Positions 1 to 64,000 of a stretch of 64,000 nt of DNA are shown here, in pieces. Both the position numbers and the translations under genes were made by a program. The notes beneath the pieces were generated by a model. The model was not told the DNA's origin. It saw only the letters and a program-made list of their open reading frames with translations, and did not search any database. Where the stretch lies: NCBI GenBank assembly GCA_945863605.1, contig CAMAZP010000003.1:1-64000 (forward strand), in the 5' to 3' direction. Position 1 is the stretch's first letter; the number at the start of each line of letters is the position of its first letter. The DNA comes from Chitinophaga pinensis (GTDB lineage: Bacteria > Bacteroidota > Bacteroidia > Flavobacteriales_D > Crocinitomicaceae).

Positions 1-4
1 ATAA

Positions 5-42
5 AAAATTCCAACTCTCTAATATATGAGAATTGGAATTTT
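5..42 (-). terminator. Rho-independent terminator of metK
   Basis: Two 15-nt arms (5-19 and 28-42) pair at 14 of 15 positions around an 8-nt loop. It sits about 20 nt past the metK stop. T-rich sequence on the plus side means it could also stop transcription in the other direction. Confidence 0.75.
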
Positions 43-61
43 TGATATTTTTAGTTGGTTG

Positions 62-1342
62 TTAAATATTAAATGCAGCTCTAACTGTATCAACGAAATC
101 TAATTTCTCCCATGTGAATAACTCAACTTCTTTTGAAATAGATTTTCCATCTGGACTTTTAAAAGTTTTAATAACAACTTCGTTTTTACGTCCCATATGA
201 CCATAAGCAGCAGTTTCTGAATACATTGGATTACGCAATTTTAATCTTTGTTCAATTGCATATGGACGCATATCGAAAATCGCTTCAACTTTACGGGCAA
301 TTTCACCATCTGACATACCAACTTTTGCTGTTCCATATGTATTTACAAACAAGCCACAAGGTTTTGCAACACCAATAGCATAAGAAACTTGGACTAAAAC
401 TTCATCACACAATCCAGCAGCTACCAAGTTTTTAGCAATATGACGAGTTGCATAAGCAGCTGAACGGTCAACCTTACTTGGGTCTTTTCCAGAAAATGCA
501 CCACCACCGTGAGCACCTTTTCCACCATAGGTATCAACGATAATTTTACGACCTGTTAAACCTGTATCTCCGTGAGGACCACCAATTACAAATTTACCTG
601 TTGGATTGATATGGTAAGTTATATTTTCATTGAAGAGTGCTTGTATTTCTGGCTTCAATTTTGATTTGACGCGAGGAATTACGATTTCGATGATGTCTTT
701 TTTAATTTTAGCTAACATTTCAGTAACTTCTGCAAAATCATCATGTTGTGTAGAAACTACTATTGTATCAATTCGTTGAGGTACATTGTCATCAGAATAT
801 TCAATTGTCACTTGTGACTTAGCATCTGGACGTAAATAAGGAATCAAACTAGCATCATTGTTACGAATATGTGAAAGCTCTTGTAGAATCTTGTGAGCTA
901 AATCCAATGCCAATGGCATATAATTTTCTGTTTCTTTCGTAGCGTACCCAAACATCATTCCTTGGTCACCAGCTCCTTGTGCATTTGCTTTTGATTCAAA
1001 GTCGTTGTTAGCAACTGCACGATCAACTCCTTGATTAATATCTTCAGATTGGTCATGTAATGCAGAGATGATACCACAAGAATTTGAATCAAACATGTAT
1101 TCAGATTTTGTATAACCAATTTTCTTAATTGTTTCTCGAGCAATTGATTGAACATCCAAATAAGTACTAGTCTTGATTTCTCCAGCCAAAACAACTAATC
1201 CTGTAGTAACCAACGTTTCACATGCTACTTTTGATTCAGGATCAAAGGCCATGAAATTGTCTATTAAAGCATCTGAGATTTGGTCAGAAACTTTGTCTGG
1301 ATGTCCTTCAGAAACGGACTCAGAGGTAAATAAATATGCCAT
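62..1342 (-). CDS. metK: S-adenosylmethionine synthetase
   Basis: Makes S-adenosylmethionine from methionine and ATP in the cytoplasm. The 426-residue protein shows the N-terminal GHPDK motif (residues 13-17), the [12 protein letters not shown] signature (123-134) and the glycine-rich [10 protein letters not shown] loop near residue 280, all diagnostic of MetK. It is longer than E. coli MetK (about 384 residues), as is usual in Bacteroidota. The start is an ATG followed by the typical [17 protein letters not shown] opening. A TAnnTTTG-type -7 box lies at 1360-1367, 17 nt upstream. It appears to be a single-gene unit with terminators on both sides. Confidence 0.98.
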
Positions 1343-1436
1343 TTAAAATAATTTTGGTGCAAATTTAATAATTTAATAAGATTTTTAGTCGAATTGACTT
1401 AAAATTAGAATTTGTTTAAACTTATTTCCATAAACT

Positions 1437-1470
1437 AAAAAAGCCCATTTTACTATAAATGAGCTTTTTT
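1437..1470 (-). terminator. Terminator of the acyl-CoA synthetase gene
   Basis: Arms at 1437-1450 and 1457-1470 pair with one mismatch around a 6-nt loop. Read on the minus strand, the stem is followed by a T run. It lies between the acyl-CoA synthetase stop and the metK promoter. Confidence 0.75.
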
Positions 1471-1491
1471 TTTATTTATGTTTTTTAATAA

Positions 1492-3258
1492 TTATTCGCA
1501 ATAAATTGATTTGTATTCTTTTTGATATTTCGCCAAAATTTTCTTGCGTTTAAGTTTTAAAGTTGGTGTTAATTCGTCTCCATCAATTGAAAATTCTTTT
1601 GGAAGTAGTACGAACTTTTTAATTTGTTCCCAATTTCCATATTCTTTATTTAAAGCACTAACTTCTTGGTTGATTCGTTCATGTAGTTTTGGATGAGCTG
1701 CTATCTCTTCATTGGATAGTTTTTCGAAATTTAATTCTTTTCTTGTTGCCCATTCTTTTACAAATGCAAAACTTGGAACTATTAGGGCAGCAGGGAATTT
1801 TTCTCCTTCTCCAATCACCATTATTTGTTCAATGAAACGAGATTCTTTGAATTTATTTTCCATTCCTTGTGGTGCGATGTATTTACCTCCTGAAGTTTTG
1901 AAGATTTCTTTTTTACGATCCGTAATTTTTAAGAATTTACCTTCTTGGAAAATACCAATATCACCTGTATGGAACCAGCCTTCACTGTCAATAACTTCAG
2001 CAGTCGCGTCTGGATTTTTGTAATAACCCATCATGACATTTGGCCCTTTGACAAGGATTTCTCCATCTTCTGCAATTTTCACTTGAACTCCATCAATCAA
2101 AGCACCTACAGTTCCGATACGAATTCCTTTATCAAATGAGTTTACGGAAACAACTGGTGAAGTTTCTGTCAATCCATAACCTTCTAAAATTGGAATGTCA
2201 GCAGCTAAAAAGATGCGTGCTAGGCGTGGTTGAAGGGCAGCACTACCTGAAGCAATTGCACGAACTTTTCCTCCAAGTGCTTCTTGCCATTTAGAGAAAA
2301 TTAATTTACGAGCAATTTTAAGTTTGAAATGATACCAACTCGATTTCCCAACCACATCAAATTCTTCAGCTAAATCAACTGCCCAGAAGAATAATTTTCG
2401 TTTTATTCCTGTCAAATCATCGCCTTTTGCCATAATTTTATCAAAAACTTTTTCAATTAAACGAGGAACTGCAGTAAAAACATCTGGTTGAACTTCGCGT
2501 ATATTGTCACCAATTGTATCCATTGATTCTGCAAAATAAACTGAGCAACCAATGTACATGTACAAATAGTGCAACATGCGTTCGTAAATGTGACAAACAG
2601 GTAAAAACGTTAATACTTTTGATGAATTATCTGCAGGAATTGGATCTAGACATGCTTCCACGTTAGAAAGAATATTTCGGTGAGAAAGCATAACTCCTTT
2701 TGGTTGACCTGTTGTTCCAGATGTGTAAATGATTGTTACTAAATCCTCATATTTAACGGCAGCCATTCGATCTTTAACAACTGATTCATCAGTGCTTTCT
2801 GCAGCTTTATCGATTGCAGACCAATTTGTAAAACCATTCACTTCATCAAAAGTCATTAGGTGTTGTAAACTTGGAACATCACCCTGAACATTTTTCATTT
2901 TATTTGCTAATTCTTCATTTCCAACTACACAGATTTTTACTTCTGCATCATTTAAAATAAAGCGATAATCGTTTTCGGAGATATTAGGATATAAAGGAAC
3001 TAATACGGCTCCAGCTTGTTGAACTGCAATATCAAATAGATTCCATTCTACACGATTGTTACTTGATACAGCCACACGATCACCTGCATTAATTCCTAAA
3101 GAAATCAAACCTCGTGATAGAAGATTTACTTTTTCTACAAAATCTGCAGTTTTCATCCCGTTCCATACGCCATTAGTTTTTGTGACAAACATGGTGGAAT
3201 TTGGGTAATTTTTTAATTGATGATAGGGGATATCGAATAAACGCTGTGCTTGAATCAT
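1492..3258 (-). CDS. Long-chain acyl-CoA synthetase (AMP-forming)
   Basis: Activates long-chain fatty acids to acyl-CoA through an acyl-adenylate. The 588-residue protein belongs to the ANL superfamily: phosphate-binding loop YTSGTTGQPKG at 178-188, adenine-site YGLTET at 361-366, TGD at 431-433 and hinge region DRKK at 447-450. The overall layout, with a long insertion between the P-loop and the YGLTET box, fits the FadD15/ACSL type. There is no signal peptide, so it is cytoplasmic or peripherally membrane-bound. It is transcribed alone, with its own terminator. Chain-length preference cannot be read from the sequence. Confidence 0.93.
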   Translation of the reverse strand: MIQAQRLFDIPYHQLKNYPNSTMFVTKTNGVWNGMKTADFVEKVNLLSRGLISLGINAGDRVAVSSNNRVEWNLFDIAVQQAGAVLVPLYPNISENDYRFILNDAEVKICVVGNEELANKMKNVQGDVPSLQHLMTFDEVNGFTNWSAIDKAAESTDESVVKDRMAAVKYEDLVTIIYTSGTTGQPKGVMLSHRNILSNVEACLDPIPADNSSKVLTFLPVCHIYERMLHYLYMYIGCSVYFAESMDTIGDNIREVQPDVFTAVPRLIEKVFDKIMAKGDDLTGIKRKLFFWAVDLAEEFDVVGKSSWYHFKLKIARKLIFSKWQEALGGKVRAIASGSAALQPRLARIFLAADIPILEGYGLTETSPVVSVNSFDKGIRIGTVGALIDGVQVKIAEDGEILVKGPNVMMGYYKNPDATAEVIDSEGWFHTGDIGIFQEGKFLKITDRKKEIFKTSGGKYIAPQGMENKFKESRFIEQIMVIGEGEKFPAALIVPSFAFVKEWATRKELNFEKLSNEEIAAHPKLHERINQEVSALNKEYGNWEQIKKFVLLPKEFSIDGDELTPTLKLKRKKILAKYQKEYKSIYCE

Positions 3259-3388
3259 AGTTTAAATTTTTAGTATTCCGAAAATAGGAATTAAAATTTA
3301 AAAAATGAATTTAAAAATTAAATAATCGACATAAATTTTAATGTTTTGGACTTAATACCAAAGTAAAGACTACGAAAACTGGTAATTG

Positions 3389-4765
3389 CTATATGAAAAA
3401 ATAGCTAAAAAGTACAACAAGAAGTGTAGAAACAACATTTAAAATAAATCCAATTTTTGCCATTTGATGAATTTTAATCAAACCCGAAGAAAAAACGATG
3501 GCGTTTGGTGGTGTGCCAATAGGTAACATAAAAGCACAACTTGCTGCTAATGTAAGAGGTAAACATAACTGTAAAATCGGAAAGCCTGATTCTAGAGCAA
3601 AAGCAGCTACAATAGGAACAAAAATTGTCACCAATGCCAGGTTTGACATAATTTCAGTAGCAAAAATTGCAATGGTTACGACAATAAAGAGAATTGTTAT
3701 GAAAGATACATCTTTGTAATTACTGAAAACCTCAGTCATTTCCATTACAACTCCATTTTTTTCTAACATCGCTGCTAAAGCTAAACCACCTCCAAATAAT
3801 AAAAGAATACCCCAAGGAAGTTTTTCAGTGTCTTTCCAATCTAATAATGGTTTTTTCTCAGATTTACCAGGAACGATAAATAATAAAATCGCACCCAAAA
3901 TGGCAGCACTTTCATCGCGATAAGAAAACCCACTCCAATTGACAATTAAATCCTTAAATGACCATAATATTACAACTAAACCAAAAATTGACATTGCTCG
4001 GTATTGCTCGTTCGTCCATGGTTGTTTTTCTAGTTTAAAATCGTGGACATCATTACGTTCTCTTCCAAGCATAATATAAAAGACAACAAAAACTACTAGT
4101 AACAAAGTAATACTAAGTGGAATTCCAACTTTCATCCAATCCCAAAATGAGATGTGAATATTAAAGTTTTGTTCTAAAATACTCGCCATTTGTGTATTAG
4201 GTGGTGAACCAACTAAAGTTGCCATCCCTCCGATACTTGCTGCGTAAGCGATGGATAAAAGTAAAAAAACAGAAAATTTTGATTTTTGATGCGCAATTGG
4301 CATGGCATTGATGATTGCTATTGCCATTGGTAACATCATTAAAGCAGTTGCAGTATTAGAAATCCACATACTTAGCAAACCAGTACTCATTAAAAAACCG
4401 AGTAGTATTCTAGGTTTACTGTCACCAACTATGGCAACTATTCTTCTAGCGATTTGTTCGTGAACTTTCCATTTTTCTAATCCAAGAGCTAAAACAAATC
4501 CTCCAAAAAATAAATAAACATTTCCATTTCCGTAAGCAGCAGCTAAATCACTTGTTTCCAAAAGTCCAAGAGGTACAGCTAGAATTAAAGGAAATAGTGC
4601 GGTTACGTAAATGGAAATGACTTCAAAAATCCAAAAGAAAATCATCAAACCACCCAAGGCAATTGCATTCCAAAATAGTGATTTACCTCCAGTTAGAATT
4701 AAAATCATAATAAAGAGAAACAAGCCAAAAGCGGCGAGCATATTTTTCCAATCGAATTTTAACAT
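3389..4765 (-). CDS. SLC13/DASS-family sodium:carboxylate symporter
   Basis: Polytopic inner-membrane protein of 458 residues with about 11 hydrophobic segments. The family's signature repeats are visible: SNT at 136-138, SPPNT at 187-191 and a second GTPPN loop near the C terminus. These form the two sodium/substrate sites in DASS transporters, whose usual substrates are di- or tricarboxylates such as succinate or citrate. The second SN motif reads SNL rather than SNT. It lies 9 nt downstream of a small conserved gene (4775-5035), so the two are probably co-transcribed. Substrate cannot be assigned from the sequence. Confidence 0.88.
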   Translation of the reverse strand: MLKFDWKNMLAAFGLFLFIMILILTGGKSLFWNAIALGGLMIFFWIFEVISIYVTALFPLILAVPLGLLETSDLAAAYGNGNVYLFFGGFVLALGLEKWKVHEQIARRIVAIVGDSKPRILLGFLMSTGLLSMWISNTATALMMLPMAIAIINAMPIAHQKSKFSVFLLLSIAYAASIGGMATLVGSPPNTQMASILEQNFNIHISFWDWMKVGIPLSITLLLVVFVVFYIMLGRERNDVHDFKLEKQPWTNEQYRAMSIFGLVVILWSFKDLIVNWSGFSYRDESAAILGAILLFIVPGKSEKKPLLDWKDTEKLPWGILLLFGGGLALAAMLEKNGVVMEMTEVFSNYKDVSFITILFIVVTIAIFATEIMSNLALVTIFVPIVAAFALESGFPILQLCLPLTLAASCAFMLPIGTPPNAIVFSSGLIKIHQMAKIGFILNVVSTLLVVLFSYFFI

Positions 4766-4774
4766 ACTATTGAA

Positions 4775-5035
4775 TTAGCCATTTAAACCATTTAAAGCAT
4801 CAACGAAATGATCTGCTTTTTCTTCAACATCAGCAACGATAGCACGAAACTCAGCTTTTCCTCTTGCTGTTTTTATTCTTCTGATTGTAGTGTCTTGAAA
4901 TGTTGCAGCTTCATTGATTAAATTTTCTGTTGCATCAATTTTAGTTGCATCAGTCGCTTGAATAAAATAACATTCGTCAACTACGTCATAAACTAATTCG
5001 TTTAGACTCTTTTTTAAAATTCGCTTGTTAGCCAT
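4775..5035 (-). CDS. Small conserved hypothetical protein
   Basis: An 86-residue soluble protein rich in charged residues and Ala, predicted largely helical, with no signal peptide or transmembrane segment. I do not recognise a named domain; proteins of this sort recur in Flavobacteriales. It is the first gene of a likely two-gene unit with the SLC13 transporter (9-nt gap). A TATTTTTG -7-like box at 5049-5056 sits 13 nt upstream of the ATG, supporting a real promoter here. Function unknown. Confidence 0.75.
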   Translation of the reverse strand: MANKRILKKSLNELVYDVVDECYFIQATDATKIDATENLINEAATFQDTTIRRIKTARGKAEFRAIVADVEEKADHFVDALNGLNG

Positions 5036-5048
5036 ACTATTTTTTTTT

Positions 5049-5056
5049 CAAAAATA
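5049..5056 (-). promoter_or_regulatory. -7 box of the small gene/SLC13 unit
   Basis: The minus strand reads TATTTTTG, matching the Bacteroidota TAnnTTTG box, 13 nt before the start codon. No clear -33 TTTG was found at the usual spacing. Confidence 0.45.
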
Positions 5057-5227
5057 AGGAGTAAAAGGCAGAACAACACTATTTGATGTTTTTAATTTAT
5101 AATTTGATAATTGAATCTTTTTTTTATTTGATAAATAATTACAATTTTTAATCATCATTAATTAAATAATACTCACTTTTATATTTTATTTTATAAAAAA
5201 AATATGTGTTTTGTTTTCATTGAAAAT

Positions 5228-5255
5228 ACTAGTTTTATAGGTAAAAACAACTAGT
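5228..5255. promoter_or_regulatory. Inverted repeat upstream of the serine hydrolase gene
   Basis: ACTAGTT at 5228-5234 and AACTAGT at 5249-5255 form a perfect 7-nt dyad with a 14-nt spacer, ending 20 nt before the ATG at 5276. It could be an operator or a leader hairpin. In such AT-rich DNA it could also be chance. Confidence 0.3.
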
Positions 5256-5275
5256 AATTAATCGCTTTTTTCCCA

Positions 5276-6676
5276 ATGAAAAAATCTATATTCTTCAAGA
5301 GCTTGTTTCTTGTTGTCATTTTGTATAGTTGTAGATCAATTAAATACAATGTTCCAAATGTAACAGATTACAAGATTTTTAAGACTGAAATTATTGAAAA
5401 GTCTAATTCACCCTACCAAATTCCAAAGTCAACTACTCGTAGTATATTACCAGACGAATTGCTTTGGGCTATATCCAATAATGTTAACAAAGTTTATAAT
5501 TACGATACCCCTGAAGATTTTTTGATTTCTCAAGGAACACTTTCATTTATTATTATTAAAAATGACACAATCATATATGAAAAATATTTCAATGGTTTTG
5601 AATCAGATAGTTTGAGAACCATTTTTTCAGTAAGTAAAGCTTTCACTTCTGCCTTGATAGGAATTGCGATTGATGAGGGATATATAAAAGGAGTTGACCA
5701 ATTAGTAAGTGATTTTATTCCTTCTTTCAAAACAAATGGAAAAGAGAAAATGACGATAAACAACCTATTACAAATGACTTCTGGGTTAAACGAAAATGAT
5801 TATACCGATATATTAAAAATCGGTTTGTTTTATTATTCTAAGGATCAAAATAAAAGGGCAGAAAAAACAAAATTAAAATATAAACCTGGAACAAAATTTC
5901 AGTATTCTTCCATTAACACTCAACTTTTAGGTATTTGTCTTGAAAAGGCAACCGGTAAAACATTTGATGTTTATTTTAAAGAAAAAATTTGGGAACCGAT
6001 GGGTATGGAGTACAATGCTTTATCCTCAAAAGATGATAAAGGATTTCATAAATATTTTGGTGGAATATCAGCAAATCCAAGAGATTTAGCAAAGTTTGGT
6101 TTACTTTATTTGAAAAATGGTAATTGGAATGGAAATCAAATAGTTCCGGAATATTGGGTAAAAGCAACTGCAAAAAGAGATACTATACAAGGTAAGTCAA
6201 CCTCATATACAAATTGCTTTTGGTTAGATACATATCCAATTGAAAATAAGTTTAATAAGTCAGATTTATTCGCAGGGGGTTATGGAGGACAAATTGTTTA
6301 CATAAACCCTGAAAATAGTATAGTAATTATACGAACAGGAACAACAGAAGTTGATGTACATTGGGGTAGAAGCTTCTCTAAACTTTCATATTTTCCAATC
6401 AATCATTCCCCAATTATCCAATTATCCAAAAAATACAATTTCACAGGAGCTTATAAAAGTAAATCCGGTAAAGAAATTTTTATCCATGAAGAGGCAGGTA
6501 ACCTTGTAATGAAATATAAAGGTGAAAATTTTGAGTATCATTTAGCTCCTACTTCAGATGTTACATTTGAAGATAAAAAATATGATAGAAAGGTTTTATT
6601 GGAATTTAGAAATGACTTTATAAATGGATTAATTGTTGAGGATGGAGCAAATAGTAATTACTTTTCAAAGCAGTGA
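5276..6676 (+). CDS. Secreted class C beta-lactamase-fold serine hydrolase
   Basis: A 466-residue protein with an N-terminal hydrophobic segment ending in a lipobox-like YSC (Cys19), so probably a lipoprotein. It has the serine beta-lactamase/DD-peptidase fold: nucleophile SVSK (Ser118-Lys121), a YSS-x-N element around Tyr210 and a GGYGGQ box (334-339) in place of KTG. Such proteins are usually esterases, D-aminopeptidases or penicillin-binding-like hydrolases; true beta-lactamase activity is unlikely to be the main role. About 130 residues follow the catalytic domain. The next gene starts 6 nt downstream, suggesting co-transcription. The substrate is unknown. Confidence 0.87.
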   Translation: MKKSIFFKSLFLVVILYSCRSIKYNVPNVTDYKIFKTEIIEKSNSPYQIPKSTTRSILPDELLWAISNNVNKVYNYDTPEDFLISQGTLSFIIIKNDTIIYEKYFNGFESDSLRTIFSVSKAFTSALIGIAIDEGYIKGVDQLVSDFIPSFKTNGKEKMTINNLLQMTSGLNENDYTDILKIGLFYYSKDQNKRAEKTKLKYKPGTKFQYSSINTQLLGICLEKATGKTFDVYFKEKIWEPMGMEYNALSSKDDKGFHKYFGGISANPRDLAKFGLLYLKNGNWNGNQIVPEYWVKATAKRDTIQGKSTSYTNCFWLDTYPIENKFNKSDLFAGGYGGQIVYINPENSIVIIRTGTTEVDVHWGRSFSKLSYFPINHSPIIQLSKKYNFTGAYKSKSGKEIFIHEEAGNLVMKYKGENFEYHLAPTSDVTFEDKKYDRKVLLEFRNDFINGLIVEDGANSNYFSKQ

Positions 6677-6682
6677 TGTAGT

Positions 6683-7360
6683 ATGAACTTTTTTAGATCT
6701 TATTTTAAAATAAAATTACTTGTAGTTATTTTAATCTTTACTGTTGGTTTTTTGTTAAAATCTAGTAGTAAAATTCTTGTAAGTGAGACACAAATTCCAA
6801 TTGAATGGTTTAACAATTTAAAGGGTGATTTTTCATTTACTTCAAAATGGTCTTATGCTGAAAATATTGGTTTAAATAAAGCTCAACAAATCGCATGTTT
6901 AAAAAACTGTACTGTTCGAATTCAAAAAATGATGAATTCAGAGGGTATAATTATCAGTGATTCAACCGATTTATATTATCAAATTATTGATTCAACTAGA
7001 AAATATCATACTCTTGAATCTAGAAGCACACTTTACGATTGGAAACCATCTAATTTTATTAAAGTTAGAAGATATGGAAATTTTGTTATCGAGGGAAGTG
7101 TGATACAAGATTCATCCTCGAGGTGCAGTTTGTTTTTTAGAGTAAAAGACAATTATTTGAATGCATGGGTTTATCATGACCCCGAGAAAGGTCCAACCAA
7201 AATTTTTCGATTAAATGGAGGTAAAATTTTCTTGGATAAAGATGCTTTTGATAAAGAAATTTTTAAAGCAACGTTTAGTTTTACTTTTGAAAACGATCTA
7301 AATAGTTTGAAGGCTCTATTCTGGAGTGGAAAAATATACACAAAGATTGAAGGATTTTAA
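6683..7360 (+). CDS. Hypothetical exported or anchored protein
   Basis: A 225-residue protein beginning with a hydrophobic segment (about residues 8-26) that acts as signal peptide or anchor; the remainder appears beta-rich and soluble. I do not recognise the family. It begins 6 nt after the serine hydrolase stop, so the two are probably one transcript, and both look lineage-specific between core genes. No catalytic motif is visible. Confidence 0.7.
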   Translation: MNFFRSYFKIKLLVVILIFTVGFLLKSSSKILVSETQIPIEWFNNLKGDFSFTSKWSYAENIGLNKAQQIACLKNCTVRIQKMMNSEGIIISDSTDLYYQIIDSTRKYHTLESRSTLYDWKPSNFIKVRRYGNFVIEGSVIQDSSSRCSLFFRVKDNYLNAWVYHDPEKGPTKIFRLNGGKIFLDKDAFDKEIFKATFSFTFENDLNSLKALFWSGKIYTKIEGF

Positions 7361-7420
7361 TAAATCAACAATTTATAGCAATATTTTTAGTGATAAATAA
7401 ATTTTCAAACTTCATTTTAT

Positions 7421-7428
7421 TACATTTG
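7421..7428 (+). promoter_or_regulatory. -7 box of gcvH
   Basis: TACATTTG fits the Bacteroidota TAnnTTTG box and lies 17 nt before the gcvH ATG at 7446. The -33 element is not clear. Confidence 0.45.
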
Positions 7429-7445
7429 TCAAAACTATTATTAAA

Positions 7446-7823
7446 ATGAATATTCCATCTGAATTAAAGTACACAAAAGACCACGAGTGGGTTAAAATTG
7501 AGGGTGATATTGCAACTGTAGGTATTACAGAATTTGCTCAAAGTGAATTAGGTGATATTGTTTTTATTGAAATAGAAACAGTTGGGGAAACACTTTCACA
7601 AGAAGAGGTTTTTGGATCTATCGAAGCAGTGAAAACGGTTTCTGATTTATTTATGCCTTTAAGTGGCGAAATCATAGAGTTTAATGAAGAATTGGATGGT
7701 AATCCAGAATTAGTTAATTCTGACCCTTACGGCTCAGGTTGGATGGTAAAAGTAAAAATATCTGATGCATCTGAAGTTGAAAAATTATTAAATAGTTCTT
7801 CATACCAAGAGTTAGTTCATTAA
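7446..7823 (+). CDS. gcvH: Glycine cleavage system H protein
   Basis: Lipoyl-carrier protein that shuttles the aminomethyl group between the P, T and L proteins of glycine cleavage; cytoplasmic. At 125 residues it is normal length. The lipoylation site lies in [11 protein letters not shown], with Lys63 as the modified residue, and the N-terminal [10 protein letters not shown] opening is typical. The genes for P, T and L proteins are not in the window. It is followed 43 nt later by a TonB gene. Confidence 0.97.
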
Positions 7824-7866
7824 TTTTGGTACGGTACTTGTTAAATTGTTGTTAAAATAAAAAACA

Positions 7867-8538
7867 ATGGAAGTTAAAAAAAGTGTAGAGGCTGATGCGG
7901 AAGGAATGCGCTCAAGTCTTTTTATGGTTGGTTTAAATTATATTGCAGGTTTAACGCTTGCAGCGTTTACTTTTCAAAGTATCGATACAGATGACGATTT
8001 AAGTAAACTAAATGATAAATCGGCTAATAATGTTTATCAACAAGAGGTTAAAAAAGAAGAAACTCCACCGCCTCCAGCACAAACACCTCAAGTAAATGTT
8101 CCACCTCCAGTTACTGACCAAGAAATCATAATTGAAGAAAACAATGAAGAGGAGCCAGTTACTGTCGTTGAAGTTCCACCAGTTGTTGAAATTGCTGAAG
8201 AAGAAATTATTACAGTTGTGGAGGAAATTATTGAATTCCCAGACGTTGAAGCTACTTTTCCAGGTGGACCAGCTGCAATGATGAAATGGATTAATTCAAA
8301 TATCCAATATCCGCAAACATCTATTGAAATGAATGAGCAGGGAAGGGTCTTCTTATCATTTGTTGTTGAAGCTGATGGTTCTATTTCTAATGTTGCAGTT
8401 GAAAAAGGTGTTAGTGAAGAGCTAGACAGAGAAGCGAAACGTGTGGTAAGAAGTATGCCAGGATGGACTCCTGGAGAAGCAAAAGGTAAAAAAGCTCGTA
8501 CTCGTTGCCGTTTACCTATCAACTTCCAACTTAATTAA
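7867..8538 (+). CDS. tonB: TonB-family energy transducer
   Basis: Links the inner-membrane proton-motive complex (ExbB/ExbD) to outer-membrane TonB-dependent receptors. The 223-residue protein has a single N-terminal membrane segment (about residues 17-37), a periplasmic spacer rich in Pro, Glu and Val (about 60-120) and a C-terminal TonB domain beginning near FPGGPAAMMKW and ending in the usual PINFQL-type strand. The layout matches the short Bacteroidota TonB class. No exbB or exbD is adjacent. It may share a transcript with gcvH, although TAATTTTG at 7821-7828 could be its own -7 box. Confidence 0.9.
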   Translation: MEVKKSVEADAEGMRSSLFMVGLNYIAGLTLAAFTFQSIDTDDDLSKLNDKSANNVYQQEVKKEETPPPPAQTPQVNVPPPVTDQEIIIEENNEEEPVTVVEVPPVVEIAEEEIITVVEEIIEFPDVEATFPGGPAAMMKWINSNIQYPQTSIEMNEQGRVFLSFVVEADGSISNVAVEKGVSEELDREAKRVVRSMPGWTPGEAKGKKARTRCRLPINFQLN

Positions 8539-8560
8539 AATATTTTATTCGATATATTTA

Positions 8561-8585
8561 AAACCGCTGAAAGGCGGTTTTTTTT
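8561..8585 (+). terminator. Terminator of tonB
   Basis: AAACCGC (8561-8567) pairs with GCGGTTT (8574-8580) around a 6-nt loop, followed by a T run. It separates tonB from the convergent nuclease gene. Confidence 0.85.
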
Positions 8586-8596
8586 ATGGGCCCCAA

Positions 8597-9415
8597 TTAC
8601 CATTCCCAACATTCTAAACAAATTTTACTCTCAAGTTGAGATTCGAACGAATCAGTTAACTGAAAGTAAAAATCTATACCAGTAAGTTGTTCAACAGAAT
8701 CTACTGTAACTGCAAAATTTCTTAAATCATCCTTAGAACTGCTGTTAGGCAAGATAAATCCTATAGCTTTAGATTTTTCTCTTTTAAAGTCTAAAATAAC
8801 TTTATAATAATGTGTCGGCACACAAACTTTATTTGTTCCAATCCTAGTTAAAGATGAATTCAAAATTGGTCCTGTAACTATTAGAATAGAATCATAAATT
8901 ATCGCCCAATCACGCATTTTTTCTTCTAATCTTTTCCAAATACCACGATTAAATGCAGGTAATTGTGGACTCATGTTACTAAAATAAAAGGATTCATCCA
9001 TTGCTTGTTCTGCCCATTTCATATCAGCAGCAGGTGCTAAATGTCCACGATCAAATCCACTTTTTAAATAGTCATCTTTTGTAGCTGAACCCGTTAGAAC
9101 TTTTGGGTCAATTGAAAAATTATCGCCACGTTCTATTATCCCAGATGTTTCTATTTTTGTTAAACTATAAGCTATCCATGCAGCTTGCTCGCACTCCTCA
9201 TTATAAGCTAAAGAGTATCCAAAATGCCTAATTACTTGCATCGAATCTTTCGTTTTTGAGAATTCCAATGGAGTTTTAGATAACCTGAAAAAGGTAGAAT
9301 CCTTCGGATTTATATGTTCATTAATAGTTTTGGAATACCTGTAAAAACTTGAATGAGGTTTAAACGAAAAAAATAGAAATGCAATTGTTAGAAGTAAGAA
9401 TGTTATTAGTTTCAT
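8597..9415 (-). CDS. Secreted DNA/RNA non-specific endonuclease (NucA/Serratia type)
   Basis: A 272-residue beta-beta-alpha-metal nuclease with an N-terminal signal peptide (about residues 1-17). It shows the family core DRGH (122-125, His125 the general base) and a second block NMSPQ followed by NRGIW, in which Asn156 is the expected metal ligand. Enzymes of this family cut single- or double-stranded DNA and RNA, usually outside the cell for nutrient scavenging. It is flanked by terminators and seems to be a single-gene unit. No linked immunity gene is visible. Confidence 0.93.
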   Translation of the reverse strand: MKLITFLLLTIAFLFFSFKPHSSFYRYSKTINEHINPKDSTFFRLSKTPLEFSKTKDSMQVIRHFGYSLAYNEECEQAAWIAYSLTKIETSGIIERGDNFSIDPKVLTGSATKDDYLKSGFDRGHLAPAADMKWAEQAMDESFYFSNMSPQLPAFNRGIWKRLEEKMRDWAIIYDSILIVTGPILNSSLTRIGTNKVCVPTHYYKVILDFKREKSKAIGFILPNSSSKDDLRNFAVTVDSVEQLTGIDFYFQLTDSFESQLESKICLECWEW

Positions 9416-9455
9416 TTTTGAAATATTAATTTGGTTTTAATTGATGCTATAATTA

Positions 9456-9489
9456 AAAATCCCACTTGAAAAATTTCGAGTGGGATTTT
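9456..9489 (-). terminator. Terminator of gyrB
   Basis: Arms 9456-9466 and 9479-9489 form a perfect stem extended by a G-T and a G-C pair. The left-hand A run gives a U tract on the minus strand. It lies 20 nt past the gyrB stop. Confidence 0.85.
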
Positions 9490-9508
9490 ACTATTTTATA
9501 ATAAAGAA

Positions 9509-11569
<2,061 letters not shown>

Positions 11570-11608
11570 TCAACTAAAAAGACTCGTTTTAATTAAGATA
11601 TAAACTAA

Positions 11609-12163
11609 TTATTTCTTCTCAATCCATTCAGTTATTGAAGCGTCATCCGGTTGAACACGTGGAGAAATAACTTTTACCAAATAACCGTTTTCATCAATTA
11701 AATATTTTTGGAAATTCCACTCCACTTTGTTGTCCTCTAATCCATTCAAACTTTTCTGAGTCAAGAATTTATAAACAGGATGCATATCAACACCTTTTAC
11801 CGAGATTTTAGACATCATTGGGAAAGTTACACCATAATTTTTTTGACAGAAAGTTGCTATTTCCTTGTCTGAACCTGGTTCTTGCGACATAAAATCGTTT
11901 GCTGGAAAACCAATAATTACAAAGTTTTTGCTTTTATATTTCTTATAAATTGCCTCTAATTTTTCGTATTGTGGTGTTAAACCACATTTTGAAGCAGTAT
12001 TAACAACCATGATTTTTTTACCCTTTAATGAGCTGAAATCAAAGTTTTTACCTTCAATATCTTCCACTTTGAATTGGTGAATGGATTCTTTATTGGTAGT
12101 TGAAGAACTCAAAACCATTGCTAAACTTAAAATTCCGATGCTCATTGCTGCTATTAATTTCAT
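11609..12163 (-). CDS. Glutathione peroxidase-family peroxidase, exported
   Basis: Thiol peroxidase of 184 residues with an N-terminal signal-like segment (about 1-20), so probably periplasmic. The peroxidatic cysteine is Cys60 (ASKCGLTPQY), with Trp149-Asn150 in the VEWNF motif. Cys106 lies 46 residues after Cys60, the spacing of the resolving cysteine in thioredoxin-dependent GPx enzymes, so thioredoxin rather than glutathione is the likely reductant (inference). The usual FPCNQF block reads FPANDF (86-91), replacing one Cys and the catalytic-tetrad Gln. It lies upstream of gyrB on the same strand but is probably separately transcribed. Confidence 0.92.
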   Translation of the reverse strand: MKLIAAMSIGILSLAMVLSSSTTNKESIHQFKVEDIEGKNFDFSSLKGKKIMVVNTASKCGLTPQYEKLEAIYKKYKSKNFVIIGFPANDFMSQEPGSDKEIATFCQKNYGVTFPMMSKISVKGVDMHPVYKFLTQKSLNGLEDNKVEWNFQKYLIDENGYLVKVISPRVQPDDASITEWIEKK

Positions 12164-12255
12164 GTGTACTTTTTATTTTAAACAATAATCAACGAAAATA
12201 GTTCATCTTTACTTTTTATTGGAACATTTTTCCAAAAAAATCGAATACATAAATT

Positions 12256-13113
12256 ATGAAATTAATAGCTTTTTTATTCTTAGTCATAAATTTTTCTTTA
12301 AGCGCACAACTTAAGTTAAGTGGTGAGTGGCAAGGAATACTCATAGAAAGCAATAAAACATGGAAAGAAGGCAAACCTATTTATCTGAAAATTTCTGTAA
12401 TAAATGGCTTAATTGACGGGAAAATTCGTGAGGAATTCTATAATTCCTCTGACTTTTCAGTTATAAAAATTTCAGGTAAAACAATAAATACGGGTACAAT
12501 TGAATTAACTGAAGAACGTATTCTGAAGCAAACAGAAAAAGTTACAAATCCTTGTTTACGACAACTAAAATTTGTCTATGATGAAAAAAGTGGTTATTTT
12601 GAAGGTGTTTTTGAAAGTAAAAAATGTCCATCTTCAACAGGTAAAATCATACTCTTCAAATCGAAGTTTGAATTTCATGAAAGGAATGAATCATTGATGA
12701 ATCATTCTTGGTTTTTACGTTTCAATGCCGATTTAGAAAGTGGCTTGTCTTCACCAACTAAACGCTTGGAAGAACTAAAAGCATTTAATTTTGAATTTGT
12801 TTATTTCGACTATGGAGAGGATATTTTAAAGGAGGAGTATAAATCTTATCTTTTGAAAATGATTAAAATGGTGAAAAGTCATTCTGATTTGAGAATAAAA
12901 ATCACAGGTCATACCGATTCCGATGGTTCAGATTCTTACAATGATCAATTATCGAAACGAAGAACGGAGGCAATAATCATGTTTTTTGAAGCAAATGGTT
13001 TGAGACGAGATCGTGTTATTACCGACTATAAAGGCGAAAAAAAACCAGTTGATAGCAACAAAACGGAAGAGGGAAAACGCAAAAATCGTCGGGTAGATTT
13101 TGAGTTTATTTAG
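12256..13113 (+). CDS. OmpA-family outer-membrane/peptidoglycan-associated protein
   Basis: A 285-residue exported protein (signal peptide ending about residue 17). Residues 18-140 form a beta-rich domain beginning LSGEWQG, seen in Bacteroidota envelope proteins but of unknown role. The C-terminal 110 residues are an OmpA-like peptidoglycan-binding domain with FDYGEDIL, ITGHTDSDGSDSYN and LSKRRTEAI, ending NRRVDFEF. It therefore probably tethers the outer membrane or a periplasmic complex to peptidoglycan. It is convergent with the VWA gene. Confidence 0.88.
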   Translation: MKLIAFLFLVINFSLSAQLKLSGEWQGILIESNKTWKEGKPIYLKISVINGLIDGKIREEFYNSSDFSVIKISGKTINTGTIELTEERILKQTEKVTNPCLRQLKFVYDEKSGYFEGVFESKKCPSSTGKIILFKSKFEFHERNESLMNHSWFLRFNADLESGLSSPTKRLEELKAFNFEFVYFDYGEDILKEEYKSYLLKMIKMVKSHSDLRIKITGHTDSDGSDSYNDQLSKRRTEAIIMFFEANGLRRDRVITDYKGEKKPVDSNKTEEGKRKNRRVDFEFI

Positions 13114-13122
13114 TGTGTACTT

Positions 13123-13153
13123 ATTAATTCTGAATTCTAAATTCTGAATTAAT
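13123..13153. terminator. Bidirectional terminator-like hairpin between convergent genes
   Basis: Arms 13123-13136 and 13140-13153 are complementary at 13 of 14 positions, with a 3-nt loop. It exactly fills the space between the OmpA-like stop and the VWA stop. The stem is almost pure AT, so stability is modest. Confidence 0.5.
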
Positions 13154-14266
13154 CTACTCATAACCAATCGTTTTCGCTTTTTCTTTTAAACTTTTAGAAA
13201 CTGCTGTTCCAAAATCATCTGTTTTTTTAGCATCAGTTCCTTTTGCTTTTTCAGTTTTAATATAAGCTTCTCTTTCTTGACCTAATTTACCAATTTCGTC
13301 TTGAATTTTTTGGCGTTCAATTGTTTTCGATTCGAGGTATTTTTCTTTTTCCTCTTTGCTTTTACCTTTTAATTCTTCAGGTAGTTCTTCGTCTTTTAAT
13401 TTAAAAATTATCGTTGAATCATTTTTAGAGGCATCGACTAAATCCCAAGATGAGTTGTTATAATTGCTTTTAGATTTAACCATTGCTCTTTCTGCAATAA
13501 CAACACTTCCTTGACTCATTGCATTTTGATCTTCATTAGCTTGCATTTCTTTTTTGTATCTACCTTGTTGACCATAACTCAAATAGGTTCCATTTAATTT
13601 GTAATTCAATTCATTGATTTGTGTGTCGTAAGGTGTCGCGATTTGCACCACTCGTTCATTTGAATTGATATTGAAATAATCACCACGAGAACAGACTGCT
13701 CCATCTTTCCAAAATTCGCGGATACCTTGTTCGTAATCACCACAATAGATTGTATTTACAAAAATCCCTTTGGAACTTGCCAAATCACAAGCTTTTTTGT
13801 AGTCGATTGGACCTTGGTTGAATGGTTCATTTCCGGCGATATAAATCAATTTCAAATCCAGCGTATTGTTTGACCAATTCAAGTCGTAAATTGATTTTTC
13901 GATCACTGAACCACAATATTCTTCACCACCATTTGTACGTAAACCAAATAATTTTCCTGAGATTAAGTCTAAATCTGTTGTGAAAGCTGATTGTTGACGT
14001 ATGAAATTTTTCTCCGCTGAGATACTTGAATTACCATATTCGTATATTGCAATTTCAATAGTCGGAACCATACCATTGTGGCGCAAACTAGATGTTTCGT
14101 TTACTATCGACCAAATTCTTGATTTCGCTTGATCGATTAGTCCGTCCATACTATTGGAAGTGTCAAATAAAATTACCAATTGAATTTTTCTTGGTGAAGC
14201 AATTTGTCCTAAAATTACAGGTAATGTAAGGAGTAAAAAAGTAAAAGTACACACTATTTTTTTCAT
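13154..14266 (-). CDS. Exported von Willebrand factor A domain protein
   Basis: A 370-residue protein with a signal peptide (1-20) followed directly by a VWA domain. The MIDAS metal site DTSNS (Asp35, Ser37, Ser39) is intact, and the domain runs to about residue 215. The C-terminal 100 residues are highly charged (KEEKEKYLESKTIERQ region) and likely coiled coil. Periplasmic or surface location is expected, and such domains mediate metal-dependent protein binding. No MoxR or chaperone genes are adjacent, so the partner is unknown. Confidence 0.85.
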   Translation of the reverse strand: MKKIVCTFTFLLLTLPVILGQIASPRKIQLVILFDTSNSMDGLIDQAKSRIWSIVNETSSLRHNGMVPTIEIAIYEYGNSSISAEKNFIRQQSAFTTDLDLISGKLFGLRTNGGEEYCGSVIEKSIYDLNWSNNTLDLKLIYIAGNEPFNQGPIDYKKACDLASSKGIFVNTIYCGDYEQGIREFWKDGAVCSRGDYFNINSNERVVQIATPYDTQINELNYKLNGTYLSYGQQGRYKKEMQANEDQNAMSQGSVVIAERAMVKSKSNYNNSSWDLVDASKNDSTIIFKLKDEELPEELKGKSKEEKEKYLESKTIERQKIQDEIGKLGQEREAYIKTEKAKGTDAKKTDDFGTAVSKSLKEKAKTIGYE

Positions 14267-14378
14267 GTTTCAATGATTTAAAAAATGGTGTACACTTTCA
14301 ATTAAAATTGGTTCAATTTCTTGAAGCTTTTGTTATTTTATTTAAGTAGATACTATTAATGAAACTGTAAAAAACTAA

Positions 14379-14546
14379 TTAATCTTTAAGTTCATCTATT
14401 TGACGTTCGATTTCAGCTGCTTTTGCTATCAACTCATCGGACTTTGTTCTATTAATTGTACTCATTTTAAACGCTTCTTCAAGCAATTTACGATGCTCTT
14501 CTTGTAGCATTTCTTTTTTTGACTTCTTTTTGAATATTGAAAACAT
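14379..14546 (-). CDS. Small Lacal_2735-family-like protein
   Basis: A 55-codon ORF that opens MFSIFKKKSKKEMLQ, has a central block KLLEEAFKMSTINRTKSDEL and closes IERQIDELKD. This pattern (basic FKKK start, LLEEA..LST.NRT..SD core, Glu/Lys helix) is what I recall of the Lacal_2735 family of about 57 residues, common in Flavobacteriia. It is predicted to be a soluble helical hairpin. It lies between the VWA and EEP-family genes in otherwise non-coding DNA. Family assignment is from memory; function is unknown. Confidence 0.72.
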   Translation of the reverse strand: MFSIFKKKSKKEMLQEEHRKLLEEAFKMSTINRTKSDELIAKAAEIERQIDELKD

Positions 14547-14784
14547 ATTACTAAGACAAATTAAATGAATTAATGTTTAAGACAATAATCTTAACAGAAG
14601 AAAAAAAAGTTTTGTTTTTGTAGTTCAAAATATTATTTATTGAAGTAATTGATTTATATATTACTATTTTAGTTTCTGATATTAATAAACTAAGTAACTT
14701 TCAAAAGTATAAACTTCCTATGAATCGTGTTCTAACCAAATGATATACTATTAAACATAAAATTATCTTATAAATGAATTGTTT

Positions 14785-15648
14785 ATGAAGTATATATTTT
14801 TTTTCTTTTTTTTTCTTTTTTTTGCGAATTTAAGTGCAAAAGATACCAAGCTTCGTATTCTGAGTTGGAATATAAAAATGCTGCCTCGTCAATTCAATAT
14901 TGCTATTAAACATTATCCTTTGAAGAGGGTAAAATTCATTACTGAAAAGATTTTGTCAGATTCTATTGATATTGTATGTTTTCAGGAATTATTTGACAAG
15001 AAAGTAAATAAACGAATGAAAGCAGAACTTTCAAAACAATTTCCATATGTAATTGGACCGGCAAATAACAATAAGAGCATCTTTAGACTCAATAGTGGTG
15101 TTATTTTTTATAGTCGTTATCCGATTCGTGAGATTGAAAGTGTGGCATTTTCAGACTGTCAAGAAGAAGATTGTGTTGCCAAAAAAGGGGTATTATTGGT
15201 TGAAGCAAATGTTAATGGCAAAATAATTCAATTATTGGGAACTCATATGAATGCTGCAGGTGGTGAAGACGTGAAAGTTAAGCAATTAAAACAAATAAGA
15301 AGTTTGATTGAAAAACATTCGAAAAGTGGAATACCTCAGTTTATATGTGGTGATTTTAATATAAAAAAAACAAATAAGAGATTATATCAGTTGATGCTTG
15401 ATTTTTTCAAAGCGAGCGATGGACCAATTTCTGGCGAATTGCAAAATACGTTCGATCCAACAAATAACGATATGTGTGAAAAAGAAAAAGAAGAAGCCCA
15501 ATTGATTGATTTTATCTTTTTTAGAGCAAATGAATACAAAGAGTCTCGAGCATCAATACGTAAAATTATAAGATACAGAAAAAGTTGGGGCAAAAAGAAT
15601 CAAGATCTTTCGGATCATTTTGCTTTATTGATGGAGGTGGTTTTATAG
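14785..15648 (+). CDS. Exported endonuclease/exonuclease/phosphatase-family hydrolase
   Basis: A 287-residue protein with a very Phe-rich signal peptide (about 1-18). It has the EEP fold motifs in order: LSWNIKM, CFQELFD (metal-binding Glu), LGTHMNA, CGDFNIKK and the C-terminal SDHFAL. The spacing and the FQELFD/SGVIFYSRYPI blocks resemble secreted sphingomyelinase-like or nuclease-like phosphodiesterases; I cannot decide the substrate. The ATG at 14785 is chosen over an in-frame TTG 6 nt upstream. It is convergent with porU, with only 6 nt between stops. Confidence 0.88.
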   Translation: MKYIFFFFFFLFFANLSAKDTKLRILSWNIKMLPRQFNIAIKHYPLKRVKFITEKILSDSIDIVCFQELFDKKVNKRMKAELSKQFPYVIGPANNNKSIFRLNSGVIFYSRYPIREIESVAFSDCQEEDCVAKKGVLLVEANVNGKIIQLLGTHMNAAGGEDVKVKQLKQIRSLIEKHSKSGIPQFICGDFNIKKTNKRLYQLMLDFFKASDGPISGELQNTFDPTNNDMCEKEKEEAQLIDFIFFRANEYKESRASIRKIIRYRKSWGKKNQDLSDHFALLMEVVL

Positions 15649-15654
15649 GTTTTT

Positions 15655-18600
15655 TTACCTTATTAAATACATTTTCCCTAATCCTTTATGGAAGTAATTA
15701 TCAGCGCCAGATTCAAGTTGTTTGATTTCCTTGCCGTTGATTCTTGTTTTAACTCGGTACAAATAAACACCATTTGCTAAAGGATCTCCAAATTGATCTT
15801 TACCATTCCAAGCGAATTGTGTTACGTTTCTACCAATTTGAATTGGACCAAGTTCTGCTTCATTAATTTCACGAACCACTTTTCCACTTACAGTCATTAT
15901 TTGAATTTGAATATCGTCCGGAATTACGTCGCCAGTTAATGTAAATACAAATCGTGTACTTGTTGAGAATGGATTTGGGTAATTCATTATTTGGCTTATC
16001 ATCGATTCGTGAATGACTTCAAAGCTAATTTTGTATTCTAAATCACCTGATAAATTCCCTGACCGGTCTGTTCCTTGAACAAGTAGGGTATAGGTACCCG
16101 ATTTTTCAAAATAGGTCGGATAAATTATTTTGAATTTTTTATTTTGTGCGTTTGCAGGAATATAAGTCATAATTTGATTTCCTGAAATATCGGTAAAATA
16201 AATGCGTTTTTGAATGCCATCTGGGTCAGTTAAGTAAATACCAAATAAAGCAGTATCAGCATCGCTATTCATTATTAAGAATGGATTTTCATCTTTCAAG
16301 GTAATAACGATTTCACTTGTAGGTGCAACGATATCATTATTCATAATATGGCGTCCATTTACAATTACATCCAACAATGGGTTTTTATCTTCTCCAAAAA
16401 TTTTAAATGGAAATTGGAGTACATTATTGATATGTGTTAATTCTGGTTGATCTAATAAAGTTAGGTTTACATCAACGTAGGGATTAACCTCCATATTAAA
16501 CCAATTGGTTCCAATTAGTCCATCAGTTTTGATTAAAATTGTATCTCGAAATGTTTCACCAACTCTAAGCGAGTCTTTTCTTGGAAACATAATTGTGTGT
16601 TTAACCTGGTTTGCGTCGGTAATGTAATAATTCACCAATAAAGAATCCATGGGAACATTACTAATATTTCGAATATCAATAGCAAATTTCGCTTGATCTC
16701 CTTCTTGTATTGAGTCCATATTTGGAATCCAAGTAATTCCTGCAGTACCATCAATTGCTGCTTCAGGAAGAGGTGAATAGACAACGTGCCAATTTTGTAA
16801 TTGACTTGGTGTAAGATTTATACTATCTCTGTATCTAGTAATCAAACGGATATTAGGATATAAATCCGCATTAATTAAATTATCAAGATTTAATAATGAA
16901 TCTCCTGAATTTAGAGTAGGAAAGATTGAAAATTGATAAGTTCCAAAAGCATTCAAAACTTGAATTTCAAGCATTGTACTATCTTGCGAATTGGCTTCCA
17001 TTTTCTTATAATTCCAATAAACTGATTTCCAATCGGCAACAGGACCAATTACTGGGCTAGTTTCTACTCCAAAAGATAGAACACCAGAAATAAGTGTATC
17101 TAAGAAAATTGGTTCATTATTCTGAGAACATAATTCAACAACAAAATTCGGATCACCCTTTCGTGTTAAAAAGATGAATGGTCGGTTAGGTCTTCCAGGA
17201 ACAATGCTATCAGAGCCTAAATTCGCAAAGGTTTGAAAAACAGCAGGGTCAAAAGTGCTTAACCAATCATAACGTGTTGTTAAAGGGGAATAAATCAAAA
17301 TGTAATCTCCAAAAGGAACAACGTTTTCTACAAGATTTCTAAAGGCTGCTAATTGCGTTGCATTATTTTGGTTAAACGTAAAAAACTTCATTGGTCTTTG
17401 CTCACAACCACCATTATCATTCGCATTTCCGAAATTGTTATTAGGATTGGCAACCGTACCATTTGAATAGGTAAATCGAGTTTCCCAAGCTGTTAAAGTA
17501 GAACGATCAATTACTGCAACTTGAAATTTTGGAGTTACAGTACAAATGCTATAGTCTTGTTGAATTCCATTGAGATACCAGGCGTTTTCGTAAAAGTTTG
17601 ACCCAGGAGTTGAGGCAATTGCTAAACAAGAAATATCAGAATAGTTGGGTTGAAATTCTCGAAATTCGTTTGAAGAATTTAAAGTTAAACCGCTTAAGTT
17701 ATTTGCTGTAAATTGATGGTAATCTGCTTGACCCCATCCTGATTTATTTTGAATGTATTGAAAAGAACGTTGTTTCCAAATTATAGTTGGTTCAACAAGT
17801 GCTACGCGCCAATAATATACCACACTATCTTCAAGAATTAAATTTGAAAGTTGATTATTTGAAGCCAACTTCCACTGATTTGGATTTACGGATTTCACAC
17901 CACCAATTTCACTTATTTCAGCGAAACGTTTGAAATTAGAATTAAAAGTTGGCAACGTATCTATTTCAAAGCGATAGGTTTGAAGTGCTGCCATTGGATT
18001 CAACGTTGAGGCATAAACCGTTACTTGATTCGTAGGAACGACAGCAAAATCAGTTGGTTGAATAGGTTCAATTCCATCAACACCAATGAAGAAGTTTCTG
18101 ATAATGCGATTATTTGCCGTTTCGTCGTATTGTTCTGCGACAATATTTGGAATATCTACACTGACAGTAAACTTATTCAATCCAATTCCAATAGTTGGTT
18201 GGAAAGGTATTTTCTTCAAAATGAGTTTCTCATAGTCCATTCCAAACACCTTAATGTTATAGACTGAATCGTTTAGTGAATTGGGAAAATCGCGTTTGAT
18301 TTCAATATTAAATGTGTCTGTTATTGATTTACCAAGATTTCTTAAAAGGATTTTTACTTCAATGGAATCAGTAGCATAAGAAATATTATCAGGTCCAAAA
18401 TTAACTCGTGATTCAGTTAGCTCAATTTCTGGTTTGTTGTGATAATTCAACCGAAGCATTGGGTCACCATTCAACGTCATTTGGCAAAAAGTTGCTTCCG
18501 TAATTAAGGAAGAATTTGATGTTAATACAGAATCAATCGTATTTTTTATATGTTCTCCAATTGTTCCACCATAATTATGAAAGCTGAATTGCTTGTAAAA

Positions 18601-20826
18601 TGATTTTGAAAAAGAATTTAATGCAGAAGAAAAACCATAATTAATTGTTCCAATATAAGCAATTACACCACCGTTAGGAGCTAAAACAAAATTTTGAGAA
18701 TTAGAAGTTGAATTGTGAAAAATATTACCATTATAGCATGAATTTGCAATTAGGATTGGATATTTTCCTTGATTATTCCAAAACTGTGGTTCATCTAAAT
18801 TTACATCAAATCCACTTTCTGAAGTAGTGAAATGACCAAAGAAATTCATAACACTAACACCTTCACTTATTCTATTTTTTATAGACTGTAATTCAGATGG
18901 TGTTATTGGATTATTGTTTTCTTTTTTTACAAGTCTTGTTTTTCCTGCAAAAAAATTACCTTCCGCAATTTGCCCCATTTGTGTTAGATAACTTTGAAAG
19001 AGGTTTTGTTCTGAAATATCTGTACCACCTGCAAAATGTATTAATTGTTTTTGCCAATCTTTGGTTGAACTTGAATACACATCATTTTGCTTTTGTTTTT
19101 CTTCATATTGTAACACTTTTGAAAAATATGTTTGAAGTTCTTCTTCATTAATTACAGAAATTCTTCCGGTTGGAATTAAGGGGGTATATTTATCGGTTGG
19201 TGGAAGATTTGAAGTTATACAGGCATCACATGAAGGTTGTCCAAATGATGGTATTAAGTTATTTGCATAAGCAGCTGAATTTGTTCGAGATCCAGGACCA
19301 ATATTTGTAGCTGAGGTAATATTTGCTTCACGGATTCCTTTTCCAACAAGAAAAAGTCCAACAGGTTTAATAGTTGAAGTCACATACATTTTATGAGCAA
19401 ATCTTCTAACACCGTTAATATGTTTTGGAATTCCACCACCATATTGTTGACATAATTCCTCATTATCTGCGAGAATTACGTTATAATTTCCTCCATTTAT
19501 AGAACTTCTGTAAGCAGCATATTCAAGTGTTTTATTTTTTAATTTTTGATTGTATACAAATATCAAAGATGCATCAATATTTGGAATTGACGCAAAGTCT
19601 GTAAAATCTCCAGTTTGGTTTACTGGTTTTAATGAGGTTACATTTATGAAAGTATTAGCGTCTTCTAAAACTACTTTTTGTAATTCATTTGAAACGTTAT
19701 TTGGAATCAATGCTACGAAACCATCTATTGATGTGGTTAAAGGGATTTTTTTAGGAACAGCTCCAAAAACAAACATTGTTGGGTTAGGCATATTAATATT
19801 TGTGATATTCAACCTAATTTTATTTTGAAGACTTGAGTTATAAACATTAAAAGTTACCTTGTTTAAATTAGAAAATGAAGGAATTCTAGGATATTTAAAA
19901 GACCAAAAATTTAAAGACTGAAAATCAGTAGCTACACCTAGACTGTTAACAATTTGAACTTTGTAACCTAAATTTCCTGTGCTTGGGAAATTGGAAACTG
20001 GAATATTTTTATTTGCAATTACCGCTTTGTAACCTTTGAATGTAGTATCATAAATTACGAAATTTGTAGCTCCAATCGTATGTCTGGTATGATGATTGGG
20101 TTGATTTAAAGGAGAAGCTGCATTTGAAGTACCAACAACGACAGCATTATATTTTACATCTGGAGCACTTAAACCTTGAAAAATATTTGTTAATTGAGTT
20201 GTACTTAAATCCCAAGTGTATGAATTTACAGCACCATTTTGAGGTATTCTTCCCCAACCTTCGCCTTCCACGAAGAATGAACTTGAAGCGTCAGCAGATT
20301 TTTCTCCCTCGTTGTATTGCTGATTGTAGAAAGCAAATGCTTCAAATTCTACAAAATCAGCAGCTGTCAAACCATTGAAATTAACATCTGACTCTACAAT
20401 AAATCGTTTGTTATTGGAAGCATTATTCCACGTAAAAAAATATTGAATTGTATCGTTATACAAGCTGTATTTTGGATTACCCATTCCAGCAGGATTATTG
20501 TACAAAGTTGAGTCTAGCCAACCATCATTGCGTTCTCCGTAAAATAATAGGTAATCTCCAAGTCCAAAAACATTATCTCCTCCATCTTCAATGTGAATAG
20601 GAATTTCTTTTTGACGTCCAAAAATTTGGATATTACTAGAAGAAAAAGTTGATAAAGGAATACCAGATGAAGCAAGGGTATTATAATCAACTTTATAAAT
20701 TCCAGATTGGACAACATTTATTGCGTAGTACTTCTGGTTATAGTTAATCCATTCGTTACCAAAAGTTTGCGAATGTCCAATTGATATAAAAAAACAAGCA
20801 AAAATTAAAGTGTAAAACTTTCTCAT
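15655..20826 (-). CDS. porU: Type IX secretion system sortase PorU (C25 family)
   Basis: Large exported protein (1723 residues, signal peptide 1-19) of the gingipain-like C25 cysteine peptidase family. The catalytic pair is visible: His665 in NFFGHFTT and Cys697 in IANSCYNG. A long beta-rich region follows, with a C-terminal domain (from about 1600, starting NYPNPFSTSTRFVFTL) that resembles a sorting/FlgD-like domain. In known systems PorU cleaves the C-terminal sorting signal of T9SS cargo at the cell surface and attaches the cargo to lipopolysaccharide. Its ATG overlaps the TGA of porV (ATGA), so the two are translationally coupled. Confidence 0.95.
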   Translation of the reverse strand: MRKFYTLIFACFFISIGHSQTFGNEWINYNQKYYAINVVQSGIYKVDYNTLASSGIPLSTFSSSNIQIFGRQKEIPIHIEDGGDNVFGLGDYLLFYGERNDGWLDSTLYNNPAGMGNPKYSLYNDTIQYFFTWNNASNNKRFIVESDVNFNGLTAADFVEFEAFAFYNQQYNEGEKSADASSSFFVEGEGWGRIPQNGAVNSYTWDLSTTQLTNIFQGLSAPDVKYNAVVVGTSNAASPLNQPNHHTRHTIGATNFVIYDTTFKGYKAVIANKNIPVSNFPSTGNLGYKVQIVNSLGVATDFQSLNFWSFKYPRIPSFSNLNKVTFNVYNSSLQNKIRLNITNINMPNPTMFVFGAVPKKIPLTTSIDGFVALIPNNVSNELQKVVLEDANTFINVTSLKPVNQTGDFTDFASIPNIDASLIFVYNQKLKNKTLEYAAYRSSINGGNYNVILADNEELCQQYGGGIPKHINGVRRFAHKMYVTSTIKPVGLFLVGKGIREANITSATNIGPGSRTNSAAYANNLIPSFGQPSCDACITSNLPPTDKYTPLIPTGRISVINEEELQTYFSKVLQYEEKQKQNDVYSSSTKDWQKQLIHFAGGTDISEQNLFQSYLTQMGQIAEGNFFAGKTRLVKKENNNPITPSELQSIKNRISEGVSVMNFFGHFTTSESGFDVNLDEPQFWNNQGKYPILIANSCYNGNIFHNSTSNSQNFVLAPNGGVIAYIGTINYGFSSALNSFSKSFYKQFSFHNYGGTIGEHIKNTIDSVLTSNSSLITEATFCQMTLNGDPMLRLNYHNKPEIELTESRVNFGPDNISYATDSIEVKILLRNLGKSITDTFNIEIKRDFPNSLNDSVYNIKVFGMDYEKLILKKIPFQPTIGIGLNKFTVSVDIPNIVAEQYDETANNRIIRNFFIGVDGIEPIQPTDFAVVPTNQVTVYASTLNPMAALQTYRFEIDTLPTFNSNFKRFAEISEIGGVKSVNPNQWKLASNNQLSNLILEDSVVYYWRVALVEPTIIWKQRSFQYIQNKSGWGQADYHQFTANNLSGLTLNSSNEFREFQPNYSDISCLAIASTPGSNFYENAWYLNGIQQDYSICTVTPKFQVAVIDRSTLTAWETRFTYSNGTVANPNNNFGNANDNGGCEQRPMKFFTFNQNNATQLAAFRNLVENVVPFGDYILIYSPLTTRYDWLSTFDPAVFQTFANLGSDSIVPGRPNRPFIFLTRKGDPNFVVELCSQNNEPIFLDTLISGVLSFGVETSPVIGPVADWKSVYWNYKKMEANSQDSTMLEIQVLNAFGTYQFSIFPTLNSGDSLLNLDNLINADLYPNIRLITRYRDSINLTPSQLQNWHVVYSPLPEAAIDGTAGITWIPNMDSIQEGDQAKFAIDIRNISNVPMDSLLVNYYITDANQVKHTIMFPRKDSLRVGETFRDTILIKTDGLIGTNWFNMEVNPYVDVNLTLLDQPELTHINNVLQFPFKIFGEDKNPLLDVIVNGRHIMNNDIVAPTSEIVITLKDENPFLIMNSDADTALFGIYLTDPDGIQKRIYFTDISGNQIMTYIPANAQNKKFKIIYPTYFEKSGTYTLLVQGTDRSGNLSGDLEYKISFEVIHESMISQIMNYPNPFSTSTRFVFTLTGDVIPDDIQIQIMTVSGKVVREINEAELGPIQIGRNVTQFAWNGKDQFGDPLANGVYLYRVKTRINGKEIKQLESGADNYFHKGLGKMYLIR

Positions 20827-21923
20827 TTAACTGCATTTTTAGGTTTATCTAATTTTATGCGAACTGAAAATATATGTGTGTAGTAATTTGCTTCAGATGC
20901 ACCAAGTCGCGTGAAGGCATAATCCAATGAAAATCCTTTGAAAGCCAAGCCCATTCCAATGTTTGGTTGAATGCCCCAGTATTTTGAATCGTCTAGATTT
21001 GTGAATTGTTGAACGTTTGAAATACCCATTCTAACTTTTACTAATTCTTTAAATCCAAAGAATAAACCTGCATGAGGGTCAATTGAAATAGGATTTGCAC
21101 TAATTAAAACATTTCTTTTTCCATCTGTTGTAATATCAAAATCGATTTCTCCTCCAGCGTTTAACCCTTTTGAACCAATATCAAAATTTCCAGCTGCAGC
21201 AAGAATAATTCTTGGTAAAGTTAATTCTAAGCCATTTTGAGGGATGGCATTTCCAGTGTTGATATAAACATTTCTTGTTGCATCATCTAATTCAAAAACC
21301 CAAGCATTAAAAGTTGAACTAACATCTCTTGCCATTAACCCAAATTTCCAATTTTTTGGTAAGTGATACTGTAATCCTGCATCGATTCCAAAGCCAAAAG
21401 ATTTTGCAAAATCACCAACTTTGCGATAGATTACTTTTGCCGTTCCACCTAAACTTAATCCTGGAACTTTTAATTTTCGTGCGTATGACAACATAAATGC
21501 ATAATCTCCTGCTGTGAAAGAAGTAACATTGTCATAATTTATAACGCCATTGTTATCAATAAGTTGAGTGGTGTTAGTGATGTCATCAACGCCAAAACGA
21601 ATTGCAGCAAAACCAAGCGCACTTTTATCGTCAATAGAATGGGCAATTCCTAGGTAGTCGTATTTAGCAATTCCCGCGAAATATTCAGAATGCATAAATG
21701 AAACTTCAGCCCATTTATTTATACTCGTCAAACCTGCTGGATTCCAATAAATTGAATTGGCATTAGCGGTGCTTGCAATAACTGCATTTCCCATCCCAAA
21801 TGATTCAGCGCCAACACCTAAAGACAAAAACTCATTTGAATATTTAGGAGCTATTGTTGTCTCCTGCGCATTTAAAAGTGAACAAGATAAAACAGCGATT
21901 GAAAGGCAAATTGGTTTAAGCAT
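20823..21923 (-). CDS. porV: Type IX secretion system outer-membrane protein PorV
   Basis: FadL-like outer-membrane beta-barrel protein of 366 residues (signal peptide MLKPICLSIAVLSCSLLNAQ). The blocks NEFLSLGVGAESFGMGNAV and YWNPAGLT are typical of PorV/LptO. It acts with PorU and delivers cargo from the translocon. The start at 21923 is chosen because it begins a signal peptide, and because a more upstream in-frame TTG (22046) falls exactly on the -33 promoter element. The stop overlaps the porU start by 4 nt. Confidence 0.95.
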   Translation of the reverse strand: MLKPICLSIAVLSCSLLNAQETTIAPKYSNEFLSLGVGAESFGMGNAVIASTANANSIYWNPAGLTSINKWAEVSFMHSEYFAGIAKYDYLGIAHSIDDKSALGFAAIRFGVDDITNTTQLIDNNGVINYDNVTSFTAGDYAFMLSYARKLKVPGLSLGGTAKVIYRKVGDFAKSFGFGIDAGLQYHLPKNWKFGLMARDVSSTFNAWVFELDDATRNVYINTGNAIPQNGLELTLPRIILAAAGNFDIGSKGLNAGGEIDFDITTDGKRNVLISANPISIDPHAGLFFGFKELVKVRMGISNVQQFTNLDDSKYWGIQPNIGMGLAFKGFSLDYAFTRLGASEANYYTHIFSVRIKLDKPKNAVK

Positions 21924-22015
21924 TGAATTTTTATTTATATCAATAACTAAGAGTTTGACGAAAAATTGTGTTCTTTGTAAAGTTGATTTACATTGATTTG
22001 TAAATTTAAAGCAAA

Positions 22016-22046
22016 CAAAGTTAGTATTAACACTTTTAATAAACAA
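22016..22046 (-). promoter_or_regulatory. Promoter of porV-porU
   Basis: The minus strand reads TTG (22044-22046), a 20-nt spacer, then TAACTTTG (22016-22023), fitting the Bacteroidota -33/-7 consensus. It gives porV a leader of roughly 90 nt and overlaps the region just upstream of the divergent pssA. Confidence 0.65.
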
Positions 22047-22057
22047 TTGATCGTAAA

Positions 22058-22912
22058 ATGTTCAATTTAGCTAATCTTTTTACTGCCGCAAATATGCTTT
22101 GTGGTTTTGTATCCATTATTTTGACGTTAGCAGGAAGAATTGATATTGCTCCTTTTTTCATTCTTGGAGGTGCGGTGCTCGATTTTTTCGATGGATTTAT
22201 TGCGCGAAAATTAAATATTGCAGGCCCAATGGGTAAGCAATTAGATTCGTTGGCTGATATGATAACCTTTGGCGTGGCACCTGGTATTTTGATGTTGGTA
22301 ATGATAATTTTAGGAATTGATATCAGTTCCTTAATTCCTGCTGAAGATGGTGCAAGAGTGTATCAAAATGATTTAAGTTATTTCGTCTACTTCCAAGTTG
22401 CAGCTTGGTTTCAAGCATTGGTTTACGAAGTGCCCAATAATTTTGATGCAAGTATTAAATTTTTACCTTTCGTGGCGATGGCGATTCCTTTTTTCTCAAT
22501 GTTTCGCCTGGCAAAATTTAATATTGACGAAAACCAAAGTGATAAATTTATCGGTGTACCTACTCCATTAAATACTATTTTCTTTTTGTTCTTTCCCTTG
22601 TATTTCGCCTACAACCTTCAAAATTGGGGTCATCAGCCAAAGTTCATTCACGCGCTTTTTGATTGTTATACCTTGAGTGCCATTTCGGTCTTGTTTTCAA
22701 TATTAATGGTTTCTAATATTCCAATGATTGCTTTGAAGTTTAAAAACTGGACTTGGAAAGACAATTACTTTCGTTACAGCCTAATAGGAATTTCGTTGAT
22801 AATTATTCCACTTTTAACCTTTTGGGCTATTCCAATTATCGTATTTTTGTACTTGTTTTTATCGCTAATTGAAAATTATCAAACAAAGAAAAAAAATGAA
22901 ATTCAAAGCTGA
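22058..22912 (+). CDS. pssA: CDP-diacylglycerol-serine O-phosphatidyltransferase
   Basis: Inner-membrane enzyme making phosphatidylserine, the precursor of phosphatidylethanolamine. The CDP-alcohol phosphotransferase motif D-G-x2-A-R-x8-G-x3-D-x3-D is complete (Asp45, Gly46, Ala49, Arg50, Gly59, Asp63, Asp67), and there are several hydrophobic segments over 284 residues. Length and the NLFTAANMLCGF opening fit PssA rather than PgsA. It overlaps the next gene (purS) by 17 nt and is divergent from porV. Confidence 0.93.
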   Translation: MFNLANLFTAANMLCGFVSIILTLAGRIDIAPFFILGGAVLDFFDGFIARKLNIAGPMGKQLDSLADMITFGVAPGILMLVMIILGIDISSLIPAEDGARVYQNDLSYFVYFQVAAWFQALVYEVPNNFDASIKFLPFVAMAIPFFSMFRLAKFNIDENQSDKFIGVPTPLNTIFFLFFPLYFAYNLQNWGHQPKFIHALFDCYTLSAISVLFSILMVSNIPMIALKFKNWTWKDNYFRYSLIGISLIIIPLLTFWAIPIIVFLYLFLSLIENYQTKKKNEIQS

Positions 22913-23150
22913 AATTGACGTAATGCCACACGACGCATTATTAGACCCACAAGGAAAGGCAGTTACTAATTCTATGAAAAACATAGGTTTAGCTGAAATA
23001 GATGGAGTTAGAATTGGTAAACATATCCGTTTGTTTGTGGAGGCTGATTCAAAAGCACTTGCTGAAGAAAAAGTAGATGAAGCATGCAAAAAAATGTTAG
23101 CGAATCAGATTATGGAAAGCTACGTATTTTCACTTTCAGAAGAAAACTAA
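22896..23150 (+). CDS. purS: Phosphoribosylformylglycinamidine synthase subunit PurS
   Basis: Small subunit (84 residues) of the three-part FGAM synthase of purine synthesis, bridging the PurL synthetase and PurQ glutaminase. The pattern MKFKAEIDVMPHDALLDPQGKAV and GVRIGKHIRLFVEA is characteristic of PurS. The start is set at the ATG of MKFKAEI at 22896; an earlier in-frame ATG lies deeper in pssA. It overlaps pssA by 17 nt and ends 4 nt before the aldehyde dehydrogenase. purL and purQ are not in the window. Confidence 0.9.
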   Translation: MKFKAEIDVMPHDALLDPQGKAVTNSMKNIGLAEIDGVRIGKHIRLFVEADSKALAEEKVDEACKKMLANQIMESYVFSLSEEN

Positions 23151-23154
23151 AACA

Positions 23155-24585
23155 ATGAGGGGATTTCAAACTTTTAATCCTCAACTCAATGATTTTAACC
23201 CAATAAAGTATTGTTCTTCCACTTACGAGGAGGTCGAGCTTGCCTTGGAAAAATCACAAAAAGCATTTCTTAGTTATTCAAAGACAAGTCCAACTTTAAG
23301 GAGCGAACTTTTGCTTCAAATTACTCAAGAATTAGAAACTGCTAAATCAACAATTGAAGCATTTTATTGTAGTGAAAGTGGCTTGTCGAATGCGCGATTT
23401 GAAATTGAATTTACTAGAACTATTTTTCAATTAACTTCTTTTTCTGATTTTCTGTTGAACAATTGGAAGCAGCTGGAAACCTATACTCCGGCAAGTCAAA
23501 ATTTACCTTCCTTAAGAAAAAAACCGCGAGCAATTGGTCCAGTTTTGGTAATGGGCTCAAGTAATTTTCCTTTAGCGTATTCAACAATTGGAGGTGATAG
23601 CGTTGCTGCTTTAGCTGCTGGATGTTCAGTCGTTGTTAAGGCACACCCAATGCACGTCGGAACTAGTTTGGAAGTTTCAAACTGTATTCTTTCAGCACTT
23701 AGAAAATTAAATTTAGAAGAAGGGATTTTCCAACATTTAATAGATGATGGATTTCAGGTCGCAACTCAATTGATTACTGATGCTCGAATTCAAGCAGTAG
23801 GTTTCACAGGAAGTATTCGTGGAGGAAGAGCAATTATGGATTTAGCAAGTAAAAGAAAATCGCCTATTCCTGTTTTTGCGGAAATGGGAAGTGCTAATCC
23901 TGTAGTTTTTTTAGAAAATGGCTATGAAGAAAAAATAAATCACTTTGCTCCACTTTTTGCTGGTTCGATTTGCAACGATGCAGGACAATTTTGTACCAAG
24001 CCAGGATTGTTTTTCATTCCTAAAAGTGAAAAAGGAAATGAATTAACAACTAGACTTATTGAAGAAGTAATCGAATATACTTCATTTTATATGCTTCACC
24101 CATCCATTCAAAATAATTTTGAACTACTGAAAAAAGAGCGTGAAAGTTTAGCGGCAAATTCATGGATTGAAAAAAAAGGAAAGTTAAAACCTTTACAAGG
24201 AAGACAAGCTATTTTACAAGTTGATGTGAAAGAATTTTTAGCACACAATCAATTACAAGAAGAAGTATTTGGTCCTTTTGCACTGATTATAAGTTATGAA
24301 AACAGCGTTGAATTGAAGACTTGTTTAGCAAAATTAGGAGGACAATTAACAGGTTCAATTGTAGGAGATAGCAGTAAAAGTCCTGATTTTGATGAAGTAG
24401 TTGATTTATTAGCCTTAAAGGTTGGTAGAATCATTTTAAATGGCATTCCAACAGGCGTTCGTGTTGACGATGCAATGAATCATGGTGGACCTTACCCAGC
24501 TTCATCTGATAGTCGATTTACCGCAGTTGGCACTCAAAGTATTACAAGATTTCTAAGAAACCTTACATTTCAAAATTTCGATTAG
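23155..24585 (+). CDS. Aldehyde dehydrogenase (NADP+-type, ketoglutarate-semialdehyde-like)
   Basis: A 476-residue ALDH-superfamily enzyme with FTGS (217-220), general base Glu243 in AEMGSANP and catalytic Cys280 in GQFCTKPG. The GQFCTKPG and AEMGSANPV wording resembles the alpha-ketoglutaric semialdehyde dehydrogenase group, which oxidises 2,5-dioxopentanoate, but substrate assignment is inference. Cytoplasmic. It starts 4 nt after purS, so it is co-transcribed with pssA-purS despite no obvious pathway link. Confidence 0.9.
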   Translation: MRGFQTFNPQLNDFNPIKYCSSTYEEVELALEKSQKAFLSYSKTSPTLRSELLLQITQELETAKSTIEAFYCSESGLSNARFEIEFTRTIFQLTSFSDFLLNNWKQLETYTPASQNLPSLRKKPRAIGPVLVMGSSNFPLAYSTIGGDSVAALAAGCSVVVKAHPMHVGTSLEVSNCILSALRKLNLEEGIFQHLIDDGFQVATQLITDARIQAVGFTGSIRGGRAIMDLASKRKSPIPVFAEMGSANPVVFLENGYEEKINHFAPLFAGSICNDAGQFCTKPGLFFIPKSEKGNELTTRLIEEVIEYTSFYMLHPSIQNNFELLKKERESLAANSWIEKKGKLKPLQGRQAILQVDVKEFLAHNQLQEEVFGPFALIISYENSVELKTCLAKLGGQLTGSIVGDSSKSPDFDEVVDLLALKVGRIILNGIPTGVRVDDAMNHGGPYPASSDSRFTAVGTQSITRFLRNLTFQNFD

Positions 24586-24633
24586 TATTCTTAAAAATGA
24601 AATAACTAATTTTGAACTTCAAAAACTAACAAA

Positions 24634-25599
24634 ATGAGTGAAACAGAAAACAAAAAGAATTCCAATGGAGTTTTTATGATCATTATTTTCCTTCTCTTAG
24701 GAGGTTTAGCAATAATGTCTTACATGTGGTCAACTAAAAGAACGGAGCTAAATAATTGCACCAATGAAAACTTGACTTTAAAGTCAGATATGCAAGGAAT
24801 GAACGATATGATGCAAGGTTATGTTGGGAATATTTCTAACGATATAAAAAAGGATTTCAAAAATATGTTGGCAACTTACGATAAGTTAATTGCTAAAGAT
24901 GCTACACAAGCTGACAGTTTGAATAAGCAAAAAGAGAAAATAATGACTTTGATGAACGAATTAGACGCAGCAAAAAGAAGCGGACGTCTTACAGCTTCAA
25001 AGTTGTTTAAAATGAATAAAGAAAATGAGACGTTGCGTGAAATTATGAAAAGCTACGTCAAGCAAATTGATTCATTAAATACACTAAATATTAAATTGAC
25101 ATCGGAATTAGATGTAACATCAACTAAATTAACTACTACAATTGAAGAAAGAGATACTTATAAGAAAGATGCAGAAGAAAAAACAGATCTTGTGAAAAAA
25201 GGAAGTAAACTCTCTGCATATGGAATCAATACGGAAGCATTAAGAATGAAGCTAAATAAAACAACTGAGCCAACTGAAAAAGCGAAAAATGTTGTTCAAT
25301 TCCGTTCAAGTTTTACTGTTTCTGAAAATTCTTTAACAACACCTGGAAAGAAAACGTTGTATTTACAAATTATAGCTCCAGATGGTCAAACATTACAATC
25401 AAGAGGTGGAAATATTTTAGAGTCTGAAAATGGCACAGTTGCATATTCAGATAAAAAAGAAATTGACTATCAAAACCAATCAGTTGACGTTACAATTTAT
25501 TACGATTTGAGAGGAGAAGGGACTCCTAAAGGAAATTATAAAGTAAAAATCTATTGTGATGGTACTTTAATTGGAACAGATAGTATCAATTTAAAATAA
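24634..25599 (+). CDS. Membrane-anchored coiled-coil protein of unknown function
   Basis: A 321-residue protein with one transmembrane helix near the N terminus (about residues 13-31), a long charged coiled-coil stretch (about 40-185) and a C-terminal beta-rich domain of about 110 residues ending DGTLIGTDSINLK. The topology suggests a periplasmic or envelope structural role, but I know no named family. A TAATTTTG -7-like box at 24607-24614 suggests its own promoter. It is followed after 9 nt by an enoyl-CoA hydratase gene. Confidence 0.75.
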   Translation: MSETENKKNSNGVFMIIIFLLLGGLAIMSYMWSTKRTELNNCTNENLTLKSDMQGMNDMMQGYVGNISNDIKKDFKNMLATYDKLIAKDATQADSLNKQKEKIMTLMNELDAAKRSGRLTASKLFKMNKENETLREIMKSYVKQIDSLNTLNIKLTSELDVTSTKLTTTIEERDTYKKDAEEKTDLVKKGSKLSAYGINTEALRMKLNKTTEPTEKAKNVVQFRSSFTVSENSLTTPGKKTLYLQIIAPDGQTLQSRGGNILESENGTVAYSDKKEIDYQNQSVDVTIYYDLRGEGTPKGNYKVKIYCDGTLIGTDSINLK

Positions 25600-25608
25600 T
25601 CAACCTTT

Positions 25609-26385
25609 ATGTCAACAATTATTGAACAAGGAAGTGTGGCTTTTGAAATTAATCAAGCTACAGGAATTGGTACTATTACTTTTGGACATCCAATGAGTAA
25701 TTCATTACCTGGAAAAATTTTACAAAAACTCGCTGCAACAATCACACAATTGGGAGAAGATGAAAGCGTTAAAGTAATAGTTTTACAATCGGATGGAGAT
25801 AAAACATTTTGTGCAGGAGCGAGTTTTGATGAATTAATTTCTATCACAGATTTGGAAGTTGGAAAAAAATTCTTCTCTGGATTTGCAAGTGTAATTAACG
25901 CCTGTAGAAAATGTCCAAAATTCATTATTGGGCGCGTACAAGGAAAAGCGGTTGGAGGTGGAGTAGGTATAGCATCTGCAGTAGATTACTGTTTAGCTCT
26001 AGATTCAGCATCTGTGAAACTTTCTGAATTAGCTGTTGGAATTGGCCCTTTCGTTGTAGGGCCAGCAGTTGAACGTAAAATTGGCTTGTCAGCGATGAGT
26101 GAATTGGCAATAAATGCAACAGAATGGCGATCAGCTTCTTGGGCAAAATCCAAAGGATTATACATGGAAGTCTATGACACGACTACTGAAATGGATGCAG
26201 AAATTTGTCGTTTAGCTTTACAACTCTCCAAATCAAATCCGGAAGCGATGCGTATGTTAAAAAACGTTTTTTGGCAAGGAACAGAAAATTGGGATATATT
26301 ACTGGTTGAACGAGCAGAAATGAGTGGAAAATTAGTCTTAAGTGATTTCACAATTGCTGCAATAAATTCCTTTAAAAAGAAATAA
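25609..26385 (+). CDS. Enoyl-CoA hydratase/isomerase family protein
   Basis: A 258-residue crotonase-superfamily protein. It has the CoA-site CAGASFDEL, the oxyanion-hole block GRVQGKAVGGGVGIASAVDYCLA, and SELAVGIGPFVVGP in the position that usually carries the second catalytic Glu. Members hydrate or isomerise enoyl-CoAs in fatty-acid or branched-chain amino-acid breakdown; the exact substrate is not clear. It starts 9 nt after the coiled-coil gene and precedes the rplM promoter. Confidence 0.9.
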   Translation: MSTIIEQGSVAFEINQATGIGTITFGHPMSNSLPGKILQKLAATITQLGEDESVKVIVLQSDGDKTFCAGASFDELISITDLEVGKKFFSGFASVINACRKCPKFIIGRVQGKAVGGGVGIASAVDYCLALDSASVKLSELAVGIGPFVVGPAVERKIGLSAMSELAINATEWRSASWAKSKGLYMEVYDTTTEMDAEICRLALQLSKSNPEAMRMLKNVFWQGTENWDILLVERAEMSGKLVLSDFTIAAINSFKKK

Positions 26386-26406
26386 ATCATATTTTTTCCA
26401 TTTTCA

Positions 26407-26437
26407 TTTGTTAATAAAAACATAAATAGTATCTTTG
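26407..26437 (+). promoter_or_regulatory. Consensus promoter of the rplM-rpsI-rpsB-tsf operon
   Basis: TTTG (26407-26410), exactly 19 nt, then TATCTTTG (26430-26437): a perfect match to the Bacteroidota primary sigma consensus TTTG-N19-TAnnTTTG. The leader to the GTG start is about 40 nt. Confidence 0.88.
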
Positions 26438-26484
26438 CACCCCTAATTTTAGGTAATAAGCACTACATTAAAATAAAAAATACC

Positions 26485-26940
26485 GTGAATACACTAAGTT
26501 ACAGAACGTTATCAGGCAACAAAGAAACTGCAGACAAAAAGTGGTTTATCGTTGATGCAGAAGGACAAACCGTTGGACGTATGGCAAGTAAGATTGCAAA
26601 AATTATCCGTGGAAAGTACAAAACATGTTATACACCTCACGCTGATTGCGGAGACAATGTAATTGTAATAAACGCAGAAAAAGTTGCTTTCTCTGGAACA
26701 AAATTAGTTGATAAAGAATATGTTCGTTTCTCTGGCTATCCAGGCGGACAACGCTTTACATCAGCTGAAGAAATGTTACGCAAACACCCTGAACGTTTAA
26801 TAGAAAAAGCGGTTAAAGGAATGTTACCTAAAAATACTTTAGGTAGACAATTATACAGAAACTTAAAAGTATACACTGGTACAACTCATAAACATGAGGC
26901 ACAAACACCGGAATTATTAAATCTTGATACACTCAAATAA
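26485..26940 (+). CDS. rplM: 50S ribosomal protein L13 (uL13)
   Basis: 151 residues with the L13 signatures KKWFIVDAEGQTVGRMASKIA and SGYPGGQRF. The best start is a GTG at 26485, giving the usual NTLSYRT opening; there is no in-frame ATG near it. First gene of the L13-S9-S2-EF-Ts operon, 5 nt before rpsI. Confidence 0.97.
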   Translation: MNTLSYRTLSGNKETADKKWFIVDAEGQTVGRMASKIAKIIRGKYKTCYTPHADCGDNVIVINAEKVAFSGTKLVDKEYVRFSGYPGGQRFTSAEEMLRKHPERLIEKAVKGMLPKNTLGRQLYRNLKVYTGTTHKHEAQTPELLNLDTLK

Positions 26941-26945
26941 AAATT

Positions 26946-27332
26946 ATGGACGTAATTAACGCTTTAGGAAGAAGAAAAACGGCAGTTGCTCGTGTTTATT
27001 TATCAAAAGGAACAGGTACTATCTTGGTTAACAAGAAAGAAATGACAACTGTTTTTCCAATTGATGTTTTACAAGCAAAAATCAATCAACCTTTCATTCT
27101 TACAAACACAGTTGGACAATACGATATTAAAGTAAATGTTAACGGTGGAGGAATCAACGGCCAAGCAGAAGCAATTCGTTTAGGTATATCAAGAGCTCTA
27201 GTTGAGTTGGAAGCTGAAAACAAACCTTTGTTAAAAGTTGAAGGATTGATGACACGTGACCCTCGTATGGTAGAGCGTAAAAAACCAGGTCAACCAAAAG
27301 CGCGTAAAAAATTCCAATTCTCGAAACGTTAA
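26946..27332 (+). CDS. rpsI: 30S ribosomal protein S9 (uS9)
   Basis: 128 residues, with the NALGRRKTAVARVYLSKG opening and the basic C terminus RKKPGQPKARKKFQFSKR that reaches the P-site tRNA. It follows rplM by 5 nt. A 106-nt spacer separates it from rpsB. Confidence 0.98.
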   Translation: MDVINALGRRKTAVARVYLSKGTGTILVNKKEMTTVFPIDVLQAKINQPFILTNTVGQYDIKVNVNGGGINGQAEAIRLGISRALVELEAENKPLLKVEGLMTRDPRMVERKKPGQPKARKKFQFSKR

Positions 27333-27370
27333 TCATTATTGGGAGTTTAGCATCCAAACCACTGAGTACT

Positions 27371-27420
27371 TTAATAGGAACTATTACCCTCTTTGGTTGT
27401 GCAATTAGTATTAATAGGAA
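27371..27420 (+). promoter_or_regulatory. Repeated motif and hairpin in the rpsI-rpsB spacer
   Basis: TTAATAGGAA occurs twice, at 27371-27380 and 27411-27420, exactly 40 nt apart. The first copy overlaps a small hairpin, TAATAG-GAA-CTATTA (27372-27386). The spacer is unusually long for this operon and may hold an S2 autoregulatory leader; this is inference. Confidence 0.3.
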
Positions 27421-27438
27421 AGTAAACAAAAACAAATT

Positions 27439-28320
27439 ATGTCTAAATTAAATTTTGAAACATTATTAGAAGCAGGTGTTCATTTTGGTCACCTTAAAAG
27501 AAAGTGGAATCCAGCAATGGCACCATACATTTTCGAAGAGAAAAAAGGAATTCATATCATTGATTTAAATAAAACAATGGTTCACCTTGACCAAGCTTGC
27601 GCAGCAATGAAACAAATTGCAAAATCAGGTAAAAAAGTTCTTTTCGTAGCAACAAAAAAACAAGCTAAAGAAATCGTTTCTGAAAGAGTAGCTAAAGTGA
27701 ACATGCCGTTTGTAACAGAACGTTGGACAGGTGGTATGTTAACAAACTTTCAAACAACTCGTAAATCAATTCGTAAAATGGCTACGATTGACAAAATGAA
27801 GTCTGATGGTTCTTGGGAAACATTAAATAAGAGAGAGAAATTATTTAAAACTCGTCAAAGAGAGAAATTAGAAAAAACATTTGGTTCGATTGCTGACATG
27901 ACGCGTCAACCAGCAGCTATTTTCATCGTTGATATTTTAAAAGAGCATATCGCACTTGCTGAAGCTCGTCGTTTGAATATCCCAACTTTTGCAATGGTAG
28001 ATACGAATTCTAACCCTAAACTGGTTGACTTCCCTATCCCGGCAAACGATGATGCAACTAAATCAATTTCTTTAATCTTAGACCAAATTTGTAACGCTAT
28101 CCAAGAAGGTTTAGAAGATCGCAAAAATTTGAAAGAAAAAGATAAAGAAGATACTTCCAAAGAAGAAACCACTAAAGAAGTTGTTGCGGAGGCAGTAGTT
28201 GAAGTTGCATCGGTTGAAGAAACTACATCTGTTGTTGAGGAAGCACCAGTTGTGGAAGATGCACCAGTTGTAGAAGAGACTCCAGAAGCGCCAGCAACAG
28301 AAGATATACCAGCAGAATAA
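27439..28320 (+). CDS. rpsB: 30S ribosomal protein S2 (uS2) with acidic C-terminal tail
   Basis: 293 residues. Residues 1-231 are normal S2 (LLEAGVHFGHLKRKWNPAM, FVTERWTGGMLTNF, VDTNSNPKLVDFPIPANDD). From about residue 232 there is a 62-residue low-complexity tail rich in Glu, Val, Ala and Thr with repeated VVEEAPVVE-type units. E. coli S2 ends at about 241, so the tail is an extension of the family. It follows the long rpsI spacer and is 29 nt before tsf. Confidence 0.97.
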   Translation: MSKLNFETLLEAGVHFGHLKRKWNPAMAPYIFEEKKGIHIIDLNKTMVHLDQACAAMKQIAKSGKKVLFVATKKQAKEIVSERVAKVNMPFVTERWTGGMLTNFQTTRKSIRKMATIDKMKSDGSWETLNKREKLFKTRQREKLEKTFGSIADMTRQPAAIFIVDILKEHIALAEARRLNIPTFAMVDTNSNPKLVDFPIPANDDATKSISLILDQICNAIQEGLEDRKNLKEKDKEDTSKEETTKEVVAEAVVEVASVEETTSVVEEAPVVEDAPVVEETPEAPATEDIPAE

Positions 28321-28349
28321 TTTATTACTAACTTTTAAATATATTTATC

Positions 28350-29180
28350 ATGGCTATTACTGCTTCAGATGTAAATAAATTGCGCCAACAGACAGGTGCA
28401 GGAATGATGGACTGCAAAAACGCATTAGTTGAAGCTAATGGTGATTTTGAAGTTGCAGTTGATGTTCTTCGTAAAAAAGGTCAAAAAATTGCTGCAAAAC
28501 GTGGCGATAATGAGGCTAAAGAAGGATTAGTTTTAGCACAAACTTCAGAAGATGGTACTACAGGTGTTATCTTAACGTTAAATTGTGAAACTGATTTCGT
28601 AGCAAAAAATGAAGGTTATGTAAACTTCGTTCAATCTATCGTTGATATCGCTTTAGTTAAATTACCTTCAACAGCAGAAGAGTTAAAAGCTTTAGCATAC
28701 AATGATAAATTGTCTGTAGAAGAAAAAATTACAGAACAAGTTGGTGTAATCGGTGAAAAATTAGACTTGTCAAGTTATGCTGTAATCAACGCGTCAAAGG
28801 TTGTTGCTTACAATCACCCTGGTAATCAATTGGCGACTCTTGTTGGTTTAAATAGTGGTTCTGATGTAGTTGCTGAGGCAGGTCGTCAAGTTGCTATGCA
28901 AATCGCTGCAATGAATCCAATTGCTATTGATAAAAATGGTGTTGATGCACGAACAATTGAAAGAGAAATTGAAGTTGGAAAAGAATTAGCAATTCAAGAA
29001 GGTAAACCTGCTGAAATGGCTGAGAAAATTGCAATGGGACGTTTAAATAAATTCTTCCAAGAGAACACATTGTTAAGTCAAGCATTTGTTCGCGACAATA
29101 AAGTAACAATTGAACAATTTTTAGATTCTACTGAAAAAGGTTTGACAGTCTCAGACTTCAAGCGATTCTCATTAAGTTAA
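28350..29180 (+). CDS. tsf: Translation elongation factor Ts
   Basis: Nucleotide-exchange factor for EF-Tu, 276 residues. The N-terminal UBA-like segment has LRQQTGAGMMDCKNAL, and the core signature TDFVAKNE is at 81-88. Last gene of the ribosomal operon, followed at once by a strong terminator. Confidence 0.98.
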   Translation: MAITASDVNKLRQQTGAGMMDCKNALVEANGDFEVAVDVLRKKGQKIAAKRGDNEAKEGLVLAQTSEDGTTGVILTLNCETDFVAKNEGYVNFVQSIVDIALVKLPSTAEELKALAYNDKLSVEEKITEQVGVIGEKLDLSSYAVINASKVVAYNHPGNQLATLVGLNSGSDVVAEAGRQVAMQIAAMNPIAIDKNGVDARTIEREIEVGKELAIQEGKPAEMAEKIAMGRLNKFFQENTLLSQAFVRDNKVTIEQFLDSTEKGLTVSDFKRFSLS

Positions 29181-29186
29181 TATTTT

Positions 29187-29215
29187 AAAAGCTATCGAAT
29201 TCGATAGCTTTTTTT
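29187..29215 (+). terminator. Terminator of the rplM-tsf operon
   Basis: A perfect palindrome with its core at 29191-29208 (GCTATCGAA/TTCGATAGC), flanked by A and T runs and ending in a long T tract. It lies directly after the tsf stop. Confidence 0.9.
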
Positions 29216-29247
29216 TTGCATATTACAATGAGATTAAAACGATTATA

Positions 29248-29255
29248 TATATTTG
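29248..29255 (+). promoter_or_regulatory. -7 box of pyrH-frr
   Basis: TATATTTG fits TAnnTTTG and ends 9 nt before the ATG at 29265. It covers an in-frame TTG at 29253, which therefore cannot be the start codon if this box is used. No good -33 element at 19 nt. Confidence 0.5.
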
Positions 29256-29264
29256 CCAAATAAT

Positions 29265-29972
29265 ATGAAATATAAAAGAATACTTCTGAAACTAAGTGGT
29301 GAGTCTTTAATGGGAGACAAACAATTTGGAATTGATAATAATCGAATTCATTCTTATGCGCTTCAAATAAAAGAAATTCGAGACATGGGAATTCAGATTG
29401 CTATCGTAATCGGTGGAGGAAATATTTTTCGCGGAGTTCAAGCAGAAGCTGGAGGAATGGATAGAACTCATGGCGATTATATGGGTATGTTGGCAACTAT
29501 GATTAATTCAATGGCTTTGCAGGCCGCGCTTGAAGCTGTTGGAGTTCATACACGTCTACAATCAGCAATTGAAATGAAAGAAATTTCAGAACCTTTTATT
29601 CGAAGAAAAGCAGTTCGTCATTTGGAAAAAAGTAGAGTTGTAATCTTTGGTGCTGGTACAGGAAATCCTTTTTTTACAACAGATTCAGCGGCATCATTAA
29701 GAGCAATTGAGATGAATGCAGATGTGATTCTCAAAGGAACAAGAGTAGATGGGATTTATACAGCTGATCCAGAAAAAGATAAAATGGCAACTAAATTCAA
29801 AGAAATTACTTTCGATGAAGTATACGCTAAGGGTTTAAATGTAATGGATTTAACCGCTTTTACACTTTGCAAAGAAAATGATTTACCTATTATTGTATTT
29901 GATATGGATACTCCAGGAAATTTAAAAAAAATAATCGAGGGAGAACAAGTTGGAACAATTGTGAAAAATTAA
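29265..29972 (+). CDS. pyrH: UMP kinase
   Basis: Phosphorylates UMP to UDP in pyrimidine synthesis; hexameric cytoplasmic enzyme of the amino-acid-kinase fold. 235 residues from the ATG ([17 protein letters not shown]), with [10 protein letters not shown] and the C-terminal TADPEKD region. An in-frame TTG 12 nt upstream is rejected because it sits in the -7 box. It forms a pair with frr, 10 nt downstream. Confidence 0.97.
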
Positions 29973-29982
29973 TGTAGCTATT

Positions 29983-30546
29983 ATGACAGAAGAATTAGAA
30001 ATGATTTTTGATGAGTTTAAAAGCTCAAATGGAAAAACACTTATTCATCTTGAAAATGAATTAACTAAAATTCGTGCTGGAAAAGCCTCACCTGCAATGT
30101 TAAATGGAGTTATGATTGAATATTATGGTTCAATGACACCTATTCAACAAGTTGCAAACATTAATACTTCGGATGCAAGAACAATTCTAGTTCAACCTTG
30201 GGAAAAAAATATGTTGAGTGAAATTGCGAAAGGTATTATCAACTCAAATCTTGGCTTGAATCCGCAAAATAATGGTGAACAATTAATTATTTCAGTACCT
30301 CCTTTAAACGAGGAGCGTCGTCGAGATTTAGTTAAAAAAGCGAAAGCTGAAGCTGAACATGCTAAAGTAGGAGTTAGAAATAATCGTAAAGATGCTATCG
30401 ACATGATCAAAGATCTTAAAAATGATGGATTATCTGAAGATATGGCTAAAACAGCTGAAGAAGAAGTTCAAAAAATCACAAATGGAGCTATTAAAAAAGT
30501 CGATGATTTAGTTGAAATCAAAGAGAAAGATATAATGACTGTTTAA
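29983..30546 (+). CDS. frr: Ribosome recycling factor
   Basis: 187 residues with the RRF pattern: ELTKIRAGKASPAML near the N terminus, PWEKNMLSEIAKGI in the middle and VPPLNEERRRDLVKKAKAEAE. It splits post-termination ribosomes with EF-G. Co-transcribed with pyrH. Convergent with a lipoprotein gene 19 nt away. Confidence 0.98.
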   Translation: MTEELEMIFDEFKSSNGKTLIHLENELTKIRAGKASPAMLNGVMIEYYGSMTPIQQVANINTSDARTILVQPWEKNMLSEIAKGIINSNLGLNPQNNGEQLIISVPPLNEERRRDLVKKAKAEAEHAKVGVRNNRKDAIDMIKDLKNDGLSEDMAKTAEEEVQKITNGAIKKVDDLVEIKEKDIMTV

Positions 30547-30565
30547 AAACTTCATCTTTTTTGTT

Positions 30566-31147
30566 TTATCGACATTTTCCTTGGTAATTTCTATGTTTGA
30601 ACTGCACCCAATATTCTTTAAAACCTTCAGGCGTGGAGTAAAGTTGACTCTCTATTTCTCCAACAGCAATTTGATTTTTTAGTTTTTGAATCCATTCTTG
30701 GAAACCTGTTTCTATATCATTTCTTGCCCAGGTTCCTCGGTGTTCGATTCCTGTGAAGGCATCACACGCATTTTTGACTTTTAACAATGGCATTTCAATG
30801 GTGTACTTAACGATTTCTTCTGAAGGATAGCGAAATTGAGGATTACCTTTTGTTTGAATTTTTGTGTTTTTGAAGTCTACTTTTAAATAGTTTTTTTTGC
30901 TGAATTCTTTCTTTAAATGATTACCAAGCTCATTTGCTACCAAATTTGAAAGTAAATGCGCCGTATCGCGATCGTTCAGAAATTCAGGTCCTTCATAACT
31001 GGCGAGCAATTTGTCGTTTTCTATTTTGCAAGAAACCTTAGTTTTATAACTTGTTTCCCTAACTGCAATTGTTTCTTTTTTCGAAGTCGTCAGTGTGCAA
31101 TTAGTAAAAAGTAAAAGCATTAAAAAGGAGAAATTGACATAACTCAT
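30566..31147 (-). CDS. Putative lipoprotein of unknown function
   Basis: 193 residues; signal peptide ending in a lipobox (LLLFTNC, Cys17). The mature part is mixed alpha/beta with two further Cys (about 39 and 128) and no domain I recognise. It lies 15 nt downstream of bshC and is probably the last gene of the tamB-accC-bshC unit. Function unknown. Confidence 0.72.
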   Translation of the reverse strand: MSYVNFSFLMLLLFTNCTLTTSKKETIAVRETSYKTKVSCKIENDKLLASYEGPEFLNDRDTAHLLSNLVANELGNHLKKEFSKKNYLKVDFKNTKIQTKGNPQFRYPSEEIVKYTIEMPLLKVKNACDAFTGIEHRGTWARNDIETGFQEWIQKLKNQIAVGEIESQLYSTPEGFKEYWVQFKHRNYQGKCR

Positions 31148-31162
31148 AGCTAGTTCTTTTCG

Positions 31163-32749
31163 TTAATCTTCAATCAAAATTAAAATAGAAGAATCAAATG
31201 GTTCGATGGCAGTGTATAGATTTTGGAGTTTATTTTTATAATTCCCATCGGGGCAAAATTGAAAGAAATTAAAGCTACGTTCTTGCATTCCATTTGCTGA
31301 AAATAATTTTTCTTTTAGTTGCTCAATTGACTTTAAAGCTTTTTCGTGTTTGGATTTAACGGATTTTTCCAATCTATTTTTGATGCCATCCACTTGTTTT
31401 TCAATGCGTGTAAATTCGGCTTCAATCCACGATTTTACAGATGGGTCAATCAACTCGGATTTATGAATCAAATCGTTTTTAAACTGACTAAATTGAAAAT
31501 CTTGAAGTGTAAATTCAATAGTTTCCTCCTCGTTATTCAGAAGAAATTCTTTCTTTAGTTCTGCTGTAGATTTGAAAATTGAATCTATCTCTAATTGTAA
31601 TAGCTCGAGTTTTTCTTTACTGCTTTTATCCATCCAAATTACAGAACTTCGTGCTTGAAGAATCGGGTAGGGGATAGCTGCTTTTTCGAAGGTAGATTTT
31701 AGTTGAAGCCAATAGCTGAGTTCGCCAACGCCACCAACATAACAAATATTTGGTAAAATAAATTCCTGATAAAGCGGTCTCAAAACAACATTCGGTGAAA
31801 AGGAACTTGGATGTTTTTCAAGAAGTTCTAAAATTTCTGATGAAGTATAGTTGTTTTCTCCAATTTGAAAATCAGTTCCAGCTGCAATAATGCGCTCACG
31901 TTTGTTTTCACTTAAGAAAAATAGATTTATTTCTCGCGGATGAACTTGAATTTTAAAGTTTTTAGACGCAAGTTTTTCATTCGTTTTAATTACTTCTTGA
32001 TGCGAAAACTGGGTGCTTAACTCTTGTTTAAATATGGGTTTAAACGCTGTTTTAAATTCAGCCTCATCTCCATCTAAAATAACTAAGCCAAAAGAACCAA
32101 ACAACTCGTGAACAAACTGAAAAAATGCTTCTCCATAAGTGTTCCCATTCAATTTATCGATTAACTGATGAATTTCACTTTCAGGATGATTCGCGAAAAA
32201 TTGTTTCAGTTGATCGACCACTGCACTTAATCCAAATAGATTCATTCTTCCTACCGCGCCAGCTTGTTCACTTTCCCAAGAAATAGTTTTTCCGTACAAT
32301 AAAAATGATTTCACTTCTTCAAAATCGTGATCTTCACTTGCCATCCAATAAACAGGAACAAATTTAGTTTCTGGAAATTTTTCGTTCAAAAGTTCACATT
32401 GTTTTATAACGTGTAAAATTTTGTAAACGAAGTATAAAGGACCTGTGAATAGACTGAGTTGATGTCCAGTTGTGATCGTGAAACAGTTTTCGTTTTCAAG
32501 TGAAGCAATGTTTGTTAAAGTTGCTCCTACATTTGATACTGAACTGTATTTTTTCGAGAGCACAGAAACTAGTAAATTTCTTTTTTCTGCCGTAAAAAAG
32601 GTAGATTTAATCGCTGTTTGAGCCTTTAAATTTTCTTCAGAAAATGGAAGTCCAATGAAATCTTGTAATGCCTCTTGGTCATCGGTTAAAAGTAATTGTT
32701 GATTACTAAAGCAATTGGAATCTTTGCGTGGAAAGGAATGTGATTTCAT
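31163..32749 (-). CDS. bshC: Bacillithiol biosynthesis cysteine-adding enzyme BshC
   Basis: 528 residues from the start MKSHSFPRKDS. The family hallmark TGHQLSLFTGPLYFVYKI is at 94-111, followed by FVPVYWMASEDHDFEEV and the late VGGVGELSYWLQLK block, as in BshC from Bacillus and Bacteroidota. It adds cysteine to glucosaminyl-malate in the last step of bacillithiol synthesis. A longer start at 32818 would overlap accC by 47 nt; the 32749 start leaves a 22-nt gap and gives the typical N terminus. bshA and bshB are not in the window. Confidence 0.93.
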   Translation of the reverse strand: MKSHSFPRKDSNCFSNQQLLLTDDQEALQDFIGLPFSEENLKAQTAIKSTFFTAEKRNLLVSVLSKKYSSVSNVGATLTNIASLENENCFTITTGHQLSLFTGPLYFVYKILHVIKQCELLNEKFPETKFVPVYWMASEDHDFEEVKSFLLYGKTISWESEQAGAVGRMNLFGLSAVVDQLKQFFANHPESEIHQLIDKLNGNTYGEAFFQFVHELFGSFGLVILDGDEAEFKTAFKPIFKQELSTQFSHQEVIKTNEKLASKNFKIQVHPREINLFFLSENKRERIIAAGTDFQIGENNYTSSEILELLEKHPSSFSPNVVLRPLYQEFILPNICYVGGVGELSYWLQLKSTFEKAAIPYPILQARSSVIWMDKSSKEKLELLQLEIDSIFKSTAELKKEFLLNNEEETIEFTLQDFQFSQFKNDLIHKSELIDPSVKSWIEAEFTRIEKQVDGIKNRLEKSVKSKHEKALKSIEQLKEKLFSANGMQERSFNFFQFCPDGNYKNKLQNLYTAIEPFDSSILILIED

Positions 32750-32771
32750 TAAAAACTGTTTTAAATTTCGA

Positions 32772-34256
32772 TTATTCAATTCTGTTTTTCCAAGAAGATT
32801 GAATTTCTCGAGAAGCAAATTCTGTTTCTTTTAATTTTTTAATATCCGACCAAATATCATCCACGGCGTGCAATAAAGCATCTTCTTCTTCAAGCATAGC
32901 TTCGTGCATAATAGTTGGGTCTTGAAAATAGTGTTTAACGAAATTGGTGTCAAAATCACCACTTCTAAAAGCAGGATGTTTCAAAACATATTTACCAAAG
33001 TCCAAGGTTGTTTTTACACCTGAAATTTGATAATTGTCAATTGCATCAATTGCTCTTTCAATTGCTTGCGCTCTGTTTTCTCCCCAAACAACCAATTTTG
33101 CAATCATTGGATCGTAATAAATTGGAATATCCATTCCTTCTAAAAAAGCATCATCCACACGAACGTGGTTTCCGCTTGGGATTCGATAACGATTTAAAGT
33201 TCCAATATCTGGTGTAAATCCATTCAAAGTATCTTCAGCATACACACGGATTTCAACTGCGTGACCATTGATTTTTAGTTCATCTTGCAATTTTGGTAAA
33301 CGTTCACCTCGCGCCACAAGAATTTGCCATTCTACTAAATCTAAACCAGTGATTTCTTCCGTAACTGGATGTTCTACTTGTAAACGTGTATTCATTTCTA
33401 AGAAATAGAAATTCAATTTTCCATCCAATAAAAACTCAACTGTTCCCGCACCTTCATAGTTACAAGCTTTACAAACTGCAACAGCAGCTTCACCCATTTC
33501 TTTTCTCAATTCAGGAGTTAAAATCGCACTTGGTGCTTCTTCCACTACCTTTTGATGGCGTCGTTGAATCGAACATTCACGTTCAAATAAATATACAACA
33601 TTTCCTTGTTGGTCAGCAAAAACTTGAATTTCAATATGGCGAGGTTTGTCTACGAATTTTTCAATAAAAACAGCATCGTCGCCAAAAGAGGAACGTGCTT
33701 CATTTTGTGCCATTGTCATTTGTTCCTCAAATTCAGCTGAATTGTGAACCAGGCGCATTCCTTTTCCACCACCACCAGCAGAAGCTTTAATCAAAATTGG
33801 GTAACCAACTTCTTCAGCGATAAGTTTGGCTGCGTTTACATCAGAAATGGCTTCATCTACTCCAGGAACTAAAGGAACATTGAATTTTTTTACAGCTTGT
33901 TTTGCACGTAATTTATCGCCCATCACTTCCATTGATTCTGGAGAAGGACCAATTAATTTCATTCCAGCAGCCTTTACTTTTTTAGCAAAACCAGCATTTT
34001 CAGATAAAAATCCATAACCTGGATGAATGCCATCTACACCTAAATCTTTACAATATTGAAGAATTAAATCTTGTTGCAAATAGCTTTCCGCAGATGGACT
34101 TTTTCCAACATAAACAGCTTCATCAGCTTCTAGAACGTGTGGTGCATTTTTATCAGCATCGGAATAAATAGCAACACTATGAATGTTCATTTTTTTCAAG
34201 GTTCTGATTACTCTTCTTGCAATCTCACCTCTATTTGCGATCAGTACTTTCTTCAT
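32772..34256 (-). CDS. accC: Biotin carboxylase subunit of an acyl-CoA carboxylase
   Basis: Carboxylates biotin on a carrier protein with ATP and bicarbonate. 494 residues: N-terminal VLIANRGEIARRVIRT, glycine-rich ATP loop around 160-166 (AGGGGKG), ATP-grasp end EMNTRLQVEHPVTE (287-300) and a C-terminal biotin-carboxylase domain, plus an acidic tail about 45 residues longer than E. coli AccC. It could serve acetyl- or propionyl-CoA carboxylase; no carboxyltransferase or biotin-carrier gene is nearby. It sits 3 nt after tamB. Confidence 0.93.
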   Translation of the reverse strand: MKKVLIANRGEIARRVIRTLKKMNIHSVAIYSDADKNAPHVLEADEAVYVGKSPSAESYLQQDLILQYCKDLGVDGIHPGYGFLSENAGFAKKVKAAGMKLIGPSPESMEVMGDKLRAKQAVKKFNVPLVPGVDEAISDVNAAKLIAEEVGYPILIKASAGGGGKGMRLVHNSAEFEEQMTMAQNEARSSFGDDAVFIEKFVDKPRHIEIQVFADQQGNVVYLFERECSIQRRHQKVVEEAPSAILTPELRKEMGEAAVAVCKACNYEGAGTVEFLLDGKLNFYFLEMNTRLQVEHPVTEEITGLDLVEWQILVARGERLPKLQDELKINGHAVEIRVYAEDTLNGFTPDIGTLNRYRIPSGNHVRVDDAFLEGMDIPIYYDPMIAKLVVWGENRAQAIERAIDAIDNYQISGVKTTLDFGKYVLKHPAFRSGDFDTNFVKHYFQDPTIMHEAMLEEEDALLHAVDDIWSDIKKLKETEFASREIQSSWKNRIE

Positions 34257-34259
34257 ATA

Positions 34260-37200
34260 TTATTCTTTTTCTTCTTTGATAGTTGTTTCAGTAGGTTTTG
34301 GCTCCAAAGGAGGAACGGGTGATTGTTTTTTCTTCTTTTTTAAAGGATACCGTTTTTCTTTTCTAAATAAATCTAGCGTAAATTGTGCTAATTCAAAGTC
34401 TCCCCATGCATTAAAATCTTCACGATAAGAAATTCCTGCACCTTGTGTAAATGGTCCTGCATTTTCATTAACAGAGTTAGTATTTGACTTATTAAACGCG
34501 TTTGCTCTAAAAGTTCCTTTTTCATTTACTAAATATTCAACACTGACATCACCAATAAGTGAACTAGTTCCTTTTGTTTCTGATGTTGTTGCACTCGTAC
34601 TTTCTACTCCAAAACTTCCTGAAACTATTAAGCGATCATTTAAGAAACCTGTTTTTAAACCAACACCAACAGATGTCTCACCCAATACTTCATCGGAACC
34701 ATAGTCAACATTTAATTTGTATTTATCTGAAAGAGAGCCTAACGCTGAGTTTATTTGCGATTCTAATAAATCTAATGCAGCTGAACTTCCAGCAGAAAGA
34801 GACCCTTTTAAAGGTTGAAATTTTCGCACAAGCAAAAGAGAGAAAAACTGTCGATTTAATTCATCTGGATCGTTTTTAACTCTCGCAATAAGTGCCCTAC
34901 CAGTTTCTGGTGCGGAAGGAGCATCAATATCAAAAGCAATTTCAGGTTTTAGTAGTGTTTCTGTTAAATTTAAGTAACAATCAATATCTTGATTAGAGAG
35001 TGATTTATCCAGTTGCTCAGGACTCAATTCTAAAATAGAAACTTTTTTTAAGGCGATATTAGTTTTAATGTCTAGGGCTGCATTAACAGCATCACCAGTC
35101 CATGTTATTTTAGAACCAGGAACTATGTTAAACGGTTGTTTAATTGCGCCGAGTGCAAAATTATAAACACTACCTGCTCCAATCACATAATCCCCATTTA
35201 AGGTAACGTGATTAAATTGATCCAGACGCATATCAATGATTCCAGAACCTTTCGCAAGGATCTCATCATTCAATTGTTCGTTAAAAATAATTTTTAATTC
35301 AGCATCAGGCGTAACTCTGAATTTCATATCGAGGTTTATTCCAGTAAAATCAATATTGTTTTCTATGTGTTTTTCAAGATTTCCTTTTTGAACAAATTGA
35401 ACAAAATCAGCTGATTCGTCAATTTCAGATACGCCATACATTGGGAAATTAATCAATGTTCCTTTTTTAGTTTGGACGTCAACAGTTACATCTAAATTGG
35501 TTGCAGAACCTGAAATGTTTGCTGTTCCTCTGCCGTAAGCTTTACCGAAATATAAATCTCCTTCTTTATATTTAGTATTTAATATCATAAATTTTTCAAG
35601 AGGTATTCCTTGTCCATTTGGTAGAGGTTTTTTTGAGCGATCATTTTCAAAGTCAAAATTCAAATCGAGGTTAAAATCTGAAAAATTCTCGTGATAAATC
35701 TGTCCAACTAAAGTAGCTGTATTTCCATCTCGATCTTTAATTGGCATATTATTGATTAGGAATGCGTCCTCTTCAATGATAATATCCCCATTCATTCGGT
35801 AATTGACCCCCAATAATTCAACTTGAGCAGCACCATCTTTCAACTTTAATCTTCCTTTTAATTTTGGTGAATCAGCCTTACCGTTTATGAAAACTTTTCC
35901 ATTTAGTTTACCATTAATATCTTTTACTACACTAGGATCCATGAACGCATTAGCAAACTGAATATCTGTATTATCGAAATTTAAAAATAAATCTAAGTTT
36001 TCTGTATCTAACGAGTACAGTCCACCAAAATCAAATGTTTTTATTCCTCGATATTCTAAATCACCAGTTAATACAATTCTTTCTTTAATATCACTCCAAT
36101 CAGATAGTAAATTAATATCACCAACTTCTTGATCCTCCAATTTTAGATTTTCAATATGCGCATCACCCTGATAGACAAGGTTTGTATAAGGATTTGAGAT
36201 TTTTGCCCAACCAGAAAATTGACCTTCTATACTAGTTCCAAGTCCAATTACTTTGTTTAATTCTGCAAGATTAAAACGCTGTATATCAACTTTTAAAATG
36301 TCTAAATCATTGTTAGAAAGACAGCCATTTATTTTGATAAGTTGTTCATTTCTAACTAATTTGAAGTTTGTTACCATCAAATCTTTTTCAGTTAGCATAA
36401 TGTCAGAAGCATTCGCTATTTCCCACCGTAATCCATTTAATGAGAAAAAGGAGGGATTTAGATTAAAGTTTAGTTGATTATTTTCAAGAATAACTGTTTT
36501 CCATTCAATTAAAGAATAATCTTTTGTATTTGGATTCCAAGAGAGTTTTGAGTCTAAATCACCATTTTTACCTTTTGTTTCGAATCGAATTTTATCAAAG
36601 CTTAACGAATCTCCGAATTTGAATGTTGAAATATTGTAGTCACCTATAATTCCAGTTTTAGTAATATTTTGATTAATTACAACATCGTCTAAAGTTATAT
36701 CTTGGTATTTTACAAAACCAGAATTCAGATTTAAGTTAAGGGTATGATTAACTGATTGATAATCTCCACTAACAATTGTTCCTTTTTCAATTTCTAAATC
36801 TGGCACAAAAATGGTCAAAAACTCATTTAAATCTCCTGTTTTTAAATTGAAATTAAAATCACTAGCTTGTCTTTTGTAGTCTATTCTTTTTGTAACACTA
36901 ATTGATGGAAATACAAGTGATAAATCTTCAATGAAATCATCAAGTACAGTTTCGTAGTTTATTTTTCCTGTTAAGTTTAAAGATAGAATAGAACTGTTTA
37001 AATTGAAAATATCCAGATTTTTTTGTCGTTGTAAATCCAATTTAATTACGGGGATGTTTAACTCTTCACCACTTTGTTGAAATTGTAGAAAATTCGCATT
37101 AATATTTCCAGAGATATTTTCTAAAGATTCTCCTTCTAGTCGACCAGAAATTTGTGTAGAGATACGCGAACTATCTTCTGTTGAAAAATTTAACTCAAAA

Positions 37201-38822
37201 AGATTAGCATATTCGAGTTGTAAATCGAATACATATTTCTGTTTTGCTCCAATTGATATATTTCCTGTGTAAGTCAAGTCCAGATTTGGATCTTTAACCT
37301 TTAAGTCAGCGAAAAGATTATCATTAACTAACTCTCCATCTTGAACGGAGATATTTGTGTAAGCATAGTTGTTAAAATCAAAGCGACTTAAATTAGCAAC
37401 CAAGTTGTGCATTGCAAAATCTCCATTTTCATTTACATCTCCGTTCAGTTTGAGTTTCCCGCTTATTAATCCCAATTGGGTATTGTCTAAAAAAGCACCG
37501 AGGTTGAAATTAGAAACATTAATTGCCATTGAATCAGCATTAGTTGGATAGAATTTTAAAATATCGTTTTTGTTTTCAATGTGGATTGCTTGTAAAAGAT
37601 TTATGTCACCTATTTCTGTTTTTACCTCTTTAATTTTTACTTTGAAATCTTCAAATGAACCATTAAAAGTAAGTTGGTCTAAGTCTATAAATTTCAGTTT
37701 TGAAACAGGTGCTTCAAATTTAAGAGGAGCTGTTCCTTTTGGAAGTTTAAACGCTTCTAAATCGGCTAAGGAAATATATGTTTTCTGAAGATAAGCGGAT
37801 AGATTTGCTGCGTTTCCTTTTCTGAAGTCGGGTAAATTGATTGTACCTTGAACGAGTGTTTGTTTCCCAATTCTTAAATCTAAATTTTGAATACTTAAGT
37901 TTTTAATCGGATTCACAACCTTTGCAGTTAATCGAATTTTATCCGTCATTCCTTCCATTGCACTAACGAAATAAGAAACATCCGTTAAATCCAATATACT
38001 AGGTTGTATATCAATATCAAATTTAACTTTATCTTCAAATTCATCAAAAGCTGACCAATCTGAAAATAGTAGATTCAACTTGGAAAAGAATAAATTTGAA
38101 TGAGCAGTTTTAAGGGTGAACTTATTCAACTTAACACCTTTAGAGCTTAGATTTACTGCAGCTTTAAATTGCTTTGCTTGAAAACCACACCTTTCTTTGA
38201 AACTTAAATTATTGATTGAAAAGGCAAAAACGTCATCTTTCAGTGTCAAGTTTCCGATCTCAAGGTTCAATTTCGAAAGTCGTAAATGATCGTAATCTAA
38301 ACCAAAAGGTATAATTTCTTTCTGTAAATCGTCGTAACGCAAGTCGAAATTTTCTAGTTTAATTGAATTGACAGTTAAAATAATCGGTTTACTTTCAGAA
38401 GGAGGCGCATCACTTGAAAAGTAATCTGCAATAAACTGAAAGTTGAATTCACCTTCTTTTTTTGATTTATAAACCCATGAAGAACCATTTGAAAGTATAA
38501 CTTTTGAAACTACATATTCATTTTTTGAAAAGTTTAATTTGTTAAAAGTTACAAGAATTTCTTTGGTTGAAACAAGCGTTTCTCCTTTTTGATCTAGTGC
38601 TTTAACGCCTTTCAAAGCGACTTTATCAAGGAAAACAATTTCTAGTTTTTCAATAGTAATTTTCGCATTCAACTCCTCTGATAAGTAAGCTGTTGCTTTT
38701 TGAGCTAAATAAGTTTGAAAAGGGGAGGAGCGAATCAAAAAAGCGAGTGAAATAATAACAATGAGAAGCCATTCGAGGCTAATTCCAATAATTTTTCCCA
38801 CTATTTTGAGTAATTTTACCAT
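34260..38822 (-). CDS. tamB: TamB-like translocation and assembly module protein
   Basis: A very large (1520-residue) periplasm-spanning protein: an N-terminal membrane anchor (about 14-30), a long AsmA/TamB-like beta-taco region of repeated beta strands, and the C-terminal DUF490/TamB domain (about 1080-1480, with GSKITWTGDAVNAALDI and a VGVGLKTGF-type end). Family members bridge the two membranes and move phospholipids or assist outer-membrane protein assembly. The start at MVKLLKIVGK (38822) is preferred; 13 further upstream codons are possible but would overlap tsaD. First gene of a minus-strand unit with accC and bshC. Confidence 0.9.
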   Translation of the reverse strand: MVKLLKIVGKIIGISLEWLLIVIISLAFLIRSSPFQTYLAQKATAYLSEELNAKITIEKLEIVFLDKVALKGVKALDQKGETLVSTKEILVTFNKLNFSKNEYVVSKVILSNGSSWVYKSKKEGEFNFQFIADYFSSDAPPSESKPIILTVNSIKLENFDLRYDDLQKEIIPFGLDYDHLRLSKLNLEIGNLTLKDDVFAFSINNLSFKERCGFQAKQFKAAVNLSSKGVKLNKFTLKTAHSNLFFSKLNLLFSDWSAFDEFEDKVKFDIDIQPSILDLTDVSYFVSAMEGMTDKIRLTAKVVNPIKNLSIQNLDLRIGKQTLVQGTINLPDFRKGNAANLSAYLQKTYISLADLEAFKLPKGTAPLKFEAPVSKLKFIDLDQLTFNGSFEDFKVKIKEVKTEIGDINLLQAIHIENKNDILKFYPTNADSMAINVSNFNLGAFLDNTQLGLISGKLKLNGDVNENGDFAMHNLVANLSRFDFNNYAYTNISVQDGELVNDNLFADLKVKDPNLDLTYTGNISIGAKQKYVFDLQLEYANLFELNFSTEDSSRISTQISGRLEGESLENISGNINANFLQFQQSGEELNIPVIKLDLQRQKNLDIFNLNSSILSLNLTGKINYETVLDDFIEDLSLVFPSISVTKRIDYKRQASDFNFNLKTGDLNEFLTIFVPDLEIEKGTIVSGDYQSVNHTLNLNLNSGFVKYQDITLDDVVINQNITKTGIIGDYNISTFKFGDSLSFDKIRFETKGKNGDLDSKLSWNPNTKDYSLIEWKTVILENNQLNFNLNPSFFSLNGLRWEIANASDIMLTEKDLMVTNFKLVRNEQLIKINGCLSNNDLDILKVDIQRFNLAELNKVIGLGTSIEGQFSGWAKISNPYTNLVYQGDAHIENLKLEDQEVGDINLLSDWSDIKERIVLTGDLEYRGIKTFDFGGLYSLDTENLDLFLNFDNTDIQFANAFMDPSVVKDINGKLNGKVFINGKADSPKLKGRLKLKDGAAQVELLGVNYRMNGDIIIEEDAFLINNMPIKDRDGNTATLVGQIYHENFSDFNLDLNFDFENDRSKKPLPNGQGIPLEKFMILNTKYKEGDLYFGKAYGRGTANISGSATNLDVTVDVQTKKGTLINFPMYGVSEIDESADFVQFVQKGNLEKHIENNIDFTGINLDMKFRVTPDAELKIIFNEQLNDEILAKGSGIIDMRLDQFNHVTLNGDYVIGAGSVYNFALGAIKQPFNIVPGSKITWTGDAVNAALDIKTNIALKKVSILELSPEQLDKSLSNQDIDCYLNLTETLLKPEIAFDIDAPSAPETGRALIARVKNDPDELNRQFFSLLLVRKFQPLKGSLSAGSSAALDLLESQINSALGSLSDKYKLNVDYGSDEVLGETSVGVGLKTGFLNDRLIVSGSFGVESTSATTSETKGTSSLIGDVSVEYLVNEKGTFRANAFNKSNTNSVNENAGPFTQGAGISYREDFNAWGDFELAQFTLDLFRKEKRYPLKKKKKQSPVPPLEPKPTETTIKEEKE

Positions 38823-38849
38823 TATTTCTATTACAAATTTAAAAATCTT

Positions 38850-39866
38850 TTGGCAGGACAAACAATTATACTTGGCATTGAATCATCGTGTGACGATACA
38901 TCAGCTGCAATTTTACGAGATTTTGAGATTCTTTCGAATGTTACAGCAAATCAATCTATTCACGAGCAATATGGAGGTGTTGTTCCTGAATTAGCATCAC
39001 GATCGCATCAAGAGAATATTGTGCCAGTTGTAGAGTCAGCGATTAAAAAGGCTGGGATTTCAATTTCGGAAATAGATGCAATCGCTTTTACTCAAGGACC
39101 AGGTTTGTTAGGTTCTTTGGTAGTTGGAGCATCTTTTGCGAAAGCTCTTGCACTTTCATTAAACAAACCATTGATTGCTGTTCATCATATGAAAGCACAT
39201 ATTTTAGCACATTTTATAGATGATGACAATAAACAAAAGCCTAGTTTTCCGTTTTTGTGTTTAACTGTTTCAGGTGGACATACACAAATTGTCAAAGTTG
39301 AAAGTGCAAGTAAAATGACAGTCATTGGAAAAACTATTGACGACGCGGCGGGAGAAGCTTTTGATAAATCGGCAAAAATGTTAGGTTTACCTTATCCAGG
39401 AGGTCCTTTGATTGATAAATATGCAAAATTAGGTGATGCCACAAAATTTAAATTTTCAAAGCCTAGAATTGATGGGCTGGACTTTAGTTTCAGTGGTTTA
39501 AAAACTTCAATTCTTTACACAATTAGAGATCAAGTGAAATTCAATCCAGAATTTATTGAAGAAAATAAATTTGACTTGTGTGCATCCATCCAACGCACAA
39601 TTATTCAAATTTTAATGGATAAAATCGAAAAAGCAGTAAAAGAAACTGGAATAAAACAGGTAGCAATTGCTGGAGGTGTTTCTGCAAATTCTGATTTGAG
39701 AAAAGCATTAGAATCGAAGAATAAGAATGGTTGGGAAACATACATTCCTAAACTTGAATATTGTACAGACAACGCTGCAATGATAGCAGTTTCTGGAAAG
39801 TTTTTGTTTGAAGAAAAACAGTTTGTAAATCAAATGATTTCAGCTAAAGCACGATTAGATTGGTAA
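38850..39866 (+). CDS. tsaD: tRNA N6-threonylcarbamoyladenosine transferase TsaD
   Basis: Completes t6A37 on ANN-decoding tRNAs together with TsaB/TsaE. 338 residues: LGIESSCDDTSAA at the N terminus, EHxx-like ELASRSHQENIVP, the metal motif HMKAH (His113, His117), SGGHTQ and GGVSANSDLR. No in-frame ATG precedes the conserved start, so a TTG at 38850 appears to be the start codon. It diverges from tamB with only 27 nt between the start codons. Confidence 0.95.
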   Translation: MAGQTIILGIESSCDDTSAAILRDFEILSNVTANQSIHEQYGGVVPELASRSHQENIVPVVESAIKKAGISISEIDAIAFTQGPGLLGSLVVGASFAKALALSLNKPLIAVHHMKAHILAHFIDDDNKQKPSFPFLCLTVSGGHTQIVKVESASKMTVIGKTIDDAAGEAFDKSAKMLGLPYPGGPLIDKYAKLGDATKFKFSKPRIDGLDFSFSGLKTSILYTIRDQVKFNPEFIEENKFDLCASIQRTIIQILMDKIEKAVKETGIKQVAIAGGVSANSDLRKALESKNKNGWETYIPKLEYCTDNAAMIAVSGKFLFEEKQFVNQMISAKARLDW

Positions 39867-39964
39867 ATTTTTATTGTTAAAGTTATCAAAAAATAGCATC
39901 AAAAAATACAACCAAAACAATCTTTTGCTATATTCGGTTATTATTAATCAAAATCTCAATTGTT

Positions 39965-40234
39965 ATGGAAGCTACCCTTATTGAAAAGGAATCAATTCCT
40001 TTGTTAACATTTCACGATAAGTCAACTGTTAATCAACACCCACAGTTACTCGAACAGATTGAGAAGGCAACGATTTTAGGAAATGCCCACCGTACGAAGG
40101 TTTCAATTTATTTTCAAGACGATATAAGTGTTAAAAAAGTTCAAACCACAATTTGGGCTGCTGGTACAAAATTTATATGTTTAAAAGGAGGAGTTTGGAT
40201 CCCAATTAATCGTTTGATTGAAATTGAAATATAA
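39965..40234 (+). CDS. Small conserved hypothetical protein
   Basis: 89 residues, no signal peptide, mixed alpha/beta with a C-terminal TTIWAAGTKFICLKGGVWIPINRLIEIEI that looks like a small beta fold. Proteins of similar size and ending are common in Bacteroidota but unnamed. It ends 4 nt before the DsbD N-domain gene and may be co-transcribed with it. Function unknown. Confidence 0.75.
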   Translation: MEATLIEKESIPLLTFHDKSTVNQHPQLLEQIEKATILGNAHRTKVSIYFQDDISVKKVQTTIWAAGTKFICLKGGVWIPINRLIEIEI

Positions 40235-40238
40235 TTTT

Positions 40239-40673
40239 ATGCGCTTATTTATTACTACTTTTTTTTTCTTTTTTCTCTCTCATTATTTTTGTCAAAATCA
40301 TATCAAATGGACCTTTGAGTATGATGAAAAAAATGAAGCATTAGTAGTTTCAGGGAATATAGATTCTTCTTGGCATACTTATTCAATACAAAATAAAAAT
40401 AATTCAGGTCCTGTTCCAACTACGATAACTTTAGAAAAAAAGAAAGGTTATAAAATAATTGGTAAAGTAAAAGAAATTAGTTTTCCAAAAAAAGTTCTAG
40501 ATCTTAATTTTGATTCTGAATTATTTATCTTTGATGATATTTATACAGCTCAAGTTCCAATTAAATTTAAAAAAGAAGCAATCGTAGTAGGAAAAGTAAC
40601 TTATATGGTATGTGATGATTCAAAATGTTTTCCTCCGATTGATGTACCTTTCACTCTAAAAGTTAAAAAGTAA
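40239..40673 (+). CDS. Stand-alone DsbD N-terminal (alpha) domain protein
   Basis: 144 residues with a Phe-rich signal peptide (1-18), then an immunoglobulin-like domain resembling the DsbD alpha domain. A cysteine pair CDDSKC (Cys125, Cys130) followed by FPP corresponds to the periplasmic redox pair of DsbD. The ATG at 40239 is chosen over 40218, which lies in the previous gene. Seven nt later a full DsbD begins with its own alpha domain, so this looks like a duplicated or partner domain that may receive electrons from DsbD (inference). Confidence 0.8.
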   Translation: MRLFITTFFFFFLSHYFCQNHIKWTFEYDEKNEALVVSGNIDSSWHTYSIQNKNNSGPVPTTITLEKKKGYKIIGKVKEISFPKKVLDLNFDSELFIFDDIYTAQVPIKFKKEAIVVGKVTYMVCDDSKCFPPIDVPFTLKVKK

Positions 40674-40680
40674 TTCTCCA

Positions 40681-42723
40681 ATGAAAAAAATCCTTTCCAC
40701 ATTAATTCTATTATCGTTTGTATTTATTTCTTTCTCTCAAGGGATGGAAGATTTTATTAAATGGCAGCTGTCGGTTGAAAAAGTTGATGATTCTCACGCG
40801 AATCTTGTCTTTACTGGTAAAATCGCTGAAACTTATCATATTTTTTCTTTAAAACATGATCCTGCTCAAGCTGATGGTACGGGTTTAGTGCCACAATTTG
40901 AATTTAAAAAATCACCAAACTATAATTTGGTTGGAAAACCATTTGAAATTGGCAAACCTATTAAGCATATCGATGATTTAGGAACCTCCTTTATTTTTGA
41001 AAAGAAAGTAATTTTTAAACAAAAAATTGAAATACTTACGGCTGATGAATTCAGTGTTGACTTTGGTATTCTCTTCTTTCAATTATGTAATGACGACGGT
41101 TGTGTTGGACCTTTTGACTATGAAAGTAAATTAAAAGTTAAAGGTTTCATACCATCAGTTGATTCCAATAAAAAAAATGAGGATACAACAAAAAAATCGC
41201 AAGTAACAAATGAAATTGGTTCTGATAAAACAGTAGCCAAACAACAAGAAGTAAAACAAGAATCAAAAAAAGACAAAGATTCCAATTTTGTTATTTTTAT
41301 TGCTGGATTTTTGGCTGGTTTAGTAGCACTACTTACACCATGCATGTTTCCGATGATACCGATGACCGTAACATTTTTCACAAAGCAATCAAAATCAAGG
41401 AGAGAGGGAATATTCAAAGCTTTAGTTTATGGAATTTCAATCATATTAATATATGTAACTTTTGGAGTAGTTTTCACAGCTGCAACTGGACCTTTAGGTT
41501 TAAATGACTTATCCACTAATATGTGGATGAACCTGGTCTTCTTTGGGATTTTTGTTTTGTTTGCATTTTCATTTTTAGGTGCATTTGAGATTCAGTTACC
41601 ATCTTCATGGGTTAATAAAATGGACCAACAAGCTGATAAAGGTGGATTAATTGGAATTTTCTTCATGGCATTTACACTTGGTCTGGTTTCCTTTTCTTGC
41701 ACAGGGCCAATCATTGGAAGCTTATTAGTTGAGGCAGCAACAAGTGGTTCTTATTTAACTCCTGCAATTGGAATGACAGGTTTTTCATTAGCTTTAGCGA
41801 TCCCCTTTACTTTATTTGCAATTTTTCCAGGTTGGTTAAATTCTTTACCTCAGTCTGGAGGTTGGTTGAACTCAGTAAAAGTAGTTTTAGGATTGATTGA
41901 ATTAGCTTTAGCGCTTAAATTCTTATCAGCTGTTGATTTAGCTTATCATTGGGATTTGTTGTCAAGAGAATGGTTTGTAGCTATATGGTTTGTATTATTT
42001 TTCTTAATGGGTATTTATCTACTCGGAAAAATTCGTTTTTCACATGACTCACCAGTTGAGAAATTAAGTGTTCCTCGATTTATGTTTGCATTATTCGCAC
42101 TTATATTTTCAGTTTATTTATTCCCTGGAATGTTTGGAGCTCCTTTGAAAATCATTGATGGTATTGCACCGCCAAGAACACACTCTGAAGATAATTTCCG
42201 TTTTGTAAATGGAGGATTAGAGACAGGAGTTGTTAAAGATTCAACTTATGAAAAGTATGCATCAGATTTACATCCAGTAGGGGATGGTTCAATTCTAGTT
42301 TTCCATGATTTAATAAAAGGTACTGCTTATGCAAAAGAAAAGAACCTGCCTATATTATTAGATTTTACAGGTCATGCATGTCAAAATTGTCGTAAAACTG
42401 AATCATCAGTATGGACAAGCGATGAAATAAGACCAATGCTTCAATCTAAATTTGTAATTGTTTCGTTATATTGTGATGATAGAACACCACTTCCAGCAAA
42501 TGAGGTTCGCTATTCAGAAATTGCAAAACGACAAATAAAAAACGTAGGTAACAAATGGGCTGAACTACAAATTGAAAAATATCAAAGTTTTCAACAGCCA
42601 CTTTATGTCGTAATTGATCATGATGGAAATGATTTAACAGAACCTATTGGCTATACTCCTGAAATCCCAGAGTATAAGAAGTTCTTGAACAAAGGAATTA
42701 ATGCTTTTAAAAATAAAAAATAG
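40681..42723 (+). CDS. dsbD: Thiol:disulfide interchange protein DsbD
   Basis: Moves reducing power from cytoplasmic thioredoxin to the periplasm. 680 residues: signal peptide (1-19); alpha domain with Cys136 and Cys141; a Lys-rich linker (160-200); eight-helix membrane beta domain with Cys221 (LLTPCMFPMIP) and Cys340 (FSCTGPI); and a C-terminal thioredoxin-like gamma domain with CQNC (Cys567, Cys570). All three redox pairs are present. It lies 7 nt after a separate alpha-domain gene. Confidence 0.95.
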   Translation: MKKILSTLILLSFVFISFSQGMEDFIKWQLSVEKVDDSHANLVFTGKIAETYHIFSLKHDPAQADGTGLVPQFEFKKSPNYNLVGKPFEIGKPIKHIDDLGTSFIFEKKVIFKQKIEILTADEFSVDFGILFFQLCNDDGCVGPFDYESKLKVKGFIPSVDSNKKNEDTTKKSQVTNEIGSDKTVAKQQEVKQESKKDKDSNFVIFIAGFLAGLVALLTPCMFPMIPMTVTFFTKQSKSRREGIFKALVYGISIILIYVTFGVVFTAATGPLGLNDLSTNMWMNLVFFGIFVLFAFSFLGAFEIQLPSSWVNKMDQQADKGGLIGIFFMAFTLGLVSFSCTGPIIGSLLVEAATSGSYLTPAIGMTGFSLALAIPFTLFAIFPGWLNSLPQSGGWLNSVKVVLGLIELALALKFLSAVDLAYHWDLLSREWFVAIWFVLFFLMGIYLLGKIRFSHDSPVEKLSVPRFMFALFALIFSVYLFPGMFGAPLKIIDGIAPPRTHSEDNFRFVNGGLETGVVKDSTYEKYASDLHPVGDGSILVFHDLIKGTAYAKEKNLPILLDFTGHACQNCRKTESSVWTSDEIRPMLQSKFVIVSLYCDDRTPLPANEVRYSEIAKRQIKNVGNKWAELQIEKYQSFQQPLYVVIDHDGNDLTEPIGYTPEIPEYKKFLNKGINAFKNKK

Positions 42724-42812
42724 GTTTTTATTTAGTAAATAATTTCAAGTTTTAGTTTGATTCTTAATGTTAATATTGAACTAAATTTGATTCCCCTGAA
42801 TTTTAATTACCT

Positions 42813-44600
42813 ATGAAACTTTGTATTGCTGAAAAACCAAGTGTAGCAAAAGATTTAGCTGAAATTTTAGGTGCTCGTACAAAACGCGATGGGTATTTTG
42901 AAGGCAACGGATATTGTGTTTCTTGGACATTTGGTCACTTATGCTCATTAAAAGATCCTGAGGATTACAATCCAAATTGGAAATACTGGAAATTAGAAGA
43001 TTTACCAATTATTCCAAAACAATTTGGAATCAAAATCAAAGATGATCAAGGCGTTAAAAAGCAATTTGAAGTTATTAAAAGATTAGTGGCTGAAGCAGAG
43101 GAAGTGATAAACTGTGGCGATGCCGGTCAAGAAGGGGAGTTAATTCAACGTTGGGTTTTATTAAAAGCGAAATGTAATGTTCCAATAAAACGGCTTTGGA
43201 TTTCATCGTTAACTGAGGAAGCAATCAGAGAAGGATTTAATAAACTAAAGGATTCAAAGGAATTCGATAATTTATTTGCAGCCGGAAATTCAAGAGCAGT
43301 TGGTGATTGGATGCTTGGAATTAATGGAACGCGTTTATATACCAGAAAATATGGTAAAGATAAAATGACGTTGTCAGTAGGAAGAGTACAAACTCCAACT
43401 TTAGCTATGATTGTAAAGCGCCAAAAAGAAATCAATGCTTTTAAAAGTGACGAGTATTGGGAACTTAAAACGATTTACCGAGATACAGAATTTTTGTGTC
43501 AAATAGAACGTTTGAAATCACAAAATAAGGCAGAGAAAGGATTAGAATATTTAAAGTACAAACCTTTTGTAATCACCTCCTTTGAACAAAAAGAAGGAAA
43601 AGAAGGGAACCCAAGATTGTATGATTTAACTTCCTTACAAGTTGACGGAAACAAACGTTATTCGTTTAGTGCTGAAGATACTTTAAAGCATATTCAAAGT
43701 TTATACGAAAAGAAATTAGTTACCTACCCACGTGTTGACACAACTTATCTTTCAGAAGATTTACATCCAAAAGTGCCAGGAATCCTTGCTAATTTAAGAG
43801 ATTATAAACGTTTTACTGATTTATTATTAGTAAATCCTATTCCAAAATCGAAAGCTATATTTGACGATAAAAAGATAACTGATCACCATGCGATTATCCC
43901 TACAGGAGTGTATCCTTCTGGTGTAACCCCAGACGAACTGCGTATTTACGATTTAATAGCAAGAAGATTTATTGCTGTTTTTTATCCAGAATGCAAGGTT
44001 TCCAACACAACTGTTTTAGGAAAAGTAGATAAATTAGTTTTTAAAGTCACAGGAAAACAAATCATAGATCAAGGTTGGAGAGTTGTTTATGAAGATTTAA
44101 AACCCTCCAATTCAACGGAGTCAAAGGATGTAAAAGATAAAGAAACAGAAGAGAAAATATTACCACATTTTATTGAGGGAGAATCAGGTCCACATGCACC
44201 AATTATTCATAAAGGAAAAACAAGTCCTCCAAAACCATATACTGAAGCAACTTTATTAAGAGCTATGGAAACAGCTGGAAAAATGGTTGATAACGAAGAA
44301 ATGCGTGATTTGATGAAAGAGAACGGTATTGGAAGACCATCAACGAGAGCAAATATTATTGAAACGCTTTTTAAAAGAAAATATATAGAACGTAAAAAGA
44401 AGAACATAATAGCAACCGAAACAGGAATGCAATTAATTGATATTATTTCTAATGAATTACTAAAAAGCCCAGAATTAACTGGGCAATGGGAGTATAAATT
44501 ACGTCAAATAGAAAAGGGCACCTATGATGCCCAAACTTTCAAAGACGAACTATATAAAATGGTTCGAGGAATAACGGACGAGGTTATTTTTAAAAACTAA
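42813..44600 (+). CDS. topB: DNA topoisomerase III (type IA)
   Basis: Type IA topoisomerase, 595 residues, which decatenates and relaxes DNA through a 5'-phosphotyrosine. The TOPRIM domain opens with MKLCIAEKPS (Glu7); the second acidic cluster reads DAGQEGEL (103-110) where most family members have DPDREGEL, so the second Asp of the DxD pair is Gly105. The active-site Tyr305 is in TYPRVDTTYLS, and SVGRVQTPTL is at 188-197. No C-terminal zinc domain is visible. A TAAATTTG -7-like box lies at 42782-42789. Confidence 0.95.
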   Translation: MKLCIAEKPSVAKDLAEILGARTKRDGYFEGNGYCVSWTFGHLCSLKDPEDYNPNWKYWKLEDLPIIPKQFGIKIKDDQGVKKQFEVIKRLVAEAEEVINCGDAGQEGELIQRWVLLKAKCNVPIKRLWISSLTEEAIREGFNKLKDSKEFDNLFAAGNSRAVGDWMLGINGTRLYTRKYGKDKMTLSVGRVQTPTLAMIVKRQKEINAFKSDEYWELKTIYRDTEFLCQIERLKSQNKAEKGLEYLKYKPFVITSFEQKEGKEGNPRLYDLTSLQVDGNKRYSFSAEDTLKHIQSLYEKKLVTYPRVDTTYLSEDLHPKVPGILANLRDYKRFTDLLLVNPIPKSKAIFDDKKITDHHAIIPTGVYPSGVTPDELRIYDLIARRFIAVFYPECKVSNTTVLGKVDKLVFKVTGKQIIDQGWRVVYEDLKPSNSTESKDVKDKETEEKILPHFIEGESGPHAPIIHKGKTSPPKPYTEATLLRAMETAGKMVDNEEMRDLMKENGIGRPSTRANIIETLFKRKYIERKKKNIIATETGMQLIDIISNELLKSPELTGQWEYKLRQIEKGTYDAQTFKDELYKMVRGITDEVIFKN

Positions 44601-45044
44601 TTATTCTTTTACAAGATAATATTTATAGTTAGCTGTTACTCCACCATCCATATTTATCATAACAAGTTCTTTTGAAGTCAATATTTTAATATCGTATGTT
44701 AATTTATTACCTTGCTGTAATCCAGTAGATAAAACAGGTATAGTAATGTAGGTGTTGATTTTTTGTTTATCAACTTTACCTTTTAAAGCAGGTAACCAAT
44801 TCCAAGATCCTGTATAGACTACTCCATTTACTGTTCTTTTAAGTATTGAGTCTTGTCCATCTATTGTAAAAGAAAATTTCTCATCTGTGATAACTTCATT
44901 ACCATCAGCGTCCAGTATTTTATCTACTTTCCATTGTTTGTCTGTCAGTCTTTTCTCTGCTGATCTAAATGAAATAAAAGGCTTTTCATATTTACCACAT
45001 GATGCAAAAATGAAAATAGAATAAATGAATAGTGTTTTTTTCAT
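44601..45044 (-). CDS. Putative lipoprotein of unknown function
   Basis: 147 residues, signal peptide with lipobox FASC (Cys16). The mature part (LTDKQWKVDKILDADGNEV, TGSWNWLP, LVMINMDG) is beta-rich and resembles the lipocalin-like small lipoproteins common in Bacteroidota. Its stop directly abuts the topB stop on the other strand, with no room for a terminator. Role unknown. Confidence 0.78.
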   Translation of the reverse strand: MKKTLFIYSIFIFASCGKYEKPFISFRSAEKRLTDKQWKVDKILDADGNEVITDEKFSFTIDGQDSILKRTVNGVVYTGSWNWLPALKGKVDKQKINTYITIPVLSTGLQQGNKLTYDIKILTSKELVMINMDGGVTANYKYYLVKE

Positions 45045-45102
45045 ATAAAAATTTTAGTTAAAAATAAATTTTTAATTACATTTTTGCAAGAATATTTTTT
45101 TT

Positions 45103-47001
45103 TTACATTTTTAGAGGTGCCTCAATTCCAAGAAGTTTTAAACTTCTTTTAATAATTTTTGAAACTTCTAAACTAATTTTTAATCGATTCATTTTTAATG
45201 ATTCATTCGGTTCGATGTTGATTTTAACACTCTGATAGAAGTGATTAAATGTTTTTACCAATTCAAACAAATAATTGGCAATCAAAGCTGGCGAAAAAGT
45301 GTTAGCAGCTTCATTAATAACCTCTTGAAAATTATTTAATAATTTAATAATCTCAATTTCTTCTTTTGTCAGTTCAACATCTTGAAATGATAAATCGAGA
45401 TCTCCTGCTTTTGCAATTAATGAACAAATTCGTGCATACGTATATTGAATAAAAGGTCCAGTATTTCCATTTAAATCAATTGATTCTTCAGGATTAAACA
45501 TCATTCTTTTCTTCGGGTCTACTTTTAGTAGGTAATATTTCAATCCACCCATTCCTATTTGATAATACAACTGTTCACGATCAGCTTCATTCATTCCTTC
45601 TAAGTGACCTCTTTCCTTGGTCATTTCTGTGGCTTTTTCAACTACCTCTGCCATTAAATCATCAGCATCTACAACTGTTCCTTCTCTTGATTTCATTTTC
45701 CCAGATGGTAAATCTACCATCCCATACGATAAATGGAAACAGTTTTCAGCCCATTTGTAACCCAATTTTTTAAGGATTAAAAACAAAACTTTAAAGTGGT
45801 AATCTTGCTCATTTCCAACTGTATAAACCATTCCGTTTAGTTGTGGGAAATCTGAAAAACGATCAATCGCAGTTCCTATATCTTGTGTAATGTAAACAGC
45901 GGTTCCGTCTGAACGCAGTACTAGTTTTTCATCTAATCCTTCATCTGTTAAGTCAATCCAAACAGAACCATCATCTTTTTTATAAAATACACCTTCAGTT
46001 AATCCTTTGATGATTTTATCTTTTCCTAGTAAGTAAGTTTCAGATTCATAATAAAGTTTGTCGAAATCAACCCCCATCATTTTGTAAGTTGATTCAAACC
46101 CTTCATAAACCCAACCGTTCATAGTAGTCCAAAGTAAGTAAACTTGTGGGTCTCTAGCTTCCCATTTCACTAACATTTCTTTGGCATCACGCAACAACGC
46201 CGTTTGATTTTTAGCTAAATCTTTGATTTTATCGTCGATTGCCTGTATTGCTTTTTCGTCTTTTCCTTCCTTCGCTTTCTCGAAATTCAAATAAGCGTTT
46301 TTGGTTTCATCACTAAAAGAATCAAAATTTCCAGCTATCCATTGATCAATAATTGTTTTAGCTTGTTGATTGAAGTGTTTATCAAATTCAACATAATATT
46401 TCCCAACAAGTTTATCACCTTTTAAACCAGTATTTTGAGGAGTTTCTTTTTCGCCTTTCTCATTTATAGGTGATAATAATTCCCAAGCTAACATACTTTT
46501 ACAAATATGGATTCCACGGTCATTAATTACTTGCGTTTTTATTATTTCGTGACCGTTTGCTTTTAAAATTTCAGAAACAGAATAACCTAAAAAAATATTT
46601 CTTAAATGTCCAAGATGTAAGGGTTTATTCGTATTGGGTGAAGAATATTCCACCATCATTGCAGGCTTTGATTTTTCAGGTGAAAAACCAAAGTTAGAAT
46701 CAGAGTGAATGGAATGTAGATTATATAACCAATACTTATTAGAGAAAACTAAATTTAAAAAACCGTTTACAACAATGTATTTCTCGATTTCAGAAAAATT
46801 TGATTTTAAAAATTCACCAATGTTAGTTCCTGCCTCAATTGGTGAACATTTCATCAATTTCACAAAAGGAAAAACAACCAGGGTTAGATCACCTTCGACA
46901 TCTTTTCGAGTTTGTTGAAATTGTATTAAACTTTCATTTATTTCAGCACCAAATAAACTCGTTGCATTTTCAATAATTACGTTTTTTATTTGTTCTTCCA
47001 T
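45103..47001 (-). CDS. argS: Arginyl-tRNA synthetase
   Basis: Class I synthetase charging tRNA-Arg; 632 residues. N-terminal Arg-tRNA add-1 domain (about 1-105), HIGH motif HLGH at 129-132 after SSPNTNKP, KMSK-like KMKSR in LPSGKMKSREGTVV, and a C-terminal anticodon-binding DALR domain. The ATG at 47001 overlaps the arginase stop as TGATG, so translation is probably coupled. A GTG one codon earlier is the alternative. Confidence 0.97.
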   Translation of the reverse strand: MEEQIKNVIIENATSLFGAEINESLIQFQQTRKDVEGDLTLVVFPFVKLMKCSPIEAGTNIGEFLKSNFSEIEKYIVVNGFLNLVFSNKYWLYNLHSIHSDSNFGFSPEKSKPAMMVEYSSPNTNKPLHLGHLRNIFLGYSVSEILKANGHEIIKTQVINDRGIHICKSMLAWELLSPINEKGEKETPQNTGLKGDKLVGKYYVEFDKHFNQQAKTIIDQWIAGNFDSFSDETKNAYLNFEKAKEGKDEKAIQAIDDKIKDLAKNQTALLRDAKEMLVKWEARDPQVYLLWTTMNGWVYEGFESTYKMMGVDFDKLYYESETYLLGKDKIIKGLTEGVFYKKDDGSVWIDLTDEGLDEKLVLRSDGTAVYITQDIGTAIDRFSDFPQLNGMVYTVGNEQDYHFKVLFLILKKLGYKWAENCFHLSYGMVDLPSGKMKSREGTVVDADDLMAEVVEKATEMTKERGHLEGMNEADREQLYYQIGMGGLKYYLLKVDPKKRMMFNPEESIDLNGNTGPFIQYTYARICSLIAKAGDLDLSFQDVELTKEEIEIIKLLNNFQEVINEAANTFSPALIANYLFELVKTFNHFYQSVKINIEPNESLKMNRLKISLEVSKIIKRSLKLLGIEAPLKM

Positions 47002-47942
47002 CACTTTTTCTCTAAAACCACCATTAAATCCTCTATTATGTCAAATGCTATTTCTGCCATTAAGTTTTGTTTTTCGTCCAAACAAGGATTTACCTCAACT
47101 AACTCAAAGGCCACCGTTTTTGGGAATTTTAAGCAACCTTCCAATAATTCTTTTGCTTCTGCTGGTGACAAGCCATTTGGAACGGGTGTACCGGTGCCGT
47201 GTGAGGTTAAAATTGGATCCATTGAATCCACGTCAAAAGAAATATAAATTAAGTCACAATTTTGAAGTTTAGTTTCGATTTGACTTAAGGTTTCATTTAT
47301 ACCTAAACTTCGAACTTCTTCTACACTATAATTTTTAATTTTATTCTCATTTATTAGGTAATCTTCTTCGTCTTCAGTGTCTCTAACTGCGATAAATACT
47401 AAATCTTCAGGTAAGATAGAAGAAGATTTTAGCTGATTCCATAGATGAGCTGTTTCCGCATCAACATTATTTTTCTTACAGTCTAAATTATCGGTTCCAA
47501 TTGCTGTCGCTAGTGGCATCCCGTGAAGATTTCCAGATGGCGTAGTGTAAGGAGTATGTAAATCTGCGTGAGCATCAACCCAAATAACTCCAATTCTTTT
47601 TGATGGATTTGAGTTTTTAATTCCTGCAATACTTGCCCCTGCAGAGCAATGATCACCAGCAATAATAAACGGGAATTTATTATTTTTTAGAATTGATTTT
47701 ATCTCTGATTTAATGTTCTCGTAAACACTTATCATTCCATTAATCCTTTTAGCATTTTTATATGGAGTAGGTTTATTTAGTATTTCATTAAAATTTGGTA
47801 GAACATACGGTCGGTATTTTTCAAAAAAATCACTTTCTTTTTTTCGAGCTGCAGTAATGATTGCTTGTGGTCCGAGCGAAGCCCCTCTTGTGCCTGCACC
47901 AATTTCAGATATGTTTAAAATTACTTGAATTTTTGAAGTCAT
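47001..47942 (-). CDS. rocF: Arginase/agmatinase-family ureohydrolase, probably arginase
   Basis: 313 residues with all manganese ligands: GDH (96-98), DAHADLH (123-129) and DVDSMD (237-242). The N-terminal GAGTRGASLGP and C-terminal LVEVNP are arginase-like, so hydrolysis of arginine to ornithine and urea is the likely reaction; agmatinase or formiminoglutamase cannot be fully excluded. It is coupled to argS by a TGATG overlap, which would link arginine breakdown and tRNA-Arg charging. Confidence 0.9.
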   Translation of the reverse strand: MTSKIQVILNISEIGAGTRGASLGPQAIITAARKKESDFFEKYRPYVLPNFNEILNKPTPYKNAKRINGMISVYENIKSEIKSILKNNKFPFIIAGDHCSAGASIAGIKNSNPSKRIGVIWVDAHADLHTPYTTPSGNLHGMPLATAIGTDNLDCKKNNVDAETAHLWNQLKSSSILPEDLVFIAVRDTEDEEDYLINENKIKNYSVEEVRSLGINETLSQIETKLQNCDLIYISFDVDSMDPILTSHGTGTPVPNGLSPAEAKELLEGCLKFPKTVAFELVEVNPCLDEKQNLMAEIAFDIIEDLMVVLEKK

Positions 47943-47967
47943 AATAATTCTTAAATAGGAATATATA

Positions 47968-47975
47968 CAAAGTTA
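47968..47975 (-). promoter_or_regulatory. -7 box of the arginase-argS unit
   Basis: The minus strand reads TAACTTTG (TAnnTTTG type), 25 nt before the arginase start. A TTTG exists upstream but at only 11 nt spacing, so the -33 is uncertain. Confidence 0.45.
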
Positions 47976-48011
47976 AAATTAATTGTCAAAAATTGAATGT
48001 TAGAAAACTAT

Positions 48012-48041
48012 TGCAAACTTGAAAAAAAACATTAATTTTGC
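48012..48041 (+). promoter_or_regulatory. Promoter of rpsF-rpsR-rplI
   Basis: TTG (48012-48014), 19 nt, then TAATTTTG (48034-48041), a near-perfect Bacteroidota promoter 32 nt before the rpsF start. Confidence 0.8.
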
Positions 48042-48073
48042 ACTCTTATTTAATAATTTAATTTATAAACACT

Positions 48074-48421
48074 ATGAATTCTTACGAAACTGTTTTCATT
48101 TTAACTCCCGTTTTGTCTGATGATCAGGCAAAGGAAGCAGTACAGAAGTTTGAAGGTGAGATTGTAGCTTTTGGAGCTAAAATCAAGCACTCTGAGAACT
48201 GGGGATTACGCAAGTTGGCGTATCCAATCCAAAAAAAGTCAACCGGATTCTATTTTTTAATAGAATTTGAAGGTGAAGGCGATGTGATAGCAAAATATGA
48301 ATTGATGATGAAACGTGATGAAAGAGTATTGCGTTTTCTTACAATGAAAATGGATGTTGACCATGTAGCTTATGCTGAGAAAAGACGTTTGAAAGCTGGA
48401 AAATCCGCAACTGTAGCTTAA
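48074..48421 (+). CDS. rpsF: 30S ribosomal protein S6 (bS6)
   Basis: 115 residues with the [18 protein letters not shown] opening and the [21 protein letters not shown] core. First gene of the S6-S18-L9 operon under a strong promoter; 24 nt before rpsR. Confidence 0.98.
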
Positions 48422-48445
48422 TATTAACCCCAAAAAAAAATTAAA

Positions 48446-48706
48446 ATGTCAAACGATATACGTTACCTAACTCCCATTAATATTGATATTAAGAAGGATA
48501 AATATTGCCGTTTCAAAAAAAGCGGAATCAAGTTCATCGATTACAAGGATCCTAATTTCTTATTGAAATTGATCAATGAGCAAGGAAAAATTCTTCCTCG
48601 TCGTATCACTGGTACTTCAGCTAAATACCAAAAAAGAGTCAACAAAGCTATCAAACGTGCTCGTCACCTTGCGATTTTGCCTTACGTTGGTGATATGTTG
48701 AAATAA
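48446..48706 (+). CDS. rpsR: 30S ribosomal protein S18 (bS18)
   Basis: 86 residues with the core [33 protein letters not shown] and the basic [11 protein letters not shown] tail. The single Cys (KYCRF) is consistent with one remaining zinc-type residue. Between rpsF and rplI. Confidence 0.98.
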
Positions 48707-48738
48707 CTTATTGTTGAACTTAAAAGACTAAAAATATC

Positions 48739-49185
48739 ATGGAAATTATCCTTAAAAAAAATGTAGATAAGCTCGGGTATGCAAACGAGCTTGTTACTGT
48801 GAAACCAGGTTACGGTCGTAACTTCTTGATTCCTCAAGGTTATGCTGTGCTTGCAACACCAAGTGCCAAAAAAGCGCACGCCGAAATTATGCGTCAAAAA
48901 TCTCATAAAGAAGCTAAAATGTTAGCTGAAGCTCAAGAATTAGCAACTAAAATTGAAGGTCTTACTATCACTATCGCTACAAAAGCTGGTGAAAATGGTA
49001 AAATATTTGGTTCCGTTAGCACTGTTCAATTAGCTGAAGCTATTCGCAAAGCTGGATTTGAAATCGATCGTAAATCTTTAAAAATTAAAGATGAGCCAAT
49101 CAGAGAAATTGGAACTTTTGAGGCTGAAGCTAACCTTTACAAAGGTGTTAAACAAGCATTCAAATTTGAAGTTGTTAGCGAATAA
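48739..49185 (+). CDS. rplI: 50S ribosomal protein L9 (bL9)
   Basis: 148 residues with the N-terminal signature VDKLGYANELVTVKPGYGRNFLIPQGYA, a long central helix and the C-terminal KIFGSVST domain. Last gene of the operon, followed by a strong terminator. Confidence 0.98.
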   Translation: MEIILKKNVDKLGYANELVTVKPGYGRNFLIPQGYAVLATPSAKKAHAEIMRQKSHKEAKMLAEAQELATKIEGLTITIATKAGENGKIFGSVSTVQLAEAIRKAGFEIDRKSLKIKDEPIREIGTFEAEANLYKGVKQAFKFEVVSE

Positions 49186-49204
49186 CAAATCTCTTTTTTA
49201 TATC

Positions 49205-49238
49205 AAAAGTCCAGAATTATTTCTGGACTTTTTTTTTA
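49205..49238 (+). terminator. Terminator of the rpsF-rplI operon
   Basis: Perfect 12-bp stem (49205-49216 with 49221-49232), TTAT loop and a long T run directly after it. Confidence 0.92.
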
Positions 49239-49306
49239 CAAAATAAATTCATTATTAATTTAAATTTTGAATGCGTATTTTTACAATACTAAATTCAAAT
49301 AAAAAT

Positions 49307-49728
49307 ATGAAAAGCTTTTTTTTTACATTTTTTTGTTTTTTATCAGTTTTAAATTTTGCTCAAAACACACTGGTTTCTGTTGGTAATTCTTTTGAAGGAG
49401 AACCTTATTTGGCAGTAGATCCTCAAAATCAGCAACATCTAGTGGCAGCTTGGATGGGATTTCAAGTTGGTAATAAAGTAGTAATAAAATCTTCTGTTTC
49501 AACAAATGGAGGTTTAACTTGGACTACACCAATTTGGCAACTAAATTTAGTACCTACAAATACTTCAGCGGATGTTTCTGTAAAATTTGATAATCTAGGA
49601 AATGTAATTGATAATGGAATTTTGAAATCTCAAATTTATGATTTTCAAAAGTATAAAAATGGATATTATTTTTTAAAATTATAATTAAAGAAGGTGTTTC
49701 AGTGTGTAAATTACAAATTCAACATTAA
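49307..49728 (+). pseudogene. Truncated secreted protein with frameshifted type IX sorting tail
   Basis: The open frame (49307-49684, 125 residues) has a signal peptide ending at about residue 19 (LNFAQ), then a stretch GEPYLAVDPQNQQHLVAAW...STNGGLTWT typical of the start of BNR/sialidase-like secreted proteins. It passes straight into YDFQKYKNGYYFL, which looks like a type A sorting domain, and stops. In the -1 frame the reading continues KIIIKEGVSVCKLQIQH and stops at 49728, the expected end of such a domain. The crossing point is T-TTT-TTA (49669-49675). The most likely reading is an internally deleted, frameshifted remnant; -1 frameshifting is an alternative. Confidence 0.6.
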
Positions 49729-49735
49729 AAAAGCT

Positions 49736-50968
49736 ATGAAGTATTTCAGTATTGGTTGTTTAACTATATTATTTTCACTAAATACAAGCGCTAAAGCACT
49801 TTTTGTTAGAGTAACATTTGGTAATAATCCTTCTAGGGAGGCAAGTATTATTTGGGATCAAAATAGTGGCAAATTCTTAGGTTTATATCTAGACACTATT
49901 CAACCAAATAGAAATCAATATCGAAATAAGTTTGAATTATCCAAAAAAAATACAGCTCGGGGTATGAAAAACTGCATCGTTCGCTTGAAAGATTTAAAAC
50001 CAAATACACGGTATTATTTTGTTATAAAAGATACAGAAGGATATGGTAGGGTATATTATTTTTCAACAGTTTCAGATAGTCCAAATGAACGGTTTTCATT
50101 TATTTCAGGAGGAGATTCCAGGGATAATCGTGTGGTAAGACAAAAAGCGAATAAATTGGTAGCCAAATTAAAACCACATGCAGTTTTATTTAATGGTGAT
50201 TTTACCGGGATTGATATAGAAAAACAATGGAAAGAATGGTTTTTAGATTGGGATAATTCTATTGATTCTGATGGTAGAATTACCCCTTTAATTGTTACAA
50301 GAGGTAATCATGAACATTCAAATAAAATTTTAGTTGCATTATTTGATGTACCTCATAAAAAGGTTTTTTACAATTCAGTTATTGGTGGTACCTTATTGAA
50401 TATAGTTTCATTAAACTCTGAAATTCAAAAGGTTGGACCACAAAAATTCTTTTTAAGAAATACATTATCAAAACATTCTTCTTTTCAATGGCAAATCATT
50501 CAATATCACCGACCAGTTCGTGCTCACGTTGCAAGTAAAAAAGAAATGCAAACACAATACAAAAATTTTGTACCCTTGTTTGAAAAACATAAAAATGTAC
50601 GTTTGTGCTTAGAAAATGATTCACATACATGGAAAGTAACTTGGCCTATCGTTAGTAGTAAAGAGGCTGATGCTGACGAAGGTTTTAAGCGTGACGATTT
50701 AAATGGAATTATATATGCTGGTGAAGGTACTTGGGGTGCGCCACTCAGAGCTGCTGATGATAAAAAATCATGGACAAGGGATGCAGAAGCAATCAATCAG
50801 TTTAATTGGATTTTTGTTTCGAAAGAAAAAATTGAATTAAGAACAATAAAATACGAAAACGAATCTGAGGTAGAGGTACTTACTGAACAAAATCGTTTCC
50901 AAATGCCTAGAAATATTCAATTATACGGTCCAGTTAATGGTACTTTAGTGGAAATTTTCCCTAGATAG
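49736..50968 (+). CDS. Exported metallophosphoesterase (purple acid phosphatase-like)
   Basis: 410 residues; signal peptide (1-19), an N-terminal fibronectin-like domain (about 20-115, with LKPNTRYYFVIKD) and a calcineurin-like phosphoesterase domain. Metal motifs visible are GGDSRD (125-130), NGDF (153-156), GNHEH (190-194) and a late QYHRPVRAH; the usual GHxH end is replaced by NDSHTW. Likely a periplasmic or surface phosphatase. The start MKYFSIGCL at 49736 lies 7 nt after the remnant gene's tail. Confidence 0.85.
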   Translation: MKYFSIGCLTILFSLNTSAKALFVRVTFGNNPSREASIIWDQNSGKFLGLYLDTIQPNRNQYRNKFELSKKNTARGMKNCIVRLKDLKPNTRYYFVIKDTEGYGRVYYFSTVSDSPNERFSFISGGDSRDNRVVRQKANKLVAKLKPHAVLFNGDFTGIDIEKQWKEWFLDWDNSIDSDGRITPLIVTRGNHEHSNKILVALFDVPHKKVFYNSVIGGTLLNIVSLNSEIQKVGPQKFFLRNTLSKHSSFQWQIIQYHRPVRAHVASKKEMQTQYKNFVPLFEKHKNVRLCLENDSHTWKVTWPIVSSKEADADEGFKRDDLNGIIYAGEGTWGAPLRAADDKKSWTRDAEAINQFNWIFVSKEKIELRTIKYENESEVEVLTEQNRFQMPRNIQLYGPVNGTLVEIFPR

Positions 50969-51052
50969 TTTACTTCGAAAAAAAATGAATTTGTTCGTAT
51001 CTTTTTAAGACTTCAAAACACAACTTTGACCAAATAAATTAACTTTGTTGTA

Positions 51053-52168
51053 ATGAGTGATTTTATTGTTTCAGCTAGAAAATATCGTCCGCAAACCTTT
51101 GACACAGTCGTTGGTCAAAAGTCAATTACTGTTACTTTAAAAAACGCAATTAAGAGTGATCATTTAGCGCAGGCATTTCTTTTTTGTGGTTCACGTGGAG
51201 TTGGAAAAACAACTACTGCCCGCATTTTAGCTAAAACAATCAACTGTTTCAACCGAACTGAAAATATCGAAGCGTGTGACCAATGCGATTCTTGTATTTC
51301 GTTCAACACAGGTTCTTCACTTAATGTTTATGAATTAGATGCAGCTTCCAACAATTCTGTTGACGATATTAGAAGTTTAATAGACCAAGTGCGTGTTTCT
51401 CCGCAATTAGGGACTCATAAAGTATATATCATCGATGAGGTTCATATGTTGTCAACACAGGCATTTAATGCATTTTTGAAGACGCTAGAAGAACCACCAA
51501 AGCATGCTATTTTTATCCTTGCAACTACCGAGAAACATAAAATTATCCCTACCATACTCTCGCGTTGTCAGATTTTTGATTTCAGTAGAATTCGTGTAAA
51601 AGATATTTCAGACCATTTAGCACAAATTGCAACAAAAGAAGAAATTTCTGCTGATCCCGAAGCTTTGCATTTAATTTCAATGAAAGCTGACGGTGCTTTG
51701 CGTGATGCATTATCCATTTTTGATCAGATTGTTACTTTCGAAGGAAATACGATAACGTATAAAAACGTACTTGAAAATTTAAATATTCTTGATTACGAGT
51801 ATTACTTTAAAGTTGTTGAAGCAACAGAAAAAGAAGATATTCCTTCCGCGCTTTTGATTTTGAATGACATTTATGAAAAAGGTTTCGATGGTCATAATTT
51901 CATCACCGGATTAGCGGAGCATTTCAGAAATTTATTAGTCTGTAAAGATGTAAGAACTGCTTCTTTGTTAGAGGTTCCAGAAGTGACACAACAAAGATTT
52001 ATCAATCAAGCTAAACAGATTGAGGCATCGATTATAATACGTTCTTTAAATATAGTGAGCAAAACCGATGTGGATTACAAAGCGTCTAAAAATCAGCGCT
52101 TATTAATTGAAGTTGCTTTAATGCAGCTTTGTTCTTTGAAACAAGAGCAAGAAAAAAAAAATGGCTAA
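51053..52168 (+). CDS. dnaX: DNA polymerase III clamp-loader DnaX, zero-frame (gamma-like) product
   Basis: ATPase of the clamp loader. This frame gives 371 residues: Walker A GSRGVGKTT (46-54), the zinc ligands Cys65/75/78/81, Walker B VYIIDEVHM, sensor TEKHK and the domain III collar. It ends a few codons after a run of ten A (52152-52161), at the point where domain III finishes in E. coli DnaX (about residue 373). The remaining C-terminal part of a normal DnaX is in the -1 frame in the next ORF. A TAACTTTG box at 51040-51047 ends 5 nt before the ATG, so the mRNA may be nearly leaderless. Confidence 0.93.
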   Translation: MSDFIVSARKYRPQTFDTVVGQKSITVTLKNAIKSDHLAQAFLFCGSRGVGKTTTARILAKTINCFNRTENIEACDQCDSCISFNTGSSLNVYELDAASNNSVDDIRSLIDQVRVSPQLGTHKVYIIDEVHMLSTQAFNAFLKTLEEPPKHAIFILATTEKHKIIPTILSRCQIFDFSRIRVKDISDHLAQIATKEEISADPEALHLISMKADGALRDALSIFDQIVTFEGNTITYKNVLENLNILDYEYYFKVVEATEKEDIPSALLILNDIYEKGFDGHNFITGLAEHFRNLLVCKDVRTASLLEVPEVTQQRFINQAKQIEASIIIRSLNIVSKTDVDYKASKNQRLLIEVALMQLCSLKQEQEKKNG

Positions 52169-52767
52169 CTGAACGCGTTGACATTCTTCCATTTCCAAAC
52201 CAAACTTTAAGAAATAAGCCAACACCAGCGAAAGTAATTGCTTCTGTACCCATTTCTACAATTCATCAAGTAGTTAAACCAGTGGTCTTGTCGGCACCAG
52301 CTGGTTATGTTGAGGCGCCTCATATTTCAATAAAAAAGATCTTAGAGGAGCATAACAAAAACGAGCCAACGTTAAGTAAAGAAAACGAAGAACGAGAACC
52401 TTTTACACGTGAGCAATTAAAAATGTTTTGGAAGCGATTTGCATTTCAAATGAAGGAAAACAGTATGGAAACTTTTTACAATGCTTTGATAAAAAGAGAA
52501 CCTGTTTTTTTGGATGATGAAAAATTAGTAATAGAAGTCGATAATAGTGTTCAAATAGATTATATCAATCCACTTTTAAATGAGTTTGTATCTTATTTGC
52601 GTAAAAATCTGAAGAATTATTCGATAACAGTCGATTTAAAATTGTCAGATGATCAAGTAAGTGAAGTGAAATTTTTAACTGGAAAAGATAAGTTCGCTGC
52701 GATGGCAAGAAAAAACACCAACCTCCACAAATTGAAAAATTTGTTTAATCTCGACATTGAGTATTAA
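52153..52767 (+). CDS. dnaX: DnaX C-terminal (tau-like) region in the -1 frame
   Basis: About 202 residues beginning KWLTERVDILPFPNQ, with a Pro/Val linker and then EREPFTREQLKMFWKRFAFQMKE, a typical start of the tau-specific C-terminal domain that contacts the polymerase and helicase. No credible independent start exists. A -1 shift on A-AAA-AAA (52153-52159) joins it to the upstream frame, for a total of about 571 residues, a normal DnaX length. Either programmed slippage or frameshifting, or a one-base homopolymer error in the sequence, explains this. Confidence 0.8.
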   Translation, partial: KKKWLTERVDILPFPNQTLRNKPTPAKVIASVPISTIHQVVKPVVLSAPAGYVEAPHISIKKILEEHNKNEPTLSKENEEREPFTREQLKMFWKRFAFQMKENSMETFYNALIKREPVFLDDEKLVIEVDNSVQIDYINPLLNEFVSYLRKNLKNYSITVDLKLSDDQVSEVKFLTGKDKFAAMARKNTNLHKLKNLFNLDIEY

Positions 52768-52770
52768 GCG

Positions 52771-53793
52771 ATGTTTAAGCTAGGGAAATTCAGTTCGTCA
52801 GATGAAAAATTACTTCAATATGTAAGTGATTTTATGATAGAATGGAGTAGGGAAGGTGCATCTTTTGCGGTAAAGTCTTCAGGTTCAACTGGTCAACCTA
52901 AATTGATTGAGATTTCGAAAAGTCAAATGTTGCTTTCGGCACAAAAAACGAATCAATTTTTTCAATTAAATGCTGAAACAAAGGCGCTTTTATGTCTTTC
53001 GCTCGACACAATTGCTGGAAAAATGATGATGGTACGTGCCTTTGTAGGTGATTATTTTCTTCAAATTGAAAGTCCTAGTGCGAATCCATTGAAAACGATA
53101 ACAGAACCAATTGATTTTTTGGCAATTGTTCCTTTGCAACTTGAAACTGTTTTATCTGAAACACCTGAGAAATTAAACTTAGTTAAGACCATAATTGTTG
53201 GTGGCGCACCTGTTTCTGATAAATTAAAGCAATTACTAAAGGAAGTAAAGAAAACAGTTTTTCAAACCTATGGAATGACTGAAACCGTATCTCACATTGC
53301 TTTAAGAAAAGTAGGTTTTGAAGAAAGTGAAGCTTATGAAGCCTTGCAAGGTGTCACTTTTACAGCTCCAGAATGTAATTTAGAAATTCATTACCCTGAA
53401 TTATTGATACATCCTTTATTAACAACTGATTTTGTTCGTTTGATTGATTCAACGCATTTTGAATGGATTGGAAGGTCTGATTTTATCATTAACAGTGGTG
53501 GTGTAAAGTTAAATCCAGAGGAAATAGAACAAAAATTAGCTCAATTAATTGATGATCCTTTTTTCATTTCTTCCATCCCAGACGATTTACTTGGAAATAA
53601 ACTAACTTTAGTGATTGAGAGTGAATGTAACAATTCATTTAAAAGATCAGATTTTGAATCTATACTTACGAAGTATGAATTACCCAAAATGTTTGCAATA
53701 ATTCCTACTTTTGAACGAACAAGTAGCGGAAAAATAAACCGGAACGCAACTGCATTTAAAATTCTAGCCAATGATTGGAAACCATTATTATGA
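52771..53793 (+). CDS. menE: o-Succinylbenzoate-CoA ligase-like AMP-binding enzyme
   Basis: 340 residues, the short MenE type of Bacteroidota: P-loop SSGSTGQPK (36-44), CLSLDTIAGKMMMVRA, TYGMTETVSHIALRK and a reduced C-terminal domain with SSGKINRNA. In menaquinone synthesis it forms succinylbenzoyl-CoA. No other men gene is in the window. It starts 3 nt after dnaX and overlaps the J-domain gene by 23 nt. Confidence 0.87.
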   Translation: MFKLGKFSSSDEKLLQYVSDFMIEWSREGASFAVKSSGSTGQPKLIEISKSQMLLSAQKTNQFFQLNAETKALLCLSLDTIAGKMMMVRAFVGDYFLQIESPSANPLKTITEPIDFLAIVPLQLETVLSETPEKLNLVKTIIVGGAPVSDKLKQLLKEVKKTVFQTYGMTETVSHIALRKVGFEESEAYEALQGVTFTAPECNLEIHYPELLIHPLLTTDFVRLIDSTHFEWIGRSDFIINSGGVKLNPEEIEQKLAQLIDDPFFISSIPDDLLGNKLTLVIESECNNSFKRSDFESILTKYELPKMFAIIPTFERTSSGKINRNATAFKILANDWKPLL

Positions 53794-54616
53794 TATTTTA
53801 GGTTTACCTTTTGGCGCAAGCGATCAGTTGATAAAAAAACGCTACAAAGAACTTGCTAAAAAATACCACCCTGATAGGAATCCCAGTCCAGATGCGAACA
53901 AGCGTTTCATTGAAATAAATGAGGCTTATATTTATTTGCTGTCAAAAGACAAGATTCCAGCTAAAAGTTTTGAGGAACAACAAAGGGAAAAGGCTGAAGA
54001 AGAACAGCGAGCTTATCGAGAAAAGGCTTGGAACTATGCTCGTGAAAAGAAAATACGCGACGAGGAGGAATTACTTAATTTTTATCAGTCACTGCGCATA
54101 GGTTGGTCTTGGCTTGCTTTTAAAACAGTTACAATCATTTGCGCAATCATTTTAGTGGCTATGACAATAGATTATTTTCTGCCCACACAGGCAATTCCGG
54201 AGGTCGTATCAGAATATTCAAATGATATTTATCACAGTGTTGGTGGCCATGAAATCAGTTTGATAAAAACAAAATCAGGGAAAAATCTGTGGACAAATGA
54301 GTTTTACAACAAAGACTTCAACTTTAATCCTTTCTTTGTTTTGGAGTCAAGTCAGATTTTTCAAAATCCGATTAAAGCTAAAATTTACGTTGAAAATAAA
54401 TACTTCGAAATTCCCATACATTTCACAGTTTATTGGGCGCAATTTGCTTTGTGTCCATTTTTATTGTTTCCGATTTTTTTGTTTTTCTATAAAAAGGACA
54501 ATGCTCTTTTCGTGATTGGCCACTATTTAACGAGATATGTTTTTGGGGTTTTAGTAGGTTTGTATTTGTTGACAGAGGACAGGTGGTTTCATTTAATAAC
54601 CTTAGGTTTTTTTTAA
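53771..54616 (+). CDS. J-domain protein with C-terminal membrane segments
   Basis: 281 residues. The N-terminal J domain (about 5-60) carries the HPD tripeptide (KKYHPDRNP) that stimulates Hsp70 ATPase. A charged linker (70-105) follows, then three or four hydrophobic segments (about 113-133, 218-240, 243-268). The usual DnaJ Gly/Phe and zinc regions are absent, so this is a membrane-anchored type III J protein that may recruit DnaK to the membrane (inference). It starts inside the end of menE. Confidence 0.83.
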   Translation: MIGNHYYDILGLPFGASDQLIKKRYKELAKKYHPDRNPSPDANKRFIEINEAYIYLLSKDKIPAKSFEEQQREKAEEEQRAYREKAWNYAREKKIRDEEELLNFYQSLRIGWSWLAFKTVTIICAIILVAMTIDYFLPTQAIPEVVSEYSNDIYHSVGGHEISLIKTKSGKNLWTNEFYNKDFNFNPFFVLESSQIFQNPIKAKIYVENKYFEIPIHFTVYWAQFALCPFLLFPIFLFFYKKDNALFVIGHYLTRYVFGVLVGLYLLTEDRWFHLITLGFF

Positions 54617-54887
54617 ATTCTTTTGCTTGATCAAAAGAATCAAAAATCAAGGCTTAGAATTTCTATTTTGTTCGCAAATCATTGTTAAATATATGTTTAT
54701 AACTCGTTGCGAACAATTTTAACTCCTTTCTGAAACTGGATTTTGGCGGATGTTTTTACAAAAATCCTTAAAATTAACCAGTTTCAGTGCAGTAGTTAAA
54801 ACCATGAAATTCAAGGCCGAATATTTTCGCTGTCAATTTTACATGAATTCATTCTCCGACCTAAATTTCTTTATAAGTTCAGCAATA
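54617..54887. repeat. Gene-free hairpin-rich block, candidate dispersed repeat or RNA element
   Basis: No ORF is supported here. Three perfect inverted repeats lie in series: ATTCTTTTG/CAAAAGAAT (54617-54625, 54632-54640), TTGTTCGCAA/TTGCGAACAA (54668-54677, 54707-54716) and CTGAAACTGG/CCAGTTTCAG (54730-54739, 54778-54787). Inside the last, GGATTTT/AAAATCC (54738-54744, 54761-54767) competes for the same G pair. An imperfect fourth dyad is at 54804-54812 and 54845-54852. No T tract follows, so these are not plain terminators. Dispersed-repeat status is inference. Confidence 0.5.
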
Positions 54888-54917
54888 TTTGCTTCTTTGG
54901 TATTATAAGTATTTTTG
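54888..54917 (+). promoter_or_regulatory. Promoter of nth
   Basis: TTTG (54888-54891), 18 nt, then TATTTTTG (54910-54917), close to the Bacteroidota consensus; 25 nt before the nth start. Confidence 0.6.
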
Positions 54918-54942
54918 TTTTTGATTTAAATAAATTCAGAAT

Positions 54943-55587
54943 ATGACAAAAAAGCAAAAAGCAATCTATGTAATGGAAGAGTTGGAAAAGTTGTACCCTG
55001 AAACGCCAATTCCTTTAGATCATTCCGACCCTTATACCTTGACCATTGCTGTTTTGCTTTCGGCGCAATGTACGGACGAGCGCGTCAATAAAATCACTCC
55101 GATTTTGTTCAAAAGAGCGAAAAATCCTTTTGACATGGTGAAATTGGAAGTTTCAGAAATTCAAGCGATTATTCGTCCATGTGGCTTATCACCAAAAAAA
55201 GCAAAAGCAATTTGGGAATTGTCACAAATTTTGATTGACAAATACAAAGGTGAGGTACCACAAAGCTTTGAACAATTAGAGGAATTACCAGGAGTTGGTC
55301 ACAAAACAGCATCTGTTGTGATGTCACAATCTTTTGGGTTTCCGGCATTTCCCGTAGATACCCATATTCATCGTTTAATGATTCGTTGGGGATTAACATC
55401 TGGGAAAAATGTAGTCGAAACGGAGAAAGATGCCAAAGCATTATTTCCAATTGAAAAATGGAATAAATTACACTTACAAATTATTTTTTACGGTCGCTCG
55501 CATTCACCTGCTCGAGGTTGTAAATTAGCGATAGACTATATTACCGCAACTATAGGAACAGCGAAAGCAAAGAAAGAGTTAGTTTAA
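54943..55587 (+). CDS. nth: Endonuclease III-like DNA glycosylase/AP lyase, degenerate iron-sulfur site
   Basis: Base-excision repair enzyme for oxidised pyrimidines. 214 residues with the helix-hairpin-helix LPGVGHKTASVV, catalytic Lys121 and Asp139 (FPVDTHIHR). In E. coli Nth the C terminus carries four Cys (C-x6-C-x2-C-x5-C) for a 4Fe-4S cluster. Here the matching region GRSHSPARGCKLAIDYITATIGT keeps only Cys193, so the cluster is probably absent. Its stop overlaps the convergent thioredoxin stop. Confidence 0.92.
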   Translation: MTKKQKAIYVMEELEKLYPETPIPLDHSDPYTLTIAVLLSAQCTDERVNKITPILFKRAKNPFDMVKLEVSEIQAIIRPCGLSPKKAKAIWELSQILIDKYKGEVPQSFEQLEELPGVGHKTASVVMSQSFGFPAFPVDTHIHRLMIRWGLTSGKNVVETEKDAKALFPIEKWNKLHLQIIFYGRSHSPARGCKLAIDYITATIGTAKAKKELV

Positions 55588-55880
55588 AGTACATTTGTGA
55601 TTTTACTTTTCAAAGTCTGAAGAGGAAAAGCACCACTTTCTCGCCAAAGTACCTCCCCTTTTTTGAACAACATAAAAGTAGGAACACCCCTAATTTTATA
55701 AATATCTGCTATTGTAGGATTTTTGTCCACATCAATTTTTAGAATTCTTATTTTTTCACCCATATCTTTTTTAAGGTTATCTAAAACTGGATGCATAGTT
55801 TTACAAGGACCACACCAAGTAGCATGAAAGTCAACTAAAGTTGGTGTCTCTGAAGCAACGATATCTTTAAATTTTCCCAT
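55584..55880 (-). CDS. trxA: Thioredoxin
   Basis: 98-residue cytoplasmic thioredoxin with active site WCGPC (22-26) and the cis-Pro loop GVPTFMLFKKG. It could reduce the peroxidase and DsbD found in this window (inference). Convergent with nth, the two stop codons sharing bases at 55585-55586. Confidence 0.95.
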   Translation of the reverse strand: MGKFKDIVASETPTLVDFHATWCGPCKTMHPVLDNLKKDMGEKIRILKIDVDKNPTIADIYKIRGVPTFMLFKKGEVLWRESGAFPLQTLKSKITNVL

Positions 55881-55935
55881 GTTGCAAAGGTATTCAAGAG
55901 TTGTATTTTATTTTGTAACAAATATAACATATAAA

Positions 55936-55965
55936 AAAAGCCACAAGATTTATCGTGTGGCTTTT
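55936..55965 (-). terminator. Terminator of the hemE/OmpA-like unit
   Basis: 10-bp perfect stem, arms 55936-55945 (AAAAGCCACA) and 55956-55965, with an A run on the left that gives a U tract on the minus strand. It lies 20 nt past the OmpA-like stop. Confidence 0.85.
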
Positions 55966-55985
55966 GTGATATATGAATATTTGCT

Positions 55986-57230
55986 TTATTTTACTTTGAA
56001 AGATACATATCTATTTTTAGCGTCTTGAATTTCTTGATCATCGTCATCTGCGATTCCAGGATTTGGTTCAGCTGCTCCTTTGTAAACTTTAGTTAAACGT
56101 CCTACATCAATTCCGGCTGCGATAAAGTATTTTTCAACTGCATTTGCTCTTTTACGTGCCATATCTTCAAAATCTGGATTTTCTTCTGCAGCTTTGTCTT
56201 CTAACTTATCATTGTGACCAATAATATCAATAGTTAAAGTTTTATCCATTTTCATTTCTTCAATAACAAAATCCATCATTTGTTTAGCATTTTCAGATAT
56301 TGAAAATTTACCAGCTCTAAAGTATACAGTGTGAGCTTCAATAATTTGATTTTTTGTCATTTTATCTGATATTTCAGGAGTATTAGTATACATCAAAGTA
56401 GAAAATGACTCTTCAATTTTCGGTTTTCTGCTATCAAAACATTTACATTCAGTAACGTTGTCAATTACTGTTATTATCACATTATCAATATAATAATAAG
56501 CATGAGCTACGACCTCTGTTTCATTATCTTTTGGTTTTTTTACTTGCTCATATTTTGTTGTTTCATTTTTATCGAAATTTCCAATTGTGATATATTTCTC
56601 ATCGCCTTTAGCAGTGTATACAGCACAAACTTTTTCCCAACCATAAAAACCGTTGTAGATCTTGTTATTTTGAGATTTTATTAATTTATCTGAATTATTA
56701 TAAATTGCTCCTGGAGAACCATTGCCTAAAACATCTTTTGAAAATAAAGCTGAGATATTATTTGTGGCAAATTTTGATGATTCAGCTAAAGAAACAGAAA
56801 ACTCAACACAATATTTTAATCCTTTTTTTAAAGTCAATTGCTCTGTCCCTTTTTTAATTGGAATAGTGATATACGATCGTTCTGCAGCTAATTTGCCGGG
56901 TTTGTAAAAAACGGCACCTGCATAATTTTGTCCTCCACCCTCAGCACTTGGAGCTTCCGTTCCATAGACATTTACAGGAACACCTGCATCACTTCCAGTT
57001 GCTTCCGTCATAAATAATTCAGCTTTTAACTCCATAGGAGTTAATATACCCTCAGCTAACTCTATTCCACCGACTTCAGTTACAACCTCTTTATTTGTTT
57101 TTTCAAAATCTTGATAAAGAATTTCTTTTTCATTTGCTTTTTTTCCACCTTTTTGTGCAATTGCTAAATTCGACAAGGTAGCAGCTGACAACAATAGAAA
57201 TAATCCGATTTTCATTGTTTTAGATTTCAT
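55986..57230 (-). CDS. OmpA-family protein with N-terminal jelly-roll-like domain
   Basis: 414 residues, signal peptide to about 25. The N-terminal 250 residues contain GLKYCVEFSVSLAESS, WEKVCAVYTA and YYYIDNVIITV, the strand pattern of a carbohydrate-binding or galactose-binding-like beta sandwich. The C-terminal 130 residues are an OmpA-like peptidoglycan-binding domain (TVYFRAGKFSISE, IDIIGHNDKLEDK, MARKRANAVEKYF). It would thus be anchored to peptidoglycan with a second binding face. The start overlaps the end of hemE by 11 nt; a second ATG at 57215 is also possible. Confidence 0.85.
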   Translation of the reverse strand: MKSKTMKIGLFLLLSAATLSNLAIAQKGGKKANEKEILYQDFEKTNKEVVTEVGGIELAEGILTPMELKAELFMTEATGSDAGVPVNVYGTEAPSAEGGGQNYAGAVFYKPGKLAAERSYITIPIKKGTEQLTLKKGLKYCVEFSVSLAESSKFATNNISALFSKDVLGNGSPGAIYNNSDKLIKSQNNKIYNGFYGWEKVCAVYTAKGDEKYITIGNFDKNETTKYEQVKKPKDNETEVVAHAYYYIDNVIITVIDNVTECKCFDSRKPKIEESFSTLMYTNTPEISDKMTKNQIIEAHTVYFRAGKFSISENAKQMMDFVIEEMKMDKTLTIDIIGHNDKLEDKAAEENPDFEDMARKRANAVEKYFIAAGIDVGRLTKVYKGAAEPNPGIADDDDQEIQDAKNRYVSFKVK

Positions 57231-58251
57231 AGTTTTTCACAGTTTTAATAAACACTTTAACCTTTTCTGGGTCAATGTCCGGATAAACTCCGTGTCCCAA
57301 ATTTACAATATGTCTTTGACTTTTAAACGATTTCAATAATTTTTTTGTTTCTTGTGCTATCAAATTAACACTTCCATACAACACACAAGGGTCTAAATTA
57401 CCTTGTAAAGTTTTTGTTTCTCCCACTAAAAAGCGTGTTTCAGCTATACTCATATTCCAATCCAAACCGATAGTTGTGCAATTTAACCTCGTAATTTCTG
57501 GAATCGAAGCAATCGCTCCTTTTGAAAAAACAGTCAAAGGAACGTTAGCTAACGCATCCACAATTTTTGTAATATATTTCAATCCAAATTCAGCGTATTG
57601 CTCTCTTCCCAAAATCCCTGCCCATGAATCAAATAATTGTAATGCATCCGCACCAGCAACTAATTGAGCTTTTAAATACTGAATCGTCACGTCTGTTATG
57701 CGGCTTAACAATTCATGTGCCAAAATTGGATTCGTATATAAAAGCTTACGGGATTCAGAAAATGTTTTAGAACCTTTTCCTTCTACCATGTAACAAAAAA
57801 TGGTCCAAGGTGCACCTGCAAAACCAATCAATGGAACGCGGCTACCTAAACCTTTCTTTGTTAACTTCAAAGCTTCAAATACATACGAAAGTCGGTCTTC
57901 AACATCTATATTTTTGTCTAACAAATCCAATTGTTCTTGCGAGCGAATCGTATTTTCAAACCAAGGTCCACGTTGCTCCAACATTTGATAAGGAAGTCCC
58001 ATTGCTTCGGGAACGACTAAAATATCTGAAAAAATTATCGCTGCATCAACATCTAAAATATCAACTGGTTGAATCGTAACCTCTGCAGCAAATTCAGGCG
58101 TTTCTACCAATTCTTTGAAACCAGAAAGTTTAGCTCGTACGGCACGGTATTCAGGCAGAATTCTACCTGCTTGACGCATCAACCAAACGGGGTAACGTTC
58201 GATAGCTTCTCCTTTGTGTGCACGTAAAAAAAGATCGTTTTTAAATTCCAT
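57220..58251 (-). CDS. hemE: Uroporphyrinogen decarboxylase
   Basis: Converts uroporphyrinogen III to coproporphyrinogen III in heme synthesis; cytoplasmic. 343 residues: N-terminal PVWLMRQAGR (22-31) with the substrate Arg, GFAGAPWTIFCYMVEG, FDSWAGIL and GNLDPCVL and GHGVYPDID near the end. The ATG of MEFKNDLF at 58251 is chosen over an in-frame TTG 9 nt upstream. No other hem gene is adjacent. Confidence 0.97.
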   Translation of the reverse strand: MEFKNDLFLRAHKGEAIERYPVWLMRQAGRILPEYRAVRAKLSGFKELVETPEFAAEVTIQPVDILDVDAAIIFSDILVVPEAMGLPYQMLEQRGPWFENTIRSQEQLDLLDKNIDVEDRLSYVFEALKLTKKGLGSRVPLIGFAGAPWTIFCYMVEGKGSKTFSESRKLLYTNPILAHELLSRITDVTIQYLKAQLVAGADALQLFDSWAGILGREQYAEFGLKYITKIVDALANVPLTVFSKGAIASIPEITRLNCTTIGLDWNMSIAETRFLVGETKTLQGNLDPCVLYGSVNLIAQETKKLLKSFKSQRHIVNLGHGVYPDIDPEKVKVFIKTVKNYEI

Positions 58252-58338
58252 GGTGTGCAAAGATAAAATTTTGATTCAAAGAGAATTCAATTGAAGGTTT
58301 CAAATTTCAAGGAATTCAAAAAGTTGAGTGAATTTTAA

Positions 58339-59004
58339 TTACCACTGTATAATCTTCAAACCTTTAGAAGCTAAAAATTCATTCGTTTTACTGAAGTGTT
58401 TGCAACCAAAAAAACCTCGGTAAACTGAAAGTGGCGATGGATGAACAGACGTAAGAATAAAATGCTTCTTTTCGTCAATTAAAATCGATTTTGAAAAAGC
58501 TTTTGAACCCCATAACAAAAAAACAACATTTTCCTTTTTCTTATTAATACATTCTATAACTGCATCCGTAAATTGCTCCCAACCTATTCCTTTATGGCTA
58601 TCTGTTTTACCTTCCTCAACTGTTAAAACGGAATTCAATAATAAAACGCCTTGATTTGCCCATCTTTCTAAATTCCCATTTTCTGGAAAAGGTTGTGCTA
58701 AATCAGATTCGATTTCTTTGAAAATATTGTTCAAACTTTTCGGAAAAGGACGGACATTTGATTCTACAGAAAAACACAAGCCATTTGCGTGATCTCTTTT
58801 GGGATAGGGATCTTGACCTAAAATAACAACTTTCAAAGCTTCAAACGAACAAAGATTAAAAGCATTAAAAACTTTCGACTTTTCAGGTAAAATGTGTTCA
58901 CTTTTTTCGTTGTAAAAATGGTTCACTTTAGCCATTAATTCTATGAAATACGGTTTATTCATTTCAGACTCCAAGACCTTTTGCCAGCTGCTAGCTAGTT
59001 TCAT
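58339..59004 (-). CDS. ung: Uracil-DNA glycosylase
   Basis: Removes uracil from DNA. 221 residues with GQDPYP (63-68, catalytic Asp65), the PFPKSLNNIFKE region, LLLNSVLTV and HPSPLS (188-193, His188). All motifs are of the UNG family 1 type. Its ATG overlaps the patatin TGA by 4 nt (ATGA). Confidence 0.97.
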   Translation of the reverse strand: MKLASSWQKVLESEMNKPYFIELMAKVNHFYNEKSEHILPEKSKVFNAFNLCSFEALKVVILGQDPYPKRDHANGLCFSVESNVRPFPKSLNNIFKEIESDLAQPFPENGNLERWANQGVLLLNSVLTVEEGKTDSHKGIGWEQFTDAVIECINKKKENVVFLLWGSKAFSKSILIDEKKHFILTSVHPSPLSVYRGFFGCKHFSKTNEFLASKGLKIIQW

Positions 59005-59849
59005 TTAATTTGATTTGCTACATAATTTAAACCTAATTCTAAACCGTAACGATAGTCCAATATGATGCTATTTACTGAATTTGTAAAAATATTTGTATTC
59101 AATGATTTTTCAGGAGCGATTTGGTCAATTACGACTTTATCTTTAATAGTTTCGATGTAATCAATTGAAGACTTTAACTTTAACTGATAGTTTTCGATGT
59201 GTTTTTTGATGTTTTCGTCAGCTTTCAATAATTTCGAAGCAAAATATTCTGGACGTATGTAACTGGGTTTGAAATTTAAATGTGTTGTGCGAACCAAAAC
59301 GATGTCAGTTGCACCATTTTCGACAGCCCATTGAATTGGAATTGGATCTGAAATTCCACCATCTGAATAAGCTTTTCCGTCGATTAAATGTTTCCCTTTT
59401 GTAATCAAAGGAACCGTACTTGCTGCAATTATCATATCCAACCAATTGTCCTCCCTTGGATTAAGATAAGAGGTTGCACCATTATCTGTATGAGTAAGCA
59501 CAATATAAAAATCTTTTTCTTTTGTAGAATTGACCGCTTTTTTTAAATTGAATGGAAATTCATTCTCAGCGATCTCAGTAAAAAAATCAAGATTCATTAG
59601 ACCTTCAGAAAATGCTTTTGTATATTGAATAAATCGTGGATCCTTGCAAATAGATTTCATAGACTTAAAATATGCACCATATTGATGACTAAGAAAATAA
59701 GAAAGTGCTAAAGACCCACCTGAAACCCCAATGTGTGCATTAAATTGATCAAAATTAGTCATTCGAAAAGCATCTAAAACACCTGCAGAAAATGAAGTTT
59801 TAAATCCTCCACCTTCCAAAATGATAGTTTTTTTTCCTGTAAGCAACAT
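59001..59849 (-). CDS. Patatin-like phospholipase/acyl hydrolase
   Basis: 282 residues with the patatin catalytic dyad: oxyanion loop EGGGFKTSF (12-20), nucleophile Ser43 in GVSGG (41-45) and Asp163 in SDGGISDP. The spacing and the ILEGGGFKTSFSAGVLDAF opening match the bacterial RssA/YjjU group of about 280-300 residues. No signal peptide. It probably hydrolyses phospholipids or other acyl esters. Translationally coupled to ung. Confidence 0.9.
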   Translation of the reverse strand: MLLTGKKTIILEGGGFKTSFSAGVLDAFRMTNFDQFNAHIGVSGGSLALSYFLSHQYGAYFKSMKSICKDPRFIQYTKAFSEGLMNLDFFTEIAENEFPFNLKKAVNSTKEKDFYIVLTHTDNGATSYLNPREDNWLDMIIAASTVPLITKGKHLIDGKAYSDGGISDPIPIQWAVENGATDIVLVRTTHLNFKPSYIRPEYFASKLLKADENIKKHIENYQLKLKSSIDYIETIKDKVVIDQIAPEKSLNTNIFTNSVNSIILDYRYGLELGLNYVANQIK

Positions 59850-59908
59850 AATTTTAAAATTAATCCTTAAAAACTCACCATTGAATGTAGAATATTCTAC
59901 TAATAGTT

Positions 59909-60253
59909 TTACTCAATTACCTCTAGTGTTACAGTAGTAAGACCGGCATTAATGAAATTTAATTGTTTTGCAGCTGCTTGAGTTAAGTCTATAATCCTAG
60001 AGGATTTTTGTGACATTCTATCAATTATTTTAACAAATACAACAGAGTCATTTTTTAAATTTACAACTTTTACAATAGTACCAAAAGGTAAAGTTTTATG
60101 AGCAGCATATAGACTATCATTTCGTAATATTTCACCCGATGATGTTTTTCTTCCTTCAAATTTATAACCATAGTAACTAGCAATTCCTTTTTGTAAATCT
60201 GTTGCTGCAGAAATTAAAAATAATGTCATTAACAGGGGGATAATTTGTTTCAT
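59909..60253 (-). CDS. Short RlpA-like double-psi beta-barrel protein
   Basis: 114 residues; signal peptide (1-16), then a single RlpA domain: GIASYYGYKFEGRKTSSGE, AAHKTLPFGTIVKVVNL and IIDRMSQKSSRIIDLTQAAA. The catalytic-type His and Asp are present, so lytic transglycosylase or peptidoglycan-binding activity is plausible. The SPOR domain of full RlpA is missing. The start at MKQIIPLL (60253) is chosen for the signal peptide. Confidence 0.85.
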   Translation of the reverse strand: MKQIIPLLMTLFLISAATDLQKGIASYYGYKFEGRKTSSGEILRNDSLYAAHKTLPFGTIVKVVNLKNDSVVFVKIIDRMSQKSSRIIDLTQAAAKQLNFINAGLTTVTLEVIE

Positions 60254-60565
60254 GTCTTTAAAATTAGAGCACAATTTAAGGATTAATTTTAAAAAATAGG
60301 AACTTAAAACTAATTTATTATTTCACGAAACAAGTTAAAAGAATGAATGAATAATTTTCAATACTTGATTTTCAAACAATTGGTTTTCAAGAATAGTTTA
60401 TTAAAGCAGATTTGTTTGACAGGTAATTTACTTTTTTAGATAAAATTTAAATATAATTCATTATTTTTTTTTATTTGATTGTGTGTATTTTATCTTGTTT
60501 TTAGACTTTACCTTCATTCATTTTTGTTAAATTCGCTCCACTTTATTAACAATACAAATTAAACT
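60254..60565. other. AT-rich spacer between divergent rlpA-like and acn
   Basis: 312 nt without a supported gene or RNA. I found no convincing -33/-7 pair, strong hairpin or repeat; it probably holds the divergent promoters of the two flanking genes. Confidence 0.5.
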
Positions 60566-62833
60566 ATGAAGGTTTTCGATCTTGACATGATTAAAAAGGT
60601 GTATGCTCAATATCCTGAGCGCATCGAAGCAGCAAGAAAAGTAGTGGGTAAACCATTAACATTAGCTGAAAAAATTCTTTACGCACATCTTTGGGATGGA
60701 AATGCAACAGTTGCACATGAGCGTGGAAAATCATATGTGGATTTTGCTCCAGACCGTGTAGCTATGCAAGATGCAACTGCTCAAATGGCACTTTTGCAAT
60801 TCATGCAGGCGGGAAAGAAAAAAGTTGCTGTTCCTTCAACAGTTCATGCTGATCACTTAATCCAAGCAAAAGTAGGTGCAACAAAAGATTTACAAGAATC
60901 ATTGAATCAAAATAACGAAGTATTTAATTTCCTTTCTTCGATTTCTAATAAATACGGAATCGGTTTCTGGAAACCCGGAGCTGGTATCATTCACCAAGTT
61001 GTACTTGAAAATTATGCATTTCCTGGTGGAATGATGATTGGAACAGACTCACACACAGTTAACGCTGGAGGTCTAGGAATGATTGCAATTGGTGTTGGTG
61101 GTGCTGATGCTGTTGATGTCATGGCTGGAATGGCTTGGGAATTGAAATTTCCAAAGTTAATCGGTATCAAATTGACTGGAAAATTAAACGGATGGACTTC
61201 AGCAAAAGACGTTATCTTGAAAGTTGCTGATATTCTTACTGTTAAAGGTGGAACTGGAGCAATCGTTGAATATTTCGGTGACGGAGCAATTTCACTTTCT
61301 GCAACTGGAAAAGGAACAATTTGTAATATGGGTGCTGAAATTGGAGCGACCACTTCAACTTTTGGTTACGATAATTCAATGAGAAGATATTTGGCCGCTA
61401 CAGGTCGTCAAGAAGTAGTTGATGCTGCTGATAAAATTGCTGAACATTTAACAGGTGATGCTGAAGTGTATGCAAATCCAGCTGCCTATTTTGACCAATT
61501 AATTGAAATTAACTTAAGCGAATTAGAGCCACAAATCAATGGTCCATTCACACCAGATAGAGGAACTCCAGTTTCTAAAATGAGAGCTGAAGCAGAAACT
61601 AACGGATGGCCAATGAAAGTTGAATGGGGATTAATCGGTTCATGTACAAACTCTTCTTATGAAGACATGGCTCGTGCTGCATCTATCGTAGAACAAGCAG
61701 TTGCTCACGGAATCACTCCAAAAGCTGAATTTGGTATCAATCCAGGATCTGAACAAGTTCGTTACACAATCGATCGTGACGGAATTATTGCAACATTTGA
61801 GAAAATGGGTACGAAAGTATTTACAAATGCATGCGGTCCTTGTATCGGTCAATGGGATCGTGAAGGTGCTGAAAAACAAGAGAAAAATACGATCATTCAT
61901 TCTTTCAACAGAAACTTTTCTAAAAGAGCAGATGGAAATCCAAATACACATGCGTTTGTAACATCACCCGAAATGGTTGCTGCATTGGCAATTGCTGGTG
62001 ATTTGGGATTCAATCCATTAACGGATACGTTGACAAACGACAAAGGTGAAAAAGTGAAATTATTACCTCCACATGGTGATGAGTTGCCAACTAAAGGTTT
62101 CGCCGTTGAAGACAATGGATACCAAGCTCCTGCAGAGGATGGAAGTGGTGTAGTGATTGCAGTTGCTCCAGATTCTTCTCGTTTACAATTATTAGAAAAC
62201 TTCCCTCTATGGGACGGTAAAAATATCACTGGCGCTAAATTGTTAATCAAAGCAAAGGGTAAATGTACAACGGATCACATTTCAATGGCTGGTCCTTGGT
62301 TACGTTACCGTGGTCACTTAGACAACATTTCAAACAATATGTTAATTGGTGCTGAAAATGCATTTAATGGAAAAGCGAATGAAGTAAAAAACCAATTGAC
62401 TGGCGCTTATGGTGAAGTTCCTGCTGTTCAACGTGCATACAAAGCAGCTGGTGTTCCATCAATCGTTGTGGGTGACCATAATTACGGAGAAGGTTCATCT
62501 CGAGAGCACGCGGCAATGGAGCCAAGACATTTAGGTGTTCGTGCTGTTATAGTAAAATCATTTGCTCGCATACACGAAACAAACTTGAAAAAACAAGGAA
62601 TGTTAGGTTTGACATTTGCTAACGAAGTTGATTATGACAAAATCCAAGAAGATGATACATTCAACTTTACTGATTTAGAATCATTTGCTCCAGGAAAATC
62701 GTTAACATTGGAAATCATTCATGCAAATGGAACTACTGAAAATATTTCTTTAAACCATACATATAACGATTCTCAAATTGAGTGGTTTAAAGCAGGTTCA
62801 GCCTTGAATTTGATTAAATTAATGGAAAACTAA
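60566..62833 (+). CDS. acn: Aconitate hydratase (mitochondrial-type)
   Basis: TCA-cycle enzyme interconverting citrate and isocitrate. 755 residues. Iron-sulfur ligands are in GSCTNSS and ACGPCIGQW; the substrate region includes MIGTDSHT near residue 160 and [19 protein letters not shown] in the swivelling C-terminal domain. Length and sequence match the mitochondrial-type AcnA family found in Bacteroidota, not AcnB. The next gene begins 1 nt after the stop. Confidence 0.97.
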
Positions 62834-62834
62834 A

Positions 62835-63455
62835 ATGCGAATTTTTAAAATCTTGTTAGGTCTTGTCATAAGTTTTAATTCATTCTCTCAAACATTGTTT
62901 GTTGGGAATCAAATGATCGAGACTTATGTTGGTTTTCCAAATGTGACTAAGTATCTTCCTATGTTGGCACTAAGTCAAGAACCGGATAGCATAACAAATT
63001 ATGTAGGTATACCACCTTCAGGGTTACGCTATACTTACATGTTAACAGATGATATAAGCTTTGGTGTTGATGTGATTTTTGACAGAAGCAGAAAAGACTT
63101 TGTTTCAACAGATACTGTTTTTCAAAATGGTGGTTGGGAATATCTTTCATATGAAGGGCAAAGAATTCAAACAAGATTAAGATTACAATTCAGAATGAAT
63201 TTCCATTTACCAATTTCACAACCCAACGCTGATTCATATATTGGTTTAGGTTTTGGGACAAATAATCGCTGGTTAAAAGATTATAAAAATGGTAAGCTCG
63301 AACAAAGATTATCCGGAGCAGATGCAATATTAATACCATTCTCACTGCGAGTTTGTTATGGTTATCGTTATTATTTTAACTATAAATTAGGTGTAGTTGG
63401 AGAAATAGGAATTGGAGGCCCTTTACTTTCTTTCGGACTTTCTTGTAGATTATAA
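62835..63455 (+). CDS. Putative outer-membrane beta-barrel protein
   Basis: 206 residues with signal peptide (1-18). Alternating strands such as LRYTYMLTDDISFGVDV, TRLRLQFRMNFHL, SYIGLGFGTNNRW and the C-terminal GIGGPLLSFGLSCRL suggest an 8-stranded barrel of the outer-membrane protein type. It starts 1 nt after acn, so is co-transcribed. Function unknown. Confidence 0.75.
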   Translation: MRIFKILLGLVISFNSFSQTLFVGNQMIETYVGFPNVTKYLPMLALSQEPDSITNYVGIPPSGLRYTYMLTDDISFGVDVIFDRSRKDFVSTDTVFQNGGWEYLSYEGQRIQTRLRLQFRMNFHLPISQPNADSYIGLGFGTNNRWLKDYKNGKLEQRLSGADAILIPFSLRVCYGYRYYFNYKLGVVGEIGIGGPLLSFGLSCRL

Positions 63456-63474
63456 AAATTCAATAAAATTATTT

Positions 63475-63508
63475 AAAGCGATTCCGAATAACGAATCGCT
63501 TTTTTTAT
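63475..63508 (+). terminator. Terminator of the acn unit
   Basis: AAAGCGATTC (63475-63484) pairs with GAATCGCTTT (63493-63502), 8-nt loop, then a T run. It is 20 nt past the beta-barrel stop. Confidence 0.9.
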
Positions 63509-63585
63509 TCAAAATTATTTTAAATGCTATATATTGATTAATAAACAAAACTATATTTTCAACATTTTTAAATACCTTCGTGACC

Positions 63586-64000
63586 ATGAATTTTGTCATC
63601 GTTGATGTTGAAACTACTGGAGGAAGTCCCAAGAATTCTAAGATAACTGAATTGGCGATGTACAAATACGATTGCGAAAAAATCATTGATGAATTTGTGA
63701 CCCTAGTCAATCCGGAGCAACAAATACCAGAATTTATAGTTCGATTAACTGGAATCACGGATGAAATGGTGGAAAATGCCCCCAAATTTTATGAAATTGC
63801 AAAGAAAGTATTGGAATTTACTGACGATTGTATTTTCGTAGCGCACAATGTCGCTTTTGATTATGGAATGTTTCGCCACGAATTTAAAAGCTTAGGTTTT
63901 GATTTTCGCTTGCCTCATTTGTGTACAGTTCGTGCAGCGCGTTATGTGATACCAGGTCATACTTCTTACAGCCTCGGAAAATTAAGTCGTGCACTTGAAA
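63586..64000 (+). CDS. DnaQ-like 3'-5' exonuclease, N-terminal part (cut by window end)
   Basis: 138 codons are visible. MNFVIVDVETTGG gives the DEDD motif I acids (Asp7, Glu9); FVAHNVAFDYGMFRHE gives motif II; a Ser/His-rich HTSYSLGKL segment precedes motif III, which lies at or past the edge. It is a DNA polymerase III epsilon-type exonuclease. In Bacteroidota this domain is often fused to a GIY-YIG nuclease, which cannot be seen here. The ORF is open at the right edge. Confidence 0.9.
   Translation, partial: MNFVIVDVETTGGSPKNSKITELAMYKYDCEKIIDEFVTLVNPEQQIPEFIVRLTGITDEMVENAPKFYEIAKKVLEFTDDCIFVAHNVAFDYGMFRHEFKSLGFDFRLPHLCTVRAARYVIPGHTSYSLGKLSRALE

Follow-up and report, generated by a model that had tools for sequence, protein, structure and literature searches.

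In Thermus thermophilus, relevant passages of later papers (including PMC3711429, PMC5009743 and PMC1088944) describe transcriptional slippage on dnaX (Larsen, 2000), where a run of nine A and nearby stop codons in both off-frames allow one gene to supply gamma as well as tau, the latter being written in frame 0. In Escherichia coli, dnaX also yields two products from an A-rich slippery site, by -1 programmed ribosomal frameshifting with an SD-like word and a hairpin as stimulators, and tau is the default product. The review of Atkins (2016; PMC5009743), in the sections on this gene, links a UUU tRNA-Lys condition to the ribosomal shift in E. coli and notes a candidate in Chlorobium whose stimulators resemble those of E. 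coli. A third group was described by Antonov et al. (2013; PMC3711429), whose main account gives 17 two-ORF dnaX genes from 1106 genomes, all of them -1 and nine with ten A, for which recoding is needed to make tau and a transcriptional mechanism was suggested. The same account provides a rule, namely that transcriptional slippage is indicated where genes of one function shift in either direction. In its relevant part, a further paper (PMC3971599) lists dnaX as present or absent only and has no bearing on the tract.

The locus considered here lies in the window, that is the whole stretch of 64,000 nucleotides that was analysed, taken from a draft genome of 3.09 Mb in 63 contigs with a completeness of 99.98%. 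Like the dnaX genes in the account of Antonov et al. (2013), it consists of two adjacent ORFs with the tau part in -1 at the DNA level and ten A at the junction, hence its reversed arrangement, with gamma as the default product, is not new. Unlike that set of 17, in which all are -1, the relatives compared below comprise 97 loci in -1 and seven in +1, and the same tract stands in 104 loci where tau is in frame. The locus shares with T. thermophilus, as described in those passages, a poly-A run of at least nine A, close stops in both off-frames and a single gene for gamma and tau, but it differs in having tau in -1, ten A rather than nine, and gamma as the default. The A-rich slippery site and the two products are likewise reminiscent of E. 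coli dnaX, whereas the default is gamma instead of tau and neither of the two stimulators described for E. coli was found in the window.

The split dnaX locus and its close relatives

The split of dnaX at the A10 tract is confirmed as a real feature of the window (Table 1). Across the tract the zero-frame codons read GAA AAA AAA AAT GGC TAA, and on this direct reading the coordinates, length and frame of the 371-residue gamma-like product, which the first-pass annotation had ending at 52168, proved right. The zero-frame product carries the AAA, lid and domain III families (Pfam PF13177, PF22608 and PF12169) and matches the dnaX_nterm model TIGR02397 with an E-value of 1.3e-131. The placement of the tau domain in the -1 frame past the tract also held, as the ORF reading shows that frame open across the tract to its stop; while its 204 residues gave no match in Pfam, their sole NCBIfam match was the C-terminal part of the full-length DnaX model NF011531 (positions 473-613 of 614, E 3.5e-21). 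An A_AAA_AAA heptamer, likewise annotated earlier, is present in the slippery register (52153 / 52154-56 / 52157-59).

Table 1. Features of the dnaX locus, in window positions
Feature	Position	Strand	Remarks
dnaX zero frame, gamma-like product, 371 aa	51053..52168	+	AAA+ domain, lid, domain III; stop TAA 52166-52168
A10 slippage tract (putative)	52152..52161	+	starts at 2nd base of codon GAA (phase 1)
gamma stop codon TAA	52166..52168	+	4 bases past A10 tract
tau C-terminal region, -1 frame	52153..52767	+	204 aa counted from tract; stop 52765-52767

The arrangement is conserved in the genus of the window. Of 37 genomes, the window's own among them, three (G011, G030 and G033) gave no genuine match to dnaX; each of the other 34 has at the site a tract of at least nine A and tau in -1, the frame of L032, whose contig ends early, resting on a profile hit. 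Among 40 loci that are at least 72% identical to the window DnaX, drawn from these genome sets and from public contigs and referred to as close rows, the tract is exactly ten A long in 38 and eleven in the other two (L020 and L060). L020 has eleven A yet keeps the -1 arrangement, while L060, which is 84% identical to the window, encodes an uninterrupted DnaX of 575 aa; its eleven A may be genuine or may stem from a homopolymer error, the source being a MAG. The zero-frame stop is found at the same spot in 39 of the 40 close rows (TAA in 29, TGA in 10), and in the 38 that were measured the -1 frame stays open for 198-217 codons after the tract. For the C-terminal part, dN/dS was 0.02-0.17 in the 10 of 12 pairs that allowed its computation (dS exceeds 1 in four of these 10), which indicates that the -1 frame encoding the tau part is under purifying selection. 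Since this frame is both open and under selection, tau is very probably made.

The conserved early stop, together with the purifying selection on the -1 frame, supports the earlier proposal that the short form is the default and the long form a product of slippage, and the comparison of tract length and frame in close relatives that had been put forward as a check came out in its favour. Relatives with a simple in-frame dnaX, which had been regarded as decisive against the proposal, do exist, both in L060 with its eleven A and in other families; slippage is not refuted by them, as 104 of 134 in-frame loci retain the tract. A Leu codon lying over the gamma stop was considered as a further signal and set aside as weak, given that four of the six Leu codons also give a stop before A and that such stop-giving codons make up 973 of the 1445 Leu codons in the same genes. 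Two of the public MAG contigs, L061 and L063, are titled Chryseobacterium gleum and Chitinophaga pinensis, and their dnaX is 78% identical to that of the window; the dnaX of Chitinophaga terrae is 60% identical to it. The record names of L061 and L063 are probably wrong.

The A tract and the tau frame across Bacteroidota

The wider comparison started from 244 loci (L003-L246), of which L059 was dropped, its N-terminal part being identical to that of another locus, leaving 243. This sample is weighted toward the genus of the window and toward good matches, and one search contributed its 80 best matches out of at least 594. In the genome search, 385 of 395 genomes matched; 94 of the 95 belonging to the same class were used (G369 was left out, its match looking the same as that of G145), and outside the class 14 of 287 genomes were hand-picked among the better-scoring matches listed. 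A run of at least nine A just after domain III is present in 211 of the 243 loci, distributed as A9 in 23, A10 in 172, A11 in 13, A12 in two and A13 in one. In the 253,200 bases of these genes that lie upstream of the site, A runs reach a length of eight at most, so that the tract exceeds chance; further downstream, ten runs of 9-10 A occur in 398,915 bases. Among the tract-bearing loci compared, all three codon phases are represented at the first base of the tract. The genome search sampled 34 family codes, 25 of which have the tract; outside the class of the window, it was found in three of the 14 genomes. Within the window there are 11 runs of at least nine A or T, and the dnaX tract is the only one well inside a gene, as judged from mechanically called ORFs; seven are not contained in an ORF of at least 100 aa, with one of them reaching two bases into the stop end of such an ORF. 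The other three are T9 runs at 14806, 40259 and 49316, each no more than about 50 bases from the start of a mechanical ORF of at least 100 aa, and could possibly represent phase-variable or slippage-prone starts.

The frame of tau was called from open length and checked with a profile of the tau tails of close relatives searched in three frames. Both calls agreed in 218 of the 219 loci that had both, while 20 called loci gave no profile hit; as a result of the profile search, L095, which has two breaks, was removed from frame 0 and L032 was added to -1. No frame was assigned to the tract bearers L095, L104 and L118 or to the tract-less L109. Of the 208 assigned tract bearers, 104 carry tau in frame 0, 97 in -1 and seven in +1, six of the latter being spread over five families. 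The tract-less loci number 32, and 30 of the 31 assigned ones have tau in frame 0, hence tau is out of frame in 104 of 208 loci with the tract and in one of 31 without it (Fisher p 1e-7 with loci treated as independent). The single exception, L128 from a Bacteroidales MAG, has tau in +1, with which the profile agrees, and no A tract at the junction (longest run 5), and reflects either an assembly error or another recoding signal.

Frames have changed repeatedly among relatives. In six families the tract bearers differ from one another in tau frame. By parsimony, a FastTree tree (242 of the 243 rows, one row being omitted) requires 23 changes of frame within the tract bearers, and an IQ-TREE tree reduced to 173 rows requires 22. 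On well-supported branches, each tree yields 13 independent pairs that differ in frame (0 versus shifted), the FastTree set including tract-less loci and the IQ-TREE set tract bearers alone; sign tests of frame against tract presence or the exact length of ten A offer too few informative pairs. Two Aquimarina loci that are 93% identical, L125 and L129, both carry A10 and have tau in -1 and 0, respectively, and in other relatives a single-A change flips the frame, as between L150 (A9, -1) and L151 (A10, 0) and between the window (A10, -1) and L060 (A11, 0). Across Bacteroidota relatives, the tract is retained in these sequences irrespective of the frame of tau. By tract length, the A10 loci, as counted before the two corrections, comprise 77 with tau in 0, 87 in -1, seven in +1 and one without a frame, while among the A9 loci (23 of 243) tau is in 0 in 21, in -1 in one and without an assigned frame in one. 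Slippage on a shorter tract may be insufficient for gamma to serve as the default, although the A9 pattern is confounded by clade. In the literature searched, supplements apart, no published description of a +1 dnaX arrangement was found.

Early stops in the frames that do not carry tau

The distance from the tract to the first stop in the two frames not carrying tau was compared with that in shuffles of the codons of the same tails, counting loci as independent. With tau in -1 (n=96), the median distances are 4 and 8 bases compared to 28 and 17 in the shuffles (mean P 0.20 and 0.33), and with tau in 0 (n=105, L095 included) they are 13 and 3 compared to 32 and 22 (mean P 0.29 and 0.23). Loci without the tract (n=31) have medians of 25 and 26 compared to 40 and 33 in their shuffles (mean P 0.55 and 0.54). 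By these measures, the stops come earlier than in shuffles in both off-frames where the tract is present and tau is in 0 or -1, but not in tract-less loci. For the seven +1 tract loci, a group too small to tell, the medians are 16 and 1 compared to 32 and 7 (mean P 0.30 and 0.40), and the stops are not clearly earlier than in the codon shuffles.

A recurrent motif bears on how these stops are kept. In 40 tract loci below 72% identity, Ile-Ile-Pro/Ser occurs within about the first twelve residues past the tract, and the first Ile is encoded by ATA in 39 of the 40 (24 with tau in -1, 12 in 0 and three in +1), these loci being related and not independent; upstream in the same genes, ATA accounts for 202 of 1123 Ile codons. 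As ATA followed by any Ile codon always hides a TAA, the early stop is kept whatever the frame of tau. At the level of sequence, these patterns show that selection acts on the early stops as well as on the tau frame. No account of such frame-independent hidden stops, of the phylum-wide indifference of the tract to frame or of its extent in Bacteroidia was found in the literature searched.

A proposed slippage mechanism and the alternatives

The A10 tract is probably a site of RNA polymerase slippage that gives mRNAs in all three frames, and hence gamma and tau. RNA polymerase copying the tract would produce mRNAs with 9, 10, 11 or more A. The unslipped mRNA with ten A would be read to the TAA four bases on, giving gamma, the clamp-loader motor without the C-terminal tail, while an mRNA that gains a net one A, or loses two, would join gamma to the -1 frame and give the long tau form. 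A further class of transcripts would end in the other off-frame and again give a gamma-like product, so that one gene would supply both DnaX forms. The earlier annotation had left the mechanism open between the ribosome and transcription, and the phylum comparison favours the latter. Polymerase slippage would cover every arrangement by one cause, since the mRNA lengths always include one tau frame while the others stop soon, and with shifts in both directions the dnaX of Bacteroidota qualifies as transcriptional slippage by the rule stated in the main account of Antonov et al. (2013). Slippage at transcription, its efficiency and the accumulation of both proteins are what we infer, from the genomes compared.

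A -1 ribosomal frameshift on A_AAA_AAA or A_AAA_AAG, making tau in a mirror image of E. coli dnaX, is unlikely overall but could serve the genus of the window. The heptamer stands in register in the window, and AAA AAG, the form found in E. coli (A_AAA_AAG), is read in 23 of the 40 close rows and is absent from the window. The only tRNA-Lys found is a single gene with anticodon UUU, from an incomplete list (of 342 candidates 150 were scored, and tRNAs for Ala and Ile were missing), a test that does not separate the ribosomal from the transcriptional mechanism, and the Chlorobium candidate mentioned by Atkins (2016) offers a possible precedent. The stimulators, however, are lacking in the window, where no SD-like word occurs within 25 bases upstream of the tract and no stimulatory RNA structure is predicted downstream (z +0.88). 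For the 38 close rows with tau in -1, the mean z of downstream structure is -0.06, compared to -0.23 to +0.29 in control stretches. Beyond the genus, the sequence past the tract folds slightly more strongly than controls (mean z -0.61 and -0.53 compared to -0.02 to -0.41). SD-like words stand close to the tract in a minority of relatives, more often than in control stretches: in the close rows they occur in 7 of 40 compared to 0-1 in length-matched controls and in 14 of 40 compared to 0-10 in length-matched 18-base stretches, and in the other loci in 20 of 171 compared to 4-7 and in 51 of 171 compared to 9-12 in length-matched controls. In Flavobacteriaceae-like loci, GGAG often abuts the A run upstream, the SD-like region being the 5-20 bases before the tract. 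Given this enrichment and the folding outside the genus, ribosomal shifting possibly contributes in some lineages. A -1 shift leaves unexplained why the same tract occurs in the seven +1 loci, and is insufficient phylum-wide because tau in these loci is out of its reach.

The remaining explanations do without a shift during expression. Phase variation at the DNA level, in which replication slippage would alter the tract length and cells would switch between gamma and tau, could draw on the single-A changes that flip the frame in close relatives, but 172 of 211 tract loci have precisely ten A and both members carry A10 in 14 of the 16 opposite-frame pairs listed, which are not independent; it is very unlikely. 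It is extremely improbable that a sequencing or assembly error has removed one A from a single ORF, for although homopolymers are error-prone and L060 is in frame with eleven A, the frame agrees in all 34 genus genomes and the zero-frame stop recurs at its spot in nearly all close rows. Equally improbable is a separate gene with its own start and translational coupling: the mechanical ORF list does give the second ORF a TTG start at 52129, but in 39 of the 40 close rows a search for ATG and GTG found neither in the first 30 codons of the -1 frame past the tract, and the tail is fused in frame in 104 tract-bearing relatives. Finally, the early zero-frame stop might suggest that tau has been lost in this lineage, leaving a decaying frameshifted tail and gamma alone as functional, an idea that is hardly credible in view of the low C-terminal dN/dS and the long open -1 frame of the close rows.

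Beyond transcriptional slippage as such, it may be, and we put this forward tentatively as a reading whose chances fall somewhat short of even, that slippage on the A10 tract of Bacteroidia dnaX nearly randomises the frame, so that the tau frame would be near-neutral and drift among the three, with tract length and hidden stops under selection. Comparable gamma and tau output is predicted in species that write tau in frame 0, -1 or +1, and the two Aquimarina species, as well as the genus of the window and L060, provide natural experiments for distinguishing transcriptional from ribosomal slippage. A core replication gene can hold its two parts in different frames throughout a genus, where plain ORF reading gives gamma only, and if slippage is indeed nearly randomising, this replication gene would be frame-agnostic and conserved through a large part of a phylum.
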